Shown: piece after piece, positions 1 to 64,000 of the stretch
Numbering within the stretch: the stretch's first letter is position 1
Layout of the letters: every line of letters starts with the position of its first letter
Source: Pirellula staleyi DSM 6068
GTDB taxonomy: Bacteria; Planctomycetota; Planctomycetia; Pirellulales; Pirellulaceae
DNA length: 64,000 nt
Direction of reading: 5' to 3'
Assembly (NCBI GenBank): GCA_945875845.1
Contig: CAMCMB010000035.1
Coordinates: forward strand, 1-64,000
Program-made: the position numbers and the translations under genes
Notes under the pieces: generated by a model
What the model was told of the DNA's origin: nothing
The model's input: the letters and a program-made list of their open reading frames with translations, nothing else
The model's database searches: none

Positions 1-30
1 TCAGGGCGAAGGAGCGTTGGCGGGCGTTTA

Positions 31-59
31 CCCAGGGCGGCGCTGCGCTCTGCCCTGGG
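31..59. repeat. Hairpin with CCCAGGGC/GCCCTGGG arms
   Basis: Left arm CCCAGGGC (31-38) and right arm GCCCTGGG (52-59) are perfect 8-bp complements around a GC-rich 13-nt loop. No coding frame explains it. It may be a REP-like unit or the terminator of a gene lying to the left of the window; there is no U-tract, so the terminator reading is weak. Confidence 0.6.
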
Positions 60-93
60 CTAAGTTGTTGCTGCCCCATTCGGGGCGAAATGC

Positions 94-209
94 AAAAACC
101 AAACCAAACCAAACCAAACCAATCCCCAATCCCCAATCCCAAATCCCAAACCCAATCCCCAATCCCCAATCCCTAATCCCTAATCCCTAATCCCTAATCC
201 CTAATCCCC
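94..209. repeat. Degenerate telomere-like tandem repeat
   Basis: A run of short tandem repeats drifts from AAACC units (about 94-120) through AATCCCC/AATCCCA units into about six near-perfect CCCTAAT units (about 168-208). The last block resembles the C-rich strand of eukaryotic telomeres but has a 7-bp period. It lies in the gap upstream of the desaturase gene. The rest of 1-470 (about 210-470) holds no recognisable gene or site. Confidence 0.8.
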
Positions 210-470
210 ATCTGAATCTTTTGCCTGCCCATTTCTGTGGAAATCCATCTCCTATCCACCCAAACGGACGATTCACATGCTTAAAACCTTGGTGATTTAC
301 GTGCCAAATGGACTTTTACAAATCTTTGACACATCTTCAACGAATCTCGGACATACACAAATGGAAAAGGGCGTTAATGTATGCATAAGTAGAGGACGGG
401 AGTGAATCGCCCCGGAGGTTCTGCCGCTTTTTCGTTACATATTATCCTTTAGCACCCAGGAATACTCGGC

Positions 471-1490
471 ATGTTAGGCAAAGATGCAAATGTGGATACG
501 CCCAATCAGCAATATCACCAGCATCATGCAGGCACGATGGTTGCACCGCCGCAACCTCAACTCGAGGAAGTCGTGCTTGCGGGTATTCCATCTGCGGGTG
601 GAGCCACAAAACAATCCCCAATACCAACGATTTGGAATGTTCAGTGGGGGGCTACCACTTGGCTGGTTCTTTTGCATATCGGCGCTCTTTACGCTCCTTG
701 GTCCTTCACTTGGAGCGGGCTCGGCTTGGCCGTTTTGCTTCATTGGATGACAGGAAGTCTTGGTATTTGCCTTGGATTTCACCGACTATTGACACATACC
801 GGATTGGTTGTTCCAAAATGGTTAGCCAATGTGTTCGCTACGATTGGCACTTTGGCAGGTGAGGGCGGACCGATTACCTGGACCGCAAACCATCGCAAGC
901 ATCATGCATACAGTGATCTACCGGGTGATCCACATTCGCCGCACGAAGGACCTTGGTGGGCTCACGCGCAATGGTTGGTTTTCAGCACCGACAATGGCGA
1001 TCCAGAAGGATACGCCCGCAAATGGGTTCCGGATTTGGTCAAAGATAAGTTCCTGATGTTCTTGGAAAAGGGGTTTCTCGCCATTCACATCGTTTTCGCC
1101 ATTGCAGTTACCGCAACCGGGTACTTGATTGGTGGCACAACCCTCGCTGTTTCTTGGCTGATTTGGGTTATTTGCTTGCGAATGGTGGCAGTGCTGCACA
1201 CGACATGGTTTGTCAATTCTGCCTCGCACATTTGGGGTTACAAGAACTATGAAACACGTGACGACAGTCGAAACAATTGGTGGGTTGCCATCATCGCTTA
1301 CGGCGAAGGTTGGCACAATAATCATCATGCTCACCCACGATTGGCTCAGCACGGTCACAAATGGTGGGAATTCGACATGACGTTCATGGTCATCCGAATC
1401 CTGCGGGCCCTTGGACTAGCCAAAGACGTCGTCGATTTGAAGAGCATGACGGAAAAGAAACGCAGGAACGCCGATCGTTTGGCTGCCTAG
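471..1490 (+). CDS. Acyl-CoA/fatty acid desaturase (delta-9 type)
   Basis: Membrane-bound di-iron desaturase that would introduce a cis double bond into a saturated acyl chain using O2 and an electron donor, tuning membrane fluidity. The three histidine boxes of the family are present and in order: HRLLTH (residues 104-109), HRKHH (141-145) and HNNHH (282-286). Hydrophobic segments lie around residues 62-100 and 200-245, as expected for an integral membrane enzyme. The 339-residue length is within the usual range. The first ~50 residues are polar and poorly conserved in type, so a start at the internal Met 23 (537) is possible. It is followed 25 bp later by the acylphosphatase gene. Exact substrate (acyl-CoA, acyl-ACP or lipid-bound) cannot be told from sequence. 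Confidence 0.93.
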   Translation: MLGKDANVDTPNQQYHQHHAGTMVAPPQPQLEEVVLAGIPSAGGATKQSPIPTIWNVQWGATTWLVLLHIGALYAPWSFTWSGLGLAVLLHWMTGSLGICLGFHRLLTHTGLVVPKWLANVFATIGTLAGEGGPITWTANHRKHHAYSDLPGDPHSPHEGPWWAHAQWLVFSTDNGDPEGYARKWVPDLVKDKFLMFLEKGFLAIHIVFAIAVTATGYLIGGTTLAVSWLIWVICLRMVAVLHTTWFVNSASHIWGYKNYETRDDSRNNWWVAIIAYGEGWHNNHHAHPRLAQHGHKWWEFDMTFMVIRILRALGLAKDVVDLKSMTEKKRRNADRLAA

Positions 1491-1515
1491 TGTGGGTCGA
1501 TGAGTCGATGAGTCG

Positions 1516-1785
1516 ATGAAACGTGCAACTTTTTTTATCTCAGGGCGAGTTCAGGGCGTTGGTTTTCGTTACAGGACCAACCTGATAGCCCAATCGTTTT
1601 CCGTCTCGGGAACCGTCGAAAATCTTGACGATGGACGAGTCAAGATTGTTGTCGAAGGAGAACTCGAAGAAATTCAGCGGTTCGTCGACGAAGTGCAAAC
1701 CTCCGTATCTGGGAATATCAAAGCCATCGATCGGTTCGATTCCGAACCCAGTGGAGATTTCGATGGGTTCGTCGTCAAGATATAG
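1516..1785 (+). CDS. acyP: Acylphosphatase
   Basis: Small cytosolic enzyme that hydrolyses acyl phosphates such as 1,3-bisphosphoglycerate or carbamoyl phosphate. The 89-residue product is full length for the family. The signature GRVQGVGFRYRT (residues 10-21) supplies the phosphate-binding loop and catalytic Arg18, and Asn36 in the VENLDDG segment matches the second catalytic residue. The ATG lies 25 bp after the desaturase stop, so co-transcription is plausible. A truncated copy of the dispersed inverted-repeat element follows the stop codon. Confidence 0.93.
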   Translation: MKRATFFISGRVQGVGFRYRTNLIAQSFSVSGTVENLDDGRVKIVVEGELEEIQRFVDEVQTSVSGNIKAIDRFDSEPSGDFDGFVVKI

Positions 1786-1815
1786 GTCAAACCATCAGCC
1801 TGCCGTTCGCCTAAC

Positions 1816-1854
1816 GGTACGACGGACTTTCAGGTCCGTCGAATTTCCCATTGA
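1816..1854 (-). repeat. Dispersed inverted-repeat element, copy E (truncated)
   Basis: This stretch keeps only the inner part of the element described at 20263-20440: a GGTACGACGGACTT... hairpin arm pair and the following AATTTCCCATT spacer. Its inner palindrome carries TTTCAGGT where other copies have TTCCAAGT, so it is a decayed copy. The terminal arms are not recognisable. The remainder of the 1786-2103 gap shows nothing else. Confidence 0.6.
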
Positions 1855-2103
1855 AGGGCTTGGGTTGCTTTGAGACCCGTTGCCACGTTTTTTGCCAAAA
1901 AACATCGGTATCCCTTTTGATCCAAAATCGCGGACATCCCGGTCAGTAGCAAGGGATCCCTTTCAACAATTAGCACCATTGGTGCTTTGACAGCTTGGTT
2001 TTCCATCACATTTTCCTACAATCTGCACTTTGGTTCTGGGGAAACGAATCCATTCGGACCGGAACAGCCCAAATCCATTCAAAACCCATTCATTTGCTCA
2101 AAC

Positions 2104-3714
2104 ATGGCCGATTCTCTCGAACAAGACAACACCGGTATAGGTGTCCATCAAGCAGCAAGGCTTGAAAAACTCAAGAAAATCGAAGCACTTGGCCTAGATC
2201 CATGGGGAGCTCGATTCGACAATCGGACGTTTGTCGGCCCGGTTCGTGAACTTGCAGCCCAAGTTCGATTCTGCAAAGAAGACGGTTCTGTGGTTGCGTT
2301 ACCTGATTTTCCGCCACCAATGGAAAAAGGGCAAAGTGACACTTCGGAGCTTCGTGCAGCCTTTGATTACAAGGCCTGGAAAGCCAGTCAGGGCCCGGGC
2401 GAAGAGGTTGGCCCAATCGTTCGTGTTGCGGGCCGGATCATGCTGCTCCGGACCGCAGGCAAGCTTTTCTTCTTGAACATTCGCGACTGGACAGGCGATA
2501 TCCAAATCATGATCGCCAAGGGCCATGTCCCAGACGAAGACTTCGATCTTGCGAAGCTTCTTGACTTTGGTGACCTCGTCGGTATTGATGGCCGCTTAGG
2601 CCGAACGAACACGGGCGAACTTACGGTGTTCGCCAGTAAACTGCATTTCATGACCAAGACGCTTGAGCCGCCACCGGAGAAGCACGCGGGGCTCCAAGAT
2701 GCCGAACTCCGCCAGCGAATGCGGTATGTCGATTTGACCTACAACACCGACTCGCTGCACACGTTTTTGAATAGGACGAAGATTGTTCACTCGATCCGAG
2801 CAACGCTGGCCAAACATCAGTTCGTCGAAGTGGAGGGTCCGACATTGCATACGATCGCGGGTGGTGCAGCCGCCCGCCCGTTCGTCACACACCACAATGC
2901 GCTCGACATGAAATTGTTCCTGCGAATCGCGCTCGAACTACACCTCAAGCGATTGCTGGTTGGCGGTATCGAGCGAGTGTATGAAATGGGACGAGTCTAT
3001 CGAAACGAAGGGATTAGTCCAAAACACAATCCCGAGTTCACGATGATCGAACTCTATTGGGCGTATGCCAATTACGAAACGATGATGGACCTGACGCAAC
3101 AAATCATCGTCGAAGCGATCGAGGCGACTGGCCAAGGCTACAAGCTGAAATGGGGTGACCTCGATATTGACTTCACTCCGCCATTCCAACGCAGAACGTA
3201 CAGCGATCTCTTCGAAGAGCACACGGGACTGAAAACCTCCGACAGCGAAGGAATCGCTCAACTCGCTCGAAGGCTCGGTATCGTAACGACAGGGAAACAC
3301 CCTGACGTGATCAAGAGCGAAGTCTTCGAAGAAAAAGTCGAGGACTCGCTCATCGGTCCAATCTTTGTCATCGACTACCCGGCAAGCATTTGTCCATTGA
3401 CCAAGCGAAAAGCCGGCAATCCGGATATTGCAGAAAGGTTCGAACTTTTTATTCATGGGATGGAATTGGCCAACGCGTACACCGAACTCAATGACCCGAT
3501 CCTTCAGGAAGAGTTGTTTAAGACGCAACTCGACGGCATGGAGGAAGAGGATTCCATGGCCAAGATGGACACCGATTTCGTTCGGGCTCTCCGGTACGGC
3601 ATGCCACCGGCCGGAGGTCTCGGGATTGGTATCGATCGACTGATTATGTTGCTAACGAATTCGCGCAGCATTCGCGACGTTGTTTTGTTCCCACTCATGC
3701 GCCACGAAAGCTAG
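2104..3714 (+). CDS. lysS: Lysyl-tRNA synthetase, class II
   Basis: Charges tRNA-Lys with lysine in the cytosol. The open frame extends upstream to 1987, but the ATG at 2104 (MADSLEQDN) gives a family-like N-terminus and a product of 536 residues; the upstream extension is not conserved in character. Residue numbers here count from that Met. An OB-fold anticodon-binding domain covers about 104-186. Class II motif 2 is RVYRNEG (about 297-303) followed by HNPEFTMIELY, and motif 3 is GGLGIGIDRL near 505-514. A 30-40 residue insertion rich in Pro/Glu precedes the OB fold, making it longer than the E. coli enzyme (about 505). ychF follows 15 bp downstream. Confidence 0.96.
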   Translation: MADSLEQDNTGIGVHQAARLEKLKKIEALGLDPWGARFDNRTFVGPVRELAAQVRFCKEDGSVVALPDFPPPMEKGQSDTSELRAAFDYKAWKASQGPGEEVGPIVRVAGRIMLLRTAGKLFFLNIRDWTGDIQIMIAKGHVPDEDFDLAKLLDFGDLVGIDGRLGRTNTGELTVFASKLHFMTKTLEPPPEKHAGLQDAELRQRMRYVDLTYNTDSLHTFLNRTKIVHSIRATLAKHQFVEVEGPTLHTIAGGAAARPFVTHHNALDMKLFLRIALELHLKRLLVGGIERVYEMGRVYRNEGISPKHNPEFTMIELYWAYANYETMMDLTQQIIVEAIEATGQGYKLKWGDLDIDFTPPFQRRTYSDLFEEHTGLKTSDSEGIAQLARRLGIVTTGKHPDVIKSEVFEEKVEDSLIGPIFVIDYPASICPLTKRKAGNPDIAERFELFIHGMELANAYTELNDPILQEELFKTQLDGMEEEDSMAKMDTDFVRALRYGMPPAGGLGIGIDRLIMLLTNSRSIRDVVLFPLMRHES

Positions 3715-3729
3715 GACGTTCGCCCCAAT

Positions 3730-4821
3730 ATGGAAGCTGGAATTGTTGGCCTACCCAATGTAGGCAAAAGTACGTTGTTCAATGCGCTCACCGGTTCGCA
3801 ATCGGCTCAAGCCGCAAATTATCCGTTTTGCACCATCGACCCTAACGAAGGGATCATCAGTGTCCCCGACAATCGTTTAGACCGAATTGCCAAACTGGTG
3901 AACCCTCAAAAGGTCATCCCAGCTATGCTCAAGCTGGTGGATATCGCCGGCATTGTCAAAGGGGCCAGCGAAGGTCAAGGGCTTGGCAATAAGTTTTTGA
4001 GTCACATTCGCGAAGTCGACGCCATCCTCCAGGTTGTGCGTTGCTTCATCGATCCGGACGTAACCCATGTTGGCGGGAAAGTCGATCCGTTGTCGGATAT
4101 CGAAACGATTGAAATGGAGTTGATGTTCTCCGACATTCAAACTTTGGAAAACGCGTTACCCAAGGCGGAAAGGGCAGGCCGTGGCGGCGACAAAGAAGCC
4201 AAACTGCGAGTAAGTGGAATCCAAACTTGTCTCGAGCAATTGAACAAGTATCTGCCTCTGAGAAAAATCAAGATGGACGAAGCCGAGGCCAAAGCCATCG
4301 CGAGCTTTGGATTGATGACCGCAAAACCTATCCTTTACATCGCCAATGTCGACGAAAATGATTTGCAAGGGACCAGCGATTTGGTTTCCAAAATCCGCGA
4401 CTACGCGGAAAAAGTAGGAGCACAAGTTGTTCCGGTATGCGCCAAGCTTGAGGCCGAAATCGCTGAACTTGACGACCCCGACCGTAGCGAAATGCTCGCA
4501 GCCGTTGGGCTTGAGCAACCGGCTCTACAGGTTGTTGCTCAACGAGCCTATCAAACGCTCGGACTACAGAGCTACTTCACTGCGGGCGAAAAGGAAGTGC
4601 GCGCCTGGACGGTACCGGTCGGTGCGACGGCTCCTCAAGGGGCTGGCGTAATCCATAGCGATTTCGAACGCGGTTTTATTCGCTGCGAAGTTTTTTCGTT
4701 GGACGACCTGGAAAAATACGGGAGCGAAAAGGAGATCCGGTTAGCCGGAAAACTGAGGACCGAAGGAAAGACGTACATTATGCAAGATGGCGATATCTGT
4801 CACTTCTTGTTCAACGTTTGA
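3730..4821 (+). CDS. ychF: Ribosome-binding ATPase YchF (OLA1 family)
   Basis: Obg-family P-loop protein that binds and hydrolyses ATP rather than GTP and associates with ribosomes and stress responses. The 363-residue length is exactly typical. The P-loop GLPNVGKST is at residues 7-15. The G4 position reads NVDE rather than NKxD, the substitution that accounts for adenine specificity in this family. A C-terminal TGS domain covers roughly 278-361 and ends in the usual [11 protein letters not shown]. The gene starts 15 bp after lysS, and the two probably share a transcript. Confidence 0.96.
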
Positions 4822-4869
4822 TTGAGTCGGCGACTCATTGCATAGACTGCAAGAAAGCCCCAACATTCT

Positions 4870-5805
4870 ATGCTTTACCGGAGACTGATTTCTGCGACTA
4901 TTTTGATCTGCATCGCGCTTTTGTCCATCGGCTTAGATCTGAATTGGCCCATCGGTGGCCAAGCAGGCATGTGGTTGATCCCTCTGTTTCTCGCATTTAC
5001 GCTGGGGACGGGTTGGGAGGCAAGCCAGCTTCTCGCACGCAAGTGGTACGTTTCGCCGAAGGGCGTGCTCGTTCATAGCGCGATTGCATGTGCGGTATGC
5101 TTGTTTCCTTTTTGGTATAGCTTCGTGATGAACGTTTGCTACCCAACGAATTGTCCAGTGGGTCGCGCTGGCTGGATATTGATTGGCGTTTTGACTGGGG
5201 TGGGTACCAGCGGTATTCATGCGCTCTACATGTTTCAACGACATCCTAATGCGATGCCGCTGGAAACTTCGTATGGCGAGCGAACGACTCTAGCGTGGAT
5301 CTTGTCCTGCTTCATTATCGTGTATATCGTTGGTTGCATGAGCGTCTGGCTTCTCGTTCGCATGCACGAAAGTTCGCTACAGGGCATCCTGCATTTGATC
5401 TCGATGTTGGCGATCGTGAAGTTTGCAGACACCGGCGCTTACTTTGCGGGGAAATCCATGGGACGACACAAATTGATATCCGCGATCAGTCCCGGCAAAA
5501 CGGTTGAGGGACTCGTCGGCGGAGTGCTCATGAGTGTCGCAATGGCTTACGTGTTCCTACGTGTGCTACTGCCGATGTGTGGCGGCACAGCCGGGACGAC
5601 TTGGTGGGGACCTGCTCTCCTTGGTTGCCTATTGACGTTGGTAGGACTGGTAGGGGATTTGCTGGAATCAATGATTAAGCGGGCCATAGGGGCCAAGGAT
5701 AGCGGAACACTGCTTCCAGGCTTAGGAGGTGTGTGGGATGTTACAGATTCCTTGTTGCCGACAGCAATTGTCGGCTATCTTGGCATTATAGCGAAACTCA
5801 CTTGA
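4870..5805 (+). CDS. cdsA: Phosphatidate cytidylyltransferase (CDP-diglyceride synthase)
   Basis: Integral membrane enzyme that makes CDP-diacylglycerol from phosphatidic acid and CTP, the branch point of phospholipid synthesis. The 311-residue product has about eight hydrophobic segments. The C-terminal signature is recognisable: SMIKRAIGAKDSGTLLPGLGG followed by WDVTDSLLP. Compared with the usual family signature, the His of PGHGG is Leu and the Arg of DRxDS is Val. I recall similar variants from planctomycetes, so this may be lineage-typical. It starts 48 bp after ychF and ends 17 bp before the PhoH-like gene, within a co-directional core cluster. Confidence 0.9.
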   Translation: MLYRRLISATILICIALLSIGLDLNWPIGGQAGMWLIPLFLAFTLGTGWEASQLLARKWYVSPKGVLVHSAIACAVCLFPFWYSFVMNVCYPTNCPVGRAGWILIGVLTGVGTSGIHALYMFQRHPNAMPLETSYGERTTLAWILSCFIIVYIVGCMSVWLLVRMHESSLQGILHLISMLAIVKFADTGAYFAGKSMGRHKLISAISPGKTVEGLVGGVLMSVAMAYVFLRVLLPMCGGTAGTTWWGPALLGCLLTLVGLVGDLLESMIKRAIGAKDSGTLLPGLGGVWDVTDSLLPTAIVGYLGIIAKLT

Positions 5806-5822
5806 ACGAATTGTTCCACTGT

Positions 5823-6809
5823 ATGTCCGAATCGACTCTTACTCTTTCCGATCCCCAACTCGCTCTCCAATTGTTTGGTCCGCAGGACAACAATCTGAGA
5901 TTAGTCCGCAACCAATTGGCTGTAGCGATCACACATCGCAATGGTCAAATTCGAATTTCGGGTCCGGCGGAATCCGTGAGACTGGCCACCGAAATCCTGG
6001 AAAGGCTCAAGGACAAAGTCGTTCGCCATGGGGCGATTGGGCCGGACGAAGTAGCCGAAGCACTCACCCAAGCCACCGTTACACGCGGCTCTCCAGCATT
6101 CGAACGCAACGAGCTTGCGATTGGGAACGCCGGTCGTCGCATTCGGCCTCGAACCGAAGGGCAAGCGTTGTATGTAGACGCGATTCGTCAACACGACATG
6201 ACATTTTGCATTGGCCCGGCAGGTTGTGGCAAAACGTATCTGGCTGTCGCTACAGCCGTTGAGGCTTTAAAAAGCAAATCGATCAAGAAAATTGTGTTGG
6301 TTCGTCCGGCGGTGGAAGCGGGCGAAAGCTTGGGTTATTTGCCAGGAGATCTCCACGAAAAACTGAACCCCTATTTGCGACCGCTTCTCGACGCGATCAA
6401 CGAAATGGTTGACTTTGATCAGGTAAAATTCTTGAGAGAGCAAGACTTGATCGAGGTGATTCCTCTGGCTTACATGCGAGGACGCACGCTGAATCAAGCT
6501 TTTGTTATATTGGACGAAGCACAAAATGCGACGGTCGCACAGATGAAGATGTTTTTGACCCGAATGGGTGAGGGTTCCAAAATCGTGGTGTCGGGTGATA
6601 TTACGCAAGTGGATCTGCCAGCGGGCGTGACCAGTGGCTTGCGCGACGCCGTCCAACGATTGCATGGGATCCCAGGAATCAGCTTCATCCGTTTGGATGA
6701 AAGCGATATTGTTCGCCATCCTTTGGTTCGAAAAATCGTGGCAGCTTATGACGGAACGCGGCATGATGGTTTACCGGGAAACCGCACCTCGCCCGCGGGC
6801 GATCGCTAG
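5823..6809 (+). CDS. phoH: PhoH-like P-loop ATPase
   Basis: Cytosolic PhoH/YbeZ-family ATPase, linked in other bacteria to rRNA maturation and phosphate stress. The frame is open from 5733 inside cdsA, but ATG 5823 gives a 328-residue protein with the typical N-terminus (MSESTLTLSDPQLALQLFGP). Counting from there, Walker A is GPAGCGKTY (131-139) and Walker B is VILDEAQN (228-235), followed by the family motif KMFLTRMGEGSK and SGDITQVDLP. It sits between cdsA and a 7TM-HD phosphohydrolase gene, which starts 16 bp downstream. The phoH/7TM-HD pair is a common gene neighbourhood; ybeY, which often follows, is not present here. Confidence 0.93.
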   Translation: MSESTLTLSDPQLALQLFGPQDNNLRLVRNQLAVAITHRNGQIRISGPAESVRLATEILERLKDKVVRHGAIGPDEVAEALTQATVTRGSPAFERNELAIGNAGRRIRPRTEGQALYVDAIRQHDMTFCIGPAGCGKTYLAVATAVEALKSKSIKKIVLVRPAVEAGESLGYLPGDLHEKLNPYLRPLLDAINEMVDFDQVKFLREQDLIEVIPLAYMRGRTLNQAFVILDEAQNATVAQMKMFLTRMGEGSKIVVSGDITQVDLPAGVTSGLRDAVQRLHGIPGISFIRLDESDIVRHPLVRKIVAAYDGTRHDGLPGNRTSPAGDR

Positions 6810-6825
6810 GTTCGATTAGATACAT

Positions 6826-9186
6826 ATGTCCTCGACGCAAAACGCGAAAACACGCAGTGAACGAGCTGCAAACCTTCGAGTCGATCGCTATCCATGGCGA
6901 CAGCAACTCGATCGTTTCACCTCATTGAATGCTCTTTCCAGATTGGGCATCGCAGTCGCTGCCGCCGTCTTGATCACGGTTTTTGTTCGCGGCTGGGAAC
7001 CACCGTTTACCTATCGCAAGGGCTTTATCCCACAGCGGGCGATACTGGCTCGAGTGCCTTTTACAGTGGTCGACGAAGTCAAGACGGACGCTTTGCGCAT
7101 GCAAGCGGCCCGCGAGGTACTCTGCATCTACCAAAACAATCGTGAGCCTCTTGTTCAGCTTCGTGCGGCAGTCGAGGACGCATTGCGTTCCGTTCTTGAA
7201 GCTGCGGACGCAACGGCGTTAACCAAACAGCAACAGCAGACTCTAGAGTCCTTCGGCGCGACGGTGCTCGACCCGGATGAAAAACCGCTGACCTATCAAC
7301 AAGCCTTGTCCGCCGTTCAGTCCATCTTCGCAAACGATGCGGATGGCTCCCGATTTGATTTTGCACTGCACGAGGTCTTTCAGCCCATGGAGGAACTTGG
7401 ACTGCTCAAATCTTTAGACCACGACATCGAAAAAGGGAATCGGCGTTACATACTCGTATTCCAGATCGGTGACGAATCCAAAAAAATTGAAGCGGACGTA
7501 AAACGCATTCTCATTGCCGATGTCGCCGCAAAGTTGCGAAGCGCATTCGAACGGGAGTTCCGGAATCAATTTGGAACACCCGAAGCATCGCTGGTCGCTC
7601 GAATGGTAAGCAACTACCTAGCCGAAAGGCTTCCACGGACACTTACGTTCCGCGAGGATCTCAGTAGTCAAGCGAGGCTGGATGCGGTTTCGAGCGTCAA
7701 GCAAGCCACGGTATCCTACGATCCGATCTTCGGCGCATTGGTTCCAATTGGACGAACGCTTGACCAAAAAGAGCTTTCGCTACTCAAAGCCGAACATTTC
7801 GCTTACACACAGCAATTAAGCTTGAATGAACGCACACAACGGCTTGCCGCGTTTGTTGGATTGATCACTGCCTTGTACATTCTTTGCGGCTTATTTATCT
7901 ACCAGTCGCTGGACAACTCTCTCATCAAAGACACTTGGAGACTGATTAGGCTTTTGGCACTGTCTTCGTCTTGCATTATCTTTGCCGTGGTTGCATCGAA
8001 TGATCCGTTCCGAGCGGAGGTCATTCCGGTAACACTGACGGCTATGATTGCGACCATTGCGTTTGGTCGCCCTACGGCACTCATGCTGATGGCCGCTTTG
8101 TCGCTCGTCATCGCATTTAGCACTCGCGTCGATTTGTCCGAATTCATTGTGCTTTCCAGCGCAGCGGCTGGGGCCATTCTTTTGTGCGGCCGCATTAGAA
8201 CGCGAACCCGGTTGATCTACGTCGGAGCTGGCGTTGCGATCGTTGTGTTTATGACTGTGATAGGACTCGGGGTGTTGACCGGCCAGACGGGCGGAATTGC
8301 GACAGACGGCCCAGGAGTAAGCAGCTTGCCTACCACCAACTCGTCTTTTTTCCCAACTCAAATTCTATCTGAGGCGTCGTGGCAATCCATTTGCATTTTG
8401 CTTTGCGGACCATTGATGACCGGTTTATTGCCGTTCGCAGAAAAGCTATTTGACGTGCAAACCGATTTGAGTCTCTTGGAATTGAGCGACATGAGTCACC
8501 CTCTCTTGCGACAGCTTGCACAGCGTGCCCCAGGAACATACAACCACAGCATTTCTGTTGCAGCCTTGGCCGAATCCGCAGCGGACAGTATTGGGGCAAA
8601 CGGATTGCTCGTTCGAGTGGGCGCTTGCTTTCATGACATTGGGAAAATGTTTAAGCCAAATTACTTCGTGGAAAACCAAGCGCCAGGCAGCAATCGACAC
8701 GATACCTTGCAACCGGCCATGAGCACATTGGTGATCATTGCGCACGTCAAGGATGGCTCCGACTTGGGACGACAGCATCGGCTTCCAAGGCCGGTGATCG
8801 ACTTCATCGAACAACATCATGGAACGACGTTGGTCGAGTACTTCTATCGTTTAGCGACCAAAAAAAGTGAGCAGGATCCGCACGGCGAGGAGATATCCGA
8901 ATCAACATTTCGATACCCTGGGCCCATACCCCAAACGAAGGAAGCTGCCGTGCTCATGATTGCCGATGCGGTAGAAAGTGCTTCGCGTGCCTTGGTAGAG
9001 CCCACTGCCTCTCGACTCCAAAACTTGGTGGATCAAATAGCGATGAAGAAGTTGCTGGATGGTCAGTTTGACGGTTGCGGTTTGACTTTACAAGAACTAG
9101 ATACCATCAAGCGTTCATTGATCAAAAGCCTGACGGCCATCTACCACGGGCGCGTGAAGTACCCAGACCAGCAAACGGCGGGTTGA
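6826..9186 (+). CDS. 7TM-HD family phosphohydrolase (PgpH-like)
   Basis: Membrane protein with an extracellular N-terminal region, seven transmembrane helices and a cytoplasmic HD phosphohydrolase domain. Characterised relatives (PgpH) degrade cyclic di-AMP; that activity is inferred here. One signal-anchor helix lies near residues 42-58, the extracytoplasmic domain runs to about 340, and the helix bundle covers about 345-545. The HD domain shows FHDIGK with His603 and Asp604, an upstream H of YNHS, and downstream HH (QHHGTT) and IADAVE metal-ligand motifs. It follows the PhoH-like gene by 16 bp. At 786 residues it is slightly longer than PgpH (about 718). The next gene converges on it with a 4-bp gap. 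Confidence 0.9.
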   Translation: MSSTQNAKTRSERAANLRVDRYPWRQQLDRFTSLNALSRLGIAVAAAVLITVFVRGWEPPFTYRKGFIPQRAILARVPFTVVDEVKTDALRMQAAREVLCIYQNNREPLVQLRAAVEDALRSVLEAADATALTKQQQQTLESFGATVLDPDEKPLTYQQALSAVQSIFANDADGSRFDFALHEVFQPMEELGLLKSLDHDIEKGNRRYILVFQIGDESKKIEADVKRILIADVAAKLRSAFEREFRNQFGTPEASLVARMVSNYLAERLPRTLTFREDLSSQARLDAVSSVKQATVSYDPIFGALVPIGRTLDQKELSLLKAEHFAYTQQLSLNERTQRLAAFVGLITALYILCGLFIYQSLDNSLIKDTWRLIRLLALSSSCIIFAVVASNDPFRAEVIPVTLTAMIATIAFGRPTALMLMAALSLVIAFSTRVDLSEFIVLSSAAAGAILLCGRIRTRTRLIYVGAGVAIVVFMTVIGLGVLTGQTGGIATDGPGVSSLPTTNSSFFPTQILSEASWQSICILLCGPLMTGLLPFAEKLFDVQTDLSLLELSDMSHPLLRQLAQRAPGTYNHSISVAALAESAADSIGANGLLVRVGACFHDIGKMFKPNYFVENQAPGSNRHDTLQPAMSTLVIIAHVKDGSDLGRQHRLPRPVIDFIEQHHGTTLVEYFYRLATKKSEQDPHGEEISESTFRYPGPIPQTKEAAVLMIADAVESASRALVEPTASRLQNLVDQIAMKKLLDGQFDGCGLTLQELDTIKRSLIKSLTAIYHGRVKYPDQQTAG

Positions 9187-9190
9187 TCGA

Positions 9191-10276
9191 TCACTTGTCT
9201 TTGTCCAGCTTGGTCTGTTCTTCCTTGCCGAGCAAGAGGATCGTTGGGGAGTCAACGCGTTCTCCGGTTGTGTTCGCGGGTGCATTCACTGGCCGCCGAG
9301 TTGACGCATCGGGCGGTGGCACTTTGGGCGTCAGCGATAGCGTGGGAAACGCTCTTGAGTCTGTGCCTTTTTGAACGACCGTTGGAGTGATCGGTTTTCC
9401 GCTTGTCACACTTCCAGCACGCTTCGACACCGACAGACTCGTGGCGACAAACTGATCGCGAGTTTTCGGATCAATGTTGTTGAGTCGCTTTGCAAGCTGT
9501 TGAATTCCATAGGGGTTCTGCTCCGCCGTTTGAGATATTTGGGCAAAGAAGGACGCGCATTCGGAGAAGTTGTAATCAGCAGACTTACCTACCAGAGGGC
9601 CAAGTGTCTTGACGACCAAATCCGCTCCGAGGTTTTCCAATTTCATAAACACATCCATCGATACGACCATGCCCGGCCTGCCGTCCGCGAGAGGTGACGG
9701 TCGGTTATGGAGGATTACCACGCAACGGCCATTCAGCTCTCTAGCCCAGAGATTGCCCCGATAAGAGCCGGTTGCGAAATAAATGTGCATCGAGTCATTA
9801 CCAAATACCAAATCCATTTTACTGGTCGTTCCAGAACCGTCGTCCCCTTGGAGTTGAAAGGGGCCGGATCGCTGCAGTGTCACTTTCGTTACACCCATGA
9901 CTTCCCAGATGTTCACGATGACTTCCGGATTCCGAATCAGAAAGGAATACATTTCTTGATCGCAATCGACGGTTTCGGTGGGCATGCGTCGAAAGTAACT
10001 GGCGGTATCCACTACCGAATGCAATCTTGTGTTGGCTTCCGCAGTGAGTTGTTGAAATGGAATTTTTTGAACCGCAGAATCGCGGGATTCGCGAGAAGAG
10101 GATCCCTCAGTTGGGCTCGAATGTCGGTTTGCAGCCTGTAACGTCGCGTTTGCTGGCGTTTGGGAGAACGCGGTTGAGTCCAACGTCGGAACCCATCCAA
10201 GAACGGCGGCAACTGCGATGCCATATCGAAAGCGGAAACTAAGTAGACTGGCCAATTGGATCGCGGATTTTCGCAT
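9191..10276 (-). CDS. Exported hypothetical protein
   Basis: I do not recognise a family. The 361-residue product begins with a basic stretch and a hydrophobic segment (about residues 18-38, ending AFSQ), suggesting a signal peptide. The middle (about 95-275) looks globular, with phrases such as RNPEVIVNIWEVMGV and SMHIYFATGSYRGNLWARELNG that suggest a beta-rich domain. The C-terminal 80 residues are Pro/Thr/Ser-rich and probably disordered. It converges on the 7TM-HD gene (4 bp gap). The gap to the divergent membrane-protein gene contains a long perfect hairpin. Likely an envelope protein of unknown role. Confidence 0.75.
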   Translation of the reverse strand: MRKSAIQLASLLSFRFRYGIAVAAVLGWVPTLDSTAFSQTPANATLQAANRHSSPTEGSSSRESRDSAVQKIPFQQLTAEANTRLHSVVDTASYFRRMPTETVDCDQEMYSFLIRNPEVIVNIWEVMGVTKVTLQRSGPFQLQGDDGSGTTSKMDLVFGNDSMHIYFATGSYRGNLWARELNGRCVVILHNRPSPLADGRPGMVVSMDVFMKLENLGADLVVKTLGPLVGKSADYNFSECASFFAQISQTAEQNPYGIQQLAKRLNNIDPKTRDQFVATSLSVSKRAGSVTSGKPITPTVVQKGTDSRAFPTLSLTPKVPPPDASTRRPVNAPANTTGERVDSPTILLLGKEEQTKLDKDK

Positions 10277-10408
10277 AAACAGTACGGCCTAAGGAGGAAC
10301 AACTTCGCCTAAGTTGTTTTGTCGGCAATTCCCCTATGGAAAGAATAGAAGAACAAGTCGAAAATTCACTTGCTAGCCTTGGATTGTTTGCTAGCCTAAA
10401 AAAGCGGG

Positions 10409-10457
10409 GTAAGCTTCCAGCTTGCCAACCGTGATTCATCGCAAGCTGGAAGCTTAC
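10409..10457. repeat. Perfect 17-bp-arm hairpin
   Basis: Left arm GTAAGCTTCCAGCTTGC (10409-10425) and right arm GCAAGCTGGAAGCTTAC (10441-10457) are exact complements around a 15-nt loop. It sits between two divergently transcribed genes, so it is not placed to terminate either of them. It is most likely a dispersed REP-like element, but could form a cruciform or an RNA hairpin in a leader. Confidence 0.8.
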
Positions 10458-10529
10458 GCCACTTTCGCAATGGAGAACGGTATAGTTAAAAAGGCAACGT
10501 GCCATTGAATGCGTAGAATCAAAACCAAC

Positions 10530-11348
10530 ATGAACAAACGTAGTCACTCCTGGGAACCGGGAAATCCGCACGCAGATCTTGAATCCGATTCCGTCGATTC
10601 CACTCACAAAATTGTCGACGTTCAAGAACCGATCGTCATTATCGACCGCAAGAGGACCGTTTACGGATCGTTTATAGGGTTAATTGTGCTTGGTTGCGTG
10701 ATCCTTGGTGGAACGTTCCTGCTCTTTGGTGGCCGGGGAGGTGGGAACATAAACCGGCTAATGCTGTTTTTGCTCGGTACCTTTTTGTCGGGGCTGTGCT
10801 TCGTTGCGTTACTATGGATACGAGCAAGGTGGATTTGCGTGGCGGTCATTGATGAACACGGAATCATCGCAAGCACGTTGAAACAAAAATACGATCTAAA
10901 TTGGTCGGAAATGATTGGAGCTCGAACGCAATCCAAATTGGCTAAGAACTCGAATGTTCCGACGGTCCAATTGCTTCTATTATTGGACGAAGAGCGCGGG
11001 CTTGAAATGCCTGTTGATTTCGTTCAAATCGACAATTTGTATGCAATCTTGCAATCGGCAACGTTTCATCCAACCAGTCAGGGACAGCGTCTCGGAACCA
11101 CGAAAGGTTCTGCGCTATTCTTGTTTGGAACGATTGCCATGCTGCTCGGCATTTGGTGGGTCTTTGTCTTGATCGGTCAAAATAACAGGGGCGTCCTTTT
11201 TCAAGGAAACGCGAGGGGGATCCTTATTAAGCTTGCGGCGGGGATTGTCGGTCCGTTGGGTGGCTTAGGCTGTGCATGCTGGGGGCTTTATCATGTCGTG
11301 ATGCGACCCATCCTTTATCTTCCGGGCTGGATAGCCAAAAACCACTAG
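10530..11348 (+). CDS. Membrane protein of unknown function with PH-like middle
   Basis: No family recognised with confidence. From ATG 10530 (MNKRSHSW; an ATG at 10509 is also possible) the product is 272 residues. It has a polar N-terminus of about 40 residues, two close transmembrane helices (about 47-70 and 77-97), a soluble beta-rich stretch of about 80 residues (CVAVIDEHGIIAS ... IDNLYAILQSATF) and two further helices near 200-220 and 235-265. The arrangement resembles planctomycete PH-domain-like membrane proteins, but this is inference. The PaaK-like ligase gene begins 9 bp after its stop, so the two are probably co-transcribed. Confidence 0.75.
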   Translation: MNKRSHSWEPGNPHADLESDSVDSTHKIVDVQEPIVIIDRKRTVYGSFIGLIVLGCVILGGTFLLFGGRGGGNINRLMLFLLGTFLSGLCFVALLWIRARWICVAVIDEHGIIASTLKQKYDLNWSEMIGARTQSKLAKNSNVPTVQLLLLLDEERGLEMPVDFVQIDNLYAILQSATFHPTSQGQRLGTTKGSALFLFGTIAMLLGIWWVFVLIGQNNRGVLFQGNARGILIKLAAGIVGPLGGLGCACWGLYHVVMRPILYLPGWIAKNH

Positions 11349-11357
11349 GACACTTTT

Positions 11358-12677
11358 TTGAACCATCCAATCTTCCGATCCGAGATTCAACGCGTGGAGC
11401 GCCATGCACTTGAACGCTTTCAAATCGAGCGCCTCAATGCATTGATCGCCAAAGTGCTTCCGCAAAACGCGTATTACCAAAGCCTATTTGGATGCAGCGA
11501 TTTGCGAGTCGATTCGCTCGCCGAGTGGGCTATGGTTCCAACATCGCAAAAATCCGATTGGCTGGGAAAGGAGGCAAGTGGAATCGCAACGCACCACACT
11601 TTCGCCGAGGACCAGTACCGCCGTTACCATCGTACCAGCGGGACTCGCGGGCGTCCTATGGTGATTCTCGACACACAGGAAGATTGGCAATGGTGGATCG
11701 ACACCTGGCAGTATGTGCTGGACGCGTGCGGAATACTAGCCACGGATCGCATCATGATGGCGTTTTCCTTTGGACCATTCATCGGATTTTGGAGTGCGCA
11801 CGATGCCTGTTTGCATCGGGGCTGTATGGTTATTCCCTGCGGCGGTATGTCCACGGCGGCCCGCATCGAATTGATTCAAACGGCAAGGCCCACAGTTCTC
11901 TTTAGCACGCCAAGCTATGCAATGCACCTCGCTCAAGATGCAAGAACTCGACAGATCGATTTAAGCAAATCCTCCATTCGCCAAGTCTTTGTTGCCGGGG
12001 AGCCCGGTGGGAGCTTGCCAGCGGTTCGCTCTCGACTTGAATCGATGTTTGGTGCAAGCGTAATAGACCATGCGGGCGCAACGGAGGTCGGACCTTGGGG
12101 ATTTGGATCCGCTGACGGAACGGCAATGCATGTCATTGAAAGTGAGTTTATCGCCGAGTTCCTTCCAGTTGAACGCAAGGCAACTGGCGACGTAGCATCC
12201 GAAGTACATGGCTTTGACCCCGCCGCATTTGAACTTGTATTGACGTCGCTCGGTCGAACCGGTGCGCCTGTGCTCCGTTATCGCACAGGCGATTTAGTGA
12301 AACCCAATTTCCTCCAAGATGGCAAATGCAACTTCGTCCGTCTTGAGAATGGTGTACTTGGCCGAACCGACGACATGTTTGTGATTCGAGGCGTAAACAT
12401 TTTTCCTACAAGCATCGACGCAATCGTTCGTTCGTTTCCAAGTATTTCGGACTATCGTCTAACGGTTACGAAAAAGGGTGCCATGGACGAACTATTATTG
12501 GAATTTGAATCTTCCAATCAGACGGAATCCACTGGCCAACTCCAGAACCATGTTGCGAAACAGCTTGGGGAGAAGCTTTCGATCCAACTCAATTTGCGTT
12601 TTGAAGTCGAACAAGTCTCGGAGGGAAGCCTTCCGCGAACGGAAGGTAAAGCAAGACGTATTATCGACCGTCGCTAA
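11358..12677 (+). CDS. Phenylacetate-CoA ligase-like adenylate-forming enzyme
   Basis: Cytosolic ANL-superfamily enzyme that would activate a carboxylic acid with ATP and pass it to CoA or another acceptor. Motifs in order: phosphate-binding TSGTRGRP (residues 93-100), HAGATEVGPWG (about 235-245), YRTGD (about 311-315) and the hinge GRTDDMFVIRGVNIFP (about 335-350), followed by a PaaK-type C-terminal domain ending in a basic GKARRI segment. The 439-residue length fits PaaK. The start is TTG at 11358, 9 bp after the upstream membrane-protein gene. No other phenylacetate-catabolism gene is present, so the true substrate is unknown and the PaaK label describes the fold only. Confidence 0.85.
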   Translation: MNHPIFRSEIQRVERHALERFQIERLNALIAKVLPQNAYYQSLFGCSDLRVDSLAEWAMVPTSQKSDWLGKEASGIATHHTFAEDQYRRYHRTSGTRGRPMVILDTQEDWQWWIDTWQYVLDACGILATDRIMMAFSFGPFIGFWSAHDACLHRGCMVIPCGGMSTAARIELIQTARPTVLFSTPSYAMHLAQDARTRQIDLSKSSIRQVFVAGEPGGSLPAVRSRLESMFGASVIDHAGATEVGPWGFGSADGTAMHVIESEFIAEFLPVERKATGDVASEVHGFDPAAFELVLTSLGRTGAPVLRYRTGDLVKPNFLQDGKCNFVRLENGVLGRTDDMFVIRGVNIFPTSIDAIVRSFPSISDYRLTVTKKGAMDELLLEFESSNQTESTGQLQNHVAKQLGEKLSIQLNLRFEVEQVSEGSLPRTEGKARRIIDRR

Positions 12678-12751
12678 TGCATAATCGCCGCCTTTCGCTA
12701 CGCGAAAGAAAGCGTTCTCCGTCGGATAGGCTATGGTAACCTGACGCGTGA

Positions 12752-12869
12752 CGGCTTGTTGATTTAATGGTACGACGGACTTCCAAGTCCGTCGAATTCC
12801 CCATTGCCGGACTTGGAAGTCCGCCTTACCGCCCTTACCCAATAACGACTTCACTAAATCAACAAGCCG
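12752..12869 (+). repeat. Dispersed inverted-repeat element, copy A
   Basis: Terminal arms CGGCTTGTTGATTTA (12752-12766) and TAAATCAACAAGCCG (12855-12869) are perfect 15-bp complements. Inside lie the GGTACGACGG strand, an ACGGACTTCCAAGTCCGT palindrome, a second GGACTTGGAAGTCC palindrome and the CTTACCCAATAACG tract shared with other copies. It follows the PaaK-like gene. A small CTTTCGC/GCGAAAG hairpin near 12694-12710 lies just before it. Confidence 0.85.
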
Positions 12870-12926
12870 GTGAGAGAGGGATTGCAGTCGGCTCCTCGCT
12901 TGCGGGCACGGGTTTTCAAAGCGTGG

Positions 12927-12969
12927 CACGAGCACGCTCGCTCGTGAATCCATGGGCGAGACGCCCATG
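12927..12969. repeat. Two adjacent short hairpins
   Basis: CACGAGC (12927-12933) pairs with GCTCGTG (12940-12946), and CATGGGCG (12951-12958) pairs with CGCCCATG (12962-12969) around a 3-nt loop. They lie in the 12678-13110 gap, which otherwise holds repeat copy A and no gene. They may be dispersed hairpin repeats; no function can be assigned. Confidence 0.6.
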
Positions 12970-13110
12970 CCACTTTAGAATACCCCGTGTCACAGCCCAT
13001 TAATAACAACGCGTCATAAACGCACCTTTTGCGGAGCAAAAGGCAACTATGTTTAAGTTCCTACCCTTCGCTCGATAGAGCAACCTACTTCCCCATTGAA
13101 AGACCCGTCC

Positions 13111-14199
13111 ATGATTCGCTTTATTCTCCTTTGTGTCCCGTTGGCCTTGCTGCTTGCTCGTTCCGTTCGAGCGGATGGTTGGGTCATTGAAACTTTTGCA
13201 GGAAATGGCCAAAAAGGATCACGTGGCGATGGAGGTAAGGCAACCGAAGCTCAACTCGATAATCCATTCGGTGTCGTCCGCGGTCCCGATGGAGCCATAT
13301 GGTTTTGCGAATATTCCGGACAGCGCATTCGACGCGTTGCACAGGATGGAACCATCAGCACCATCGCGGGCAATGGTAGCGCTGGCTACAGCGGAGACGG
13401 AGGACAAGCCCTTCTCGCTAGTTTCAATTTACCCCATGAGATTCGATTCGATCGAGCAGGTGACCTGTACATTGTCGACATGAACAATCATGTGGTTCGC
13501 AAGGTCAATATGAAGTCGGGCACGATATCGACGCTGGCGGGAACGGGCAAGCCAGGTTACAGCGGAGATGGCGGACCAGCAGACAAGGCACAATTCACCC
13601 AACCGCACAGCATTCAATTCGGTCCCGATGGCAGTCTGTACATTTGCGATATCGGCAATCATGTCATCCGGCGCATCGATATGGAAACAAAAACGATTTC
13701 TACCTTTGCGGGCACGGGCAAACCCGGAGCGACTCCCGACGGTGCCCCCATTCAAAACACACCTCTGAAAGGCCCGAGATCGATCGATTTTGATCGTAAT
13801 GGAAATCTGTGGTTGGCGACTCGAGAAGGAAACCAAGTCTTCAAGTTCGATCTCAAAGCGAAAACGATTCAACACGTTGCGGGTACAGGTCAGAGCGGCT
13901 TCACAGGAAACGGCGGTCCAGCCAAGCAAGCGGCGCTGAAAGGTCCCAAGGGCCTCGCCTTGGACAACGAGGGAAACGTTTGGCTTGCGGATACCGAAAG
14001 CCATAGTGTCCGAATGATTCGTGAGTCGACGGGCAACTTGGAACTCATCGCCGGAACCGGTGAGAAAGGAGACGGCCCAGATGGCGATCCGCTTCGATGC
14101 CAGCTCGCTCGATTGCACGGAATCTACGTGGATACGGATGGAAGTGTTTTCATCGGTGACAGCGAATCGCATCGCGTTCGAGTCCTACGTAAAAAGTAG
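13111..14199 (+). CDS. Exported NHL-repeat beta-propeller protein
   Basis: Predicted exported six-bladed propeller. The start at ATG 13111 gives MIRFILLCVPLALLLARSVRA, a clean signal peptide; an in-frame TTG at 13096 adds five residues. The mature part is built from repeated NHL units of about 55 residues, each with a TIAGNGxxGYSGDGGxA-type segment followed by a LYIVDMNNHVVRKV-type strand pair; six are visible. Such proteins in planctomycetes are periplasmic or surface binding proteins of unknown ligand. It stands alone, and a strong hairpin (14245-14289) and 91-bp tandem repeats follow it. Confidence 0.88.
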   Translation: MIRFILLCVPLALLLARSVRADGWVIETFAGNGQKGSRGDGGKATEAQLDNPFGVVRGPDGAIWFCEYSGQRIRRVAQDGTISTIAGNGSAGYSGDGGQALLASFNLPHEIRFDRAGDLYIVDMNNHVVRKVNMKSGTISTLAGTGKPGYSGDGGPADKAQFTQPHSIQFGPDGSLYICDIGNHVIRRIDMETKTISTFAGTGKPGATPDGAPIQNTPLKGPRSIDFDRNGNLWLATREGNQVFKFDLKAKTIQHVAGTGQSGFTGNGGPAKQAALKGPKGLALDNEGNVWLADTESHSVRMIRESTGNLELIAGTGEKGDGPDGDPLRCQLARLHGIYVDTDGSVFIGDSESHRVRVLRKK

Positions 14200-14244
14200 T
14201 ATGTCGCTTTTAGACCCAACCAATGATAGGGAAAAGGGGAGGGC

Positions 14245-14289
14245 GAGGCTCCTGCCGAGCTTACGACGCAATGGTTCGGCAGGAGCCTC
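14245..14289. repeat. Perfect 14-bp-arm hairpin
   Basis: GAGGCTCCTGCCGA (14245-14258) and TCGGCAGGAGCCTC (14276-14289) are exact complements around a 17-nt loop. It lies 46 bp after the NHL gene and could fold in the 3' end of its mRNA, but lacks a T-run, so a dispersed repeat is as likely. Confidence 0.7.
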
Positions 14290-14293
14290 ACCC

Positions 14294-14532
14294 AGTGGTG
14301 GTTTGACCTTCGCCCTAGCATGAAGGTAACGATCCCCTGGGATAAACCCAGGGGCATTCGATGCATGCCATCTGGCTTTATGCAAGTGGAGGTTTGACCT
14401 TCGCCCTAGCAGGAAGGCAACAATCCCCTGGGATAAACCCAGGGGCATTCGATGCATGCCATCTGGCTTTATGCCAGTGGAGGTTTGACCTTCGCCCTAG
14501 CAGGAAGGTAACAATCCCCTGGGATAAACCGG
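14294..14532 (+). repeat. 91-bp direct tandem repeat, about 2.6 copies
   Basis: The phrase GGTTTGACCTTCGCCCTAGC recurs at about 14300, 14391 and 14482, an exact 91-bp period. Each complete unit contains a CCCCTGGG-ATAAA-CCCAGGGG hairpin and ends with a GCATTCGATGCATGCC phrase. The third unit breaks off after its ATAAACC loop. Open frames read through it are by-products of the repeat. It fills most of the gap between two convergent genes. Confidence 0.9.
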
Positions 14533-14602
14533 TTCACGCCCGAGGCTATATCATGTCGCCGCATTGCGGCTAAATGCGGCCCCATGGGCTCCCGATTGAA
14601 AA

Positions 14603-16225
14603 CTATCGCCAGGCTAGTGTTCTGCTTCGTGTGCCGCAAAGATTCACTTTCATGCCCAGTGCACTTGCGAAATGGGCTTTGCTGAGCACACACTCATCGG
14701 CCGCCTTGGCATCATTGGCGTAGGCAACTTGAATGTGATTAGCTTGGTGCTTGGCCATCAGTTGATCGCGGCTGACGCCATACGTTACCGCATGCATGAT
14801 CGGCCATTGCGGTGTCGTTGCATTCAGGCGACGCTGCGTTTCTGCCGGAGGTAATTCGACTACACCACCGCGTCCGAGGTCCATGTGCAGTGCATCTTCC
14901 GCCACGTAGATTCGGCTCCAAACGATTTCGCCTGGCTTCGAGACACCATGCAGCGTGCTGCCTCCATTCGGGAAATACATGGCGGGCTGACGATAACCGT
15001 GAGCCCCTTTCCAACCCCCAACAAAGTGTGCCGGCGGGGCTGCTCCGCTAATGAGAAACACCCAAACGTAGTCTTCGCCGAATTGCTCTCCCCAACGAAC
15101 ATCATGCAGCGTGTTCTCGACCGGTTGCCCTAATGCTTTATGGACTCGTTCGGTTAGCATCGCATCCAAGCCTGCGCACTCGTCGACTTCATTGAAGTGC
15201 AACAACGGTTCGCCTTTTTTCAAAATGCGACGGCCATCGCGTGAGCGAACTGGCGGGCGCTCGGAATTGTTAAGCGTCCCCTCCACCAAATCGCTGGCGG
15301 GTAATAGATCTTTCAAGCCTTGTTGATATTGAATGCCAATCGCATCGCAACCAAAATCGTCCGCGATTCGAACGGCAGCAATGTACATCTTGCATTGAAG
15401 ACGAATCTGAGCGTCGGTCAAGTCGCTTTCGTGCGTTTTCCCCGTGTGGAACTGCATGCCTCGCTTCTCAAGCCAATCGCGCACCCCCTCGGCTTCCTCG
15501 TCGCTGACCTGTTGTGTTTCGTAGTAGAGAGCGGACTGGCTAAGTCGTTCTTTGAAGACACCGACTTGGTGCAAAAGTTGGTCGGGAATAATCGCGTTGA
15601 ACATTCCCATACAGCCTTCGTCAAAGATCCCCATGATCGCTTTGTCACGTCGAAGTTCCGTCGCCAAGCGTTGCCCTAGCTTGGTAGAACTCGAAGTACC
15701 TTTCACATGATCCAGCGAATGCACATGGTCAAGAGAATGTTTTACATGGCCCGTTTTCAACCATTCCTGTAGTTTTGATACAAAGAATTCGTCGCGAAAA
15801 TCTTCACTCCAAAGCGTCGAATATGCGACACCGGCTTTCGTCAGCGAGCCATTCAAGTTGAGCATTCCTACCAAGCCAGGCCACTGACCGCTCCAGTTGG
15901 CAACCGTCAATATAGGAGATCGATGCGTCGTGAGTCCGGCGAGCACATGGTGTGAGTATTGCCAGACTGCTTCGGCAACAATCAACGGTTTGTCTGGATC
16001 GATGCCTCGAAAGATTTCCATTCCCTCGCGCTGGCTGGCAATAAAACCATGCTTTAGCTTTGGGCGGTAAGGGTGGGAACGAATAAGCTCGTAGCCTTCG
16101 GAGGCCATGGCCGAGGTAAGCGTTTTTTCCATCGCCGCTTGAGCAGGCCAGCAGACTTGGTTTGCAGACAGACGCAGGTCGCCGCTGGCGACTAATTGGA
16201 TCGATCGATTCTTCATTCGACTCAT
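14603..16225 (-). CDS. L-fucose isomerase-like protein
   Basis: Member of the fucose/arabinose isomerase superfamily, which interconverts aldoses and ketoses with a divalent metal. The 540-residue product is shorter than E. coli FucI (about 591) but keeps the fold-typical layout: an N-terminal Rossmann-like half with [16 protein letters not shown] and [21 protein letters not shown] (about 84-120), then a [23 protein letters not shown] segment (about 290-312) and a C-terminal domain with [23 protein letters not shown]. Catalytic Glu/Asp were not pinned down. It is the last gene of a minus-strand operon, starting 18 bp after the kinase gene ends. The true sugar is uncertain. Confidence 0.8.
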
Positions 16226-16243
16226 AGAGGTTGAACCACAAAG

Positions 16244-17851
16244 TTAGGTGGGAGAATGTTTGGAAAGGAATTCGCCGTGTCGACGGTATTCGCGGTAAAG
16301 TCTATCGTAGATTTTTCGATTGCTTCGGTTGGGTTTGTAGATTGCGGCTTCACCGTCGCGCGGGGTCGACATCGCTCGAATCGCTGCCTTGGGCGAATCA
16401 AAAATGCCTGCTGCCAAGCTTCCTAATATAGCAGCTCCCAGTGCAGAGCCTTGTTTGCTCGGGTGGACCATGATCGTTTCCCCCAAGACATCCGCATAAA
16501 CTTGAACCATGACAGGATTGTGATGGGGCAGCCCGCCCGTGGCAACAAACTTGCGTACCTCCACTCCGCCGTCACGCAACAACTCCACGATCCATCGCAG
16601 ACCGTACGCAGAGGCCTCCAGGAGGGCTTTGTAGAGATGCTCAGGCCGATGTTGAAGCCCCAAGCCGACGAACGCCCCTTTCAAATTCCCATCCATGAGA
16701 GGCGTTCGGCAACCATGAAACCAGTCGACGCAAAGAACACCCTCGGCACCCGGCGGCAACAGGGCGGCATCGTGTCCAAGCTTTTCGAAATTCGAATGAC
16801 CGGTCAAGCGACGCAACCAATCAAACGCATCACCCACAGCTGCCTGGCCCGTTTCATAGCCGTAGAATCCAGGCAAGATTCCATCTTTTACGACGCCAGC
16901 AACACCGGGAACCTTTTTGTCGACTAGGGCGTTGAGCATGTGACATGAGCTGGTACCCATCACCATGACAAGCGTCCCTGGCGTGGATGCTCCTGCGCCT
17001 GGGACCGCTGCGTGAGCGTCGATGATCGCTGCGCTAACGGGCGTGCCTTCTTGTAAACCGAACGTCTTAGCCATGTCGCGAGTAAGCCCCCCCGCAGCCA
17101 CACCGGGAGCGATCAAACGCCCCGGCATTTTATCGACCACCACCTTTTCGAAAGACGGATGAACGGCCTTCAAAAAAGCTGGACTTGGATATCCGTCGGT
17201 CGCATTCCACATGCCTTTGTATCCTGCTTGGCATGTTGAGCGAGGCAGCGACTCGGCTGGCCCTCCGATCAACTTCCAAACGAACCAGTCGCCGGCTTCC
17301 AACCAGATGTCGGCTGCTCGATAGGCTTTCGGCGCATGCTCTAGTGTTTCGAGCATCTTGGGGAAAAACCATTCCAAGCCGATCACACCACCATATCGGT
17401 CTAAAAATGCTTCGTTGCGATCGCGCGCCACTTGATTGATGCGATCGGTTTGTTTTTGCGCACCGTGATGTTTCCAGAGCTTCGGCCAGGCAAGCGGCTC
17501 CGCAGCAAACTCGTCCAACAAACACAGCGGGGTCCCATCCTGTAGCGTGGGTAACATGCTGCAACTCGTAAAGTCCACACCGATTCCGACAACATCCGTC
17601 GATTGGATCTTTGCTTTGCGAATCGCTGTTTTTGTGGCTTTCGCCGCCGATTCATGCCAATCCAGCGGATGCTGCAAAGCATAAAGCGGCGGAAGCCTCT
17701 TGTCTGACCCCGGCAACGTTTCCACGATTTGCCCATGCGCATACTTCACCGTAAAGGAAGCAAGCTCGGTACCTCGTGTATCGACCAGCAACGCTCGAAC
17801 GGATTCGGTTCCTAAATCCAATCCGAGAGCAATTTTTTGAGAGTCGGCCAT
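16244..17851 (-). CDS. FGGY-family carbohydrate kinase, ribulokinase-like
   Basis: Cytosolic sugar kinase of the FGGY family. The 535-residue product carries the N-terminal phosphate loop GLDLGTESVRALLVD (9-23), the GIGVDFTSC segment (about 88-96), the ATP-binding MVMGTSSCHM region (about 298-307) and the C-terminal CRTPLMDGNLKG and ATGGLPHHNP segments. The spacing and GVDFT phrase resemble AraB L-ribulokinases more than fuculo- or xylulokinases. In the operon it lies between an aldolase/lyase-family gene and a fucose-isomerase-like gene, so it probably phosphorylates the ketose made by that isomerase. Whether this is L-ribulose, L-fuculose or another ketose is not decided by the sequence. 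Confidence 0.87.
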   Translation of the reverse strand: MADSQKIALGLDLGTESVRALLVDTRGTELASFTVKYAHGQIVETLPGSDKRLPPLYALQHPLDWHESAAKATKTAIRKAKIQSTDVVGIGVDFTSCSMLPTLQDGTPLCLLDEFAAEPLAWPKLWKHHGAQKQTDRINQVARDRNEAFLDRYGGVIGLEWFFPKMLETLEHAPKAYRAADIWLEAGDWFVWKLIGGPAESLPRSTCQAGYKGMWNATDGYPSPAFLKAVHPSFEKVVVDKMPGRLIAPGVAAGGLTRDMAKTFGLQEGTPVSAAIIDAHAAVPGAGASTPGTLVMVMGTSSCHMLNALVDKKVPGVAGVVKDGILPGFYGYETGQAAVGDAFDWLRRLTGHSNFEKLGHDAALLPPGAEGVLCVDWFHGCRTPLMDGNLKGAFVGLGLQHRPEHLYKALLEASAYGLRWIVELLRDGGVEVRKFVATGGLPHHNPVMVQVYADVLGETIMVHPSKQGSALGAAILGSLAAGIFDSPKAAIRAMSTPRDGEAAIYKPNRSNRKIYDRLYREYRRHGEFLSKHSPT

Positions 17852-17927
17852 GATCGGAAGAATTCAGGTTGAGGGACAAAGGTTTGATGGATAGTCCGCC
17901 TGGACGAGCAGTCTTTCGCGGTTTTTT

Positions 17928-18842
17928 TCAAATCGAGGTCAACGGCGACAATAGCGACTTTAGTACCGACTCAACCTTGGCCCGTTCTGGCGGAAGAAAT
18001 CGGTGGAATGGCTCGGCCATAAAATCGTCACATATTCCTAGAATCGACAAACAGCACTTGGTCGCCTTGATGTATTTCGAAGCATACTTGCCGACGTCGT
18101 AAACCTGCTGGAAGGCATCGATCGCAATTTGAAGTTCATTGATGCGAGCAGGATCGCACGACACACATGCTTCATAACATTTCACGAACAATTGCGGAAA
18201 GACGTTTGCGCCGCCAGCGACACCACCGTCACCGCCCAAGTGCATGGCAGCCGGTAATTTGGCTTCCGGCCCGATCATGATCGACCAGTCGGGCCGTATC
18301 TTCTTCAGTTGGAGCAACTTTTCAAAATAACCCATGTCACCGCTGCTATCTTTGACACCGATGATTTGTGGAATCGCTGCCAGTTTTTCCAGCGTCTCGA
18401 TTTCGAACCAGACCTTCGTCAAGCTGGGCATATTGTAGAGAACCAAGGGGAGCGGCAACTCCGATACCAAATTTTGTAGGTATCCCGTTAACTCGGTTTG
18501 GCCCGCTGGGAAATAATAAGGGGTCGAAAGTACGACGGCGTCGGCTCCCGCAGCGGCCGCGTGATTGGCGAGTTGAACGGACTCGACAAACGAAGTATCG
18601 GTAATACCAACCAATACCGGAATGCGATTTGCGACAATCTTGGTCGCCCGATCGATGAATTCGCGGCGCAATCGATAACTCAAGCTGGGAGCTTCACCCG
18701 TGGTTCCAAGGAGAAAGATTCCATGTACGCCTCCGTCGATGACATGATGGATCAAACGCTCAAGGCCAACGCAATCGAGGTCATCGCGTCCAAGCAAGGG
18801 CGTGACCAGGGGCGGAATGATACCGGAAAAACGCACAGTCAT
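17928..18842 (-). CDS. Dihydrodipicolinate synthase/N-acetylneuraminate lyase family protein
   Basis: Class I aldolase-type TIM barrel of 304 residues. GTTGEAPSL (46-54) is the substrate-carboxylate loop, Tyr in LVLYNMPS (about 135) is the general acid/base, and Lys in [10 protein letters not shown] (about 164) is the Schiff-base residue. The family includes DapA, sialate lyase and 2-keto-3-deoxy-sugar-acid aldolases. Its place in a sugar operon with an MFS transporter and sugar kinase argues for a sugar-acid aldolase/lyase rather than lysine synthesis. The transporter gene ends 9 bp upstream of its start, and the kinase gene follows after 76 bp. Confidence 0.88.
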
Positions 18843-18851
18843 AGTCGATTT

Positions 18852-20120
18852 CTATTCCGAGAGTTCGTGGATGGGACGCGGACGGATAAGCAGTACCAAA
18901 AGGACGGAGATTGCGCAGGCACCCGCGAAAATGCTAAAGATAACGTTGATTGGGACATGGCGATCTCGCATCCATCCGAATCCCCAGTCGGCAAATCCTC
19001 CACAACTGATACTCACCAGATTCATGATGCCATACCCCGTCGCTCGAAACCTGGGTGGAACAATTTGGCACAGGATCGGCATGTTATTGCAGTCAAAAAA
19101 GCCCCAACCGATCCCAAACAAAACCAGTGCTAAGATTGCCATCGTGAAAGAACCTTGGCTCGTCGCAATTCCCACGCAGATCAAGGCAGGGATGATCAAG
19201 CACATCCCCGTAGCGCTGACAAAAATGCGGCCACGAACGTTGCGTTTCATCCAACGGTCTGCAAGCCAGCCTCCAAGTACCGCCGCGACAATGGCAGCAC
19301 TCTGCCAATAGAGCGTCGCAGAAACACCTGCAAACCCTTGCCCAAGGTTAAAACTATCTTTGAGAATCGAAGGCATCCAATCGCGAACGACCCAGCCCGC
19401 CAGGGCCGGCAACGTAAAGTATGCGACCAGCAAGAGAAACGATCCATTGAGCAGCAGCATTTGGAGCGAACTCAGGATGCTCGGTTTCTCTGCCTTTCGC
19501 GAACCATCGAGCTTCAACGGTACATCTCGCAAAAAGAGTAGCAGTGGTACGGCATAAACGATTCCAAGAACTCCGATGACCTGGAATGCGACTCGCCAGC
19601 CAATGTTCGGCGACTCTGCCGCGTAGCCGGAGAAACCTCCCAGTATTACACCGCAATAGATTCCCATTTGATGAAAACCAACCGCTCTCGAACGCGTTTC
19701 CCCAGTGTGATAATCGGCGATCAAGGCGAGGGCAGCTGGAATGTAAAAGGCTTCGCTGACCCCCATCCAAGTGCGAGCCCACAACATCTCGTTGTAAGTC
19801 GTGGCATGCCCAGTGAGGAATGTGATGAGAGACCAAGCGAAAAGACTTGAGCAAATCGTTAGCCGACGACTGTATCGGTCTGCCAGATATCCGCCAATGG
19901 GACTTAGAAAAGCATAAACCCATTTGAACTGACCAAGCATCCGGCCCCAATTCGCATCCGATTCGATGCTGGAAATATCCAGCATCACCGAGGTTTTCAT
20001 GGCAGCGATCATCTGGCGATCCAAGTAGTTGAGCATCGCCACCGGAAAGAGCAACGCAACCACCAGCCAAGCCATCGATAGCCAGGAATAGGGTCCCTTT
20101 GTTGTTGCGTGTTCGGTCAT
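18852..20120 (-). CDS. MFS transporter (hexuronate/anion:cation symporter type)
   Basis: Inner-membrane major facilitator protein of 422 residues with 12 predicted helices. The first helix region contains LNYLDRQ and the loop 2-3 signature reads GGYLADRYSRR (about 77-87), typical of the ACS subfamily that imports sugar acids and other organic anions. A second cytoplasmic signature (GGWLADRWMKR, about 280-290) lies after helix 8. It is the first gene of the four-gene sugar operon and ends 9 bp before the lyase gene. The likely cargo is a sugar or sugar acid used by the downstream enzymes. Confidence 0.9.
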   Translation of the reverse strand: MTEHATTKGPYSWLSMAWLVVALLFPVAMLNYLDRQMIAAMKTSVMLDISSIESDANWGRMLGQFKWVYAFLSPIGGYLADRYSRRLTICSSLFAWSLITFLTGHATTYNEMLWARTWMGVSEAFYIPAALALIADYHTGETRSRAVGFHQMGIYCGVILGGFSGYAAESPNIGWRVAFQVIGVLGIVYAVPLLLFLRDVPLKLDGSRKAEKPSILSSLQMLLLNGSFLLLVAYFTLPALAGWVVRDWMPSILKDSFNLGQGFAGVSATLYWQSAAIVAAVLGGWLADRWMKRNVRGRIFVSATGMCLIIPALICVGIATSQGSFTMAILALVLFGIGWGFFDCNNMPILCQIVPPRFRATGYGIMNLVSISCGGFADWGFGWMRDRHVPINVIFSIFAGACAISVLLVLLIRPRPIHELSE

Positions 20121-20262
20121 GATGTCAAGCTAAAGGTTTCGTCACCAAACAAAATCGGTGGTTAACAAGTTTAATCGCTCGCGGCTTCAAAAGGGTGGCA
20201 CGCTCTGAGGAACTAAGGGCGTGCGAGTTACCCGAGCTTAAACGCCCCTCTTTTTTGAATGA

Positions 20263-20440
20263 TAACCCGACGCGTAACTGCTTGTTGCTTTAGTGAAGTC
20301 GTTATTGGGTAAGGGCGGTAAGACGGACTTCCAAGTCCGTCAATGGGGAATCCGACGGACTTGGAAGTCCGTCGTACCATTAAAGCAACAAGCCGGTAAG
20401 GGAGGGATTACACGTGGCACCTCGCTTACGCGTCGGGTTA
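20263..20440 (-). repeat. Dispersed inverted-repeat element, copy B (most complete)
   Basis: This is a nested structure. Outer arms TAACCCGACGCGTAA (20263-20277) and TTACGCGTCGGGTTA (20426-20440) are perfect 15-bp complements. Inner arms GCTTGTTGCTTTA (20280-20292) and TAAAGCAACAAGC (20381-20393) are perfect 13-bp complements. The centre holds two palindromes of the ACGGACTTCCAAGTCCGT type. It lies between the sugar operon and the acidic-protein gene and is inverted relative to copies A and C. No coding frame is present, and nothing else stands out in the 20121-20491 gap. Confidence 0.9.
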
Positions 20441-20491
20441 CCAAATTGCCGTCAAAAAGTGGTGATCCAAAAATTCACGGCCTGGAGCGTA

Positions 20492-21229
20492 TTATTCCTC
20501 GGCAGGCGGCGATATGAGTAGCCCCTGTGCGATCAATGAGTCTATCTTCGGCAAACTGACGCTCTCTTCAAAATCCTCGGCCAACCAATAGCCGACGTAA
20601 TCGCCGACCAAAACAATGAAGTTATCCGAAACTGGCATGATATTCTTCCAGTCGACTTGCTGAAGATTTTTCCCAACTCGATGCATCATTTCGCGGAAGG
20701 GTGCCAAGGCTTGAAACTCCTTCTCAATCGCCTCTTCGTCTTCATCTAGATCCTCTTCATCTAGATCCTCATCGTCGAGATCCTCATCGTCGAGATCCTC
20801 ATCGTCGCCCAATGCATCCTCAAGTCCATCCTCCTCTTGTGACTCGTCTTCGTTATCGGCACCTTCTTCGAATATCTCAGCTTGCTTAGCCAGAATTTCG
20901 TAACAGGCCTCCACTTCGGTCTCAACGATATCGCATTCATCGAGAACGAGCCTTCCTGGAACATCCAAGTCCGCACACTGTTGCGGCCGCCAGATCATTT
21001 CAAATTTATCCATGGGATCCGCGAAGTGCGTAGACTCAATCGCATCCAGCAATTCCTGCGTTGCGATTCCGTAATGAGGGGTGAAGTCGTCACTGAAGTC
21101 CTGGTACCATAGAAACAAGCAGTAAGCTGGGCTCTTGATGCCAAGCTCCTTCACGCCAATCGGAATCCAGTCGGTCAGATTCCGTTCGATCGTATCGAGA
21201 AGAGTCTTAAGTTGCTTGTCGTTCGTCAT
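20492..21229 (-). CDS. Acidic hypothetical protein with Asp/Glu repeat insert
   Basis: Family not recognised. ATG 21229 (MTNDKQLKTLL) gives 245 residues and is preferred over an upstream in-frame start at 21298. The first ~130 residues look globular and cytosolic (CLFLWYQDFSDDFTPHYGIATQELLDAIE). A region at about 136-172 is almost pure Asp/Glu/Leu, with DEDLD units encoded by 15-bp tandem repeats at about 20745-20811. A normal-looking C-terminal stretch follows (MMHRVGKNLQQVDWKNIMPVSDNFIVLVGDYVGYWLAEDF), reminiscent of small immunity- or SMI1/DUF4303-like folds, though this is only an impression. No signal peptide. Confidence 0.7.
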   Translation of the reverse strand: MTNDKQLKTLLDTIERNLTDWIPIGVKELGIKSPAYCLFLWYQDFSDDFTPHYGIATQELLDAIESTHFADPMDKFEMIWRPQQCADLDVPGRLVLDECDIVETEVEACYEILAKQAEIFEEGADNEDESQEEDGLEDALGDDEDLDDEDLDDEDLDEEDLDEDEEAIEKEFQALAPFREMMHRVGKNLQQVDWKNIMPVSDNFIVLVGDYVGYWLAEDFEESVSLPKIDSLIAQGLLISPPAEE

Positions 21230-21334
21230 CAATGGGCCTACCTTTACGAGTTTTGCCGTTCGTGGCCGTTGCCAAGTGGTTAAGCAACGGATCGGCATTG
21301 TACGGTCAAATCTCTAGTTCGACTGTACGAACAC

Positions 21335-23473
21335 CTACTCTCCACCGCTCTTGCAATAAGTTTCAAGCCAACCAAAGACCTCTTTATGCCAGTGAATACT
21401 ATTGGCGGGCTTGCTTACCCAATGCCCTTCATCCGGAAAATTGACAAAGCGGCTTTTCACACCTTGACGCTGTAAGGCTTGAAACAATTCGTGCCCTTGG
21501 CCAATGGGACACCGGAAGTCAAGATCATTGTGAACGACGAGCATCGGGACTTTGAATTTTCCAAGATTCGCCGCCAGCGTGTGTGGACTGAATTCTCGAT
21601 ACTTGCCTGGCAGTTCCCAAGGCAATCCACCGTGTTCATATTCATCGAACCACAATTCGTCTGTCGTTCCCCACATGCTTTCAAAATTGTAAACACTGCA
21701 ATGCGTGATGAGGCATTGAAACTCCTTAGCGATTTCGTTGACAGCGAACCAATCTTGCATGTAGCCACCGAAGCTTGCGCCCGCCGATGCGATTCTCTTT
21801 TTATCGACATACTCAAGCGCTTGGACGCGTTTTAGACCTGCGATCAGGTCCCGATAACATTTCCCTCCCCAATCGCCACTGATTTCATCGCAGAACTTTT
21901 GCCCGAAACCAGTCGAGCCCCGTGGGTTAGGTAATGCAACGACATAGCCTTGTGCTGCCCACAACTGTGCGTTCCAACGGAAACTCCACCCGTCTTCCCA
22001 CGCCCCTTGTGGTCCACCGTGGATTAAATACACAACGGGCCATTTCTTTTTCGCGTCAAAGCCGGGTGGCTTGAGTATCCACATTTGCATTTCAGCCGGC
22101 CCTTCCACGGTGACCGTCAGCTTTTCCGGAGCCGTTCGCTCCAGGCTGTCCAGTAATGCCTTGTTGTGGGTCGTTACGGATTTGACCGAACTCAATTGGT
22201 TCAATGCCATTGCGTACAATTCAGGAGGCTCATTCATGTTGGATCGCGCCAGGACCAATTGACCTCGCTGCGTGGACATCCCCGTTATTTGCCCCGGCCG
22301 ATCGTTTTGCATTCCGATTTTCATCAAAGTTGGCGGGTTGGCTTTTGAAACCCGATAAAGAGCGGACGAGCCAAATTCTTCTGTACTGAAAACAAGTTCC
22401 ATCGAATCTTGCCATGCAAAGTCGCTAACCGATCTGTCTAGTTGACTGGTGAGCACGGTAGGGCTTCCCGTAAATGAGCCGTCCGGTGCGCAAGCTTGCA
22501 TGACCAAATTCCATTTATCCGCTTCGTAGCCCGGTCTGGCTTGTGTTCGAAAAGCGACAAACTTGCCGTCCGGACTGAACTTCGCATAACTATCGGCTGC
22601 CAGATTTTGCGATGTCAGCGACGGCCAATCCTCGCTTTTGTTGCTGATACTTACACGGCATATGTCGTGATTGGTCGACCATGATTCGCCGTTCTTTGGC
22701 ACGGCCGTAAACAAGACAAACTGGCCGTCAGGCGAAAAGCTGTAATCATCCCCAACGCTGAATGTCGTACTTGTTGGGTATGCGTCACGATCTCCAGGCG
22801 TGATGTCTCGGCATTCGCTACCGTCGACATTGATGACGAACAGATGGTTTCGTTTGTCTTCAACGTAGGAATCCCAATGCCGATAGAACAGTTTGGTGAA
22901 CGTTTTGGCTTTGACCGGATTGCTTGCGGCCGTTTCTTCGTCTGCTTTGTTCTTAGCATTGGAATCCGCAAAAGCGAGAGCGCTCCACTTCGGATTCACC
23001 GCAGAGTAGAACGCAACACGCTTCCCATCGGGGGACCAGATGCCGCCGCTGGCGCCCGTCGCAATATTGGTTAGCTTGAGCGGTTCGCCACCCGATTTCA
23101 AGTCCATCACGTAAACCTGCGAGGTGCCATCGCGATTGGATTCAAACAGAATGCGAGTCCCATCGGGCGACCAGCGAGGGTGCGAATCGGACTTGCCCGA
23201 ATAAGTGATCTGTCGCGAGTTTGAGCCATCGACATTGCAAAGCCAAAGCTGTGTCTTTTTCGCATTCTTGGACGCGTCCACGATTTCGGTCACTTGATAG
23301 ACAATTTGAGACGCCGATGGGCTCAATTGCGGATCTGCAATTCGAGCGAAACGGAACAGATCATCAATTTGCATCGCCCGTTGATCGATTGCCATGGATG
23401 TATTGGAAAAGAGAAATAAAACCGGTAAAGCTAGAGAAAACACGCAGACTTTCAAGATGGTTCGTAGCAGCAT
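21335..23473 (-). CDS. S9-family serine peptidase (acylaminoacyl/dipeptidyl peptidase type), exported
   Basis: Predicted periplasmic prolyl-oligopeptidase-like peptidase. ATG 23473 (MLLRTILKVCVFSLALPVLFLFS) gives a signal peptide and 712 residues; the frame is open upstream to 23551. The N-terminal half is a TolB/WD40-like beta-propeller with repeated HPRWSPDGTRILF and GGIWSPDGKRVAF strands. The alpha/beta-hydrolase domain occupies about 450-710: nucleophile Ser567 in GASFGG, the acid in VVHNDLDFRCP (about 650) and His in DEGHWV (about 685). It probably removes acylated residues or dipeptides from short peptides. It is divergent from the 901-codon frame across a 361-bp gap in which I see no other feature. 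Confidence 0.9.
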   Translation of the reverse strand: MLLRTILKVCVFSLALPVLFLFSNTSMAIDQRAMQIDDLFRFARIADPQLSPSASQIVYQVTEIVDASKNAKKTQLWLCNVDGSNSRQITYSGKSDSHPRWSPDGTRILFESNRDGTSQVYVMDLKSGGEPLKLTNIATGASGGIWSPDGKRVAFYSAVNPKWSALAFADSNAKNKADEETAASNPVKAKTFTKLFYRHWDSYVEDKRNHLFVINVDGSECRDITPGDRDAYPTSTTFSVGDDYSFSPDGQFVLFTAVPKNGESWSTNHDICRVSISNKSEDWPSLTSQNLAADSYAKFSPDGKFVAFRTQARPGYEADKWNLVMQACAPDGSFTGSPTVLTSQLDRSVSDFAWQDSMELVFSTEEFGSSALYRVSKANPPTLMKIGMQNDRPGQITGMSTQRGQLVLARSNMNEPPELYAMALNQLSSVKSVTTHNKALLDSLERTAPEKLTVTVEGPAEMQMWILKPPGFDAKKKWPVVYLIHGGPQGAWEDGWSFRWNAQLWAAQGYVVALPNPRGSTGFGQKFCDEISGDWGGKCYRDLIAGLKRVQALEYVDKKRIASAGASFGGYMQDWFAVNEIAKEFQCLITHCSVYNFESMWGTTDELWFDEYEHGGLPWELPGKYREFSPHTLAANLGKFKVPMLVVHNDLDFRCPIGQGHELFQALQRQGVKSRFVNFPDEGHWVSKPANSIHWHKEVFGWLETYCKSGGE

Positions 23474-23834
23474 AGTGCGTCTTTCGAGATGTTCTAAAGC
23501 GGGAGCGACGGCGGCTACTCCCTTGCGTAGGAATGGACTCAAGTCGCGCATTGTACTCGTAATTCCAAACGCCTGTATATGCTCGACGCCCCATAACTTA
23601 GCGGATGGGTGAACCTATCAACGTAGCTCCGCACCGTTACATTTTGCCCAGACCTAACGACCAACAGGGAGGAGGACGTAGAAATAGCGAATTGATGCAC
23701 AGCAGTGTCGATGACCGCTATTGAAATCGCCGAAGAATAGAACTCAAGAGAATGTGCATGGCGGCGCATTCGTACACTTACAACTTTTCAAAGTCACTTT
23801 CAACGCTAACAAGCGTTCTGAAAAGGTTCTAGGG

Positions 23835-26426
23835 ATGGCAAACGAGTCGGCACGAGGTTTCCGTGGCTGGATTTACGCGATTGCAGTCGCGATTTGCTTG
23901 CTCCTGATGTTTTTCGCTAGCGAAAACTTGTCTCGATGGAAGCAACCTGGTTTTTATCATGCTCCACGAACGGCGACATTGGTATTTTCCACCAAACCAA
24001 AAACGATTCCACGTATCGCGACCGAGTCTATTCCATTGGCAATAGAGCCCGTAAACGAATCGTTGGTATCGACGGTATGGCATGAGTATCGATCAAGCAG
24101 TCAATCGTCCATAACGATGCTAGAACCGCCAGCGGGTGCGAGGCTCTCTGCCCCCATCGCGATCGTCAATAACCGCGACCCATTCCTCGATTCGATGAAC
24201 TTGCAGCGAAGCCCCACCGTGCTCGCGGAGAATGCAGCTCAATCGGCACAATCCACCACCGCGACCAACGTTTCGCTCGTTCGTCCCATCGAACCGCTCG
24301 AGCGTGTCGACCCACCGTCGCTTTTCGAGAACCGAGAGACCATCAGCAACGTGCAAAATTGGCCTAGCTCGCCGAAGCTATGCGAGGAAATCGAAAGAAC
24401 CATGCGATTGGCGACAAGCCTATCGAACCGTGACGTCCAAGAATGGGTTTCGAAAATTTCATTCGTGTACGACAAAATTACGAGTCTGTCACTTACAGAT
24501 GATGCAGCAGCAGAAAGCATCGATGCGCTGCATTTTTTGTCAACCGATGGAATTGCATTGGCTGGGACTTTGTTGCCAAGCCATGCAAGCCTTGCAAGCG
24601 ACGTGTCGCGACTTTCCTTTTCGATCGAACGTCGTTACTCGGTTTGGAGTGCGGTCAGCAAGTGTGTCTTTAAGGGACGAACTCGGTTTGTTTCTGCTCG
24701 CAAACATGAGATTGACTCCGACAATCTGCATACTTGCTTGCAGGACGTCGAGCGTGCGATTCTCGCGACCGGAGATGCCCCCAGTTGGGATTCCTACTTG
24801 ATGCTGGACTCGCTCAAGAAACTGGGAACAGGTCAAATAGCGGGCAGGCAGGAACAAGTCGACTTGGTGCGGGAGTTCCTTACTCGTGTGACGGATCCTC
24901 GCGTCAGCGAATCACAACGCAAGATCCTTGCGTCCACCGAAGTTCACAAGCTGGCGGATCAAGTCCATCCACTATCGATCGGACCTGTCGATTATCGCAA
25001 GTTAGTGGAAAACATCGAGACTTTGGAATCCGATCCAGTGCACCGCTGCAGCATGAGTTTGGCGGACGCAATGCAATCGTTGCGTTTTTCAGAGCATATA
25101 GAGCAAGCCGCCGTTTCTCAGGCCATCAGTACGCACTATCGAAACGCCAACATGAGGCTTGCGGTCTCCGAGGACTTCATCAATCGCATGCTGCCCAAGT
25201 CAACCATTACGGACAAGCCCGTTCGGCAAAAGATCCTAGGTGCTGACACCCGAGGATCGAGCCAAATCTCGACAGACCTTAAAGTGGACTTCAAACCGGA
25301 TGACTCCGCGTGGCAAATCGCCCTTCAACTCGACGGGGACATAAGCAGTAGCACCAAATCAAGCAGTCACGGAGCAACTTTTTACAACGCATCCCTGGCC
25401 AGCGTCACTGCGATTCGCGACTTAAGAATTTCCACACAGGGCATCCAAGTGAACGGGCGCCCGACCACCGTTGAGTCCCACGACTCATTGAAAAAGTTCA
25501 AAACCGATTGGGATGCGTTGCCCATTCTTGGTGACATGGTTCGTCGTATTGCGCACGATGAGTTTTTGAAGGCGCGCCCAATTGCGAAACGTATTATGCA
25601 AAAGACCATCGCTACCCAAACCGACCAAGAGTTTGACACACAACTCAAGGTAAACGTCGCAACCGCCCAAAGCCAGTTTGAGAAGAGGCTCATTGGCCCT
25701 CTTCAATCCCTCGATTTGCACCCAATGGTCGTCGATATGCAATCGACGGAGACAAGGCTCATTGTGCGTTACCGAGTTGCAAGCTCGGAGCAACTTTCTG
25801 CCTATACCCCACGTCCCATTGCACCGGGAGATAGTCTGTTGTCCCTACAAGTTCACCAGTCTTCCTTCAACAACATGGCCGGGCAAATTGTGACAGGCGA
25901 TCGCGACTGGACCATGCAAGAAATGTCTGACAAGATATCGGATCTACTCCAACAATCACACCGTCCACTGGACGCAGATGCCCCGACGGATATTACGGTT
26001 CGCTTCAGTGATGCGCGTCCCATCACCGTGGAATTCGAAGACGGACGAATGTGGTTGACTTTGCGGATCGCCTCCCTAGAACAACCAGGTCGTATCCATC
26101 TTAAGAACTTCATTATTCGTACTTCGTATTTGCCCTCCGTGGATGGACTACAAGCAGAACTGACTCGCGATGGAGTTATCAGCGTCGAGGGCCCCAAGCT
26201 AGGCATGCGAGACCGATTGCCACTGAGAGCTATCTTCTCACGTGTCTTTTCGAATCGCTCCTCCATTCCAATGGTGGCGAACGAGTTGCTTTCCGATCCG
26301 CGTGCTGCGGGTCTAGCTGTGTCGCAAATGGAACTTCGTGACGGCTGGTTGGCCATCGCGGTGAGCAAAGACAAGTCACCGCACGTGGCAATCCTGAAGG
26401 CGAATCGAGAAGCACTTCAACGATAG
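23835..26426 (+). CDS. Large exported or membrane-anchored hypothetical protein
   Basis: Not recognised. ATG 23835 (MANESARGF) is preferred to an upstream TTG at 23721 because it is preceded by an AAGG-type site and puts a single transmembrane/signal-anchor helix (about residues 10-30) at the N-terminus. The product is 863 residues. After the helix comes a low-complexity Pro/Ser/Thr stretch, then a mainly helical region (about 180-480) and a C-terminal beta-rich region (about 500-850) including LKVDFKPDDSAWQIALQLDGD and TDITVRFSDARPITVEFEDGRMWLTLRIAS. The layout suggests an envelope protein with its bulk outside the cytoplasm. It converges with the aldo/keto reductase gene; repeat copy C separates them. 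Confidence 0.75.
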   Translation: MANESARGFRGWIYAIAVAICLLLMFFASENLSRWKQPGFYHAPRTATLVFSTKPKTIPRIATESIPLAIEPVNESLVSTVWHEYRSSSQSSITMLEPPAGARLSAPIAIVNNRDPFLDSMNLQRSPTVLAENAAQSAQSTTATNVSLVRPIEPLERVDPPSLFENRETISNVQNWPSSPKLCEEIERTMRLATSLSNRDVQEWVSKISFVYDKITSLSLTDDAAAESIDALHFLSTDGIALAGTLLPSHASLASDVSRLSFSIERRYSVWSAVSKCVFKGRTRFVSARKHEIDSDNLHTCLQDVERAILATGDAPSWDSYLMLDSLKKLGTGQIAGRQEQVDLVREFLTRVTDPRVSESQRKILASTEVHKLADQVHPLSIGPVDYRKLVENIETLESDPVHRCSMSLADAMQSLRFSEHIEQAAVSQAISTHYRNANMRLAVSEDFINRMLPKSTITDKPVRQKILGADTRGSSQISTDLKVDFKPDDSAWQIALQLDGDISSSTKSSSHGATFYNASLASVTAIRDLRISTQGIQVNGRPTTVESHDSLKKFKTDWDALPILGDMVRRIAHDEFLKARPIAKRIMQKTIATQTDQEFDTQLKVNVATAQSQFEKRLIGPLQSLDLHPMVVDMQSTETRLIVRYRVASSEQLSAYTPRPIAPGDSLLSLQVHQSSFNNMAGQIVTGDRDWTMQEMSDKISDLLQQSHRPLDADAPTDITVRFSDARPITVEFEDGRMWLTLRIASLEQPGRIHLKNFIIRTSYLPSVDGLQAELTRDGVISVEGPKLGMRDRLPLRAIFSRVFSNRSSIPMVANELLSDPRAAGLAVSQMELRDGWLAIAVSKDKSPHVAILKANREALQR

Positions 26427-26427
26427 G

Positions 26428-26475
26428 CAACTGGCGTCAGCAAGCAACTGGTGTCAGCAAGCAACTGGTGTCAGC
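26428..26475 (+). repeat. 17-bp tandem repeat, nearly three copies
   Basis: The unit GCAACTGGTGTCAGCAA (first copy with a C for T) recurs head to tail immediately after the stop codon of the large exported-protein gene, the last copy being incomplete. It lies between that stop codon and repeat copy C. Confidence 0.8.
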
Positions 26476-26503
26476 CAACCCGTTTCTTATAAATTGGACG
26501 CTG

Positions 26504-26626
26504 GCGGGCTGCTGTTTTAATGGTAGGACGGACTTCCTAGTCCGTCGAATTCCCCATCCACGACGGACTTGGAAGTCCGTCCTACCACCCTTGCCCAATA
26601 ACAAATTCACTACGTCAACAGCCCGC
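26504..26626 (+). repeat. Dispersed inverted-repeat element, copy C
   Basis: Arms GCGGGCTGCTGTTTTA (26504-26519) and TACGTCAACAGCCCGC (26611-26626) pair with four mismatches. The interior has the GGTAGGACGG strand, a TTCCTAGT-centred palindrome, a TTGGAAGT-centred palindrome and a CTTGCCCAATAAC tract. It lies between two convergent genes, where it could also help end transcription. Confidence 0.85.
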
Positions 26627-26651
26627 TGGCGGGTTCCGGCTGATCGGGCAA

Positions 26652-27638
26652 TTACTCGTAGATGGGAAAGTAACATCCAAACGCTTTTTCGCAAAAGACT
26701 CCTGGATCATTGAATCGCTGGTTCTTGTCCAAGCTATCGATGCTCTCCATCTCCTGACTCGTAAGTTCAAAACCTGCTAAGTCTAAATTTTCACGCAACC
26801 GATGGAGCTTACTTGTTTTCGGTACGATTGCCGTTCCGCGCTGGACTCCCCATCGCAAAACAATTTGTGCTGGAGTCTTGTCGTAGTTCTTTGCCAAACT
26901 CAGAATCAGAGAATGATTCAGGACGGAATCCATCTCCGTTGCCATTCCAATTGGAATATAGGAGGGGGCACCTAGGGGCGAAAACGCCGTGCATGCGATG
27001 GATTCCTCGCTGCAATATCGCAATAGCTTCGACTGGACCAAATAGGGATGCGATTCCACTTGCAAAACACTTGGTCGAATTCGACACTGCGATAGAAGAT
27101 CGCGAATGAGCGAAGTGCCGAAATTGCTCACGCCAATCGAGCGAACCAAGCCTGCGTCGACAAGCTCTTCCATCGCTTGCCAAGTTTCTCGAATAGGAAC
27201 TGCATCCGGTACCATTTTTGGAGACATCGCACTCGGCTCAAAAAACCAGCCGGCAGGATACCTTGTCTCGATGGGAACATGCTTTAATGAGATCGGAAAG
27301 TGAATCAGATAGAGATCCAGATAGTCCACGCGAAGATCGCGAAGCGACCTCAATAGCGCAGATCGCACATGCTCGGGTCGATGAAAGGTGTTCCACAATT
27401 TGCTTGTGACCCAAAGGTCCTCGCGATTGCAGACGCCTTGAGCTAACGCTGCCGCGATGCCAGCACCAACGCTGCTCTCGTTCCCGTAATCGGACGCACA
27501 ATCCAGGTGTCGATAGCCTGCCTTCAACGCTTCAACGGTTAGCGCAGCTGCTTCCGTGGGATCGACTTTCCAATATCCGAGCCCAATGGCAGGCATGGGC
27601 TTGGAGTTTGAAACGGGAATACTGAGTGGTTGGTTCAT
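26652..27638 (-). CDS. Aldo/keto reductase
   Basis: Cytosolic NADPH-dependent oxidoreductase of the AKR superfamily. ATG 27638 (MNQPLSIPVSNSKPMPAIGLGYW) gives 328 residues and avoids overlapping the upstream gene, although the frame is open to 27767. The catalytic tetrad can be placed: Asp and Tyr in HLDCASDYGNE, Lys in WVTSKLWN and His in YLIHFP. The cofactor-binding end shows VPKTSKLHRLRENLD. The C-terminal part resembles AKR2/xylose- or aldose-reductase-type members. The substrate is unknown. It follows the small exported protein gene by 46 bp on the same strand and is likely part of one transcript with the TIM-barrel gene. Confidence 0.9.
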   Translation of the reverse strand: MNQPLSIPVSNSKPMPAIGLGYWKVDPTEAAALTVEALKAGYRHLDCASDYGNESSVGAGIAAALAQGVCNREDLWVTSKLWNTFHRPEHVRSALLRSLRDLRVDYLDLYLIHFPISLKHVPIETRYPAGWFFEPSAMSPKMVPDAVPIRETWQAMEELVDAGLVRSIGVSNFGTSLIRDLLSQCRIRPSVLQVESHPYLVQSKLLRYCSEESIACTAFSPLGAPSYIPIGMATEMDSVLNHSLILSLAKNYDKTPAQIVLRWGVQRGTAIVPKTSKLHRLRENLDLAGFELTSQEMESIDSLDKNQRFNDPGVFCEKAFGCYFPIYE

Positions 27639-27684
27639 CGATGGATCATCCGTCCGATTCGCTTGCGATTGAGTCTTGTCGTGG

Positions 27685-28194
27685 TTATTTTTCAGCCCGT
27701 TCGACACGTCCAAAAAGGTGACCGCCAACGTCGTCATGTTTCCAAGTGCCTGCGTACTTTTTGTCATGAAACACGACGCGAGCGGAAAACGTTCCGAGCC
27801 CCGGTAACGTAACGGAGTCCATGACCATCACAGGCGTTTTGCCAACCCATTCCACATTGATTTCGACGGGTAATTCAATATCGTTTTTTCCGTATTTGAT
27901 GCGAGTCACGATTTCCCAAATCGATTCCTCCCCTTCGACTTTCTTTGCACTTTTGATCTCGTATCGTTCCTCTTCGAGCTTATTGAGTGGTTTTCCGTCA
28001 ATCGTAAACACGCCCGTCAGCACTGAGCCCGATAGATACTTCTGGAAATCCTCGATCGGCGGCTTTGCCACTTTCGGTGCATCTTGTGCGATTCCAGAAT
28101 TGAGAAAGCTCAGTCCCGCAAGCCCGATGATGCCGACGGTTACCGTTATGAATCCAAGAAAGCCAACAGAACTTTTCATCATTCTATCCCTCAC
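27685..28194 (-). CDS. Small exported hypothetical protein
   Basis: The 169-residue product (start at 28194, or at the tandem Met a few codons later) begins with an N-terminal hydrophobic segment ending SGIAQDAP, consistent with a signal peptide. The mature domain of about 135 residues is beta-rich, with SVLTGVFTIDGKPLNKLEEERYEI and GTFSARVVFHDKKYAGTWKHDDVGGHLFG, a pattern seen in planctomycete exported proteins of unknown role. It sits between a TIM-barrel isomerase-like gene (10 bp upstream) and an aldo/keto reductase gene, which suggests one transcription unit. No function can be assigned. Confidence 0.8.
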   Translation of the reverse strand: MRDRMMKSSVGFLGFITVTVGIIGLAGLSFLNSGIAQDAPKVAKPPIEDFQKYLSGSVLTGVFTIDGKPLNKLEEERYEIKSAKKVEGEESIWEIVTRIKYGKNDIELPVEINVEWVGKTPVMVMDSVTLPGLGTFSARVVFHDKKYAGTWKHDDVGGHLFGRVERAEK

Positions 28195-28204
28195 CTTTTG
28201 TGGT

Positions 28205-28984
28205 CTAAATGTTCTTTAAAAACTGTACCGCCAATGCGATCTCTTCGAGTGGGTTTCTAGCGCCATCTTTCTCGACGACGAAATATCCAGGAAAATGGAA
28301 CTCTTCAAGCACCGCAACAATTTCGGGAAACTCCGCCATGCCACGTCCCAATGCCACTTCGGTTCCTCGCCCTCGCGAGCGGTCTCGAACGCCGTCCTTG
28401 GCATGAACTAGCATGACGTGTTTCGCGATCGCAGACAAGTTCTCTAAATCGAATCCATTGACAAGCAGATTGCCAGGATTGAGCGTGACACCCACGCTCC
28501 CATCGGGTAACGATTCGATCAGCGAATTCAATCGGGAAAGAGGTTCGGCACCTGTTTCGCACGCGAGGAATGCGCCAATTCGGTGGCTGTAGGTTCCCAA
28601 ATCGGATAGGACCGTTCGGAGCATCTGCAATACGGGCGAGTCCGGTTGTTCGGGTATTTCGCCGATGTGATTGACAACGACGTTTGCCCCAAGACTATAT
28701 GCCATTTTCATGGCCTGCTTGGTACCCTCGATTCTGCGTTCCAGTTCGTCCTCACATTCGTATCCTCGACGCGTCTGAAACCGAACCGATGCAACCCGAA
28801 GATTGAGGTCTTCGAGCAATTTGAGAACTTGACGCAATGCAGTCCCGACCAGTTCGGAAGGCTTTATGTCCGATCTTGCATCGATTTCTACTGCTTCGGC
28901 ACCCATGCGTGCCGCAGCGTGCAAAGCTTGTTTAAACGGTAATTTTAGTCCCGTCAGTTGAACGCCTACGCGTAGACCAGGCAA
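28205..28984 (-). CDS. Sugar phosphate isomerase/epimerase-like TIM barrel
   Basis: AP-endonuclease-2/xylose-isomerase-like barrel of 259 residues. Strand-end motifs fit the fold: VEIDARS (about 32-38), VVVNHIGE (about 109-116), ACETGAE (about 147-153), HAKDGVRDR (about 201-209) and a C-terminal YFVVEKDG (about 235-242). His, Glu and Asp residues at these positions are the usual divalent-metal ligands. The reaction is probably isomerisation or epimerisation of a sugar or inositol derivative, but the family is functionally broad. It heads a minus-strand group with a small exported protein and an aldo/keto reductase. The gap upstream to 29127 is empty apart from the terminator. Confidence 0.85.
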   Translation of the reverse strand: MPGLRVGVQLTGLKLPFKQALHAAARMGAEAVEIDARSDIKPSELVGTALRQVLKLLEDLNLRVASVRFQTRRGYECEDELERRIEGTKQAMKMAYSLGANVVVNHIGEIPEQPDSPVLQMLRTVLSDLGTYSHRIGAFLACETGAEPLSRLNSLIESLPDGSVGVTLNPGNLLVNGFDLENLSAIAKHVMLVHAKDGVRDRSRGRGTEVALGRGMAEFPEIVAVLEEFHFPGYFVVEKDGARNPLEEIALAVQFLKNI

Positions 28985-29126
28985 GATGCGACCTCTATTT
29001 TATGCGTTAACTGCTAGTCGTTCGACCGCAGTACCCAATGCCACGCTCATTCTAGCCGGATGTGGGTTTACGTCTACCGCGCAGCGGTGTCGGCCCCCAT
29101 GGGTGAGAAAGTTCCCTGCAAGTGCA

Positions 29127-29168
29127 CAAAAAAACAGCTCGCAACACGTCGCAAGCTGTTCTTTTTTT
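29127..29168 (-). terminator. Rho-independent terminator, usable in both directions
   Basis: An A-run is followed by ACAGCTCGC, a loop, GCAAGCTGTT and a T-run. The stem AACAGCT(C)GC/GC(A)AGCTGTT has one bulge or mismatch per side, and both flanks are homopolymers, so it can terminate on either strand. Its placement 28 bp past the stop codon of the DUF3467 gene makes the minus strand the likely direction. Confidence 0.85.
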
Positions 29169-29196
29169 GCATCGAAAAATGGTTCGACTAGCTGAG

Positions 29197-29541
29197 TTAG
29201 CTATTTGGATTTTGCACTCGGAGACGTTTTTGAATATCTGTTTCGAGAACGCCAAAGACAGCCTCATGGCGCTGTATCGACATCTGCAGTGCGGCCAGTA
29301 ATCGCTTGGCTGTGAAGAAATTCATGATGATCCGTTGCTTAACGAAAATCGGATCCTTCGGAACCCCAACGGGTTGTGGGTTGAGTCCGAAGTCCACAAT
29401 TAGCTCTTCTGGAGAACCGGTCACTCGACAAAAATTCGCATAACAAGCAATTGCATCCTCGTCCTTGACTTGGACTTGAACCGTCTGCTGCTGTTGAGGG
29501 CGTTGAGACTCTGTAGGTTCCGATGATAGATCCGTCGACAT
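29197..29541 (-). CDS. DUF3467 family protein
   Basis: The 114-residue product (ATG 29541, MSTDLSSEP; an in-frame start 3 codons earlier is possible) matches the DUF3467 pattern: a polar Gln-rich N-terminus, then YANFCRVTGSPEELIVDFGLNPQP (about 37-60) and a C-terminal helix VKQRIIMNFFTAKRLLAALQMSIQRHE (about 68-95). The family is small, probably cytosolic and functionally uncharacterised. It lies about 100 bp downstream of the M50/HlyD gene on the same strand and is followed by a clear terminator, so it may be the last gene of that transcription unit. Confidence 0.88.
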   Translation of the reverse strand: MSTDLSSEPTESQRPQQQQTVQVQVKDEDAIACYANFCRVTGSPEELIVDFGLNPQPVGVPKDPIFVKQRIIMNFFTAKRLLAALQMSIQRHEAVFGVLETDIQKRLRVQNPNS

Positions 29542-29645
29542 ATTTTCCACTCACTCAAATGAAACAAGAAGGGTTGTTTTTCGCTCAGAGCCTCTCTCCG
29601 AACAACGTAACTGTACCACGTAACTTTGCGCCGTGTAGCACTAGT

Positions 29646-31886
29646 TTAGAATTCAAAGTTAAACGTTTTTGCAACATAGCGGTAAAATCGCGATCCAAGG
29701 GATTTCCATGCCAAATGGACTTTGGCTTGTCCTCGATAACCCGGCCTCAGCGGTACTTTTGGATCGTCAAATTCCACTCGGGCTTGGTAAGACGTACTGA
29801 TGGGGCGAGTTCGACCGTATTCGTCGGTTTTGGTATCCAGCTTTCCGCCTGCTGCAATCGCCAAATTGGAGGGACTCTCTTTCATTTCGGTCTCTGAGAA
29901 ACTGATGATCTTGCCTTTCACCGACTCCAGTTGAGCCGCGTCGAACATAATCTCGACGCTATCGCCAACCTTGACCAAATCGCGATCGTGTTGATCCACG
30001 ACGACCACCCCTTCCATCACCCCAGACGCGCCAATCAAACAAACCAACTCACCCTCCGTGAAATAGGCCTCCGAGTTCACCAAATCAAATGGATTGCCTG
30101 ACCAACTTGGGAGTTGTTCCTGGGCTTTTGCGGCCTTGCTGTCTTCCTTCTCAGGGGGTTGAAAAACATGACCGCCAAGAGGGCTCCGGACCGTCAGGTT
30201 CGCGAGCTTGTCATCAAGCGTCTCGAGTGTTTCTCGTTTTTGCCTTAGTTCGCTTTCCTGCGTCTCAACGGACGATGACCACTTTGGGTCCGAACTGGAA
30301 AGATATCGCATCTGAGTCAGCATCGTTTCCGCCGACCGGACCTCGCTCAGAGCCGACTCCCGCTGAATCAGAAGTTCCGGATTTTGAAGGGAGCAGATTT
30401 CGCTACCTGAATCGATTTGCAAACCTGGCTTGGTTTTCCATTGAACTAGTTTTCCAGCGACTAACGTTCGCACTTCAATCGCGTTGTCCGGACGCACTTC
30501 CGTCGGACAGTACACATGAAACGGGAGCGGAAAAAAGCAAATAAATGACAACACTGCAAGGGCAATACCAAGACTAGTAAGCATATTGGCTTGTTTCATT
30601 TTCGCTGCCTTACCTGGTGTTTTGAAAAATTTAACAACAGCAATCACGGCTGGGACAACCATTCCAGCAAAGCCAGCGATTGCGAATGCTCGCCCAAGCG
30701 ACTGCAAACCATATGGCTTTAGAACTTGATTGAGAAACATAATGATCCCAAAGGCGACGACCCAGCGGTAGATAAACGAAGCGATGGTGTAAATGCCAAA
30801 CAAAAACTGGTTTCGCTGCGGCAAAAACGGGTTGTCCTGGAGTTCTAGTCCCAGGCAGTTCTTCTGAAACCATCGCTTCAAAATCTCGCTCGACTTTTGT
30901 CGCAGGTTTGGGATCTCCAACGTGTCCATCGTGATGTAATAACCATCGAAGCGCAGCAAGGGATTTCCGTTGAAGACAACCGTGCTGACCGAGCAAATAA
31001 ACATGACGCTCAAGCAAAGAAAACGAAACATTCCGTCTTCGCTAAACCACCACAAAAAGGTGGCGATCGATGCTAGTATCAGTTCGACGTACATTCCCGC
31101 CGCACCGATAAAAACACGTTGCCATTTGTTCGGTAACATCCATGAGTCGGATACGTTGCAATACAAGCACGGCGTAAAAACCAGCATCATGAAGCCCATC
31201 TCATGACACTCGCCTCCAAATTTCTTACAGCTCAGTCCGTGACCAAACTCATGAAGCACCTTGACGCATGCCATGGTGATCCCGAGCCACAACCAATTGT
31301 CCGCTGCAAAGAAACTCTGAAACGTTGGGAGCTTGCCCTTGAACTCTTGATAATTGACCAACACGAGCGTTATCGCAGCCAAGCCGACCATCAGCGCCAA
31401 GCACAAGCACCACGTCGTAAACAACCACCCAAACCATGGCAGAAGTCGATTGAGAATGCGTTCTGGGTCAATTCCTCGGAATCGGATCGCAAAAACATTT
31501 GCAAACTTGCCCAACAATTCGCGTTTGCGTTTCTGATCACGACGTCGACGCAGTTGACGCCCCTGGCCGCCCGCATGAGAAATGACGAGGCCGCTTCGGT
31601 GAAGCATACCCACGAACTGCTGCAAATCCTGCAACGAAATACGTTGCGGTGCGAAGTCCGCTTGAAACGTCTCCCGAATATGTTGCAACGAGGTTTGACC
31701 ATCGAGCATGTTCAGGATGGCAAACTCTTCTTCATGAAAACGGAAGTAGTTAAGACCCACTGGTTCTTTGACGACCCAATAAGCTTTACCGTCATAGCGA
31801 TGCTTACGCGACTCCAAGTCAGGACGACGACGAAGCCGCAAGGGCCTCATCGCGCTGTTGACGAGAGAATCAGCCATCGTTGTCAT
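29646..31886 (-). CDS. M50-family metalloprotease fused to HlyD-type adaptor, with PqqD-like N-terminus
   Basis: A 746-residue membrane hybrid. Residues about 22-105 look like a PqqD-type winged helix (YWVVKEPVGLNYFRFHEEEFAILNMLDG). Residues about 150-450 form a multi-helix site-2-protease-like domain with zinc motif HEFGHGL (His212, Glu213, His216) and the distal ligand Asp314 in NPLLRFDGYY. After a further helix (about 455-475), the C-terminal 270 residues are a HlyD/biotinyl-lipoyl adaptor with a short coiled coil and the strand LVAGKLVQWKTKPG. All key protease residues are present. The downstream-to-upstream gene order with a HlyD adaptor and a GAF-HlyD protein suggests an envelope-spanning assembly. 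Substrate unknown; intramembrane cleavage is inferred from the family. Confidence 0.87.
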   Translation of the reverse strand: MTTMADSLVNSAMRPLRLRRRPDLESRKHRYDGKAYWVVKEPVGLNYFRFHEEEFAILNMLDGQTSLQHIRETFQADFAPQRISLQDLQQFVGMLHRSGLVISHAGGQGRQLRRRRDQKRKRELLGKFANVFAIRFRGIDPERILNRLLPWFGWLFTTWCLCLALMVGLAAITLVLVNYQEFKGKLPTFQSFFAADNWLWLGITMACVKVLHEFGHGLSCKKFGGECHEMGFMMLVFTPCLYCNVSDSWMLPNKWQRVFIGAAGMYVELILASIATFLWWFSEDGMFRFLCLSVMFICSVSTVVFNGNPLLRFDGYYITMDTLEIPNLRQKSSEILKRWFQKNCLGLELQDNPFLPQRNQFLFGIYTIASFIYRWVVAFGIIMFLNQVLKPYGLQSLGRAFAIAGFAGMVVPAVIAVVKFFKTPGKAAKMKQANMLTSLGIALAVLSFICFFPLPFHVYCPTEVRPDNAIEVRTLVAGKLVQWKTKPGLQIDSGSEICSLQNPELLIQRESALSEVRSAETMLTQMRYLSSSDPKWSSSVETQESELRQKRETLETLDDKLANLTVRSPLGGHVFQPPEKEDSKAAKAQEQLPSWSGNPFDLVNSEAYFTEGELVCLIGASGVMEGVVVVDQHDRDLVKVGDSVEIMFDAAQLESVKGKIISFSETEMKESPSNLAIAAGGKLDTKTDEYGRTRPISTSYQARVEFDDPKVPLRPGYRGQAKVHLAWKSLGSRFYRYVAKTFNFEF

Positions 31887-31977
31887 GAATTTTGCACTTC
31901 TGTTTGAGGACGAGTGAAACGAGAAACGGTAACGATGTCTCTACTTCGACTATACTAAGTTCGCCCCCCATGGCCTT

Positions 31978-32081
31978 GCGGGCTGTTGATATAGTGAAGT
32001 CATTATTGGGTAAGGGCAGTGCGACGGACTTCCAAGTCCGTCAATGGTGAATTCGACGGACTAGGAAGTCCGTCGTACCAT
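31978..32081 (-). repeat. Dispersed inverted-repeat element, copy D (one arm lost)
   Basis: It begins GCGGGCTGTTGATATAG, keeps the GTCATTATTGGGTAAGGG tract and both inner palindromes, and stops after CGTCGTACCATG without the complementary terminal arm. It separates two genes of the membrane-adaptor cluster, so it would be inside their transcript if they form an operon. Confidence 0.8.
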
Positions 32082-32099
32082 GGGACATGGAACATCGAA

Positions 32100-33344
32100 C
32101 TAACGATTGGGCATGATTTCAACGGTTGCTTTCATTCCTTCGCGAAACAAATACTGTCCATCTGCGGTAAGACGATTTGGAATGTCGATGAAAATCGAGT
32201 ACTGGTTCTTTGTACCGGTCTGTCGAGGAGCGACCGAGAATATCTTGCCATCAATGGTCTCCGACTTGCCAGGCGCAACGAAAATCGTGACTCGGGCTGG
32301 AGCGTTAAGCAACAAGTGGGGAGCATCCAACACTTTCGCCAAACCTCGAATACGCATCTTTTCCATCGAGGTAAATCGAAATACAATTTCCCCACTCTTA
32401 GCAAAACTGTCTTTTCTTTTCGCAATCTCACTCACGAATCCATCGTAGGGAGCAGGAATCTTTCGCAGTGCTAGCTGTACTTTCGAAGCATTGAGCTTGG
32501 CGGTCTGAACACCAACCGCATTCAATTGCTGGGCCTTTTCACTCTGCGACACCTTGACTTGGAGCTGGGCCTTCTTGAGTTCCAGACGCTTCTTTTCGTT
32601 TTCCATTACGCCCTCCGCCCCCTTGGCGTAAAGTTGGTCGGAGATTTTCACGTCTGACATTGCAACTTCGACAGCGGCTTTGGCGTACTCAATGCTGCTG
32701 TTGTCTTCCGCTTTGTTCACCGCAGCGGCGAGTTCCTCCTTGGCTACTTCCGCTTCGGCTTCGGCGATTCTGGAATCGATAATGATCATTGGATCGCCCT
32801 TTCTCACGAACGATCCCTCGTCGACATAGAGTTCCGAAATTAAGCCATCCGTTTGCGCTGCGATCGGAATATCTTCGGGGAAGAGTACTATCGCATCGGA
32901 AACCAAGAGCGTGCCAGCGTTAGTTGCACTCGGTACACTTAGACCAGCATTTGGGACCGGAAGGATTGGAGCTTGATTTTGAGAAAGGCGAGTGAAATTG
33001 GACTCCTCCACCGGTAATGTCGCTTGCGCAAACTGAACCGGTATCGTTAACGGACCCAAGGCTTCGTTACTTTCGAGCGAGGCCGATACGTCGGGTGATG
33101 GACTACTGTCCTCCAACTCCAGGTTCGAAATAGACCGCATAGGTGTCGCGTCTACAGCAGCTTGATTTCTTTCCAAGTCGACCGAACTACGGCCAGTGGT
33201 AGCACCCGTCGGGCCGTTGATTCCCAATTGTGGGAACGTGCTGTCGAGCCAATCTCGTACTCCGGGAACAAGCCCGATCGCGAGCGCTGCCAAGCCAAAC
33301 GCAAGCACGACAGGCAAGCCAAAAAACCATTTTCGTTCCGCCAT
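32100..33344 (-). CDS. HlyD-family periplasmic adaptor protein
   Basis: A 414-residue membrane-fusion-type protein. A signal anchor lies at about residues 7-28, followed by a disordered Ser/Asn-rich linker (30-140). The lipoyl-like half-motif VLFPEDIPIAAQTDGLISELYVDEGSFVRKGDPMIII (about 153-189) leads into an alpha-helical hairpin of heptads (190-275) and returns through the second lipoyl half IPAPYDGFVSEIAKRKDSFAKSGEIVFRF. The beta-barrel domain ends in FREGMKATVEIMP. These proteins bridge inner-membrane exporters to outer-membrane ducts. No ABC or RND transporter gene lies nearby. The gene sits between the GAF-HlyD and M50-HlyD genes on the same strand. Confidence 0.9.
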   Translation of the reverse strand: MAERKWFFGLPVVLAFGLAALAIGLVPGVRDWLDSTFPQLGINGPTGATTGRSSVDLERNQAAVDATPMRSISNLELEDSSPSPDVSASLESNEALGPLTIPVQFAQATLPVEESNFTRLSQNQAPILPVPNAGLSVPSATNAGTLLVSDAIVLFPEDIPIAAQTDGLISELYVDEGSFVRKGDPMIIIDSRIAEAEAEVAKEELAAAVNKAEDNSSIEYAKAAVEVAMSDVKISDQLYAKGAEGVMENEKKRLELKKAQLQVKVSQSEKAQQLNAVGVQTAKLNASKVQLALRKIPAPYDGFVSEIAKRKDSFAKSGEIVFRFTSMEKMRIRGLAKVLDAPHLLLNAPARVTIFVAPGKSETIDGKIFSVAPRQTGTKNQYSIFIDIPNRLTADGQYLFREGMKATVEIMPNR

Positions 33345-33394
33345 TCGCTAGTCCTCGTTAAACCATCAATTTGATCGTGAACAATCGTTCCAAA

Positions 33395-35470
33395 CTAAAA
33401 CAAAACGTGCGCTCGGACCCACTCGATTGGGTCCTGAAACACGACAAACGCCGCGCTGCGTTTCCCGCACTTCACGTCCGCTTTCACGCGAGCTCCAGGG
33501 TACCTCTTAATATGTTCCATGGCATCCGCATCAGGGATGCAACGCAGTTTTACGACCGCTCCATCCTCTGCATCCAGTTCCGCTCGACTTCCAATTCCTT
33601 CGGGATAGAGACGCCCCTGGTGCGTTACGGACGCGTCGGTCATCAAGATGAACTCGACGTCCAGATAACCACCTTTTTTTTCTGGATCGGCCTTTGCCAG
33701 TGCGTCCTGCATCGCCAAATCCAAGTATCGCATGCGTTTCTCAGGCATCAAGACCTCAATTTCCCAAGGACCTGTGGGATCGGCGATCGTCATAAGGACT
33801 TGTCCCGTGACGACAGGCCGCCTGTTCAGGACTTTTTCAACGTCCCAGGTTGTGATGATGCCACCGATCGGACTTGTCCGAACAAGCTTCGCCTTCTTTT
33901 CCTGGAGCAGTTTCAGTTGACTCTCTCGATTCGAGATTGTCTGTTCGCTTTCAGCAATGTCTTGGCTTAATCGATCTTTGTCCGCTTGCGTTACGCCAGG
34001 CTGGTTCAGCGAACGCATCGCATTGTTAAACTTGGACATCGCAGTTAATCGTTCGCCATTCAAGCTGACAACCTGCTGATCGAGATCGCGATTTCGCAAC
34101 TCAAGTAGAACGTCCCCTTCTTTGACTGTTTCGGCATGCTTCACATTGACGCTTTGAACTTCTCCGTCGACATGCGCAAATACATTCCGTTCGACACTTG
34201 GCTTGAGCTTGCCATTTCCCTCGAGGTCAAAGTCGATCGGCACGATGAACATTAGGGTAAGTGCGGTCGCAATCAAACCCAAGATGGATAATGTTTTAGG
34301 CAAGGCCGAGCCTCGAAACATCCACGTCAAGCGATCCAAAAAACGCCAGACTGGCATTAAGAAGATTTGGCTATGGGCTTGCGAGTTTGCGAGAGCTCGG
34401 CAAGCGTGCTCGTAAACCAAATCGACTCGTCCCTCCAGTACCTGTCTCGATAACTGCGTTTCGATTTGCTCGACGATCAATGCCCCGATCACATCGCGCC
34501 GCGTTCGCGTCTCATTGGTTTCATTTCTCGAAGCCAACACGTCCCCTTCGACCTTTCGCTCTGGTTGACGGATGGGTAGGACGGTTACCGTGCGGCCGTG
34601 TGACAAATCGACATAGTCTTCGATCGCTTCCTCGATTTGCGGAGGGAGATCCTCCATCGACCCGTCGTACCAAAGTGGTTCTCCACTGCGAACGACGCGT
34701 GTTGCCAAATTATTGAGCGATTGAACGATGTTGGAACGATTCTCGATCGAATCCTGTCCCGATATCGCTACCACCTTGGCCTTGCCTCCCTTAAGGATGG
34801 CCACGCTCACGCGGTCGCATTCGATCAACCGGCGGCCCTCGTTGGCGATGGTGTAGGCGGTGTCACTCAGATCCAGGTTTTCATGCACAAGCCGTGCAAA
34901 CTGATCGGATTGCTGCCAAAGCTCTTGGCGTGTGGAGACTTGTTGCAGCGTATGGCCTTGCAACCATTCCCCCATCAACTTGGTCATGTGCTCCAAAAAC
35001 CGGAGGTAGCCCCGTTGAGCATCTGCAGGTGCGTCTGGCCGCTGCAGGACTTCCAAAAGTCCAACCGATTGCTTGTTGGCGATCAGTGGGGCTGTCACCA
35101 AAAGGAAACGAGTCGGATTGCTTTCGCCAGAATCGTCGCCCGATCCTGACATCGGCGGAATCAACTCCGCTCTGCCCTGTGAAAAAAGACGGGTGAGCAG
35201 GCGACCGTGCTGCATTGCTTGTTGGTTGTTGGCTTGCAAAAGACTCGGATCCATTTGGATCTGGTGAGCTAGTCGCATGGAGCCTTCTTCGTCCACCAAC
35301 CAAATGGCTCCTCCCGCTGCCGCTAACGCCGAAATAATGCGCTGTAATACGGCAGGATAATACTCCGTCGCCTGGACCTCGGACTTGGACAAGTCCGAAA
35401 TCTCGTTAACCAAGCTCCGAATGTGTTTTTTGGTATTCTCAACATTCTCATCCGTGGGTCCGGAAGCCAT
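33395..35470 (-). CDS. GAF-domain protein with transmembrane helix and HlyD-type adaptor domain
   Basis: The 691-residue product has two cytoplasmic GAF-like domains (about 35-180 and 195-350), a linker, one transmembrane helix (392-411, SILGLIATALTLMFIV) and a periplasmic HlyD-like adaptor (about 415-685) with coiled-coil hairpin (QADKDRLSQDIAESEQTISNRESQLKLLQEK region) and lipoyl halves VFAHVDGEVQSVNVKHAE and SPIGGIITTWDVEKVLN. The topology would let a cytosolic small-molecule sensor act on an envelope adaptor. It is the first gene of the cluster, 50 bp upstream of the HlyD gene. No good ribosome-binding site precedes ATG 35470. The 35471-35826 gap shows nothing recognisable. Confidence 0.87.
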   Translation of the reverse strand: MASGPTDENVENTKKHIRSLVNEISDLSKSEVQATEYYPAVLQRIISALAAAGGAIWLVDEEGSMRLAHQIQMDPSLLQANNQQAMQHGRLLTRLFSQGRAELIPPMSGSGDDSGESNPTRFLLVTAPLIANKQSVGLLEVLQRPDAPADAQRGYLRFLEHMTKLMGEWLQGHTLQQVSTRQELWQQSDQFARLVHENLDLSDTAYTIANEGRRLIECDRVSVAILKGGKAKVVAISGQDSIENRSNIVQSLNNLATRVVRSGEPLWYDGSMEDLPPQIEEAIEDYVDLSHGRTVTVLPIRQPERKVEGDVLASRNETNETRTRRDVIGALIVEQIETQLSRQVLEGRVDLVYEHACRALANSQAHSQIFLMPVWRFLDRLTWMFRGSALPKTLSILGLIATALTLMFIVPIDFDLEGNGKLKPSVERNVFAHVDGEVQSVNVKHAETVKEGDVLLELRNRDLDQQVVSLNGERLTAMSKFNNAMRSLNQPGVTQADKDRLSQDIAESEQTISNRESQLKLLQEKKAKLVRTSPIGGIITTWDVEKVLNRRPVVTGQVLMTIADPTGPWEIEVLMPEKRMRYLDLAMQDALAKADPEKKGGYLDVEFILMTDASVTHQGRLYPEGIGSRAELDAEDGAVVKLRCIPDADAMEHIKRYPGARVKADVKCGKRSAAFVVFQDPIEWVRAHVLF

Positions 35471-35826
35471 AGCTAATCAATACGGTAGGAGGTACAAAAA
35501 AATAAAACAGCGTCGAATTCCGTGAACCAATGTCCGTCAATCACGAAAAGATTGCTGGCATTCTGCCTGCCAAGATTTTCGGAAGATGGGAATCCACATT
35601 CAAGATACGAAATAATGCCCCCAACAATAGGTACGAAGCCAACTTACAACACGAGAACGACAAAACCACGATACTATGTGTCTGCTTAGACGGGATAGGA
35701 TGACCTTGCGGATCATACGGACTAAGCAACCAACGACGATCAGACGGACCTAAGATGCACTCGGCTTTCGTTAGTTCGATTTTTTCTCCGACTCCAAGCC
35801 ATTTTTGGGTGAATGGCCGGATCGCC

Positions 35827-36753
35827 TCATTTCAGCGGCTTGCCCTCCAACGCAACTCCGTTTGTCGACAAAACTTGCAGTTCATGAATCTTATGTTTTC
35901 CTTCGTACTTCCAAACCATTTTGCCTTCGCGAGTCACCTCGAACGCCTTGATCCCTTTTTGAGCGCCATAGCTCGCAATCACCGTATTTCCGTTCGGTAA
36001 TCTCTGGGCCCCACAAGGGTCCGCAAAAGGTTTCTCTGGAAAGTCGTCGTTGGAAAGTTTCCAAACAACATTTCCTTTCGTATCAAACTCCACGGTTTTG
36101 TTTCCATGCGTAAGGTTAACAAGGGTGTTTCCGTTGGCGAGTCGAATGGCCGTGAAAGGCCAATTCTCCGCAGCACGGCCACCCAGCTCAGCCAAGTCCG
36201 TCGGAATCATTTGAACAACGATTCCGTCCGGTGAATACTCTTTCACTCGGAAGGCGAGAAGATGTGGCACAAGATAGTTTCCATTCTCAAGCTTTCTCGC
36301 CATCCGTGTTTGCATATGCGCATTGTCGGTTTCGGGCTCAAGCTTGACTTCGACCGCTATTTTCCCATCTCGTTCCACTTCAAGCAATCGCGGCAGCGGT
36401 CCAAGTTCCGTGATCAATGTACGTCCATTTTCCAGTCGTTCTACCGTTCCAATTTCACGATTGGTGTCCGATTTTTTGTAGCGAAAAACGATCTCCTTTT
36501 GTCGGGTCATTTCGAGAACCTCATCTGCCCAAGCGATAAGTAGATTCCCGTTTTGCAAAACAAAACCATCGCGAGCTCCTGCTCGCCCCGAGTCAAACGC
36601 TTCGTTCCCGTCCTCATCCAAGATTCCTGTAAAAGTCGGACCGGCAATAAACAGTGAGTGGCGAACCGATTCGTCCGCCCGCCCCTCGGGGCTATAAAGC
36701 AAAAGGGAAGTGAACCACGCAAAAAAGGCAATTCGAGAGAGGATACGTGTCAT
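35827..36753 (-). CDS. Exported beta-propeller protein (PQQ/arylsulfotransferase-like)
   Basis: ATG 36753 (MTRILSRIAFFAWFTSLLLYS) gives a signal peptide and a 308-residue product; the frame is open to 36882 but the upstream part has no support. The mature domain shows repeated blades with the pattern LENGNYLVPH, LANGNTLVNLTHGNKTVEFD and LPNGNTVIASYGAQKGIKAFEVTREGKMVWKY, typical of PQQ-like or arylsulfotransferase-type propellers without visible catalytic residues. Such genes are common as exported planctomycete proteins of unknown ligand. It lies between the GAF-HlyD gene and the patatin gene on the same strand. Confidence 0.83.
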   Translation of the reverse strand: MTRILSRIAFFAWFTSLLLYSPEGRADESVRHSLFIAGPTFTGILDEDGNEAFDSGRAGARDGFVLQNGNLLIAWADEVLEMTRQKEIVFRYKKSDTNREIGTVERLENGRTLITELGPLPRLLEVERDGKIAVEVKLEPETDNAHMQTRMARKLENGNYLVPHLLAFRVKEYSPDGIVVQMIPTDLAELGGRAAENWPFTAIRLANGNTLVNLTHGNKTVEFDTKGNVVWKLSNDDFPEKPFADPCGAQRLPNGNTVIASYGAQKGIKAFEVTREGKMVWKYEGKHKIHELQVLSTNGVALEGKPLK

Positions 36754-36874
36754 TATGAAGTTCTTTGATTTAGATTGACGACGGAATGGAATATTGAGCG
36801 ATCCTAGCAATCGCCCTGAAAGCGGTCCTGCGCATTGTAGCAGGCACAAGGGTCGCAAAGCCTTAGACAACCAA

Positions 36875-36932
36875 CCACCCAAAAATATGTGGTGTCCCCA
36901 AAGGTCTCTCTGCCCCCAAAGGTCTCTCTGCC
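36875..36932 (-). repeat. REP-like motif, copy 1
   Basis: Read on the minus strand it contains GACCTTTGGGGACACCAC followed by a T-run and GGGTGGTTG, and a partial second GACCTTTGGGGGCAGAGA unit. The same phrase occurs twice at 40606-40664 next to the RAYT gene and in the opposite orientation at 39219-39245. It lies between two same-strand genes. Confidence 0.75.
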
Positions 36933-36949
36933 ATCGCGATCTGTTTGTT

Positions 36950-39001
36950 TCAGTCTTTCATTTTCCATTCACAAACGTAGGTATGGTCAACTTCTGGATT
37001 CAAAACGGTCCAGCCGATAATATCGCCAAATGGGTGGTCGACGGTAAAGTCTGTCTCCACCAAGGTCTTGACGGAGGGAGCATCACCCTTAAATTTCGTC
37101 AAACTATATTTCTCATAGGGTTGGTTCGAGGGAAACAAGAGCCAGACCGCGGCCTTGGATGTTTTGGCTACGGGTAAATAGCGAAGCCAAGTCTGACGTA
37201 GTTTATTTGCCGCTATCGGCGTGAAAAAGTATGCTTCAAAATCCAGGTCAACCACACCGTCGACGGGAACCCGTGAAAGGTCGAACTCGACCTCCCATTT
37301 CGTCATATCAGGTTTCGAATTCCCGACGACCTTTGAGACCTTTAGTTTCGCGCTTTCCGATACATTATGGAAATCAACCTGATCGTATGGGGTATCCTGC
37401 TGGAGGATAAACGCTGTGGCCTCTGCAAGTCTTCGAAGTCGAATCCGCCGGTAGTAATAGCCATAGCTCTCCTTGTTCGGCACTTGATTGCGCAGATCGA
37501 CTACGATTGTGTCGGATATCAATTCAAATCCGGAGTAATCGCTTTTGGATGGTTCGGACAACGATTCGATCGGCAACGGAGTCTGTTTCGGAATCGATTC
37601 GTTCTTGACCAAATCGAGGATCTTGCGATAGTCGGGTTGGCCATGCGCGATGGCGTGGACAACAAGCCCATTGATGCGAGCCTGCCTATAAAAGTCCCAG
37701 AGATACGCCGGTAGGACCACGAAGAGTCCAATCAAGAGTGGGATGTAAAGGTAGGTTGGCCAATCGCGAAAATCGAGAAGCGATTGCCAAATACGACGGC
37801 TGGATGAACGTCTCAGTTGTCGCGCATCGCCGACTGCGCGGTCGACCGATTCAACTTGCGGTTGTTCTGTGACGGTAGCTTTAGAGCCGGTGGACAGCGA
37901 GCCTATTTGAAATGGATTCCATGGTGGACCATCAACACTCGCGTTCCCCGGAAGGCTAGAAAGATCCCGCGTCATTTTTCGGGCGATACAGTACCCGTGC
38001 TGGACAAGAGCACGAATTTCGAGCGGCGAAAAACGATCCAAGTCGGTGCGAATTTGCTTGACCTCCGTTTGAATCAAGCGATCTGGACACGTCGGATCCT
38101 CGTCGCGCTCGACACAGTCCGTGATGCGAAAAAAGGAGAAGCGTTCATCTTTGTCGAAGTTCTGCTTTTCAAGTTGCCATACCCGATCCCAAAGAATATC
38201 GGAGGCTCGAAGATTCCGTCCAAGCAAACCCAAAGGTCTCTTTGAGATGACGCGGAACGGTTTTCCCGCGTCGCTAACTAAAATCCGGTCTAAACGCGTT
38301 CCTAACAAATTCAATAAGTCAAAGGCCCGCACACCCAAATTGTCGTAGACACCGCCATCGGTAAATGATTGCGTGGGAAAAGTTCCTTCGTCCAAACCGA
38401 GATCGTCCGCTGCGATGACAACGGGCGGAAAGAACCCTGGGAACGCCGATGAAGCGGCCACGGCCATTGAGATTGACGCCAATTGAGCTGGTAGGACGTT
38501 GACTTGAGAAGCGCGGCCCTGCAAAATCAGGCCGGCCTGAGTAAAGGAACACAGCTTCCCTTCGCTAACGTTGGTAGTGAGAATGTGAAGCTCTGGAGAA
38601 CTCGGAAGGTGGCGCAAGGATTGATTGCGGTATAAAAAGCGATCGTACAGTCGTTCAAGTGCACCCGTCGAAATGAAAGTTCGACTCTCTGCTCGGCCAC
38701 TTATCCTTTGGAACATTCGAAGCGGTACCATAAGAGGCAGTCGACGAACGATACGATTACGAATATCGAGCTGAACGAAATCGATAATTTCCTTGGCCGT
38801 GGCTTCGAATTCCTCATTCGATCCGTTGTATCGCTTCCAGTTCAGCACCAAGTGTGCAGCTAAAATACTTCCTCCTGAGACGGAGACAACGTGAGTTACC
38901 TGGTGGAGCAAACCCGCGTCCCGCAGGTAACGCACCGCCCCAAGATGGAAAAGGGTAGCGCGAAACCCACCTCCTGATAACGCCAACCCAAACTTACTCA
39001 T
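36950..39001 (-). CDS. Patatin-like phospholipase with C-terminal membrane segment
   Basis: Predicted lipid acyl hydrolase of 683 residues. Residues 9-15 (SGGGFRA) form the oxyanion-hole loop. The nucleophile elbow reads SVSGG around Ser42, with Ser in place of the usual first Gly of GxSxG. The catalytic Asp is Asp215 in DGGVYDN. The patatin domain covers about 1-335, then a linker and a transmembrane segment (about 415-437, YLYIPLLIGLFVVLPAYLW). A C-terminal domain of about 200 residues with beta-rich character follows and is unassigned. It may act on membrane phospholipids or as an effector; no partner gene is adjacent. Confidence 0.87.
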   Translation of the reverse strand: MSKFGLALSGGGFRATLFHLGAVRYLRDAGLLHQVTHVVSVSGGSILAAHLVLNWKRYNGSNEEFEATAKEIIDFVQLDIRNRIVRRLPLMVPLRMFQRISGRAESRTFISTGALERLYDRFLYRNQSLRHLPSSPELHILTTNVSEGKLCSFTQAGLILQGRASQVNVLPAQLASISMAVAASSAFPGFFPPVVIAADDLGLDEGTFPTQSFTDGGVYDNLGVRAFDLLNLLGTRLDRILVSDAGKPFRVISKRPLGLLGRNLRASDILWDRVWQLEKQNFDKDERFSFFRITDCVERDEDPTCPDRLIQTEVKQIRTDLDRFSPLEIRALVQHGYCIARKMTRDLSSLPGNASVDGPPWNPFQIGSLSTGSKATVTEQPQVESVDRAVGDARQLRRSSSRRIWQSLLDFRDWPTYLYIPLLIGLFVVLPAYLWDFYRQARINGLVVHAIAHGQPDYRKILDLVKNESIPKQTPLPIESLSEPSKSDYSGFELISDTIVVDLRNQVPNKESYGYYYRRIRLRRLAEATAFILQQDTPYDQVDFHNVSESAKLKVSKVVGNSKPDMTKWEVEFDLSRVPVDGVVDLDFEAYFFTPIAANKLRQTWLRYLPVAKTSKAAVWLLFPSNQPYEKYSLTKFKGDAPSVKTLVETDFTVDHPFGDIIGWTVLNPEVDHTYVCEWKMKD

Positions 39002-39419
39002 TGATCAACCATTTCAGATTCACTCAGAATGCTTTCACGAAGCGATGCGAAAAAGCTCACTAGAAATTTTAGCAAACTGCGCAGTGCGTCGTCGCCGACT
39101 ACAACCCGTCTCATCCTAATCAACGGAAATCTCTAGTCAAAAGCAACTCGGCAAGAACTTTGGCGATCGGTTCTTACACCAATCCGGCAGGGGATGCGCC
39201 CTGGGAAACCAGATAAGAACTTGGGGGGGGACACCACACTTTGGTACTCGGTCTCGAGTTTCCTGACCTTAGGTTTGAGATAAATCGGCACAAACTGCTC
39301 GCGAAATTGGTCCTGTTGCTCTATTTCGATTCCAATCATTCGAGTCAAGCGCAGACAACCACCTTTGCCAGCATTCCCAGCAAGGAGTCCCATTTTAGAA
39401 TGGACACAGAAAGCGTCGC
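39002..39419. other. Gap with no gene; one REP-like motif
   Basis: This 418-bp gap holds no credible coding region. An 86-codon minus-strand frame (39133-39393) has no family character or start signal. At 39219-39245 a G-run is followed by ACACCACACTTTGG, the plus-strand counterpart of the REP-like motif seen at 36875 and 40606. Confidence 0.6.
39219..39245 (+). repeat. REP-like motif, left of RAYT gene (copy 2)
   Basis: The sequence GGGGGGGGACACCACACTTTGG on the plus strand shares GGGACACCAC and the following T-rich GG-ended tail with the motifs at 36875 and 40606, which lie on the minus strand. It is thus inverted relative to the copies right of the transposase gene. Confidence 0.6.
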
Positions 39420-40523
39420 TTAGACTCGCGCTCGGTAGAACTTGCGATGGGTCTTAAGGCTGCGAGCCTCCGAAACACTCTTTGCCGTTCCGGCTACGTT
39501 CATAAACGCTCTGCCAAAATCCTTCACCATCGCTGACCAAAGCGTGGGCTCGATGCCAAGTCGTTCCAAGACTGGCGGTGCAGCCAGTGGTGTGGAACCT
39601 CGTTTTCCAGCTACCTTGTCGCGTGCTAACCAATCCAGGATTTCCAGATACTCCGCTTCGGCCATCGCCAGAAAACCCTTGTCGCTACTTCGCCGTCCAT
39701 TGCGGCTAGCATGCGGTCCCAATGGATCCTTGCGTTCATCGATAGTCACCGGAGCAAGAAACGCATCGGCTCGTGAAGGAGTCGCAGATTCCAACGCTGC
39801 TCTTTCAACGTCAGGTCGCAGTTTCCCGCTCGAACCCGCATCTAGGGCAGTTGCCTTGATAGATTGAACACGGCGTTGCACCGACGTGTAGTCGCTTTGC
39901 TCAAGAGTTTCGGCCATGTCTGCTCGTATTGGATTCAAATCGATGTACGCCGCGCAAGCCAGCAACGACTCTTCATCGAGAATCCGAACGGCTTTGTAGC
40001 GGCCTTGCCAAAATCTGCCCAAACCCTCGCCTTCCTCTCGGTTAGCCCGCATGGCGATGTACTGACACAGCAAACGCATCCACCACGAAAGATCGCTCAA
40101 ACGGAGGCGAATCGTAGCCAATCGGACCGGATCGTTTCGGATTGCATTCAGATCGTATTCCGTCGGGGCGGCTGGCACTTTGACCCACTCTCCATTGATT
40201 TCCAGTTTGATTTTTCTGGTCGGGCACAACTGCCACCAGCGCAGCGCAACTTCGCTATCGTCCCAAGTCGCAACGACGTCTGGCCGCGACCTAAGCAGTA
40301 GATGAAAGTGATTCGACATACAGGAGAATGCCAGGAGATCAATTCCGAAATTGGCTGCAAGGGTCTTGAGTTTTTCTTCGATCCAGCGTTTTCGGTGATC
40401 GAAATTCTTGCCAGAGCGCTCATCGAATCCCATGAGGTAGCAAGAGCGGACGGTTTTTCCAATGAGATGTACGGCAACGATTTCGGACGGGTAAAAAATT
40501 TCAGCACGAGGCAATCTCGCCAT
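39420..40523 (-). CDS. REP-associated tyrosine transposase (RAYT/Y1_Tnp-like)
   Basis: A 367-residue single-strand-type transposase relative. The HUH motif is HFH at residues 72-74 (SCMSNHFHLLLRS). The RAYT-type segment FWQGRYKAVRILDEESLLACAAYIDLNPIRADMAE (about 168-203) contains the probable catalytic Tyr of AAYIDLNP. N-terminal MARLPRAE and a basic C-terminus fit the planctomycete members of this family. At 367 residues it is much longer than typical RAYTs (about 160-250), with an extra C-terminal domain. REP-like motifs lie on both sides in opposite orientation. It is intact and could still act on REP sequences in trans. Confidence 0.87.
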   Translation of the reverse strand: MARLPRAEIFYPSEIVAVHLIGKTVRSCYLMGFDERSGKNFDHRKRWIEEKLKTLAANFGIDLLAFSCMSNHFHLLLRSRPDVVATWDDSEVALRWWQLCPTRKIKLEINGEWVKVPAAPTEYDLNAIRNDPVRLATIRLRLSDLSWWMRLLCQYIAMRANREEGEGLGRFWQGRYKAVRILDEESLLACAAYIDLNPIRADMAETLEQSDYTSVQRRVQSIKATALDAGSSGKLRPDVERAALESATPSRADAFLAPVTIDERKDPLGPHASRNGRRSSDKGFLAMAEAEYLEILDWLARDKVAGKRGSTPLAAPPVLERLGIEPTLWSAMVKDFGRAFMNVAGTAKSVSEARSLKTHRKFYRARV

Positions 40524-40605
40524 GATTCACTCCTTCGGATGACCGACAAAAGAAAATTCGATTTCACCTCAGAATAAGAATTTCCAATCCTGCTCGCAAC
40601 CACCC

Positions 40606-40664
40606 CCCGAAAACAAGTGGTGTCCCTAAAGGTCCCCGAAAACAAGTGGTGTCCCTAAAGGTCC
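40606..40664 (-). repeat. REP-like motif, two tandem copies right of RAYT gene
   Basis: Two direct copies of CCGAAAACAAGTGGTGTCCC followed by TAAAGGTCC, with a 29-bp period, directly abut the ISL3-type transposase remnant. The same motif is found inverted at 39219-39245 and with sequence drift at 36875-36932. Confidence 0.85.
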
Positions 40665-40784
40665 TCCGCAGAAGAACAGGATTCGTGTTCGGTAGTTTTC
40701 AAGGTTTCTAAAGCCTCGCGCGGCGCTCTTGATCGATTGGATACGACTGTTAAAGCCCTCGCTCGTGGCACGATTGATCGCGTT
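40665..40784 (-). pseudogene. ISL3-family transposase C-terminal remnant
   Basis: A 40-codon stretch on the minus strand encodes AINRATSEGFNSRIQSIKSA then ARGFRNLENYRTRILFFCG, the well-conserved C-terminal end of ISL3-type (IS204/IS1001/IS1096/IS1165) transposases. Nothing else of the element remains. It ends exactly where the REP-like copies begin, so the element was probably broken by that insertion or by a deletion. The rest of 40524-40971 is empty. Confidence 0.75.
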
Positions 40785-40971
40785 CGCATCCATCGCAACA
40801 TCGTTCGACATCGAAGCGTCGCAGGCAAGCAGCACAGGTGCCAGCCCTGCTGGGCCGGTCATTTCCGAACCCATCTTGGTCGAAGATGAGGATCAAGCGA
40901 AGCAGCTCGACTATTGGCACCAACATAATACCTGATCAACAGTGCGTACGCTCAATCTGGGCATCAAGTAC

Positions 40972-43900
40972 TCAGTCTGTCGTCTGAATGGTGATGCCCA
41001 TCACGACTGGGGCTGTAATGTCATCACCCTTGATCAGCTCGATCTTGGATAGCGAATCGCGAGTCTCGGGCCGTACGGCCAAATAGCGGATCTGGCGGCC
41101 AGCCAAGTCGAATGCGAACTCGCTCTTGGGAACATCCACGCGCCGAATGTAATCTGCGAAATGTTGACCATTGATCAGTTTATGATCTTCGGTTTTCCCA
41201 TTCGCATAATGCAAGCGAACGATCATGGATAATGTTCCTTCCTTGGATGCGGGGAACGACCAGCCCCCAACGCCACTCAATAAATGGATGGCAACCGCCG
41301 AAGTTTGGCACGTCAGCTCAACTTGTTTTGGCATCTTCGGTGCGAAATTCCCCTGCGAACCGTACAGCATGATTGCATTCGCAACTCGGTCCCCCTGCGG
41401 ATCCACCAACACAAACGGAACATCCTTGAATACCTTGGGAGACCAGTCGGAAAAGGTTAACCGTTCCGCTCTATTGTTCTCTTCCCAAAACATACCCTTG
41501 GTGGTTATCGAAGTCGCGACACTATCGATCGGTAACGGGACATACTTACCCTTGCTCGCAAGAAACTCCAAAAGATCGGTCATTTCTGCACGACTCATTT
41601 GTCCTTCGAAGCCCTCTGGCATAAGCGACTTTTTCGACGCGATCAATTCTTCTATATCCTCTCGCAAAACAACTTCTTTCTTGCCTTGCGAATTGACGAT
41701 CTCGATCGAAGTCTTGCTCTCGCTGGCTAACATACCTGTCAACACGAGGTTGTCCGTCGTGCGAATGCTATACGTACGGAAATTGGCTTCGACGCTCCGA
41801 CTTGGGTCCAGGATATTCATAAGTAGTTCGGCTTTTGGATGAACGGCCATGCCTGTCAGGTTCGGGCCGATGTTGACTCCTAAGCTGCCATGAATATGAC
41901 AAGCTGCACAGTGCTTTTGATACATGGCCTTTCCGCTCGCAACGTCGCCTGATACGCGAGCGACGTCGAGCCAAGCGTCAAGGACCTTCTGTCGATCGCT
42001 GTTAGGAACACCTCCGCTCGATTTCATGATCGCAAGGGCTCGATTTCGAACCGATTCCTCCGGGTGTTCGCGAAGGGCTTGCTTTTGGTCCAATTGCAGA
42101 TCGCTCAGTGTGAGCTTTCCAGCTTCGATCGAATCCAATAGTTCGAGCGTGGATTGGGGTCGACTCATGAGCAACCGAATCGCGCTCTTTCGGAATTCGG
42201 GAGTCAAGTTGCGGCTGCGTTCCAAAAGCAATTCTCCTAGCCCCTTGAGCCGTGAACTCGTTAGCGACTGCAGCATGCCAGCCGAGAACTCAGGGGAGGA
42301 TTGCGCTGAAATTTGGGCGAGGACCGCAGTTGCGATTTCTCGACTTTCGGGCTGAAGTACAACCGATTGCTTTGCAGCGGCAACACGGCTCGCTTCGTCC
42401 TTGGATGTGTCGGCAAACACCTTGCTTAGTTCGCTTTGGATTTTGGCGATGCCGGGACCAAGATCTTTGATGCCGACGGTCGCAGCGAGTTGCAGAACCT
42501 GACTCTTAACTTCAACCGGGAGCTCGTTCTTGAGCCATACGTTGATGAAGCGGTCTTGGCCGGCTTTGGAGATATTCAGCTCGTGGTCTTTTGGCCAACC
42601 TGCGACCAAACCATTGATCAATGTGGTTCCCACCGCTGGATTGTTTGGTGCAACGACGATTCGCTCAAAGCCGCTTGCATCCAGTTTGGACCGGGCCGCA
42701 TGCTGAGCAACAATGCCAATATGCTTGATCACGTCCGCGGATGGATTCCAATCCTTCTGTGCTAACACCAACGGTAACACCTCGGTTGCGTGTGCAGCCG
42801 ACGCGCTGGTCCACGCATCCAATAGCCATCGATCGGTCGAGACCTCTTTGCCTGTTGATATTTGCGTTAACTGATCAGGTCTAGACAGCACGATTCCAAG
42901 ATCGTTCGTGTATGCTGGGATGTCGGCAATCTTGAGCAAAGCAGCCAATCGCACTTGAAGGTCAGGATCGTTGAGGGTTCCCGCAGCAAGCATGGCATTG
43001 AGCGTTTGTTCGTTATTGGCTGCGACGATGATCGCATTGCGACGGACCGCAGGGCTCTTATGCTTAAAGGCCGACAGCACGGAGCTGTCCGGTGTGGCCT
43101 GTTGAGGAACTGCGTTCAATGCAACCGTCTTGGTTTGCTTAACAGCGTTGAGAACCCACATCGCATGAATGGCACCCACATTGAGCCCATCGCTATCGAC
43201 ACTAGGATCCTCCAGCAAAGAGCGGAGCGAGCTGATTGTCGCTGGCGTTAGCACTTGCTTCTCGATCAAAAGACGCTGAGCCGTTTTGCGCCACAGCATG
43301 GTTGGATGTTTGAGCGCCGCTACGAGGGCGGCTTCGTTGTCGGGGTCAAGTCCATTGAGGATCGACTTGTCGGCCGCTTCCTGAGCCTTTGCGTCTAAGC
43401 CTTCATCACCGTTGTAGACAACGCGGTAGATACGTCCGTATTTTTTGTCACGCAATTCGTTTTCGTACGCGTTTCCCTTGCCTGTTTTGAAGCCTTGCGG
43501 TGTAGGGTTATGCTGAATGATGAAATTATACCAATCGATAACCCAAACGTTTCCATCCGGCCCCACTTCGGCCATCGTCGGAGCCGCCCACTCATCATCG
43601 CTTGCTGCAAGATTGAATGGGTTGGTACTGCGGTAGCCAGCTCCGGTTCGATCGAGGACAAAAGCGCCGACCAAGTGCCCAGTTGGCTCGCAAACAAAGG
43701 CCACTCGATTCCACCAGCTCTTGGGGTACTTGCGAGCGGTATAGAGAGCGTGACCTGCAGCCGCCGTATATCCACCGTGCCAGTCCACTTGGCGAACGTT
43801 GGGGGTCGCCGCCTGAAACATGTAGGTGTTGGCGATCGGCTTCAAGACGTCTGGAGACCAACCGTTCACGCGTTCGTAGTAGCGATTGGGGATCGGCATG

Positions 43901-45567
43901 AATCCACTGGGATTTCCGTTGGCGGTCGAACCAAAGATCAGCCCTTCTTCGCTGATTCCAAGGCCCCACGTGTTGTTGTTGGTGGAACGCATGAACTCCA
44001 GCTTGCTCACGCGAAGGGAATGGCTGTCGAAATCGTTCGTGCGTTTGTCGGTTGCTTTGCCATCTTGCAGCGCGAACACTGGTGCTGTCTCACTGGACGA
44101 GCCTGGTTCCACCGCAAATCTCCAGAACCCTTGTCTGAATCGTTGTTGACGTTCACCGTTGATGACAGGCGCCGATTCGTTGTAACCTTGCATGGCCCAA
44201 ATCCAGTTATCGAGCCCGTACTGAAAATTGCTAACGCCGCCATGCGTATCGGAAATTCCCCAACCGGTGATGAGTTCCTGACGCATATCCGCCACATCAT
44301 CGCCATTGGTGTCTTTCAGGAACACGGTGGTTGGGCCATCTTGAATGATGGCTCCACCCTGAACACAAACGATCGCCGAGGGAATGCTCATATGCATTGC
44401 AAAAACGGTGAACTTGTCGGCGACGCCATCGCGATCGGTATCTTCGCATATTCGAATACGGTCGCGGCCTTTGCCCGGTGGTTGCAGCTCGTTCGGGTAA
44501 TCGATTGTTTCACAAAGCCACAATCGACCTCGATGATCCCAATTCATGGCCAGTGGCTTGCCCGCTAGGCCTGCAGAAGAATCACCTTTTGCATCGTTTT
44601 CGGATGCCCAAATCCTCATCTCAAACTGCTTCGGTGTGACGAAGTGTTTGAGGGAATCGTGTGGCGAAACAGGGTCTTGCATCCGCGTCATCGGTTTGCC
44701 CTGGCCACCCCGAGGCATATAATTCGGGATCTTTTCGCCCACTTCCGTGTACGTAAATTTCGGTAGATCGGTAGGAATCGCAGTCACCTCCGGGACCGGG
44801 AATCGACCGCTTTCCGAAAAGGGCGCAACGTCCTGGAGTGATTTACCGGCTGCCCACTTGATACCGCGTTCCAACAGATTGATAAAACCAGGTTGCTGCC
44901 AAGTATCGAGATTGTGTCCCCATGCTGTGTAAAAGACTCTCCCTTTTTCGTGCGTCCGAATCCAAGTCCAAGGTTCTGCTGTCGTACCGGCAGCGAGTTT
45001 TCCTTGGCGACGTTCCTCTAAAACGATCCGATCGATTGGATTGTGTTTGTGATGAATGTAGGTTTCATCCCAGCTTTCGAACCCGCCAAAGCCTTGCATG
45101 ATTTCATGGTTGGGTGCGACGATCTGAGTTGCAAATCGTTCGCCACCATGCTCCTTGAACTGCCCCCCGACAAGCTTGACATAGGCATCCGAATTGCGAA
45201 AGCAGAACGTTGCGCAATGCAACGGAACCAGACCTCGGCCACTCGCCACGTAGCTGAGCATGGCTTCCTCTTGGCTTTTACTGATCGCATCGATGTTGGC
45301 ATAGATCAGCAACGCATCGAATTGCTTCAGCCGTTCGTTGTTGAGAGTCCCATCCAAATCCTCACTGTATTCGATGTCGATGCCGACGGCTGCAAGCGGT
45401 TTCTGGATGGCTCGATAGAGCGAGGCTGGTTGATGATGCCCTTTGTCTCCGAGCATGATGACTTTCGTTCGATCCGCCGACAGCCCGGCTTTTGTCCAAG
45501 CCAAACAAGTCAATGACAAAACAAACAAGAACGAAATCGAAGCGAGAAGATTTCTTGGTGAACGCAT
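40972..45567 (-). CDS. ThuA / membrane-bound dehydrogenase / HEAT / c-type cytochrome fusion
   Basis: A 1531-residue exported protein from ATG 45567 (MRSPRNLLASISFLFVLSLTC...), a start supported by the signal peptide; the frame continues 13 codons upstream. Domain order: ThuA-like domain (about 40-270), a large PVC-type membrane-bound-dehydrogenase beta-propeller (about 320-740), HEAT-like helical repeats (about 770-1190), a heme-binding domain with CAACH (about residue 1220) and axial-Met-type region SLMPEGFEGQM, and a C-terminal carbohydrate-binding-like jelly roll. In planctomycetes such proteins are tied to oxidation of sugars from polysaccharides. It is divergent from the DUF1501 gene across about 205 bp. 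Confidence 0.93.
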   Translation of the reverse strand: MRSPRNLLASISFLFVLSLTCLAWTKAGLSADRTKVIMLGDKGHHQPASLYRAIQKPLAAVGIDIEYSEDLDGTLNNERLKQFDALLIYANIDAISKSQEEAMLSYVASGRGLVPLHCATFCFRNSDAYVKLVGGQFKEHGGERFATQIVAPNHEIMQGFGGFESWDETYIHHKHNPIDRIVLEERRQGKLAAGTTAEPWTWIRTHEKGRVFYTAWGHNLDTWQQPGFINLLERGIKWAAGKSLQDVAPFSESGRFPVPEVTAIPTDLPKFTYTEVGEKIPNYMPRGGQGKPMTRMQDPVSPHDSLKHFVTPKQFEMRIWASENDAKGDSSAGLAGKPLAMNWDHRGRLWLCETIDYPNELQPPGKGRDRIRICEDTDRDGVADKFTVFAMHMSIPSAIVCVQGGAIIQDGPTTVFLKDTNGDDVADMRQELITGWGISDTHGGVSNFQYGLDNWIWAMQGYNESAPVINGERQQRFRQGFWRFAVEPGSSSETAPVFALQDGKATDKRTNDFDSHSLRVSKLEFMRSTNNNTWGLGISEEGLIFGSTANGNPSGFMPIPNRYYERVNGWSPDVLKPIANTYMFQAATPNVRQVDWHGGYTAAAGHALYTARKYPKSWWNRVAFVCEPTGHLVGAFVLDRTGAGYRSTNPFNLAASDDEWAAPTMAEVGPDGNVWVIDWYNFIIQHNPTPQGFKTGKGNAYENELRDKKYGRIYRVVYNGDEGLDAKAQEAADKSILNGLDPDNEAALVAALKHPTMLWRKTAQRLLIEKQVLTPATISSLRSLLEDPSVDSDGLNVGAIHAMWVLNAVKQTKTVALNAVPQQATPDSSVLSAFKHKSPAVRRNAIIVAANNEQTLNAMLAAGTLNDPDLQVRLAALLKIADIPAYTNDLGIVLSRPDQLTQISTGKEVSTDRWLLDAWTSASAAHATEVLPLVLAQKDWNPSADVIKHIGIVAQHAARSKLDASGFERIVVAPNNPAVGTTLINGLVAGWPKDHELNISKAGQDRFINVWLKNELPVEVKSQVLQLAATVGIKDLGPGIAKIQSELSKVFADTSKDEASRVAAAKQSVVLQPESREIATAVLAQISAQSSPEFSAGMLQSLTSSRLKGLGELLLERSRNLTPEFRKSAIRLLMSRPQSTLELLDSIEAGKLTLSDLQLDQKQALREHPEESVRNRALAIMKSSGGVPNSDRQKVLDAWLDVARVSGDVASGKAMYQKHCAACHIHGSLGVNIGPNLTGMAVHPKAELLMNILDPSRSVEANFRTYSIRTTDNLVLTGMLASESKTSIEIVNSQGKKEVVLREDIEELIASKKSLMPEGFEGQMSRAEMTDLLEFLASKGKYVPLPIDSVATSITTKGMFWEENNRAERLTFSDWSPKVFKDVPFVLVDPQGDRVANAIMLYGSQGNFAPKMPKQVELTCQTSAVAIHLLSGVGGWSFPASKEGTLSMIVRLHYANGKTEDHKLINGQHFADYIRRVDVPKSEFAFDLAGRQIRYLAVRPETRDSLSKIELIKGDDITAPVVMGITIQTTD

Positions 45568-45772
45568 GTTTTTGTGAGTTCGGATGAGATGGTGAGGAAT
45601 TTCCAACAGTCCTTGAGCCTATGTTGCAGATCCCAACGGATAAAGTCGGCGGACTGGATCGCAGAGCCAACCCTGATTTTAACCTAGTTCTACTGTCGGT
45701 GGGAGTGTGTCGGCCTTGCATCTGCGGTAAAATGCAAAGGTAGTGACGGTTTGTATTTCCAACGCCTGCTTC

Positions 45773-47248
45773 ATGAATTTGCCAAACAACGTGAACATTG
45801 AATTCGATCCGAGCTTACCGAAAACCGAACTTCGACGCCAATTCTTAAAGTCTTTGGCCGCAGCCAGCGCCGCAGCGATGGCTGTCCGAGAGCCTCGATT
45901 ATTGTTGGGGGCGGATCGTGAACCGATCGATCACCCGCGGCCAACAGCCGACGCTTGTATCTTGCTTTGGATGGGCGGGGGCATGGCGGCTCCGGATACT
46001 TTTGATCCGAAACGGTACGTGCCATTCGAAGTTGGCGTCCCCGTAAAAGAGGTCGAAAGTACCTTTCCTCGCATCGACACCGTCGTCGATAACATCAAGA
46101 TCACCGAAGGGCTTGAGAATATCGCGCAAGTGATGGATCGCGGCACGTTGATCCGATCGCACGTCTTGCCGGACTTGGGCAGCATTCTGCATTCGAGACA
46201 CCAGTATCATTGGCACACAGGCTACGTGCCGCCTCAAACGGTCGCTTGTCCACACATCGGAGCTTGGATGGCGCGTGTCCTGGGACCTCGCAATCCAGTC
46301 ATCCCACCCTTCATCACGATCGGCCAACGGCTAGAGGGAGTCGGCGAATCGGAAGAGCTCAAGGCCTTTACGACCGCTGGATTTCTCGGCAGCGAGTTCG
46401 GACCGATGGTCCTGCCCTATCCAGAAGTAGCCGCTCAGTCGGTTCGACCACCCAAAGGTATGGAACCCGGGAGGTTTGACAATCGATACAAGCTCTACCA
46501 ACGCCTCATCGACCAAAACCCTCACCGCGAGTTCATGAGTGACTATCAGCAACAATCGATGCTCCGGTCGATGGACAACGCCTATCGATTGCTCAGTTCC
46601 AAAGATCGGGCGGCGTTCGATATCTCGCTTGAACCTAAGGAGAGCTATGCCAAATACAATACCAGCCAGTTCGGCCAAGGCTGCCTTCTAGCCAGACGTC
46701 TCGTTGAGGCTGGTGCAAGATTCGTTGAAGTGACCACGGAGTACGTTCCGTTTCTCAATTGGGACACACACGCCAACGGCCACGAAACCTTGGTACGTAT
46801 GAAGAAAGATATCGACCAACCCATAGCGCAATTGGTTCGAGACTTGGATGAGCGTGGATTGCTCGACCGAACCTTGATCGTACTCGCCAGTGAATTCAGC
46901 CGGGACATGATCATGGAAGGTAAGCCGGGTTCGACTGCGAACGACCAGACCACGTTCCCTGTCGAAAAGTTGCAAGAGATGAAGCACTACGGTCAGCATC
47001 GACACTTCACGGGCGGTTCCTGCGTGCTGATGTTCGGCGGTGGCATCAAGCGAGGGTCGCTCTACGGCGCTTCTGCGAACCAGCGTCCGTTTGTTGCAAT
47101 TGAAAATCCGATTAGCGTCATGGATCTACACGCAACCGTCTTGACGGCTATGGGGATCAGCCCCAAGACAGCGTTCGATATCGAAGGCCGTCCGTTTTAT
47201 CCAACCGAAGATGGAAAAGGCAAATCGGTGAGCGACCTGTTTAGTTAG
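45773..47248 (+). CDS. DUF1501 family protein, Tat-exported
   Basis: Starts at ATG 45773 (MNLPNNVNIEFDP); a GTG 30 bp upstream is also in frame. The 491-residue product has a twin-arginine motif, RRQFLKSLAAASAAAMAV (21-38), so folded export by the Tat route is likely. The mature part carries the sulfatase/alkaline-phosphatase-like DUF1501 fold: LLWMGGGMAAPDTFDPKRY near the start, HQYHWHTG, WDTHANGHETL and VLASEFSRD, which hold the probable metal ligands. DUF1501 proteins usually pair with DUF1549/DUF1553 cytochromes; here the partner is the divergent cytochrome fusion. Function in the family is unknown. Confidence 0.92.
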   Translation: MNLPNNVNIEFDPSLPKTELRRQFLKSLAAASAAAMAVREPRLLLGADREPIDHPRPTADACILLWMGGGMAAPDTFDPKRYVPFEVGVPVKEVESTFPRIDTVVDNIKITEGLENIAQVMDRGTLIRSHVLPDLGSILHSRHQYHWHTGYVPPQTVACPHIGAWMARVLGPRNPVIPPFITIGQRLEGVGESEELKAFTTAGFLGSEFGPMVLPYPEVAAQSVRPPKGMEPGRFDNRYKLYQRLIDQNPHREFMSDYQQQSMLRSMDNAYRLLSSKDRAAFDISLEPKESYAKYNTSQFGQGCLLARRLVEAGARFVEVTTEYVPFLNWDTHANGHETLVRMKKDIDQPIAQLVRDLDERGLLDRTLIVLASEFSRDMIMEGKPGSTANDQTTFPVEKLQEMKHYGQHRHFTGGSCVLMFGGGIKRGSLYGASANQRPFVAIENPISVMDLHATVLTAMGISPKTAFDIEGRPFYPTEDGKGKSVSDLFS

Positions 47249-47269
47249 TCGAGCGATGGTTGTTGGATG

Positions 47270-48625
47270 CTACTTGGCGGTTGAGATCTCAACGGCTATT
47301 TCTTGCGATCCTCGCAGGAACCGCATGGGAACGGAACGTCCTTTCTCGACTTGATTGATTGCGTAAGCGATAACGTCCGTTTCACGCAGCAAATCGCGTC
47401 TGCCATCGTATTCGACCAAGACATCATTTTTGACAACCCCTGCTTGCTTGGCTCGATCGTGAGGCGCGAAAGCACCGACATGTTCGACCAAAAGAGATGT
47501 CTTGTCCGAGGCGATTCCAAGCGACGCACGCATTTCATCCGAAATGGGTTTTAAGAACATTCCGCCTAGCCCTATTCTGCGAAGCCCCCACGTCGAGGCT
47601 CGCCAGCCGATATCCTCGCGTGGTCGCCAACCGGAATCAAGTTTGAGATTCAATGCAACGGTTTTGTTGTCGCGTGTGACAGTGGCTACGATTGGTCCAC
47701 CATCGCTGGGGAAATGGTTCAGAACCCATTGAACATCCGCAAAGGAGAGCATCGGTTGGCCCGCAAGCAACTCGATGCGGTCCCCTTTCTGGAAACCGGC
47801 AGCTTTGGCCGCAGACTTGTCAACGACACTCTCAACGGTCGCGCATTCTTTCGGATCAAGAATCAATCCGATGGTTTTGGGATGCGGATAGGGAAAGAGC
47901 AACGACTCCGGCAGCTTGCCGTCTTGGGCCCAATAGTGCTCGCGCAATGCGTCTCCGATTTGGTGACAATGAATGCAGCTCTTAACAACGTTCCCTTCGT
48001 AGTCGAGTTTCGCTGTGTACTTGGATGCAAGCGTAGGAAATTTTTCAGGGGATGCAAAGAGAGGTTTTTTGGGTTGTTTGTTCAGCAGCGAGACTCGATT
48101 GGCTGGGTAGTCGCGATGTAGTTTTAAAGTTGCCTGCATTGCTTTCCCAAGTCCTTCCACGGAGACATCGTTTTGCCACTCGGTTCGATGCGAGCGAGTG
48201 CCGTAGCGGCCGTAAAGCGTTCGATCTGCGTTGAAGAAAAAAACACCAAAGGACTGGTCGGTATCAAATTCAAACAACGACAGGTCCAAGCCGTTGGTTC
48301 CCACAATACGCACTCGAACAAAAGACTTCATCAACTGCTGGAGGGCTGGATCCGCCTCGACCAAATCGTCATCCAGCTTGACGCATTCCTCGCAGGGGAT
48401 GCACCGCAAGATTACCATCAGAGGTTTTCCGGACTTGGTCGCTTCGGCGAACGCGGACTCCAAATCGTTGTAGTACCAAAGTCCAAGCGATTCGAATTTG
48501 CGCTTATCCCCGCGCACTTTCTCCTCGCGGCTCTGAGCGGATGCGAACGGTGCGGACGCGATGACCAGCGCCATGAGGGACACGAAAGAAACAAGCGCTG
48601 AAACGCGACTCAATCGAACTCGCAT
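47270..48625 (-). CDS. Exported thioredoxin-like / CxxCH / PDZ protein
   Basis: ATG 48625 (MRVRLSRVSALVSFVSLMALVIASAPFASA) provides a signal peptide and 451 residues; the open frame reaches 48814 without start support. After a linker, about 45-175 form a thioredoxin-like domain with CIPCEEC (about 75-81), a variant of the CxxC redox site. A CIHCH motif (about 225) is a candidate covalent heme site, and two PDZ-like domains follow (about 265-340 and 370-450). The combination suggests a periplasmic redox or electron-transfer protein tethering partners by PDZ domains. It is convergent with DUF1501 and separated by 269 bp from the amidohydrolase genes. Confidence 0.85.
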   Translation of the reverse strand: MRVRLSRVSALVSFVSLMALVIASAPFASAQSREEKVRGDKRKFESLGLWYYNDLESAFAEATKSGKPLMVILRCIPCEECVKLDDDLVEADPALQQLMKSFVRVRIVGTNGLDLSLFEFDTDQSFGVFFFNADRTLYGRYGTRSHRTEWQNDVSVEGLGKAMQATLKLHRDYPANRVSLLNKQPKKPLFASPEKFPTLASKYTAKLDYEGNVVKSCIHCHQIGDALREHYWAQDGKLPESLLFPYPHPKTIGLILDPKECATVESVVDKSAAKAAGFQKGDRIELLAGQPMLSFADVQWVLNHFPSDGGPIVATVTRDNKTVALNLKLDSGWRPREDIGWRASTWGLRRIGLGGMFLKPISDEMRASLGIASDKTSLLVEHVGAFAPHDRAKQAGVVKNDVLVEYDGRRDLLRETDVIAYAINQVEKGRSVPMRFLRGSQEIAVEISTAK

Positions 48626-48894
48626 ACGAACCTCTCGGATTGTGGCTTGGACACGGATGGGCGACGTTTCATGATAGCAGAGAAAGGAAATGCTTTTTGT
48701 CGTTTTCTCCACGAAATACGCTGCGCAAGATGTTTCACCCGGAATCGCGCAGTCACAGAGCGAGTCCTTGGGTTCCCAACGGCCTTCGTCGCTCGTTGAA
48801 AGGGTCGGTGACATTGGATAGGTTTGTGATTATCTTGTTACCAACTTCCGAGAGAGTGTGATTTGCGAAATATTTTTGATGAGAGGGATTCGAG

Positions 48895-50637
48895 ATGCGA
48901 TTGTGGTTGATGTCTGTCGTCCTTTGTGCGGCTGTAAGCCCGTGCTGCTTTGCTCAGGAAAAGAAAAGGGTTTACTTCAATGGCGACATCATTACGGTCG
49001 CGGGGGACCAGCCCGAGTTGGCGGAGGCTCTTGTCATTCAGAGTGGAAAAATTGCTTTCGTCGGCAGACGAAACGAAGCACTCGGAATGGCTGGACCGGA
49101 TGCAGAGAACGTCGACTTGGGTGGGCGCACGTTAACGCCCGGATTCATTGATGCTCATGGTCATCTCCTGATGGCCGCTCATACTTTGTTGGATGCCAAT
49201 CTCACCGGGGTCAAGGACATCCCCGAACTGCTGGCGCGACTGCGGGAGCATGCGAAAGAGGTTCCCGAGGGGGACCGGATTGTTGGGATGGGATATCGAG
49301 CGGAGCAAATGGTCGAGAAACGACATCCGACGCGCGAGGAACTCGACTCCGTTAGCACCACTCGCCCCATTGCGATCTCGGATGGTTCGGGGCACCATGG
49401 CGTCATCAACTCAGGAATCATGAAAGAGCTGGGAATTACGGCCGCAACGCCAGATCCAGAAGGAGGCGTGTTTTTCCGCAAGCCGGGGTCACGCGAACTG
49501 GATGGCCATATTGCGGAAGCGGCTACTATGCAGGTGGTGGCATCACGGCCCTCGCTGAAGGCTGAGCAAATCCGCAAGGGAATTGGACTCGCTGTTGCTT
49601 TGTGGAAGTCCCAAGGTCAGACGACAGCGTGCGAGATGGGGCTCGGTTTGAGCGGCGATGATATCGATATCGTCTTGACGATGATCGAAGAACAACTATT
49701 GCCGATCGACCTGGTCATGTTTGCCAAAGAATCCGCCAGCAAAGCCATCTTCGATGCCGGTTACCAAGTGGCAAGGCGATTCGCTGCAGGTGAAAGCGAC
49801 AGCCAAAAACTGCTCGCTGCGCGGCCCGGTCTCGATGTTCGTTATATCCATCGAGTTCGATTGGGGGGCATCAAAATTTGGATGGACGGCAGTATTGATA
49901 CCTGCTTTATGTCCCAGCCCTTTCGCGTAAATCCGCCGGGTGTGACAACTTCGGGATACCGTGGAATGCGCGTGGACCCCCAAGAAACAGTGCTCGCGAC
50001 CGTTGAAAAATACTGGAAAAGCGAAAAGCAAATTGCGGCTCACGCCATTGGGGATGAGGCCAATGAGCAGTTTCTCCAGGCTTGTGAAGCCGCGATGAAA
50101 AAATGGGGGCCAGCGGATCATCGGCCCATTTTCCAGCACGCGCAAGTGCTGCGCCCGGATCAAATTGCCCGGATCAAAAAGGTAGGTGGCACACCGAGTT
50201 TGACCGCGGCCGGGATCTATCCGATGGGAGATTATATGGCGGAACTTCTGGGCCCCGAACGCGAGCCTTGGATTGGTGCGGCGAACTCCTTTGTGCGACA
50301 ACAGATGCCTTGGACCATTCATCACGACATGCCAGCTGGGGTCAGCCCGAGTTTGATCTACGCGATGTGGAACGTCGTGAATCGTCAGACTCGATCCGGC
50401 CGCGTGCTAGGTCCAGAGGAACGCGTGAAGCCCTACGAGGCCCTGCGCTCGATTACCATTCATGGGGCCTATCAATTCAAGGAAGAGAAGACGAAGGGAT
50501 CGCTGGAGGTCGGAAAGCTAGCCGACTTGGTCATCCTCGATCGCAATCCGCTGAAAATCCCCCCCGCTGAAATTAAGGAAATTCGCCTACTTGCAACCAT
50601 CAAAGAAGGTCAGATCGTTTACCAGGCCGATCAATAA
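48895..50637 (+). CDS. Exported YtcJ-like amidohydrolase (first of two)
   Basis: Amidohydrolase-3 (YtcJ) family metal hydrolase of 580 residues with a signal peptide (MRLWLMSVVLCAAVSPCCFA). The small beta-sandwich domain VYFNGDIITVAGDQPELAEALVIQSGKIAFVG leads into the HxH metal motif of FIDAHGHLL (His88, His90). Further ligands are expected in AHAIGDEAN (about 385) and IHHDMPAG (about 480), and the end reads GKLADLVILDRNPL. The substrate (amides, imides or formamides) is unknown. A closely similar gene begins 28 bp downstream, suggesting a tandem duplication transcribed as one unit. Confidence 0.9.
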   Translation: MRLWLMSVVLCAAVSPCCFAQEKKRVYFNGDIITVAGDQPELAEALVIQSGKIAFVGRRNEALGMAGPDAENVDLGGRTLTPGFIDAHGHLLMAAHTLLDANLTGVKDIPELLARLREHAKEVPEGDRIVGMGYRAEQMVEKRHPTREELDSVSTTRPIAISDGSGHHGVINSGIMKELGITAATPDPEGGVFFRKPGSRELDGHIAEAATMQVVASRPSLKAEQIRKGIGLAVALWKSQGQTTACEMGLGLSGDDIDIVLTMIEEQLLPIDLVMFAKESASKAIFDAGYQVARRFAAGESDSQKLLAARPGLDVRYIHRVRLGGIKIWMDGSIDTCFMSQPFRVNPPGVTTSGYRGMRVDPQETVLATVEKYWKSEKQIAAHAIGDEANEQFLQACEAAMKKWGPADHRPIFQHAQVLRPDQIARIKKVGGTPSLTAAGIYPMGDYMAELLGPEREPWIGAANSFVRQQMPWTIHHDMPAGVSPSLIYAMWNVVNRQTRSGRVLGPEERVKPYEALRSITIHGAYQFKEEKTKGSLEVGKLADLVILDRNPLKIPPAEIKEIRLLATIKEGQIVYQADQ

Positions 50638-50665
50638 GAAATCAATAAGAAACGGATTAGAGAAA

Positions 50666-52423
50666 ATGGCGTGGAATTCTATGTTGAGGTTATTTGAACG
50701 ATTGTCGCTGTGCGCTTGGTGGGGATTAGCCCAGGTAACGCTCATGGTGCTTTGTCCGGTTTTGCTCGCGGTTCCTCAAACGGGTGACGTGCTTTATTCG
50801 GGGGGTGATATCCTCACAATGCGTGGGGAAGCCCCAGAGATGGTCGAAGCATTGGTCAGCAGGGAGGGACGGATCGCCTTTGTCGGCACATTGCGTCAGG
50901 CGGAGCAACAGCTGGTCGGCGACGCCAAACGGGTGAATCTCGCTGGCAAGACACTCGTCCCCGGGTTCATTGATGGACATAGCCACCTGCTTTCGCATGC
51001 CGACGGGTACACGCAAGCAAAACTGAGCCCTCCGCCGATGGGCAAGGTTTCATCGATCGATGAACTTGTGCAGCAACTGCAGTTGCTCCAAGCGGAGCGA
51101 AAACTTGGGCCGGGCGAATGGATCGTGGGCTCCGGCTACGACCAGAACTTTCTGAAAGAAGCAAGGCATCCGACTGCGGACGAGTTGGACAAGGCCTTTC
51201 CGAATAATCCCGTCGTTGCGATCCACTCCTCGGGACATATGCTGGTAGCGAATTCTCTCGCCTTTGCCAAAGTAGGAATCGACTCATCGACGGTCGATCC
51301 TGAGGGGGGGATGATTCTCCGCCGACCGGGATCGCAGGTACCTGCGGGGTTGGTGCAGGAGATGGCGATGGCCGTGTTCTCCGACTTCGCGAACCCAGCC
51401 AGAGAGCTCCAGGTGGATCTTGCGCTGATTCGAAAGGCAGTCGATCATTACGCAAGCTTCGGCATAACGACGGCAGCGGAACATTTGGTCATGCCTCAGA
51501 AGATGCCCGTCATTCGTGCTGCGGCCGAGCAAGGCTTGTTCCCCATCGATGTCGTGGCTACGCCGGTATTCACGATGACAGAGCAGCTTGTGGCGGATCC
51601 GAAGTTTCAGTGGCGCAGGTACCACAAGGGGCTTAAGTTCGGTGGCATCAAGGTCGCAGTGGATGGATCCCCTCAGGGTAAAACAGCCTTCGTCACCAAG
51701 CCCTACTTCACTCGTTCCGAAGGGAGCAATATTGAAAATCGCGGTTTCGCGAACATCGCACAGGCTGATCTTGAATCGCTTTTTGCACTGGCCTACCGAC
51801 ACGGTGTGCAAGTCTACGCACATTGCAACGGAGACGCTGCAATCGATATGGTCATCCAGGCGCATCGTTCCGTCATGTCGGGATTGAACCAACCCGCTTA
51901 CGATCACCGAACGGTCATCGTGCATTCCCAGATCATGCGGCCCGACCAGTTAACCACCTACCAAGAACTAAAACTGTACCCTACGTTTTTCACGAACCAC
52001 GTCTATTATTGGGGAGAGACTCACCGTGCTAATCTAGGCGAGGATCGGGCCCGATTCATTAGTCCCCTTCAAAGCGCACGGCTCAAAGGAGTCAAGGCGT
52101 CGAATCACACAGACAATGCAGTCACACCAGTTGACCCTTTGTTTCTGCTTTGGACCTCAGTCGCACGAGAAACGCGAACTGGCGATGTGCTCGGTGCGGC
52201 GGAGAGGGTCACGCCCTACGATGGACTCAAAGCTCTGACCGCAGATGCTGCGTACGAATATTTCGAAGAGACGGAAAAGGGCACATTGGAGATTGGCAAA
52301 CTGGCGGATCTGGTGATCCTGGATGCGAATCCTATTAAGGTTTCCCCCAATGCGATCAAGTCGATCCAGGTGCTGGAAACGATCAAGGCCGGAAAAGTGG
52401 TTTACAAGCGAGGGGATCGATGA
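50666..52423 (+). CDS. Exported YtcJ-like amidohydrolase (second of two)
   Basis: Paralogue of the preceding gene with the same domain order over 585 residues. ATG 50666 (MAWNSMLRL) is preferred; MLRLFERL at 50681 is possible, and the open frame from 50591 overlaps the first gene and is unlikely. A hydrophobic N-terminal segment implies export. The HxH site is GFIDGHSHLL (His105, His107 from this start); FGGIKVAVDGSPQG, AHCNGDAAIDMVI and IVHSQIMRPDQ follow. Here the last motif, SNHTDNAVTPVDPL, replaces the HHDMPAG of the first. The stop codon overlaps the start of the next gene (ATGA), so translation is coupled. Confidence 0.9.
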   Translation: MAWNSMLRLFERLSLCAWWGLAQVTLMVLCPVLLAVPQTGDVLYSGGDILTMRGEAPEMVEALVSREGRIAFVGTLRQAEQQLVGDAKRVNLAGKTLVPGFIDGHSHLLSHADGYTQAKLSPPPMGKVSSIDELVQQLQLLQAERKLGPGEWIVGSGYDQNFLKEARHPTADELDKAFPNNPVVAIHSSGHMLVANSLAFAKVGIDSSTVDPEGGMILRRPGSQVPAGLVQEMAMAVFSDFANPARELQVDLALIRKAVDHYASFGITTAAEHLVMPQKMPVIRAAAEQGLFPIDVVATPVFTMTEQLVADPKFQWRRYHKGLKFGGIKVAVDGSPQGKTAFVTKPYFTRSEGSNIENRGFANIAQADLESLFALAYRHGVQVYAHCNGDAAIDMVIQAHRSVMSGLNQPAYDHRTVIVHSQIMRPDQLTTYQELKLYPTFFTNHVYYWGETHRANLGEDRARFISPLQSARLKGVKASNHTDNAVTPVDPLFLLWTSVARETRTGDVLGAAERVTPYDGLKALTADAAYEYFEETEKGTLEIGKLADLVILDANPIKVSPNAIKSIQVLETIKAGKVVYKRGDR

Positions 52424-53514
52424 AGCGTCCCGCCGTTGGACTCTGGCTGGTTGTCTTGGGGTTGATTGGGTTGGGTGGGTTCATTCCGACGCGCTCTGAG
52501 GGGTGCCCCGCTTGTGTGGGTCCCGGTCGTCCCAAGTTGACGCTGGTTCAGCAACTACTGGATAGCGATCAAGCGGTCGAGGCGGTAGCGACTGCCCAGC
52601 CCGGCGTATTCCAAGTCGTATCGGGGATCAAAGGCGATCTCGCCGCAGGTCAATCGATCGAGCTTGACATTGACCAACGACCGGCCCTGTCTCTAGCGCA
52701 GGGGCAACGCGTTGTTCTTGGGCGATACGGCCTCGCCAAGCGGTGGACACTATTCGGGCAAATCACAGCCGGTCGATCCGATTGGTTGAGGAAGATCTCA
52801 GGGCTGAAGAGGACAAGCGAGTTGGCGGAAGCGGATTGGAAGGATCGGATCGCTTTGTTTCTTCCTTATTTAAACGATGACGATTCGTTGGTTCGCGGCA
52901 CTGCCGTGGGTGAAATCGCGAGGGCCCCTTATGCAAGCATGCGAAGTGTGAAGGGTCGGCTCGAACGCGATCAACTGCTTGCCATTTTGTCACGCGCATC
53001 GGAGACCGAGCGACCCCTGTTCTACCTGCTCTTGGGAGTCGTTGGGGCAGAAGAGGACGAGGGGGTGATCGATGATCTGTTGACGATCCGTCAGCGGCAA
53101 CATGGAGCCGATAATCTCGCCGCTTTGCTGGTTGCCAAGCTAGAAATCAGAGGTCCGGGCTGGACCAAGGAATTGTCGCAGCGGTACCTTGCCAATCGAG
53201 AAGCGACGGATGCGGAAAAGAACGCCGCCTGTATGGCGCTGAGCATTCATGGGGAAAGTCAACCACAGCGGTTTCGGGATTCGGTGGTGGAACTCTACGA
53301 TCAACTCTGCATGGAAGGAGTGCTTGTGCCTGCCATGCTAGAGGATTTGACAGCTTGGAAGCGGTGGGAGTTCAGGCCTCGAATGGTGGATTTACTTTCG
53401 AGGGAAACAACGCCGCGGGGGACTAAGGAAGCGATCCACAAATACATAACGGCTTGCGAGGCGGCGGAACGGATTCCGCTGGGAGTGGCGATCCAGGAAT
53501 CCTCCCGCGAGTAG
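52420..53514 (+). CDS. Exported hypothetical protein, coupled to amidohydrolase
   Basis: Overlaps the amidohydrolase stop codon by 4 bp (ATGA), a strong sign of co-translation. The 364-residue product starts with a signal peptide (MKRPAVGLWLVVLGLIGLGGF...) ending before EGCPACVGPGRP, where Cys might be a lipidation or disulfide site. The first ~130 residues are beta-rich; the rest (about 130-364) is helical and HEAT-like, with phrases such as LFLPYLNDDDSLVRGTAVGEIARAPY. No family is assigned. Genomic linkage suggests it works with, or is anchored near, the two exported amidohydrolases. Confidence 0.8.
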   Translation: MKRPAVGLWLVVLGLIGLGGFIPTRSEGCPACVGPGRPKLTLVQQLLDSDQAVEAVATAQPGVFQVVSGIKGDLAAGQSIELDIDQRPALSLAQGQRVVLGRYGLAKRWTLFGQITAGRSDWLRKISGLKRTSELAEADWKDRIALFLPYLNDDDSLVRGTAVGEIARAPYASMRSVKGRLERDQLLAILSRASETERPLFYLLLGVVGAEEDEGVIDDLLTIRQRQHGADNLAALLVAKLEIRGPGWTKELSQRYLANREATDAEKNAACMALSIHGESQPQRFRDSVVELYDQLCMEGVLVPAMLEDLTAWKRWEFRPRMVDLLSRETTPRGTKEAIHKYITACEAAERIPLGVAIQESSRE

Positions 53515-53538
53515 GAACCATCCCACAAGGAATTCCAG

Positions 53539-55304
53539 CACTGACCTTGTGTCAGTGGGAGCAAGATTGAACAGCTAGAACGACAGCACCGAAACCACCG
53601 CTGCTTTCCATCGCATGAGCTCTCCATCGACCTTGCATCGATGGAAGCACGACTCGTTTAGCTGGTTGAGTCATTCCGTCCACTGACGCAAGGTCAGTGG
53701 GGCGGTGGACGTCGGTGTCTGTGATACGGAGTCTAGCTTATCCGTCATCGGTCCACCGACTCAAGGTCGGTGGAGCCGTCGAACCTTCAATGGGCCACAA
53801 CCGGGAGGGGCCACCCATCTATTTTTTGAGGCCTTTTTTGCGTTCGCTCGATTGGAATAGGTAGCGAACAGGGCCACCCCCAACTTGGCCGGCATGCCTA
53901 GATGGATGGCTCCGCGGGTACCCTAATTCGCTTGACGAAGTCGCACCCAAACTCGCCGGGCCACGCACCTGCGAGAGCCACCACTACAATGGCTCGACAA
54001 GCATAGATGGGTGGCTGCATGGGAAGACTTCTGAGCCAGCCGCGAAGCAGGCTGATTTTGCCCCTCATGACCTTGTGTCATGGGAAGCAAAGTTTGGTCG
54101 GCTAAGAATCCATCGCCGTGAGGCGGTTCGAGCCCCCTCATGACCTTGTGTCATGGGTCGCTCAAGTTTCTCACGTCGCCGAGCCAGGAAACTTTCTCAC
54201 CCATGTGGCAAGCACATGGGGGCCGTGACCGCTGCGCGGTTTTGGCTGGGTTTAGCTGACCAAACTTGCTGTCCAACGACACAAGGTCGTAGGGGCAGAG
54301 ACCGCTCGCTGCGCTGGCGTTGCATGTAAACAGCATCACTGAGCAAGCTGTCAGCTGGCTTGCGGATCACTCAGTCAGCTGGCTTGTCGATCACTCAGTC
54401 AGCTGGCTTGTGGATCACTGAGCAGCTGGCTTATCGATCATTGAGCCAGCCGCGAAGCAGGCTGATTTTGCCCCCCATGACCTTGTGTCATGGGAAGCAA
54501 AGTTTGGTCGGCTAACAATCCATCGCCGCGAAGCGGTTCGAGCCCCCTCATGACCTTGTGTCATGGGTCGCTCAAGTTTCTCACGTCGCCGAGCCAGGAA
54601 ACTTTCTCACCCATGTGGCAAGCACATGGGGGCCGAGACCGCTGCGCGGTTTGGCTGGGTTTAGCTGACCAAACTTGCTGTCCAACGACACAAGGTCGTT
54701 GGGGCAGAGACCGCTCGCTGCGCTTGCGTTGCATGCAAACAGCATCACTGAGCAAGCTGTCAGCTGGCTTGCGGATCACTCAGTCAGCTGGCTTGTCGAT
54801 CACTCAGTCAGCTGGCTTGTGGATCACTGAGCAGCTGGCTTATCGATCACTGAGCAGCCGCTTGTGGATCACTGAGCGACTGGCATCTCGATCACTGAGC
54901 AGCTGGCTTCTCGATCACTGAGTCAAGCCGCGAAGCAGGCTGGTTTTGCCCCTCATGACCTTGTGTCATGGGTCGCTCAAGTTTCTCACGTCGCCGAGCG
55001 AGGAAACTTTCTCACCCATGTGGCAAGCACATGGGGGCCGTGACCGCTGCGCGGTTTTGGCTGGGTTTAGCTGACCAAACTTGCTGTCCAACGACACAAG
55101 GTCGTAGGGGCAGGAGCGCTCGCTGCGCTTGCGTTGCATGCAAACAGCATCACTGAGCAAGCTGTCAGCTGGCTTGCGGATCACTCAGTCAGCTGGCTTG
55201 TGGATCACTGAGCAGCTGGCTTCTCGATCATTGAGTCAGCCGCGAAGCAGGCTGGTTTTGCCCCTCATGACCTTGTGTCATGAGAAGCAAAGTTTGGTCG
55301 GCTA
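53539..55304. repeat. Hairpin and satellite repeat array
   Basis: A non-coding array with three nested levels. (a) At least twelve short hairpins with core GAC-CTTGT-GTC or GAC-ACAAG-GTC and variable outer stems, e.g. 53539-53557, 53680-53700, 53752-53774, 54066-54082, 54273-54293, 54474-54494, 54682-54702, 55088-55108. (b) A 22-24 bp satellite GATCACTGAGCAGCTGGCTT in blocks at about 54340-54445, 54750-54925 and 55155-55235, with different copy numbers. (c) Higher-order units starting at GAGCCAGCCGCGAAGCAGG-type phrases at 54033, 54443, 54920 and 55233 (410, 477 and 313 bp long). It lies between the exported-protein gene and the truncated helicase gene. Long open frames inside it are repeat artefacts. 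Confidence 0.9.
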
Positions 55305-56006
55305 GGCGGTGGGCGTCCAAACGCACTGTTCTTCGCCGGAGACCTTGGGCAACGCATCTTTCAGCAGCCGTTTTCGTGGAAGTTCCTTGGCTTGGACATT
55401 CGCGGCCGCAGTCGTACTCTACGAGTGAACTACCGAACTTCGCATCAAATCCGCATGCAAGCCGATCGATTGCTCGGCCCAGCGGTGACCGATGTGGATG
55501 GGAACAACGAAGATCGAAGCGATACTGTTTCGGTATTCAACGGCCCGCCGCCAACGATTATATTACTCAAAAACGAACGCGAAGAGATCGAGACTGTCGC
55601 CGGTTGGATTGCAGAGCAAACGCGAGCAGGCGTCTTACCACATGAATTTGGATTGTTCGTACGTTCCTCTGCCCAACTCGATCGCGCCAAAGCTGCCGCC
55701 GAGCTCGCTAAAATGCCTTTCATTATTCTCGATGATGGCGTCGAGGGTGATTCTAGTCACCTTTCCATCAGTACGATGCATTTAGCCAAGGGGCTGGAGT
55801 TTCGTGCTGTGGCGGTGATTGCCTGCGACGATGAGATTATTCCATTGCAGGAGCGCATCGAAACGGTTGGCGATGACGCCGATTTGCAGGAGGTATACGA
55901 CACCGAACGGCAGTTGCTCTATGTTGCATGTACACGTGCAAGAGACAATTTGCTCGTGACCAGCGTAGAGCCTGCGTCTGAGTTCTTAGACGACATGCGA
56001 GTCTAG
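55305..56006 (+). pseudogene. UvrD-type helicase, 5'-truncated
   Basis: From about 55305 the frame reads RPNALFFAGDLGQRIFQQPF and continues to a stop at 56006 with helicase motif III-like GDLGQRI, motif V (STMHLAKGLEFR) and motif VI (LYVACTRARDNLL). The N-terminal half with Walker A and Walker B is missing; upstream is only repeat array. The sequence itself is free of stops over 233 codons, so the truncation looks recent or the fragment is still translated from an internal start (TTG 55392). The HNH gene overlaps its last 4 bp tail to tail. Originally a DNA-unwinding repair helicase of the UvrD/Rep superfamily. Confidence 0.85.
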
Positions 56007-56590
56007 TCTCCCGCTTCAGTCGCATCTATTTTCTTTGCGGGTACCCAGAGCACCAACGTACTCAATGCAGGAAATTCGTAAGGAAGCAGAAGTAACTTGA
56101 ACGGTAGGCTTTGCTCAACTGTGTCTGTCAATTGATCGTCAAGCAGTCCGTGACTATCACAATGCTGAGCAACGAGTTTTACGAATCTACGCAAAAGCAG
56201 GATGGATGGAAAAGTGTGTTTGTGCTGGCACCAATCTAGTAAATCGCGGTCTCGTTTGGAGCTATTGCAAGATTTACAGGCCCAAACAAGATTGTCCGAA
56301 TGATCATTCCCACCTTTAATTTTCGGGATCAAATGATCAATGCATAACGATGAAATATCTCCACAGTAGCAGCACGCTTGTGGGTAGTTTAACTTGACCT
56401 TTTCGTCATCGTATAACGTCTTTATGCTCATTTCACCAGACGTAAGCCCCTTGAATAGCTTTGAACGAATTATGTGGTGTATGCGTCCGTATGAAGTGGC
56501 ACCAGATTCAATCGCCGCATGAGCGCGAGCAAGATTCGCGTATGACCATGCGATGTGTTGGTGAACAGTTTCGATTTGTGGTGCTGGCAT
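56003..56590 (-). CDS. HNH endonuclease
   Basis: A 195-residue protein with a central HNH/McrA-type domain: CCYC (residues 73-76), CIDHLIPKIKGGNDHSDNLVWACKSCNSSK (about 83-112). The DH pair gives the catalytic His and the two CxxC pairs bind a structural zinc. The flanks are helical and unassigned. HNH nucleases act in restriction, phage defence or mobile elements; no partner methylase or toxin-antitoxin gene is adjacent, so the role is open. It shares 4 bp with the end of the truncated helicase gene on the opposite strand. Confidence 0.88.
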   Translation of the reverse strand: MPAPQIETVHQHIAWSYANLARAHAAIESGATSYGRIHHIIRSKLFKGLTSGEMSIKTLYDDEKVKLNYPQACCYCGDISSLCIDHLIPKIKGGNDHSDNLVWACKSCNSSKRDRDLLDWCQHKHTFPSILLLRRFVKLVAQHCDSHGLLDDQLTDTVEQSLPFKLLLLPYEFPALSTLVLWVPAKKIDATEAGD

Positions 56591-57166
56591 AGGCGACTAC
56601 GAAACTTCCTGCGACGAACTTGTTTTTATCCCGATTTGGGATCATTATTCCTGAACGTAACGACGTGATCCCTGGTTTGTCAAATGATTATTCAAAACGA
56701 TTACCTTGCGCCAGCAGCCTCAGTAGTGCAGATCCCGCACGCGAAGTCTAATCAGCCGAAGCCAACGTCCACATTGATCTCAACCATGTTGTGGAAGAGG
56801 CAATTGGTCCGGTGTGGACCCGCATGCTGTGGTGATGTCGGACGGTCCCCAAAATGCCATGCACGTGCCATGCACCAAGTGAGCTCTCTGTCTCGCTAAG
56901 CGATCCTGGGGAGAGAGATGGCACCGCTAGCCAATTGGTCTAATAGAATATTGGTCGGCGCAAGAAATGGAGGGTCGACCAATTGTAAATGAAATGCATC
57001 GAGTATATCGCCAGGGACGTCGAACGTCATCAAGTTAGAGCCAGATCCATCCGGCTCGTACACTTGTGATTGTGGCAACATAGCCGGGGCGAACACATCC
57101 GCAATCACGCCAGGCTTATTGGCCTCCAAAAACCTTGTCCGTGGCGGCGAGAGGATGAAGATCTAG
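56591..57166. other. Gap without a convincing gene
   Basis: The best open frame is 77 codons on the minus strand (56896-57129; it extends a further 15 codons upstream without an ATG) encoding phrases such as MLPQSQVYEPDGSGSNLMTFDVPGDILDAF. It may be the tail of a lost gene but has no recognisable domain and no ribosome-binding site. Nothing else is apparent. Confidence 0.4.
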
Positions 57167-57199
57167 AAAAAAAAAGCCCGCTTCGTGAAAAGTGGGCTT
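57167..57199 (-). terminator. Rho-independent terminator of the pseudopilin gene
   Basis: On the minus strand, AAGCCCACTTTTCACGAAGC continues to GGGCTT and a run of nine T. The stem pairs AAGCCC-CTT with AAG-GGGCTT, with one mismatch, and it lies 28 bp past the stop codon of the pseudopilin gene. This is the clearest terminator in the window. Confidence 0.9.
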
Positions 57200-57226
57200 G
57201 CTTATTTTAAACTGGTCCTGACCTAA

Positions 57227-57844
57227 TCAAGCTGCTTCCTCAACGGTCAACACGTCTGCTGACTGGAGAATATCGACAATAGGTTCATACATCGTCAATA
57301 GCCAAATGACATGGACGAGCAGATCATAGTCATTCGGAAGATCTTGTTCCAGTTTGACAAGATACGCGTCCAGCACCGATTGAAATTCCTGAAGATTTGC
57401 CAGATTTTCAGGTTCAATCTTTAGTTCATTTGCACGTTCAATCGCCGATTGGACTGAATGGGATAGATTGCGTCGTTGCTCTCTCCTGTCGTCGTCTCGC
57501 TGGGCAACCATAGTGCCTGGACTAATTTCGTCCGTAGTCAATCGCGTTCGCTGGGGCTCGGGATCATCCTCCCTACGCTTCCCGAAGCCCCATATGATCC
57601 CGAATAGAAGAGGTAACATCAATGCAGAATCGTAATGAAGTCGAGTGTCGTTGGAAAAAATCTGATTGATGGGTCGCGAGACGAACGATGCCACATCCGT
57701 ATAAATGATACTTGCAGCGATTCGAGAATTGTGACTCCAACCTAATGCTGGAAGCAACAAGCCAATGAAAACACCAATGATTGCAATAACAACCACAAGT
57801 TCGACGAGCGTAAAACCTCGACGACGATATGCATTCCGTGTCAT
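57227..57844 (-). CDS. Prepilin-type N-terminal cleavage/methylation domain protein
   Basis: Pseudopilin-like protein of 205 residues from ATG 57844, which has a GAGGTG ribosome-binding site 6-7 bp upstream; the GTG three codons earlier overlaps that site and is unlikely. The class III signal reads RRRGFTLVELVVVIAIIGVF (residues 9-28), with cleavage expected after the Gly by a prepilin peptidase. The remaining 150 residues include a charged region (RREDDPEPQRTRL) and a helical C-terminus. It is not a DUF1559 protein by its tail and may belong to a type II secretion or type IV pilus-like assembly. No peptidase or ATPase gene is nearby. Confidence 0.88.
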   Translation of the reverse strand: MTRNAYRRRGFTLVELVVVIAIIGVFIGLLLPALGWSHNSRIAASIIYTDVASFVSRPINQIFSNDTRLHYDSALMLPLLFGIIWGFGKRREDDPEPQRTRLTTDEISPGTMVAQRDDDRREQRRNLSHSVQSAIERANELKIEPENLANLQEFQSVLDAYLVKLEQDLPNDYDLLVHVIWLLTMYEPIVDILQSADVLTVEEAA

Positions 57845-57872
57845 TTTGTACACCTCAAAAAATTCTTATCGT

Positions 57873-57906
57873 GCTCAGCGTACTCAACAACCGTGGTACG
57901 CTGAGC
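57873..57906. promoter_or_regulatory. Perfect hairpin just upstream of pseudopilin start
   Basis: GCTCAGCGTAC (57873-57883) and GTACGCTGAGC (57896-57906) are exact 11-bp complements. The hairpin ends 29 bp before ATG 57844 on the minus strand and is followed by a short T-run near the ribosome-binding site, so it may be a terminator for the upstream gene or a 5'-leader structure. Confidence 0.6.
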
Positions 57907-57981
57907 GAAGAACAGTAAACAGGGTCCGTTCCTGTATTCGACGCATTTCTAAAAGTTAGGCGTTCTGGGTAATAAACCTAC

Positions 57982-58479
57982 CTACGTTTTGGCTAGGCGG
58001 GTCTTCACTTTGGTTTGGCGCGCTTTGACGTTGGTTTGGCGGGCTTTGACGTTGGCTGTGCTGGTTTTCACCTTGGCAGTTTTCGGAGCACGATTAACCG
58101 GTTGGGTTTCGGCTACGGCAGTGTTCTTTTGTTTAGGAAGAGCTGGAACATCCAGCAAGCCGTTAATACCGCTCAAACCATCCAATGCTAGTTGGTTGCC
58201 ATCAAATTTCTTTTGCAGATAGGCCACATACAATTGATGAGCTCGTCTTAAAATTTCAATAGGCTCAACTTTGATTGTCTGGGCATAACGCTCTAGCATG
58301 CTCAGTCGCATACCCTCTACCCGATTTTCGTAGCCAAGTAACTGAGATGGATGCATGTCCCAAGCATTCGCTACGAATACGCGGGTAATCCCCATCTCTT
58401 TTCGGATCATTGCACATGCGATCCCCGCAAACGGAATCAAGACGTTTGGATTCTTCACGATAGTCTCCCTGCCATTCAT
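57982..58479 (-). CDS. HTH-domain protein with basic heptad-repeat tail
   Basis: From ATG 58479 (MNGRETIV) the product is 165 residues; the frame is open to 58560 with only a TTG start there. Residues about 20-80 resemble an XRE-type helix-turn-helix: MIRKEMGITRVFVANAWDMHPSQLLGYENRVEGMRLSMLERYAQTIKVEP. The tail (about 130-165) is a run of seven-residue basic units (NVKARQT, KVKTRLA) encoded by 21-bp tandem repeats, resembling histone-H1-like or nucleoid-binding tails. It may bind DNA through both parts. No partner toxin gene is adjacent. Confidence 0.7.
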   Translation of the reverse strand: MNGRETIVKNPNVLIPFAGIACAMIRKEMGITRVFVANAWDMHPSQLLGYENRVEGMRLSMLERYAQTIKVEPIEILRRAHQLYVAYLQKKFDGNQLALDGLSGINGLLDVPALPKQKNTAVAETQPVNRAPKTAKVKTSTANVKARQTNVKARQTKVKTRLAKT

Positions 58480-58655
58480 TAAAGCTGCTTCGACGGCACA
58501 TGCTGGTGCCGCGTAGCGATAAATTGAAAATGCTCGACAACCCTTGCCGAAGCTAATCAAAAGCTAAAGATGACGTATTTCGTTACTTTTTAAAAGTGCA
58601 AAAATGCATTTTTAAGCAACAAAAAGTAAGTATGCCCGAAAATGTTAAGAACCGG

Positions 58656-59243
58656 TTAAGAGAATGCTAACTTTTGATTAATCAGCCAAGGAAAGCCGAG
58701 CAAATACAAATTGGTGATAGGGACGGTGACTGTCCCCGAACCGTTGTCATCATCGGTAACGCGAAGGATCGCATTGTAAGTTCCGTTATTTTTAAACGCA
58801 TGAGTGCCGGAAATGGTACCGGTCGATTCGACCCCGGCAGAGCCATTCACGACCGTCAAGTTGGCACTTTCGACAGGCGACCCATCACCCCAATCGATTG
58901 TCCCTGTAAACGTTTCGCGGGTACCAGCCAATAGAGAAGTAAAACCTGGGTCGCGAAAACTACCCAACGCAAATAACTTGGCGGTTCCTTCCAATCCAGT
59001 CAGGCTGGCCGTAGCGGATAGTGTTGGGTTAACGTTGTTAATCACGAATGGCTTCGTCAAATTGGCTATCTCAGTCGATCCATCGAGCACCGAAATCGTG
59101 ACATCGTATTGACCATTGTCTGCGTAGATATGCGTCGCAGTAAAAAGCTCGGTTGGAAACGCGTTGTTGCCAGTAGTCGTTGATGAACTACTCCAACTAT
59201 CAAAACTGAAAAAGTATTCGGAACGGACATGGCCGATAAACCA
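58656..59243 (-). pseudogene. PKD-domain fragment of a large surface protein
   Basis: A 196-codon frame closed upstream by TGA and lacking any start codon with a ribosome-binding site. It encodes a PKD-type beta sandwich: FSFDSWSSSS..., HIYADNGQYDVTISVLDG (end of one repeat), then DWGDGSPVESANLTVV and THAFKNNGTYNAILRVTDDD of a second. This is a fragment of a repeat-rich extracellular protein of which nothing else remains here. An internal GTG could allow a 144-residue product, but a remnant is more likely. Confidence 0.7.
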
Positions 59244-59344
59244 TCACTTATCGAACTTGGCATTGATGATGAGCTGCAATCGGAATTGCCAAAGCAATCG
59301 CCCGCAGTCTGCAGGTTTTTGTGGTGTTAAAGTCAAGGCGTCTA

Positions 59345-59533
59345 TTATCTTGCTGGTCCTTCATTGCTGACTCGTTTCGCAGTTTCAATTTGAATCGACT
59401 TTTCGCCGTCTTTTGCCTTAAACATCAATGCACGATTATACACCAACGCAACAGTTGCTATAGCGACAATGCCGACTATCGAAATGACCCCTAGAATCAC
59501 AATCGTATCTTCTGACATATTTTTTCTTTTCAT
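59345..59533 (-). CDS. Small single-pass membrane protein
   Basis: ATG 59533 (MKRKNMSEDT) gives 62 residues; the next ATG (MSEDT) at 59518 is also possible. One transmembrane helix (about 9-32, VILGVISIVGIVAIATVALVY) is followed by a short charged tail. No family recognised. It lies 19 bp before the next minus-strand gene upstream would end, so the two may be expressed together. Confidence 0.55.
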   Translation of the reverse strand: MKRKNMSEDTIVILGVISIVGIVAIATVALVYNRALMFKAKDGEKSIQIETAKRVSNEGPAR

Positions 59534-59594
59534 GTGCGAGCCCCGTAAAATACCCAAACTGGTTTTGTGAATCAACTCGGTCGATTTGGGCTCG

Positions 59595-60086
59595 CTATCC
59601 TCCTAGTTCCGCAATTGCTTGCTCTATAGAATCGGCTGCTTCATCTGCCTCCATCGCAACCTTTCCTTCCGCTTCTCTTGATAGCTGAATTAACTCAGGG
59701 ATTCTCCGCGCTAGGGCTATTCGCGTTATAGTTGGAAATGAGTCGATGCGTTTATGGGAAGTCTCCACTTCCCCATTACTCGTATTTAAATATTGAAAGC
59801 AGACACAGATACCACTCTCCTCGCCATTGCCACAGTACTCTAGAGTTGACCCAAAATCGTTATTGTCTTCGGGATGGATTGGAAAGATATCGTTAAGGGA
59901 AACGCGCGTATCTACATGACGGGACCCGGGAAGTTTCCTCAGAAATTTTTCAGCGGCTGCAATTTGAACATGCAAACGTTCGATTGACTTAAGGGTTGGA
60001 GCGGAAACTGGGGCTGGTTTTGTTATTGCGGTCGGTGGCTTGACCCTGATCGCAGGTTCTTTTGGCAAGGTGATTCTCGCATTCAA
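59595..60086 (-). CDS. Hypothetical protein
   Basis: The 163-residue product has a Pro-rich N-terminus (KPPTAITKPAPVSAP, about 17-31) followed by a cytosolic-looking helical domain. Phrases include FLRKLPGSRHVDTRVSLNDIFP and an acidic C-terminal helix (AEGKVAMEADEAADSIEQAIAELGG). No family recognised; a GTG or ATG start nearer 60086 cannot be told apart. A possible small regulatory or structural protein of the accessory region. Confidence 0.55.
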   Translation of the reverse strand: MNARITLPKEPAIRVKPPTAITKPAPVSAPTLKSIERLHVQIAAAEKFLRKLPGSRHVDTRVSLNDIFPIHPEDNNDFGSTLEYCGNGEESGICVCFQYLNTSNGEVETSHKRIDSFPTITRIALARRIPELIQLSREAEGKVAMEADEAADSIEQAIAELGG

Positions 60087-60226
60087 AAAAAGTGTTGATA
60101 CTTACTATCTACCGCAGCTATCAGCTTTTTATCGCTAAAATCCCGTATTATGGGGACGCGGCCACTCAAATTATAGCAACGATGAATCAATAGTCCATGC
60201 CCTAGTACTTGTTTCGAGCAAATTTG

Positions 60227-60725
60227 ATGAGAAAACTCCTCATTGCCTTGTTAATCCTCCTCCAACCATTGCCACTGCAAGCATTGTCTGAGGACGGTCA
60301 CCATATCATCGCCATGATGGCCTTAGACCTCCTCAAAAACGAGGAGCATTCCAAACTTCTCGCCACGCTTGAGAAGCACCCAAGATTCAAGAAGGGCGTC
60401 GAACCTGCGGAGAACTGCCCAACGATATCGAGATGACCCGTTGGCGAGTGGTTCACTCAGTCTACTGGCCAAACGTCGCGAGAGGGCAACCAAAGTTCCA
60501 TCGATCGACTTGGCATTACTAACGTCGCTCCGCGTTGACCATTGGAAACGTGAAAGCACCAAACCGACCAGGGCCACTTCCCCCGATGCGACTTTGAACA
60601 CTCAAGCCCTACATATCACCCAAGACATCGAACTTTGCCGAGTGAAATTGATGGACACCAGTCCAGCGAAAGAGAAGGCCTTGGCAGTGTGTTGGATGGC
60701 TCACTATCATCGTCTACAGGCGTGA
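60227..60725 (+). pseudogene. S1/P1-type nuclease, N-terminal fragment with frameshifts
   Basis: From ATG 60227 the frame encodes a signal peptide (MRKLLIALLILLQPLPLQAL) and DGHHIIAMMALDLLKNEEHS, the N-terminal end of a planctomycete S1/P1 nuclease, then runs out at 60436. The protein continues in a second frame from about 60415 (LPNDIEMTRWRV, SVYWPNVARGQPKFH) to a TAA near 60517, and again in a third (DATLNTQALHITQ, KALAVCWMAH) to 60725. At least two frameshifts and the loss of the C-terminal half make it non-functional. Its product would have been an exported zinc nuclease. Confidence 0.8.
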
Positions 60726-60977
60726 GATCATGTCCAACATTTCTGTGGTTCGTCGTGGTCTTGAAGCCAAGACCGAAGTCATTGAGTTATCGAAAGACTA
60801 GGATAGAAGCGAAGCAGCGAGCGAAATGCAGAGGTTTCGTAGCGGCTCAACGTTTAACGGCTGAGTGGCGAGGGCTCTCGCAATTCGGGAGAAAGACAAT
60901 CTTCTCGCGCCCTAGTTCCCTGGTATATTGACCATTAAATCAGTGTGTACATCGTTAATTCAAATGGAGGGCATAAC

Positions 60978-61655
60978 GTGGCAATTGTGGAATCGATTGG
61001 TGGATATCTCGCAGAAAAGGCGGTTCGTCAACTATGTTCGCTTTTCAAAACGAATGTCATAGAACGTTGGACTCGTTACCGTGCAGAGGAGTTTGTGAAA
61101 ACGTTTTGCGATGCCGTAACAAAAGGCTGTAGCGAAGACGAAATTAAACAGAAGCTTGACGAAATTGTGAACGACGACGTCAAATCCGCAGCGTTGTTCG
61201 ATGCGTATCGCCGAGTATCACTTTCTGCGTCATCAACTATTGGTCCACGAATAATCGCATTGGTAACCGCAAGAATCGTTGGTGAATCCCGGAACGCTAC
61301 ATCAGAAGAAGATCGCCTAATGGCCGTTGCGGAATTGCTGACCGACAACGAAATGGCCGAAGTCAAAGTCTGGTATGACAAGTACATCGTAAAACTACAA
61401 CAGAAACGGGATGGTAATTTTTATGATCCGGGGCCTCTTGACGACGTTGGTTCAACCGATCTGAGGAGTTTTTGGGGATCGTGGGCCGCAAAACTTGAGC
61501 AGCTAGGCTTTATAACACAGCAGATTCGAATCGTACAAAACAAACGCGAATTGGGAGACGGAGTGATTGCACTTGAAAAGGCGCAATTGGCGACTGACAT
61601 GTACTATGATTCTGCATATACAGAACTTGTATCTCTAATCAATCTTGCGTCCTAA
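60978..61655 (+). CDS. Hypothetical helical protein
   Basis: GTG 60978 is chosen because AATGGAGGG lies at the right distance upstream; the open frame begins at 60945. The 225-residue product (MAIVESIGGYLAEKAVRQL...) is rich in helix with regular heptad-like spacing. It contains EEFVKTFCDAVTKGCSEDEIKQKLDEIVNDDVKSAALFDAYRR near the N-terminus and a Gln-rich C-terminal helix. Cytosolic and of unknown role. Phrases such as VSLSASSTIGPRIIALVTARIV suggest a bundle like those of phage-defence or addiction proteins, but no motif supports a specific call. Confidence 0.65.
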   Translation: MAIVESIGGYLAEKAVRQLCSLFKTNVIERWTRYRAEEFVKTFCDAVTKGCSEDEIKQKLDEIVNDDVKSAALFDAYRRVSLSASSTIGPRIIALVTARIVGESRNATSEEDRLMAVAELLTDNEMAEVKVWYDKYIVKLQQKRDGNFYDPGPLDDVGSTDLRSFWGSWAAKLEQLGFITQQIRIVQNKRELGDGVIALEKAQLATDMYYDSAYTELVSLINLAS

Positions 61656-61684
61656 ACAAACGGTCAAAATGCCGGTCGAGAGGC

Positions 61685-63859
61685 TCAACGCAGAACTATT
61701 GAGGATGGCTGTTTAAATCCAGTCAAAATTGGGGTTCGCGTCAATGAGACGATTGCGGAATAGTCTTGACCACCATCGAGTCGCGTGCCCGCCAGGTTTC
61801 GTAAGCCGGCAATGGGATCCGCACCCAGGGCGACAATGCGATAGAGCGAACCTGCGGCTCGCAACGGGTCATTCAATGCCACCGTATCGATTGACAGCGT
61901 GGCACGGTTGTCAACGGAGTTATACGAGGCAACCGTGATGGGAAAGGAAATGTCATCGCTGCCCCCCGAATTGTCGATACCATCGGGACCAAAGTTGTAA
62001 AGTCGGTAGGAGCTCGGGTTGGAAGCGGAGCCGCTCACCGAGCTCGAGTTGGCAAACATCCGCTCGCTGAATTGGAAGACGATGGTCCCAAGTGCGCTAA
62101 CGGCGCTTGCCGTTGCGGGCAATGTCAGTGTCGTGGCCGGAGAAACGAGTTGAGCCGTTGGTATCGTGCTGTTGACGACAATGGGCGTAACCACTCTTGG
62201 GTTTCCCGCCACCGCATAGGCAATGTCCGTAATCGCGTCCGGAGACGTAAAAGATCCTAGCGTTAAAACCGTAGGCGCTCCGAAAGGTGTGCTGATCGTT
62301 TCGCGTGTGAATCCACCGTTGCCATCGCCATTGAAAACAATCAACGCCGGCAAGCCCGTATCGGAGATGACGATATCCAAATGTCCGTCTCCATCGACGT
62401 CACCGATGGCGAGATCCTGTGGCGAGACAAACGGACCAGCGAGGGGTGAGGCAATAAAAGAATCGTTGCGGAGTATCTCCGGTGAAATGCGAACGTTGTC
62501 GATCGTGGCGGTGGATCGAACGCCGTTTGGATTGCCGATCAGATCAAACAATAGTGTCGCCCGCGTCCCAGGAGCTACGCCGGTAATGTTCAATGTTACT
62601 TTCGTCCCAACAATGGAGACGCCGGTGGCTTTGGAAATCACGGTCCCTGAACCAAAGTTAACGAAGGCGGTTGAGTTGGCTTGATGCGTCGGCACTAATG
62701 ACGTTGCGTTGTCCGTTAGCAGCGAACCCTCGAACGCATCTGGGAGTTGGCCAGGGGCACTTGGATCAAGCCCAAGTGCGACCAGATCAAATTCAATCGT
62801 TTGAGGATTAGGGGGTATGACAAAAGTCTGGGAGAGCGTGGTTAGAAAGGAGTTGTTTTCGGTCAATTGGGCGTAGCCGGAATTGGCTCGAATGGTGCCG
62901 GACGTTTGCCCAGCCGCTTGCCCGATGGCTTGCACCTGCCAGCCTGTGAGGCCTGCGGAAAAATCCCCATTGACAATGGGGGAACTCGCAAGTGTGTCCG
63001 CGACTTGAGTCAGTATCACGGCTCCGGTGCTACCGGCGACAACAACTTCGTTGACTCCATCCGCGTCGAGGTCAGCGATCTTAATCGACCGCGTCGAACC
63101 GACGACACTTGCAAGGGTTAGGCGATTCACGAACGATCCATCGGCACTTCCCTCAAAGAATGTTAGGGAGCCGTCTGCGTGTCCAATGACCAAGTCCACA
63201 AATGGGCCTGCCATCACATTGCCGCTGGCGACAATCGTCGGATTGGATGCACCCGAGTTGAAGTAGGTCGGTGCGTGGAATCCAGCGGCTCCATTTCCAA
63301 GGAAGATGGCAACTTGATTGGCTTGAGGCAACGGTACTACAAAATCGGCGGACAAGTCACTGCCGAGAAAGGCCATTGTCGACTTGACCGAGGGATGGGA
63401 TGCAGCATCAACGACACCCGTGTAGGCAATCGATTGACTAACATTCCAGGCGCCAGCTCCATCGCTTCGTAAGACTTGGATGCCGGCGGATGTTTGGAGG
63501 ACGAGATCATCGAAGGGATCACCATCCAGCAAAGCCGTTGCACCGCCGAACACGGACCCGCGAATCGGAGCCGATGTACGAGACGATTGCCAAGCATTGC
63601 TGTTGTTATTTAGCGCGATATCGATTTGGCCGTTCTTGGCAACGCTGACCAGATCGGAAGCAGCGCCAGCATCGAAATGACCAGACGCCAACATGGCACT
63701 GATCGAGGTCAAGTTGAGTGGTTGATCCGGTGGCGACGCAACGGTCAGCAGTCGCCGATCCTCAAGTTGTTCAACGATAAACTGGCGAGTCCGTTTTCGC
63801 CTAGCTTGCCGAAGCGAAGAGGGATTCAAATTCGTGAACGAATTCGGTCGAGCACTCAT
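61685..63859 (-). CDS. Large FG-GAP/VCBS surface protein with planctomycete N-terminal motif
   Basis: The 724-residue product begins with the planctomycete extracellular motif RQFIVEQLEDRRLLTV (26-41), which marks exported surface proteins in this phylum. The body is a beta-propeller-like array of FG-GAP/VCBS units, e.g. DLDADGVNEVVVAGSTG and DVDGDGHLDIVISDTG with Asp-rich calcium loops, flanked by Ser/Thr/Ala-rich strands. A domain near 300-470 (NSGYAQLTENNSFLTTL, DNVRISPE) resembles a jelly-roll insert. The role is probably adhesion or binding at the cell surface. The rest of the window after 63860 shows nothing more. Confidence 0.87.
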   Translation of the reverse strand: MSARPNSFTNLNPSSLRQARRKRTRQFIVEQLEDRRLLTVASPPDQPLNLTSISAMLASGHFDAGAASDLVSVAKNGQIDIALNNNSNAWQSSRTSAPIRGSVFGGATALLDGDPFDDLVLQTSAGIQVLRSDGAGAWNVSQSIAYTGVVDAASHPSVKSTMAFLGSDLSADFVVPLPQANQVAIFLGNGAAGFHAPTYFNSGASNPTIVASGNVMAGPFVDLVIGHADGSLTFFEGSADGSFVNRLTLASVVGSTRSIKIADLDADGVNEVVVAGSTGAVILTQVADTLASSPIVNGDFSAGLTGWQVQAIGQAAGQTSGTIRANSGYAQLTENNSFLTTLSQTFVIPPNPQTIEFDLVALGLDPSAPGQLPDAFEGSLLTDNATSLVPTHQANSTAFVNFGSGTVISKATGVSIVGTKVTLNITGVAPGTRATLLFDLIGNPNGVRSTATIDNVRISPEILRNDSFIASPLAGPFVSPQDLAIGDVDGDGHLDIVISDTGLPALIVFNGDGNGGFTRETISTPFGAPTVLTLGSFTSPDAITDIAYAVAGNPRVVTPIVVNSTIPTAQLVSPATTLTLPATASAVSALGTIVFQFSERMFANSSSVSGSASNPSSYRLYNFGPDGIDNSGGSDDISFPITVASYNSVDNRATLSIDTVALNDPLRAAGSLYRIVALGADPIAGLRNLAGTRLDGGQDYSAIVSLTRTPILTGFKQPSSIVLR

Positions 63860-64000
63860 GAGTAAGAACGCCTAGTTACTAAAGATTCGCTCTGTTGATT
63901 AAATCAATGATTCGTTGAGAAAGTAACGATGGCTATTTTGGTTTTCAACACCTTCCACGGGGTTGGTCGTAAAATAATCGGAAATTTCAGGCATTTCTTG

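What the first reader, a model, noticed from the sequence alone, without database searches (positions are those of the whole stretch)
53539..55304. Hairpin family with fixed core and covarying outer stems
At least twelve short hairpins share GAC-(CTTGT or ACAAG or NCAAG)-GTC, yet the outer base pairs differ from copy to copy and stay complementary: CACTGAC/GTCAGTG, CCACTGAC/GTCAGTGG, CCACCGAC/GTCGGTGG, CATGAC/GTCATG, CCCATGAC/GTCATGGG, CCAACGAC/GTCGTTGG. Compensatory change implies selection on pairing (or a copying mechanism acting on folded DNA). Loop and core appear in both orientations. This resembles RNA structural repeats or single-strand DNA substrates rather than simple decay of a copy.
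Basis: seen in the sequence. Interest (0 to 1): 0.7.

Follow-up and report, generated by a model that had tools for sequence, protein, structure and literature searches.

The report
Shape-conserved DNA hairpins flanking fused transposase genes
The hairpins are scattered copies of a small DNA repeat whose shape, loop and end tag are kept while the stem letters change in matched pairs, and related hairpins flank genes for an unusual transposase made of two fused copies of a known enzyme, which probably moves them as single-stranded DNA.

Summary
The core occurs 116 times in this 7.0 Mb Pirellula-type genome (reversed control 12). Outer arms match in 80 of 98 sites (31 expected if arms are re-dealt).

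The GAC core is only this genome's version. Around homologous genes in 62 named loci of planctomycetes and relatives, the constants are an 8-bp stem, a loop C-YY-G-N (or T-YY-A-N), CC before the stem, and often GCTA 16-17 nt after it. Stem letters vary (47 distinct perfect arms, this genome's C5 locus included) and covary at 8 of 9 pairs; an outer helix covaries too.

52 of the 62 loci hold such hairpins beside a divergent HUH/Y1 transposase gene, 39 on both sides. That protein is two Y1 domains fused: domain 1 keeps the catalytic tyrosine and lacks HUH; domain 2 keeps HUH and ends before its tyrosine helix (AlphaFold pLDDT 94.8).

Best reading: REP-like ssDNA elements read by shape, loop and tag, served by a fused pseudo-dimer transposase. 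It works like a REPtron but fails two defining REPtron features. Mobilisation and the composite active site are inferred, not shown.

The parts
53538..53558 (+). Isolated hairpin GCACTGAC-CTTGT-GTCAGTGG (7 of 8 pairs), tag GCTAG downstream
   Evidence: CM E 1.2e-4
53680..53700 (-). Isolated hairpin CCACTGAC-CTTGC-GTCAGTGG (8 of 8)
   Evidence: CM E 1.9e-5
53753..53773 (-). Isolated hairpin CCACCGAC-CTTGA-GTCGGTGG (8 of 8), tag GCTAG
   Evidence: CM E 0.0012
54031..55240 (.). Array of about three 405-bp units; units 1 and 2 hold hairpins A(+), B(+), h4(-), C(-) about 63-73 nt apart, unit 3 an A/B hybrid, h4 and C
   Evidence: TRF; repeats
54064..54084 (+). Hairpin A, unit 1: CTCATGAC-CTTGT-GTCATGGG (7 of 8, one T-G), tag GCTAA
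54137..54157 (+). Hairpin B, unit 1: CTCATGAC-CTTGT-GTCATGGG, tag degenerate
   Evidence: E 0.016
54200..54220 (-).
54273..54293 (-). Hairpin C, unit 1: CCTACGAC-CTTGT-GTCGTTGG (T-T mismatch), tag GCTAA
54474..54494 (+). Hairpin A, unit 2: CCCATGAC-CTTGT-GTCATGGG (8 of 8), tag GCTAA; folds with a 5-bp outer helix and a 2x2 internal loop
54547..54567 (+). Hairpin B, unit 2
54610..54630 (-). Hairpin h4, unit 2
54682..54702 (-). Hairpin C, unit 2: CCAACGAC-CTTGT-GTCGTTGG (8 of 8), tag GCTAA; best CM hit of the window (48.2 bits); folds with a 3-bp outer helix and a 2x1 internal loop
54952..54972 (+). Hairpin with the 5' flank of A and the 3' flank of B (A/B hybrid), unit 3
55015..55035 (-). Hairpin h4, unit 3
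55088..55108 (-). Hairpin C, unit 3 (T-T mismatch)
55264..55284 (+). Hairpin A, last partial unit: CTCATGAC-CTTGT-GTCATGAG (8 of 8), tag GCTAG at the end of the array
14334..14354 (-). Hairpin of a second family of the same build: CCCCTGGG-TTTAT-CCCAGGGG, tag GCTAG; the same hairpin flanks the third fused-Y1 gene of this genome (L198)
14425..14445 (-). Second copy of CCCCTGGG-TTTAT-CCCAGGGG with tag GCTAG

Best explanation
The hairpins are REP-like single-stranded DNA elements (non-autonomous repeats) served by a distinct HUH transposase encoded elsewhere in the genome (C5 gene L063:3911-4702, 263 aa, protein P0001; related genes on C13 and C3). Shown by sequence: the elements have an 8-bp inner stem, a loop C-YY-G-N or T-YY-A-N whose positions 1 and 4 are complementary, CC before the stem, in 122 of 205 an outer helix of 3-6 bp (mostly behind a 2x1 internal loop, CC / A), and in 104 of 237 a GCTA tag 16-17 nt beyond the stem. 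Stem letters are largely free so long as they pair. Shown: the transposase is a tandem fusion of two Y1 domains, with the Tyr motif YIxxQ in domain 1 and the HUH motif in domain 2. Inferred: the fused protein works as a built-in dimer with one composite active site (Tyr from domain 1, HUH from domain 2), recognises one strand of the folded hairpin by loop and internal-loop bases, cuts near the tag (perhaps at the CT in GCTAG), and so copies or moves the repeats. Because it reads shape plus a few unpaired bases, stem sequence drifts by paired changes.
For: Genes of this family are flanked by the hairpins: 52 of 62 loci hold at least one C-YY-G-N hairpin with 7 of 8 pairs within 1.5 kb (45 hold two or more), 39 on both sides; 2 of the other 10 hold repeated T-YY-A-N hairpins. 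230 five-nt-loop hairpins within 1.2 kb against 8.3 in shuffles. In this genome 3 of 17 Y1 genes carry repeated hairpins of this build, the C5, C13 and C3 fused genes; the other 14 have none or unrepeated matches. Across 99 genomes, 17 of 19 with the gene have at least 5 hairpins by covariance model against 13 of 80 without (Fisher p 2.7e-9). Sites picked by CC, loop and tag only, pairing not asked: 75 of 104 pair 8 of 8 and 12 pair 7 of 8; six control loops give 36 sites, of which 7 (all T-YY-A) pair fully and 0 of the other 29 reach 7. Covariation score 0.713 against 0.210 shuffled and 0.04-0.10 slid. Outer helix of at least 3 bp in 122 of 205 against 32 when re-dealt (maximum 48). Protein: Y116, Q120, H207, H209 invariant in 46 of 46 rows; model pLDDT 94.8, pTM 0.92, two alpha/beta halves; solved IS200/IS605 transposases matched by either half.
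Against: No transposition or cleavage was observed. 13 of 80 genomes without a detected gene still hold at least 5 hairpins; within the genus alone the association is weaker (11 of 12 against 6 of 15 at 10 or more hairpins, p 0.014). 10 of 62 loci have no C-YY-G-N hairpin by the criterion, and 7 have only one. More than half of the hairpins (133 of 237) lack GCTA at +16/+17, and some fully paired ones carry other tags (control tag CGAT 6 of 19, ATCG 1 of 7). Two of the five measures are weak (pairs with a change on both sides: 10 of 500 shuffles reach it; further pair types: 211 of 500). Distances in the model could not be measured, so the composite active site is inference. No clean empty site was found, and in one of four orthologous comparisons the hairpin is shared.
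Confidence: 0.77

Rival explanations
1. The hairpins act as RNA: transcribed structural elements (mRNA stabilisers, terminators or small RNAs) selected for RNA pairing, and the transposase association is secondary.
For: The element's own hairpins are mostly outside crude open frames, judged by eye; covariation as expected for RNA helices; G-T cells are 11 of 30 non-Watson-Crick cells in 35 distinct stems, above the 1 in 6 expected at random.
Against: No Rfam family matches the window at gathering score. The G-T excess is not diagnostic: 7 A-C cells are also present. The link to transposase genes and the tag peak at 16-17 nt have no obvious RNA explanation.
Confidence: 0.1
2. The complementary arms arise by mutation, not selection: hairpin-templated repair or gene conversion restores symmetry after each change, so covariation says nothing about function.
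For: In alignment A6, 70 cells are changed on both sides, 4 on one side and 8 are unpaired. Two array units are 98% identical over 206-211 nt, so copying or conversion is recent.
Against: Would not keep loop C-YY-G / T-YY-A, the CC / A internal loop or the tag peak over many stems and several phyla.
Confidence: 0.1
3. The variety inside the window is only descent: four ancient hairpin positions copied together in 405-bp units, decaying, with no current constraint.
For: Within the window most differences are between positions A, B, h4 and C, and 7 of the 12 GAC-core stems carry one mismatch.
Against: Class B alone exists with CAT/ATG, CAC/GTG and CGC/GCG arms in this genome; loci with the same 20-nt flank differ by double changes (CCAGTTGG/CCAACTGG in L200, CCAGTCGG/CCGACTGG in L201).
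Confidence: 0.03

Closest known systems
REPtrons: REP repeats with TnpA_REP/RAYT (Quentin 2018, PMC6006769; PMC8266576)
   Same: Dispersed hairpins flank a Y1/HUH gene, with several hairpin subfamilies per gene. In the Marinomonas REP the loop TTTA has complementary first and last bases that may count as part of the stem (PMC8266576 passages), as with T-YY-A and C-YY-G here.
   Different: No GTAG foot (0 of 237); instead GCTA 16-17 nt 3' of the stem in 104 of 237. Stem sequence much freer within one family. Transposase is a two-domain fusion with Y before HUH.
IS200/IS605 TnpA (IS608, ISDra2, Sulfolobus)
   Same: Each half matches these chains in sequence, and the model in fold. They act as dimers and contact a loop base and an unpaired or mismatched stem base (PMC8266576 passages; PMC6006769 passages). 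That their active site is shared in trans is recalled. A hairpin followed by a 3' site resembles a right end.
   Different: One polypeptide with two unequal domains; many hairpins in arrays rather than one left and one right end. TnpB was not searched for; none was noticed by eye in the open frames of L063 and L073.
TnpA_Y1 class 3 (Planctomycetes, Acidobacteria, Proteobacteria; PMC6006769 section 27 and table passage)
   Same: Host group; [quoted passage not shown]
   Different: Listed with motifs HuH, W, then Y, about 178 aa, foot CnGA; here Y precedes HUH by about 90 residues and the protein is about 260 aa.
GTAG- and CGTC-tagged REP superfamilies (PMC3733652)
   Same: Short tagged palindromes; 8-9 bp stems and 4-5 nt loops in the CGTC group.
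   Different: Different tag and tag position; the CGTC group is reported there to lack a dedicated transposase.

Membership tests
REPtron (REP + TnpA_REP) | Palindromic repeats flank a Y1/HUH gene | tested here: met
   52 of 62 loci, 39 on both sides
REPtron (REP + TnpA_REP) | Repeats dispersed in many copies in the genome | tested here: met
   116 core sites; 60 CM hits in G000, a count limited by 62 scored candidates
REPtron (REP + TnpA_REP) | GT[AG]G tetranucleotide at the foot of the hairpin | tested here: not met
   GTAG at or within 2 nt of the foot, on either strand, in 0 of 237 hairpins; GTGG was not counted
REPtron (REP + TnpA_REP) | Single Y1 domain with HUH before Tyr | tested here: not met
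   Both motifs found by pattern in 50 of 55 proteins, Y motif first in all 50; NF047646 scores 20.5 and 17 bits against cut-off 80
IS200/IS605 TnpA | Y1/HUH fold with His-U-His, Tyr and Gln | tested here: met
   H207, H209, Y116, Q120 invariant in 46 of 46; fold hits
IS200/IS605 TnpA | About 150 aa, one domain; curated model cut-off | tested here: not met
   Two domains, 263 aa; NF033573 44 and 45 bits against cut-off 55
IS200/IS605 element | One left-end and one right-end hairpin bounding a mobile unit | tested here: inconclusive
   Up to 13 hairpins around one gene (L248); no clean empty site
TnpA_Y1 class 3 | HuH then Y motif (YV[VI]xEQ), about 178 aa | tested here: not met
   Reversed order; protein P0001 263 aa, relatives of about 240-300 aa
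TnpA_Y1 class 3 | Secondary structures with 5' foot CnGA | not tested
   Columns before the stem end in CC (89% and 81%); CnGA was not scored on either strand
Known Rfam RNA | Match at gathering score | tested here: not met
   0 matches in the window
Integron attC sites | R boxes and a nearby integron integrase | not tested
   Considered only because attC is also read by shape (recalled)

The most novel reading that the evidence does not exclude
A new REPtron type: a covalently fused Y1-Y1 transposase with divided catalytic residues (Tyr in one half, HUH in the other), so the two-site dimer of IS200/IS605 has become a one-site pseudo-dimer. It reads its DNA substrate almost purely by shape (8-bp stem of nearly free sequence, C:G or T:A mini-loop, one extrahelical pyrimidine, 2x1 internal loop, distant 3' tag). 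It is spread across planctomycetes, verrucomicrobia, lentisphaerae and kiritimatiellae.
Probability: 0.55. Interest if true: 0.75.

Novelty: new variant of a known kind. Interest (0 to 1): 0.66.

Why it matters
In the REP systems studied so far a GTAG foot and partly conserved stems make it hard to tell sequence reading from shape reading. Here nature has run the experiment: dozens of different stems with one shape and one loop rule, each beside its own enzyme. That makes shape recognition of folded single-stranded DNA directly testable, with stem swaps already supplied by evolution. The fused protein with divided catalytic residues is a natural test of whether single-strand transposition needs one active site or two. 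Several copies lie at contig ends in this genome, so the repeats probably also contribute to assembly breaks.

Tried and rejected
Rfam scan of the window: no match. Structure prediction with only two sequences gave a poor model (pLDDT 50.9) and was replaced by one with 46 sequences. The 13-row alignment A2 was too diverse for the contig scan. Empty-site test: one flank of each of two hairpin clusters (L288 in G009; L289 in G019) was found in two other genomes each. In three of the four comparisons (L293, L294, L300) the fetched stretch beyond the aligned flank holds no hairpin of this build; in the fourth (L299) the stretch ends beside the spot and a re-read shows the hairpin is there with a 4-nt loop CTTG. 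So presence varies, but no clean empty site is claimed. G-T wobble as a test of RNA against DNA: inconclusive. A simple 'all loops CTTGN' rule was dropped when T-YY-A-N loops appeared. The abundant GACGGACT-TCC[AT]-AGTCCGTC palindromes were checked as possible members: fixed stem, 4-nt loop, found in only 1 of 19 Y1 loci, so treated as a separate family. Crude gene calls put 34 of 66 loosely defined CTTG hairpins inside open frames; by eye these are mostly chance matches and the element's own hairpins are mostly outside, but no gene caller was available.

Rows dropped before counts: one search lists 103 sites, 98 unique, and 3 further sites at contig edges were not scored; so 13 of the 116 genome-wide sites were not in fetched sequence or not scored. 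Alignment A6 used 30 of 37 distinct arm pairs, all with at least 5 of 8 pairs, so its 97% paired figure is partly by choice; one search is the unselected test, but it asks for a GYTA tag. A4 used 46 rows: P0001, P0002 and 44 of the 51 stop-free proteins; 4 of the 55 proteins there carry stops or frame ends. The shuffles move blocks of two bases and are not exact dinucleotide shuffles. The listing was cut in the output; its counts were recomputed.

Literature searches. Their listings showed no paper on a fused Y1-Y1 transposase or on C-YY-G-N hairpins beside such a gene; most subscription papers are not held, and the RAYT grouping of Bertels that PMC6006769 cites was not read.

Full report
OBSERVATION. 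GACCTTGNGTC occurs 12 times at 53,543-55,279. Counting the three CCCATGTG-CTTGC-CACATGGG hairpins, 15 hairpins of one build lie in the stretch. A covariance model built later finds the same 15 at E up to 0.016; the next hits in the window are at E 0.28 and above. They sit in about three 405-bp units with hairpins A and B on + and h4 and C on -, preceded by three isolated hairpins. The third unit has an A/B hybrid.

GENOME-WIDE. The core occurs 116 times in the genome, the reversed pattern 12 times; TGACCTTGTGTCA 41 times against 0. Several copies lie at contig ends, so counts may be low. In 26 other genomes of the genus the core has 4-37 sites against controls of 3-19: mostly near control, but above it in G016 (37 against 13), G019 (29 against 11), G014 (24 against 7) and G021 (25 against 12). 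Strong amplification is seen only in G000. Among 98 unique fetched sites, 80 have at least 4 of 5 outer pairs; re-dealing the 3' arms gives a mean of 31.2 and a maximum of 45. GAC-N5-GTC with other loops pairs in only 8 of 244 sites against 23 of 25 for CTTGN.

WHERE IT LEADS. A Pfam Y1_Tnp search finds 19 matches at 17 places in the genome. Two genes, on C5 and C13, lie inside hairpin clusters. Their proteins P0001 and P0002 are 45% identical. The C13 gene's hairpins have other stems (CCGATGGG, CCAGTCGG, CAGACGGG, CCCGCGAC) but the same CTTGN loops. A third relative on C3 (L198) has CCCCTGGG-TTTAT hairpins, and that hairpin occurs twice in the window at 14,334-14,445. None of the other 14 places has repeated hairpins of this build; four of those loci hold one or two unrepeated matches.

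RELATIVES. P0001 matches 19 of 99 related genomes, G000 included; a profile search gives the same 19 plus one genome with hits to the C-terminal half only. A scan of the named genome collection returned 62 loci whose records are titled Planctomycetes, Verrucomicrobia, Lentisphaerae, Kiritimatiellae and a few others. Within 1.2 kb of these genes there are 230 hairpins with 5-nt loops against 8.3 in block shuffles; loops CTTGT 72, CTTGC 50, CTCGT 25 and CTCGC 22 lead. With 7 of 8 pairs allowed, 225 C-YY-G-N hairpins lie within 1.5 kb in 52 of 62 loci (two or more in 45), on both sides of the gene in 39. Of the other 10 loci, two hold repeated T-YY-A-N hairpins, one holds two with loop CTTGG, and seven hold none or a single odd match. 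Including the C5 locus there are 237 hairpins, 199 perfect, with 47 distinct 5' arms.

ANATOMY. Column counts on the 237 hairpins: CC before the stem (89% and 81%), stem position 1 C (99%), other positions variable, loop C-Y-Y-G-Y, A after the stem (58%), and GCTA at +16 or +17 in 104 of 237 (9 further GCTA matches lie elsewhere in the 26-nt flank). Loop positions 1 and 4 are C:G or, in a minority, T:A (pair 14:17: CG 28, UA 2), so they probably pair, leaving a two-base loop and one extrahelical base, a pyrimidine in 232 of 237. An outer helix of at least 3 bp follows in 122 of 205 unique flanks against 32.2 when re-dealt (maximum 48), with a 2x1 internal loop in 105 of the 122; 83 of 205 have less than 3 bp. 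DNA folding gives an outer helix with a 2x1 or 2x2 internal loop in four of eight examples; two of the eight folded little better than shuffles (z -1.46 and -0.57).

COVARIATION. The key test selects sites by CC, loop C-YY-G-H and tag GYTA only, without asking for pairing: 104 sites, of which 75 pair 8 of 8 and 12 pair 7 of 8. Six control loops give 36 sites; 7 of them, all T-YY-A, pair fully, and none of the other 29 reaches 7. Control tags: ATCG 1 of 7, CGAT 6 of 19, GAAT 0 of 1, TCTA 0 of 2 fully paired, so some hairpins carry other tags. On alignment A6 (30 sequences, chosen with at least 5 of 8 pairs) 8 of 9 pairs show changes on both sides, 70 cells, covariation score 0.713 against 0.210 shuffled and 0.04-0.10 slid; the count of further pair types does not exceed shuffles. 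Loci L200 and L201 share a 20-nt flank but have CCAGTTGG/CCAACTGG against CCAGTCGG/CCGACTGG. On a quick protein tree of 52 rows close relatives share stems, distant ones mostly differ, and C-C-Y-G loops are the main loop only in members of one deep clade.

CO-OCCURRENCE. Within the genus alone, at the 10-hairpin level, 11 of 12 against 6 of 15 (p 0.014). Genomes with hairpins but no detected gene may have lost it, or the draft assembly may have; this was not tested.

PROTEIN. In 50 of 55 proteins both motifs are found by pattern, and the Tyr motif Y[ILV]xxQ always precedes [DN]HxH, by about 90-100 residues (in L219 the first pattern match lies earlier). In 46 aligned rows Y116, Q120, H207 and H209 are invariant. 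Against solved structures the full profile's best stretch is domain 2 for the Sulfolobus and ISDra2 transposases (best E 1e-15) and domain 1 for IS608 (E 1.3e-6). A profile of domain 1 alone matches eight such chains nearly full length (E 1.3e-5 to 0.0025); in the three alignments shown the Tyr helix is aligned and HUH is replaced. The model has pLDDT 94.8 and pTM 0.92 and shows two alpha/beta halves, the second without the final helix. Foldseek's leading hits are IS200/IS605 transposases aligned over about half the model (110-135 columns, TM-score by target length 0.54-0.77). Published IS200/IS605 transposases are dimers and E. coli TnpA_REP a monomer (PMC6006769 passages); that the IS200/IS605 active site is shared between two chains is recalled. 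From this I infer a fused pseudo-dimer with one composite site. No coordinates were available to measure it. Four distant relatives (L187, L188, L195, L198) run on further and have a tyrosine near the matching place of domain 2 (by eye), which would fit duplication followed by loss.

MECHANISM. Shown: association, shape conservation, tag peak, split motifs. Inferred: strand-specific recognition of the folded hairpin, cutting near the tag, and mobilisation. E. coli TnpA_REP is reported to cut at CT 5' or 3' of the REP (PMC8266576 passages), and GCTAG contains CT. Lineage-specific spread is suggested by the strong amplification of the core in G000 alone and by hairpin clusters missing in three of four partly aligned orthologous stretches; in the fourth the hairpin is shared.

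COMPARISON. The system works like a REPtron. It is not filed as one, because two defining features were tested and not met (GTAG foot; single domain with HUH before Tyr), nor as IS200/IS605 or class 3, for the reasons in the membership table. Papers seen: PMC6006769 (abstract, sections 6, 12, 27, passages), PMC3733652 (abstract, passages), PMC8266576 (passages). On checking, the shared hairpin at L299 was added and my confidence lowered slightly (0.78 to 0.77).

Noticed in passing
window 12774, 20322, 20354, 26527, 26562, 32023, 32055: A second, more abundant palindrome family with fixed stem GACGGACT-TCC[AT]-AGTCCGTC, often in pairs about 12 nt apart (aatggggaattc): 109 copies in 1.2 Mb of the genome. 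No dedicated gene found; its ends resemble the CGTC tag of PMC3733652 (by eye).
   Followed up: partly
window 14294-14530: A 91-bp tandem repeat (2.6 copies) carrying CCCCTGGG-TTTAT-CCCAGGGG hairpins with GCTAG tags; the same hairpin flanks the third fused-Y1 gene of this genome.
   Followed up: partly
window 54350-54440, 54761-54931, 55164-55240: Short tandem arrays of a 23-24 bp unit (CAGCTGGCTTGTGGATCACTGAG and variants) lie between the hairpin units. They contain CTTGT but no complementary arms were noticed; role unexplained.
   Followed up: no
window 55325-56006: A fragment resembling the C-terminal part of a UvrD/Rep-type helicase (by eye, from the ORF; no family search run) abuts the end of the array.
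   Followed up: no
window 53810-53822 and 54003-54015: A 13-bp perfect inverted repeat GCCACCCATCTAT 180 nt apart, between the isolated hairpins and the array.
   Followed up: no
L073 (C13) about 1820-1940 and 3070-3210: Duplicated stretches of GTCGGACGAGCAGGCAGA-like repeats on both sides of the C13 transposase gene, together with direct copies of its hairpins.
   Followed up: no
L073, L200, L201 (G000, G016, G014): The C13-type transposase is nearly identical in three different species (end branches 0.012-0.023), while the closest relatives of P0001 in the sets searched are about 45% identical; recent transfer of the C13 type is possible.
   Followed up: no
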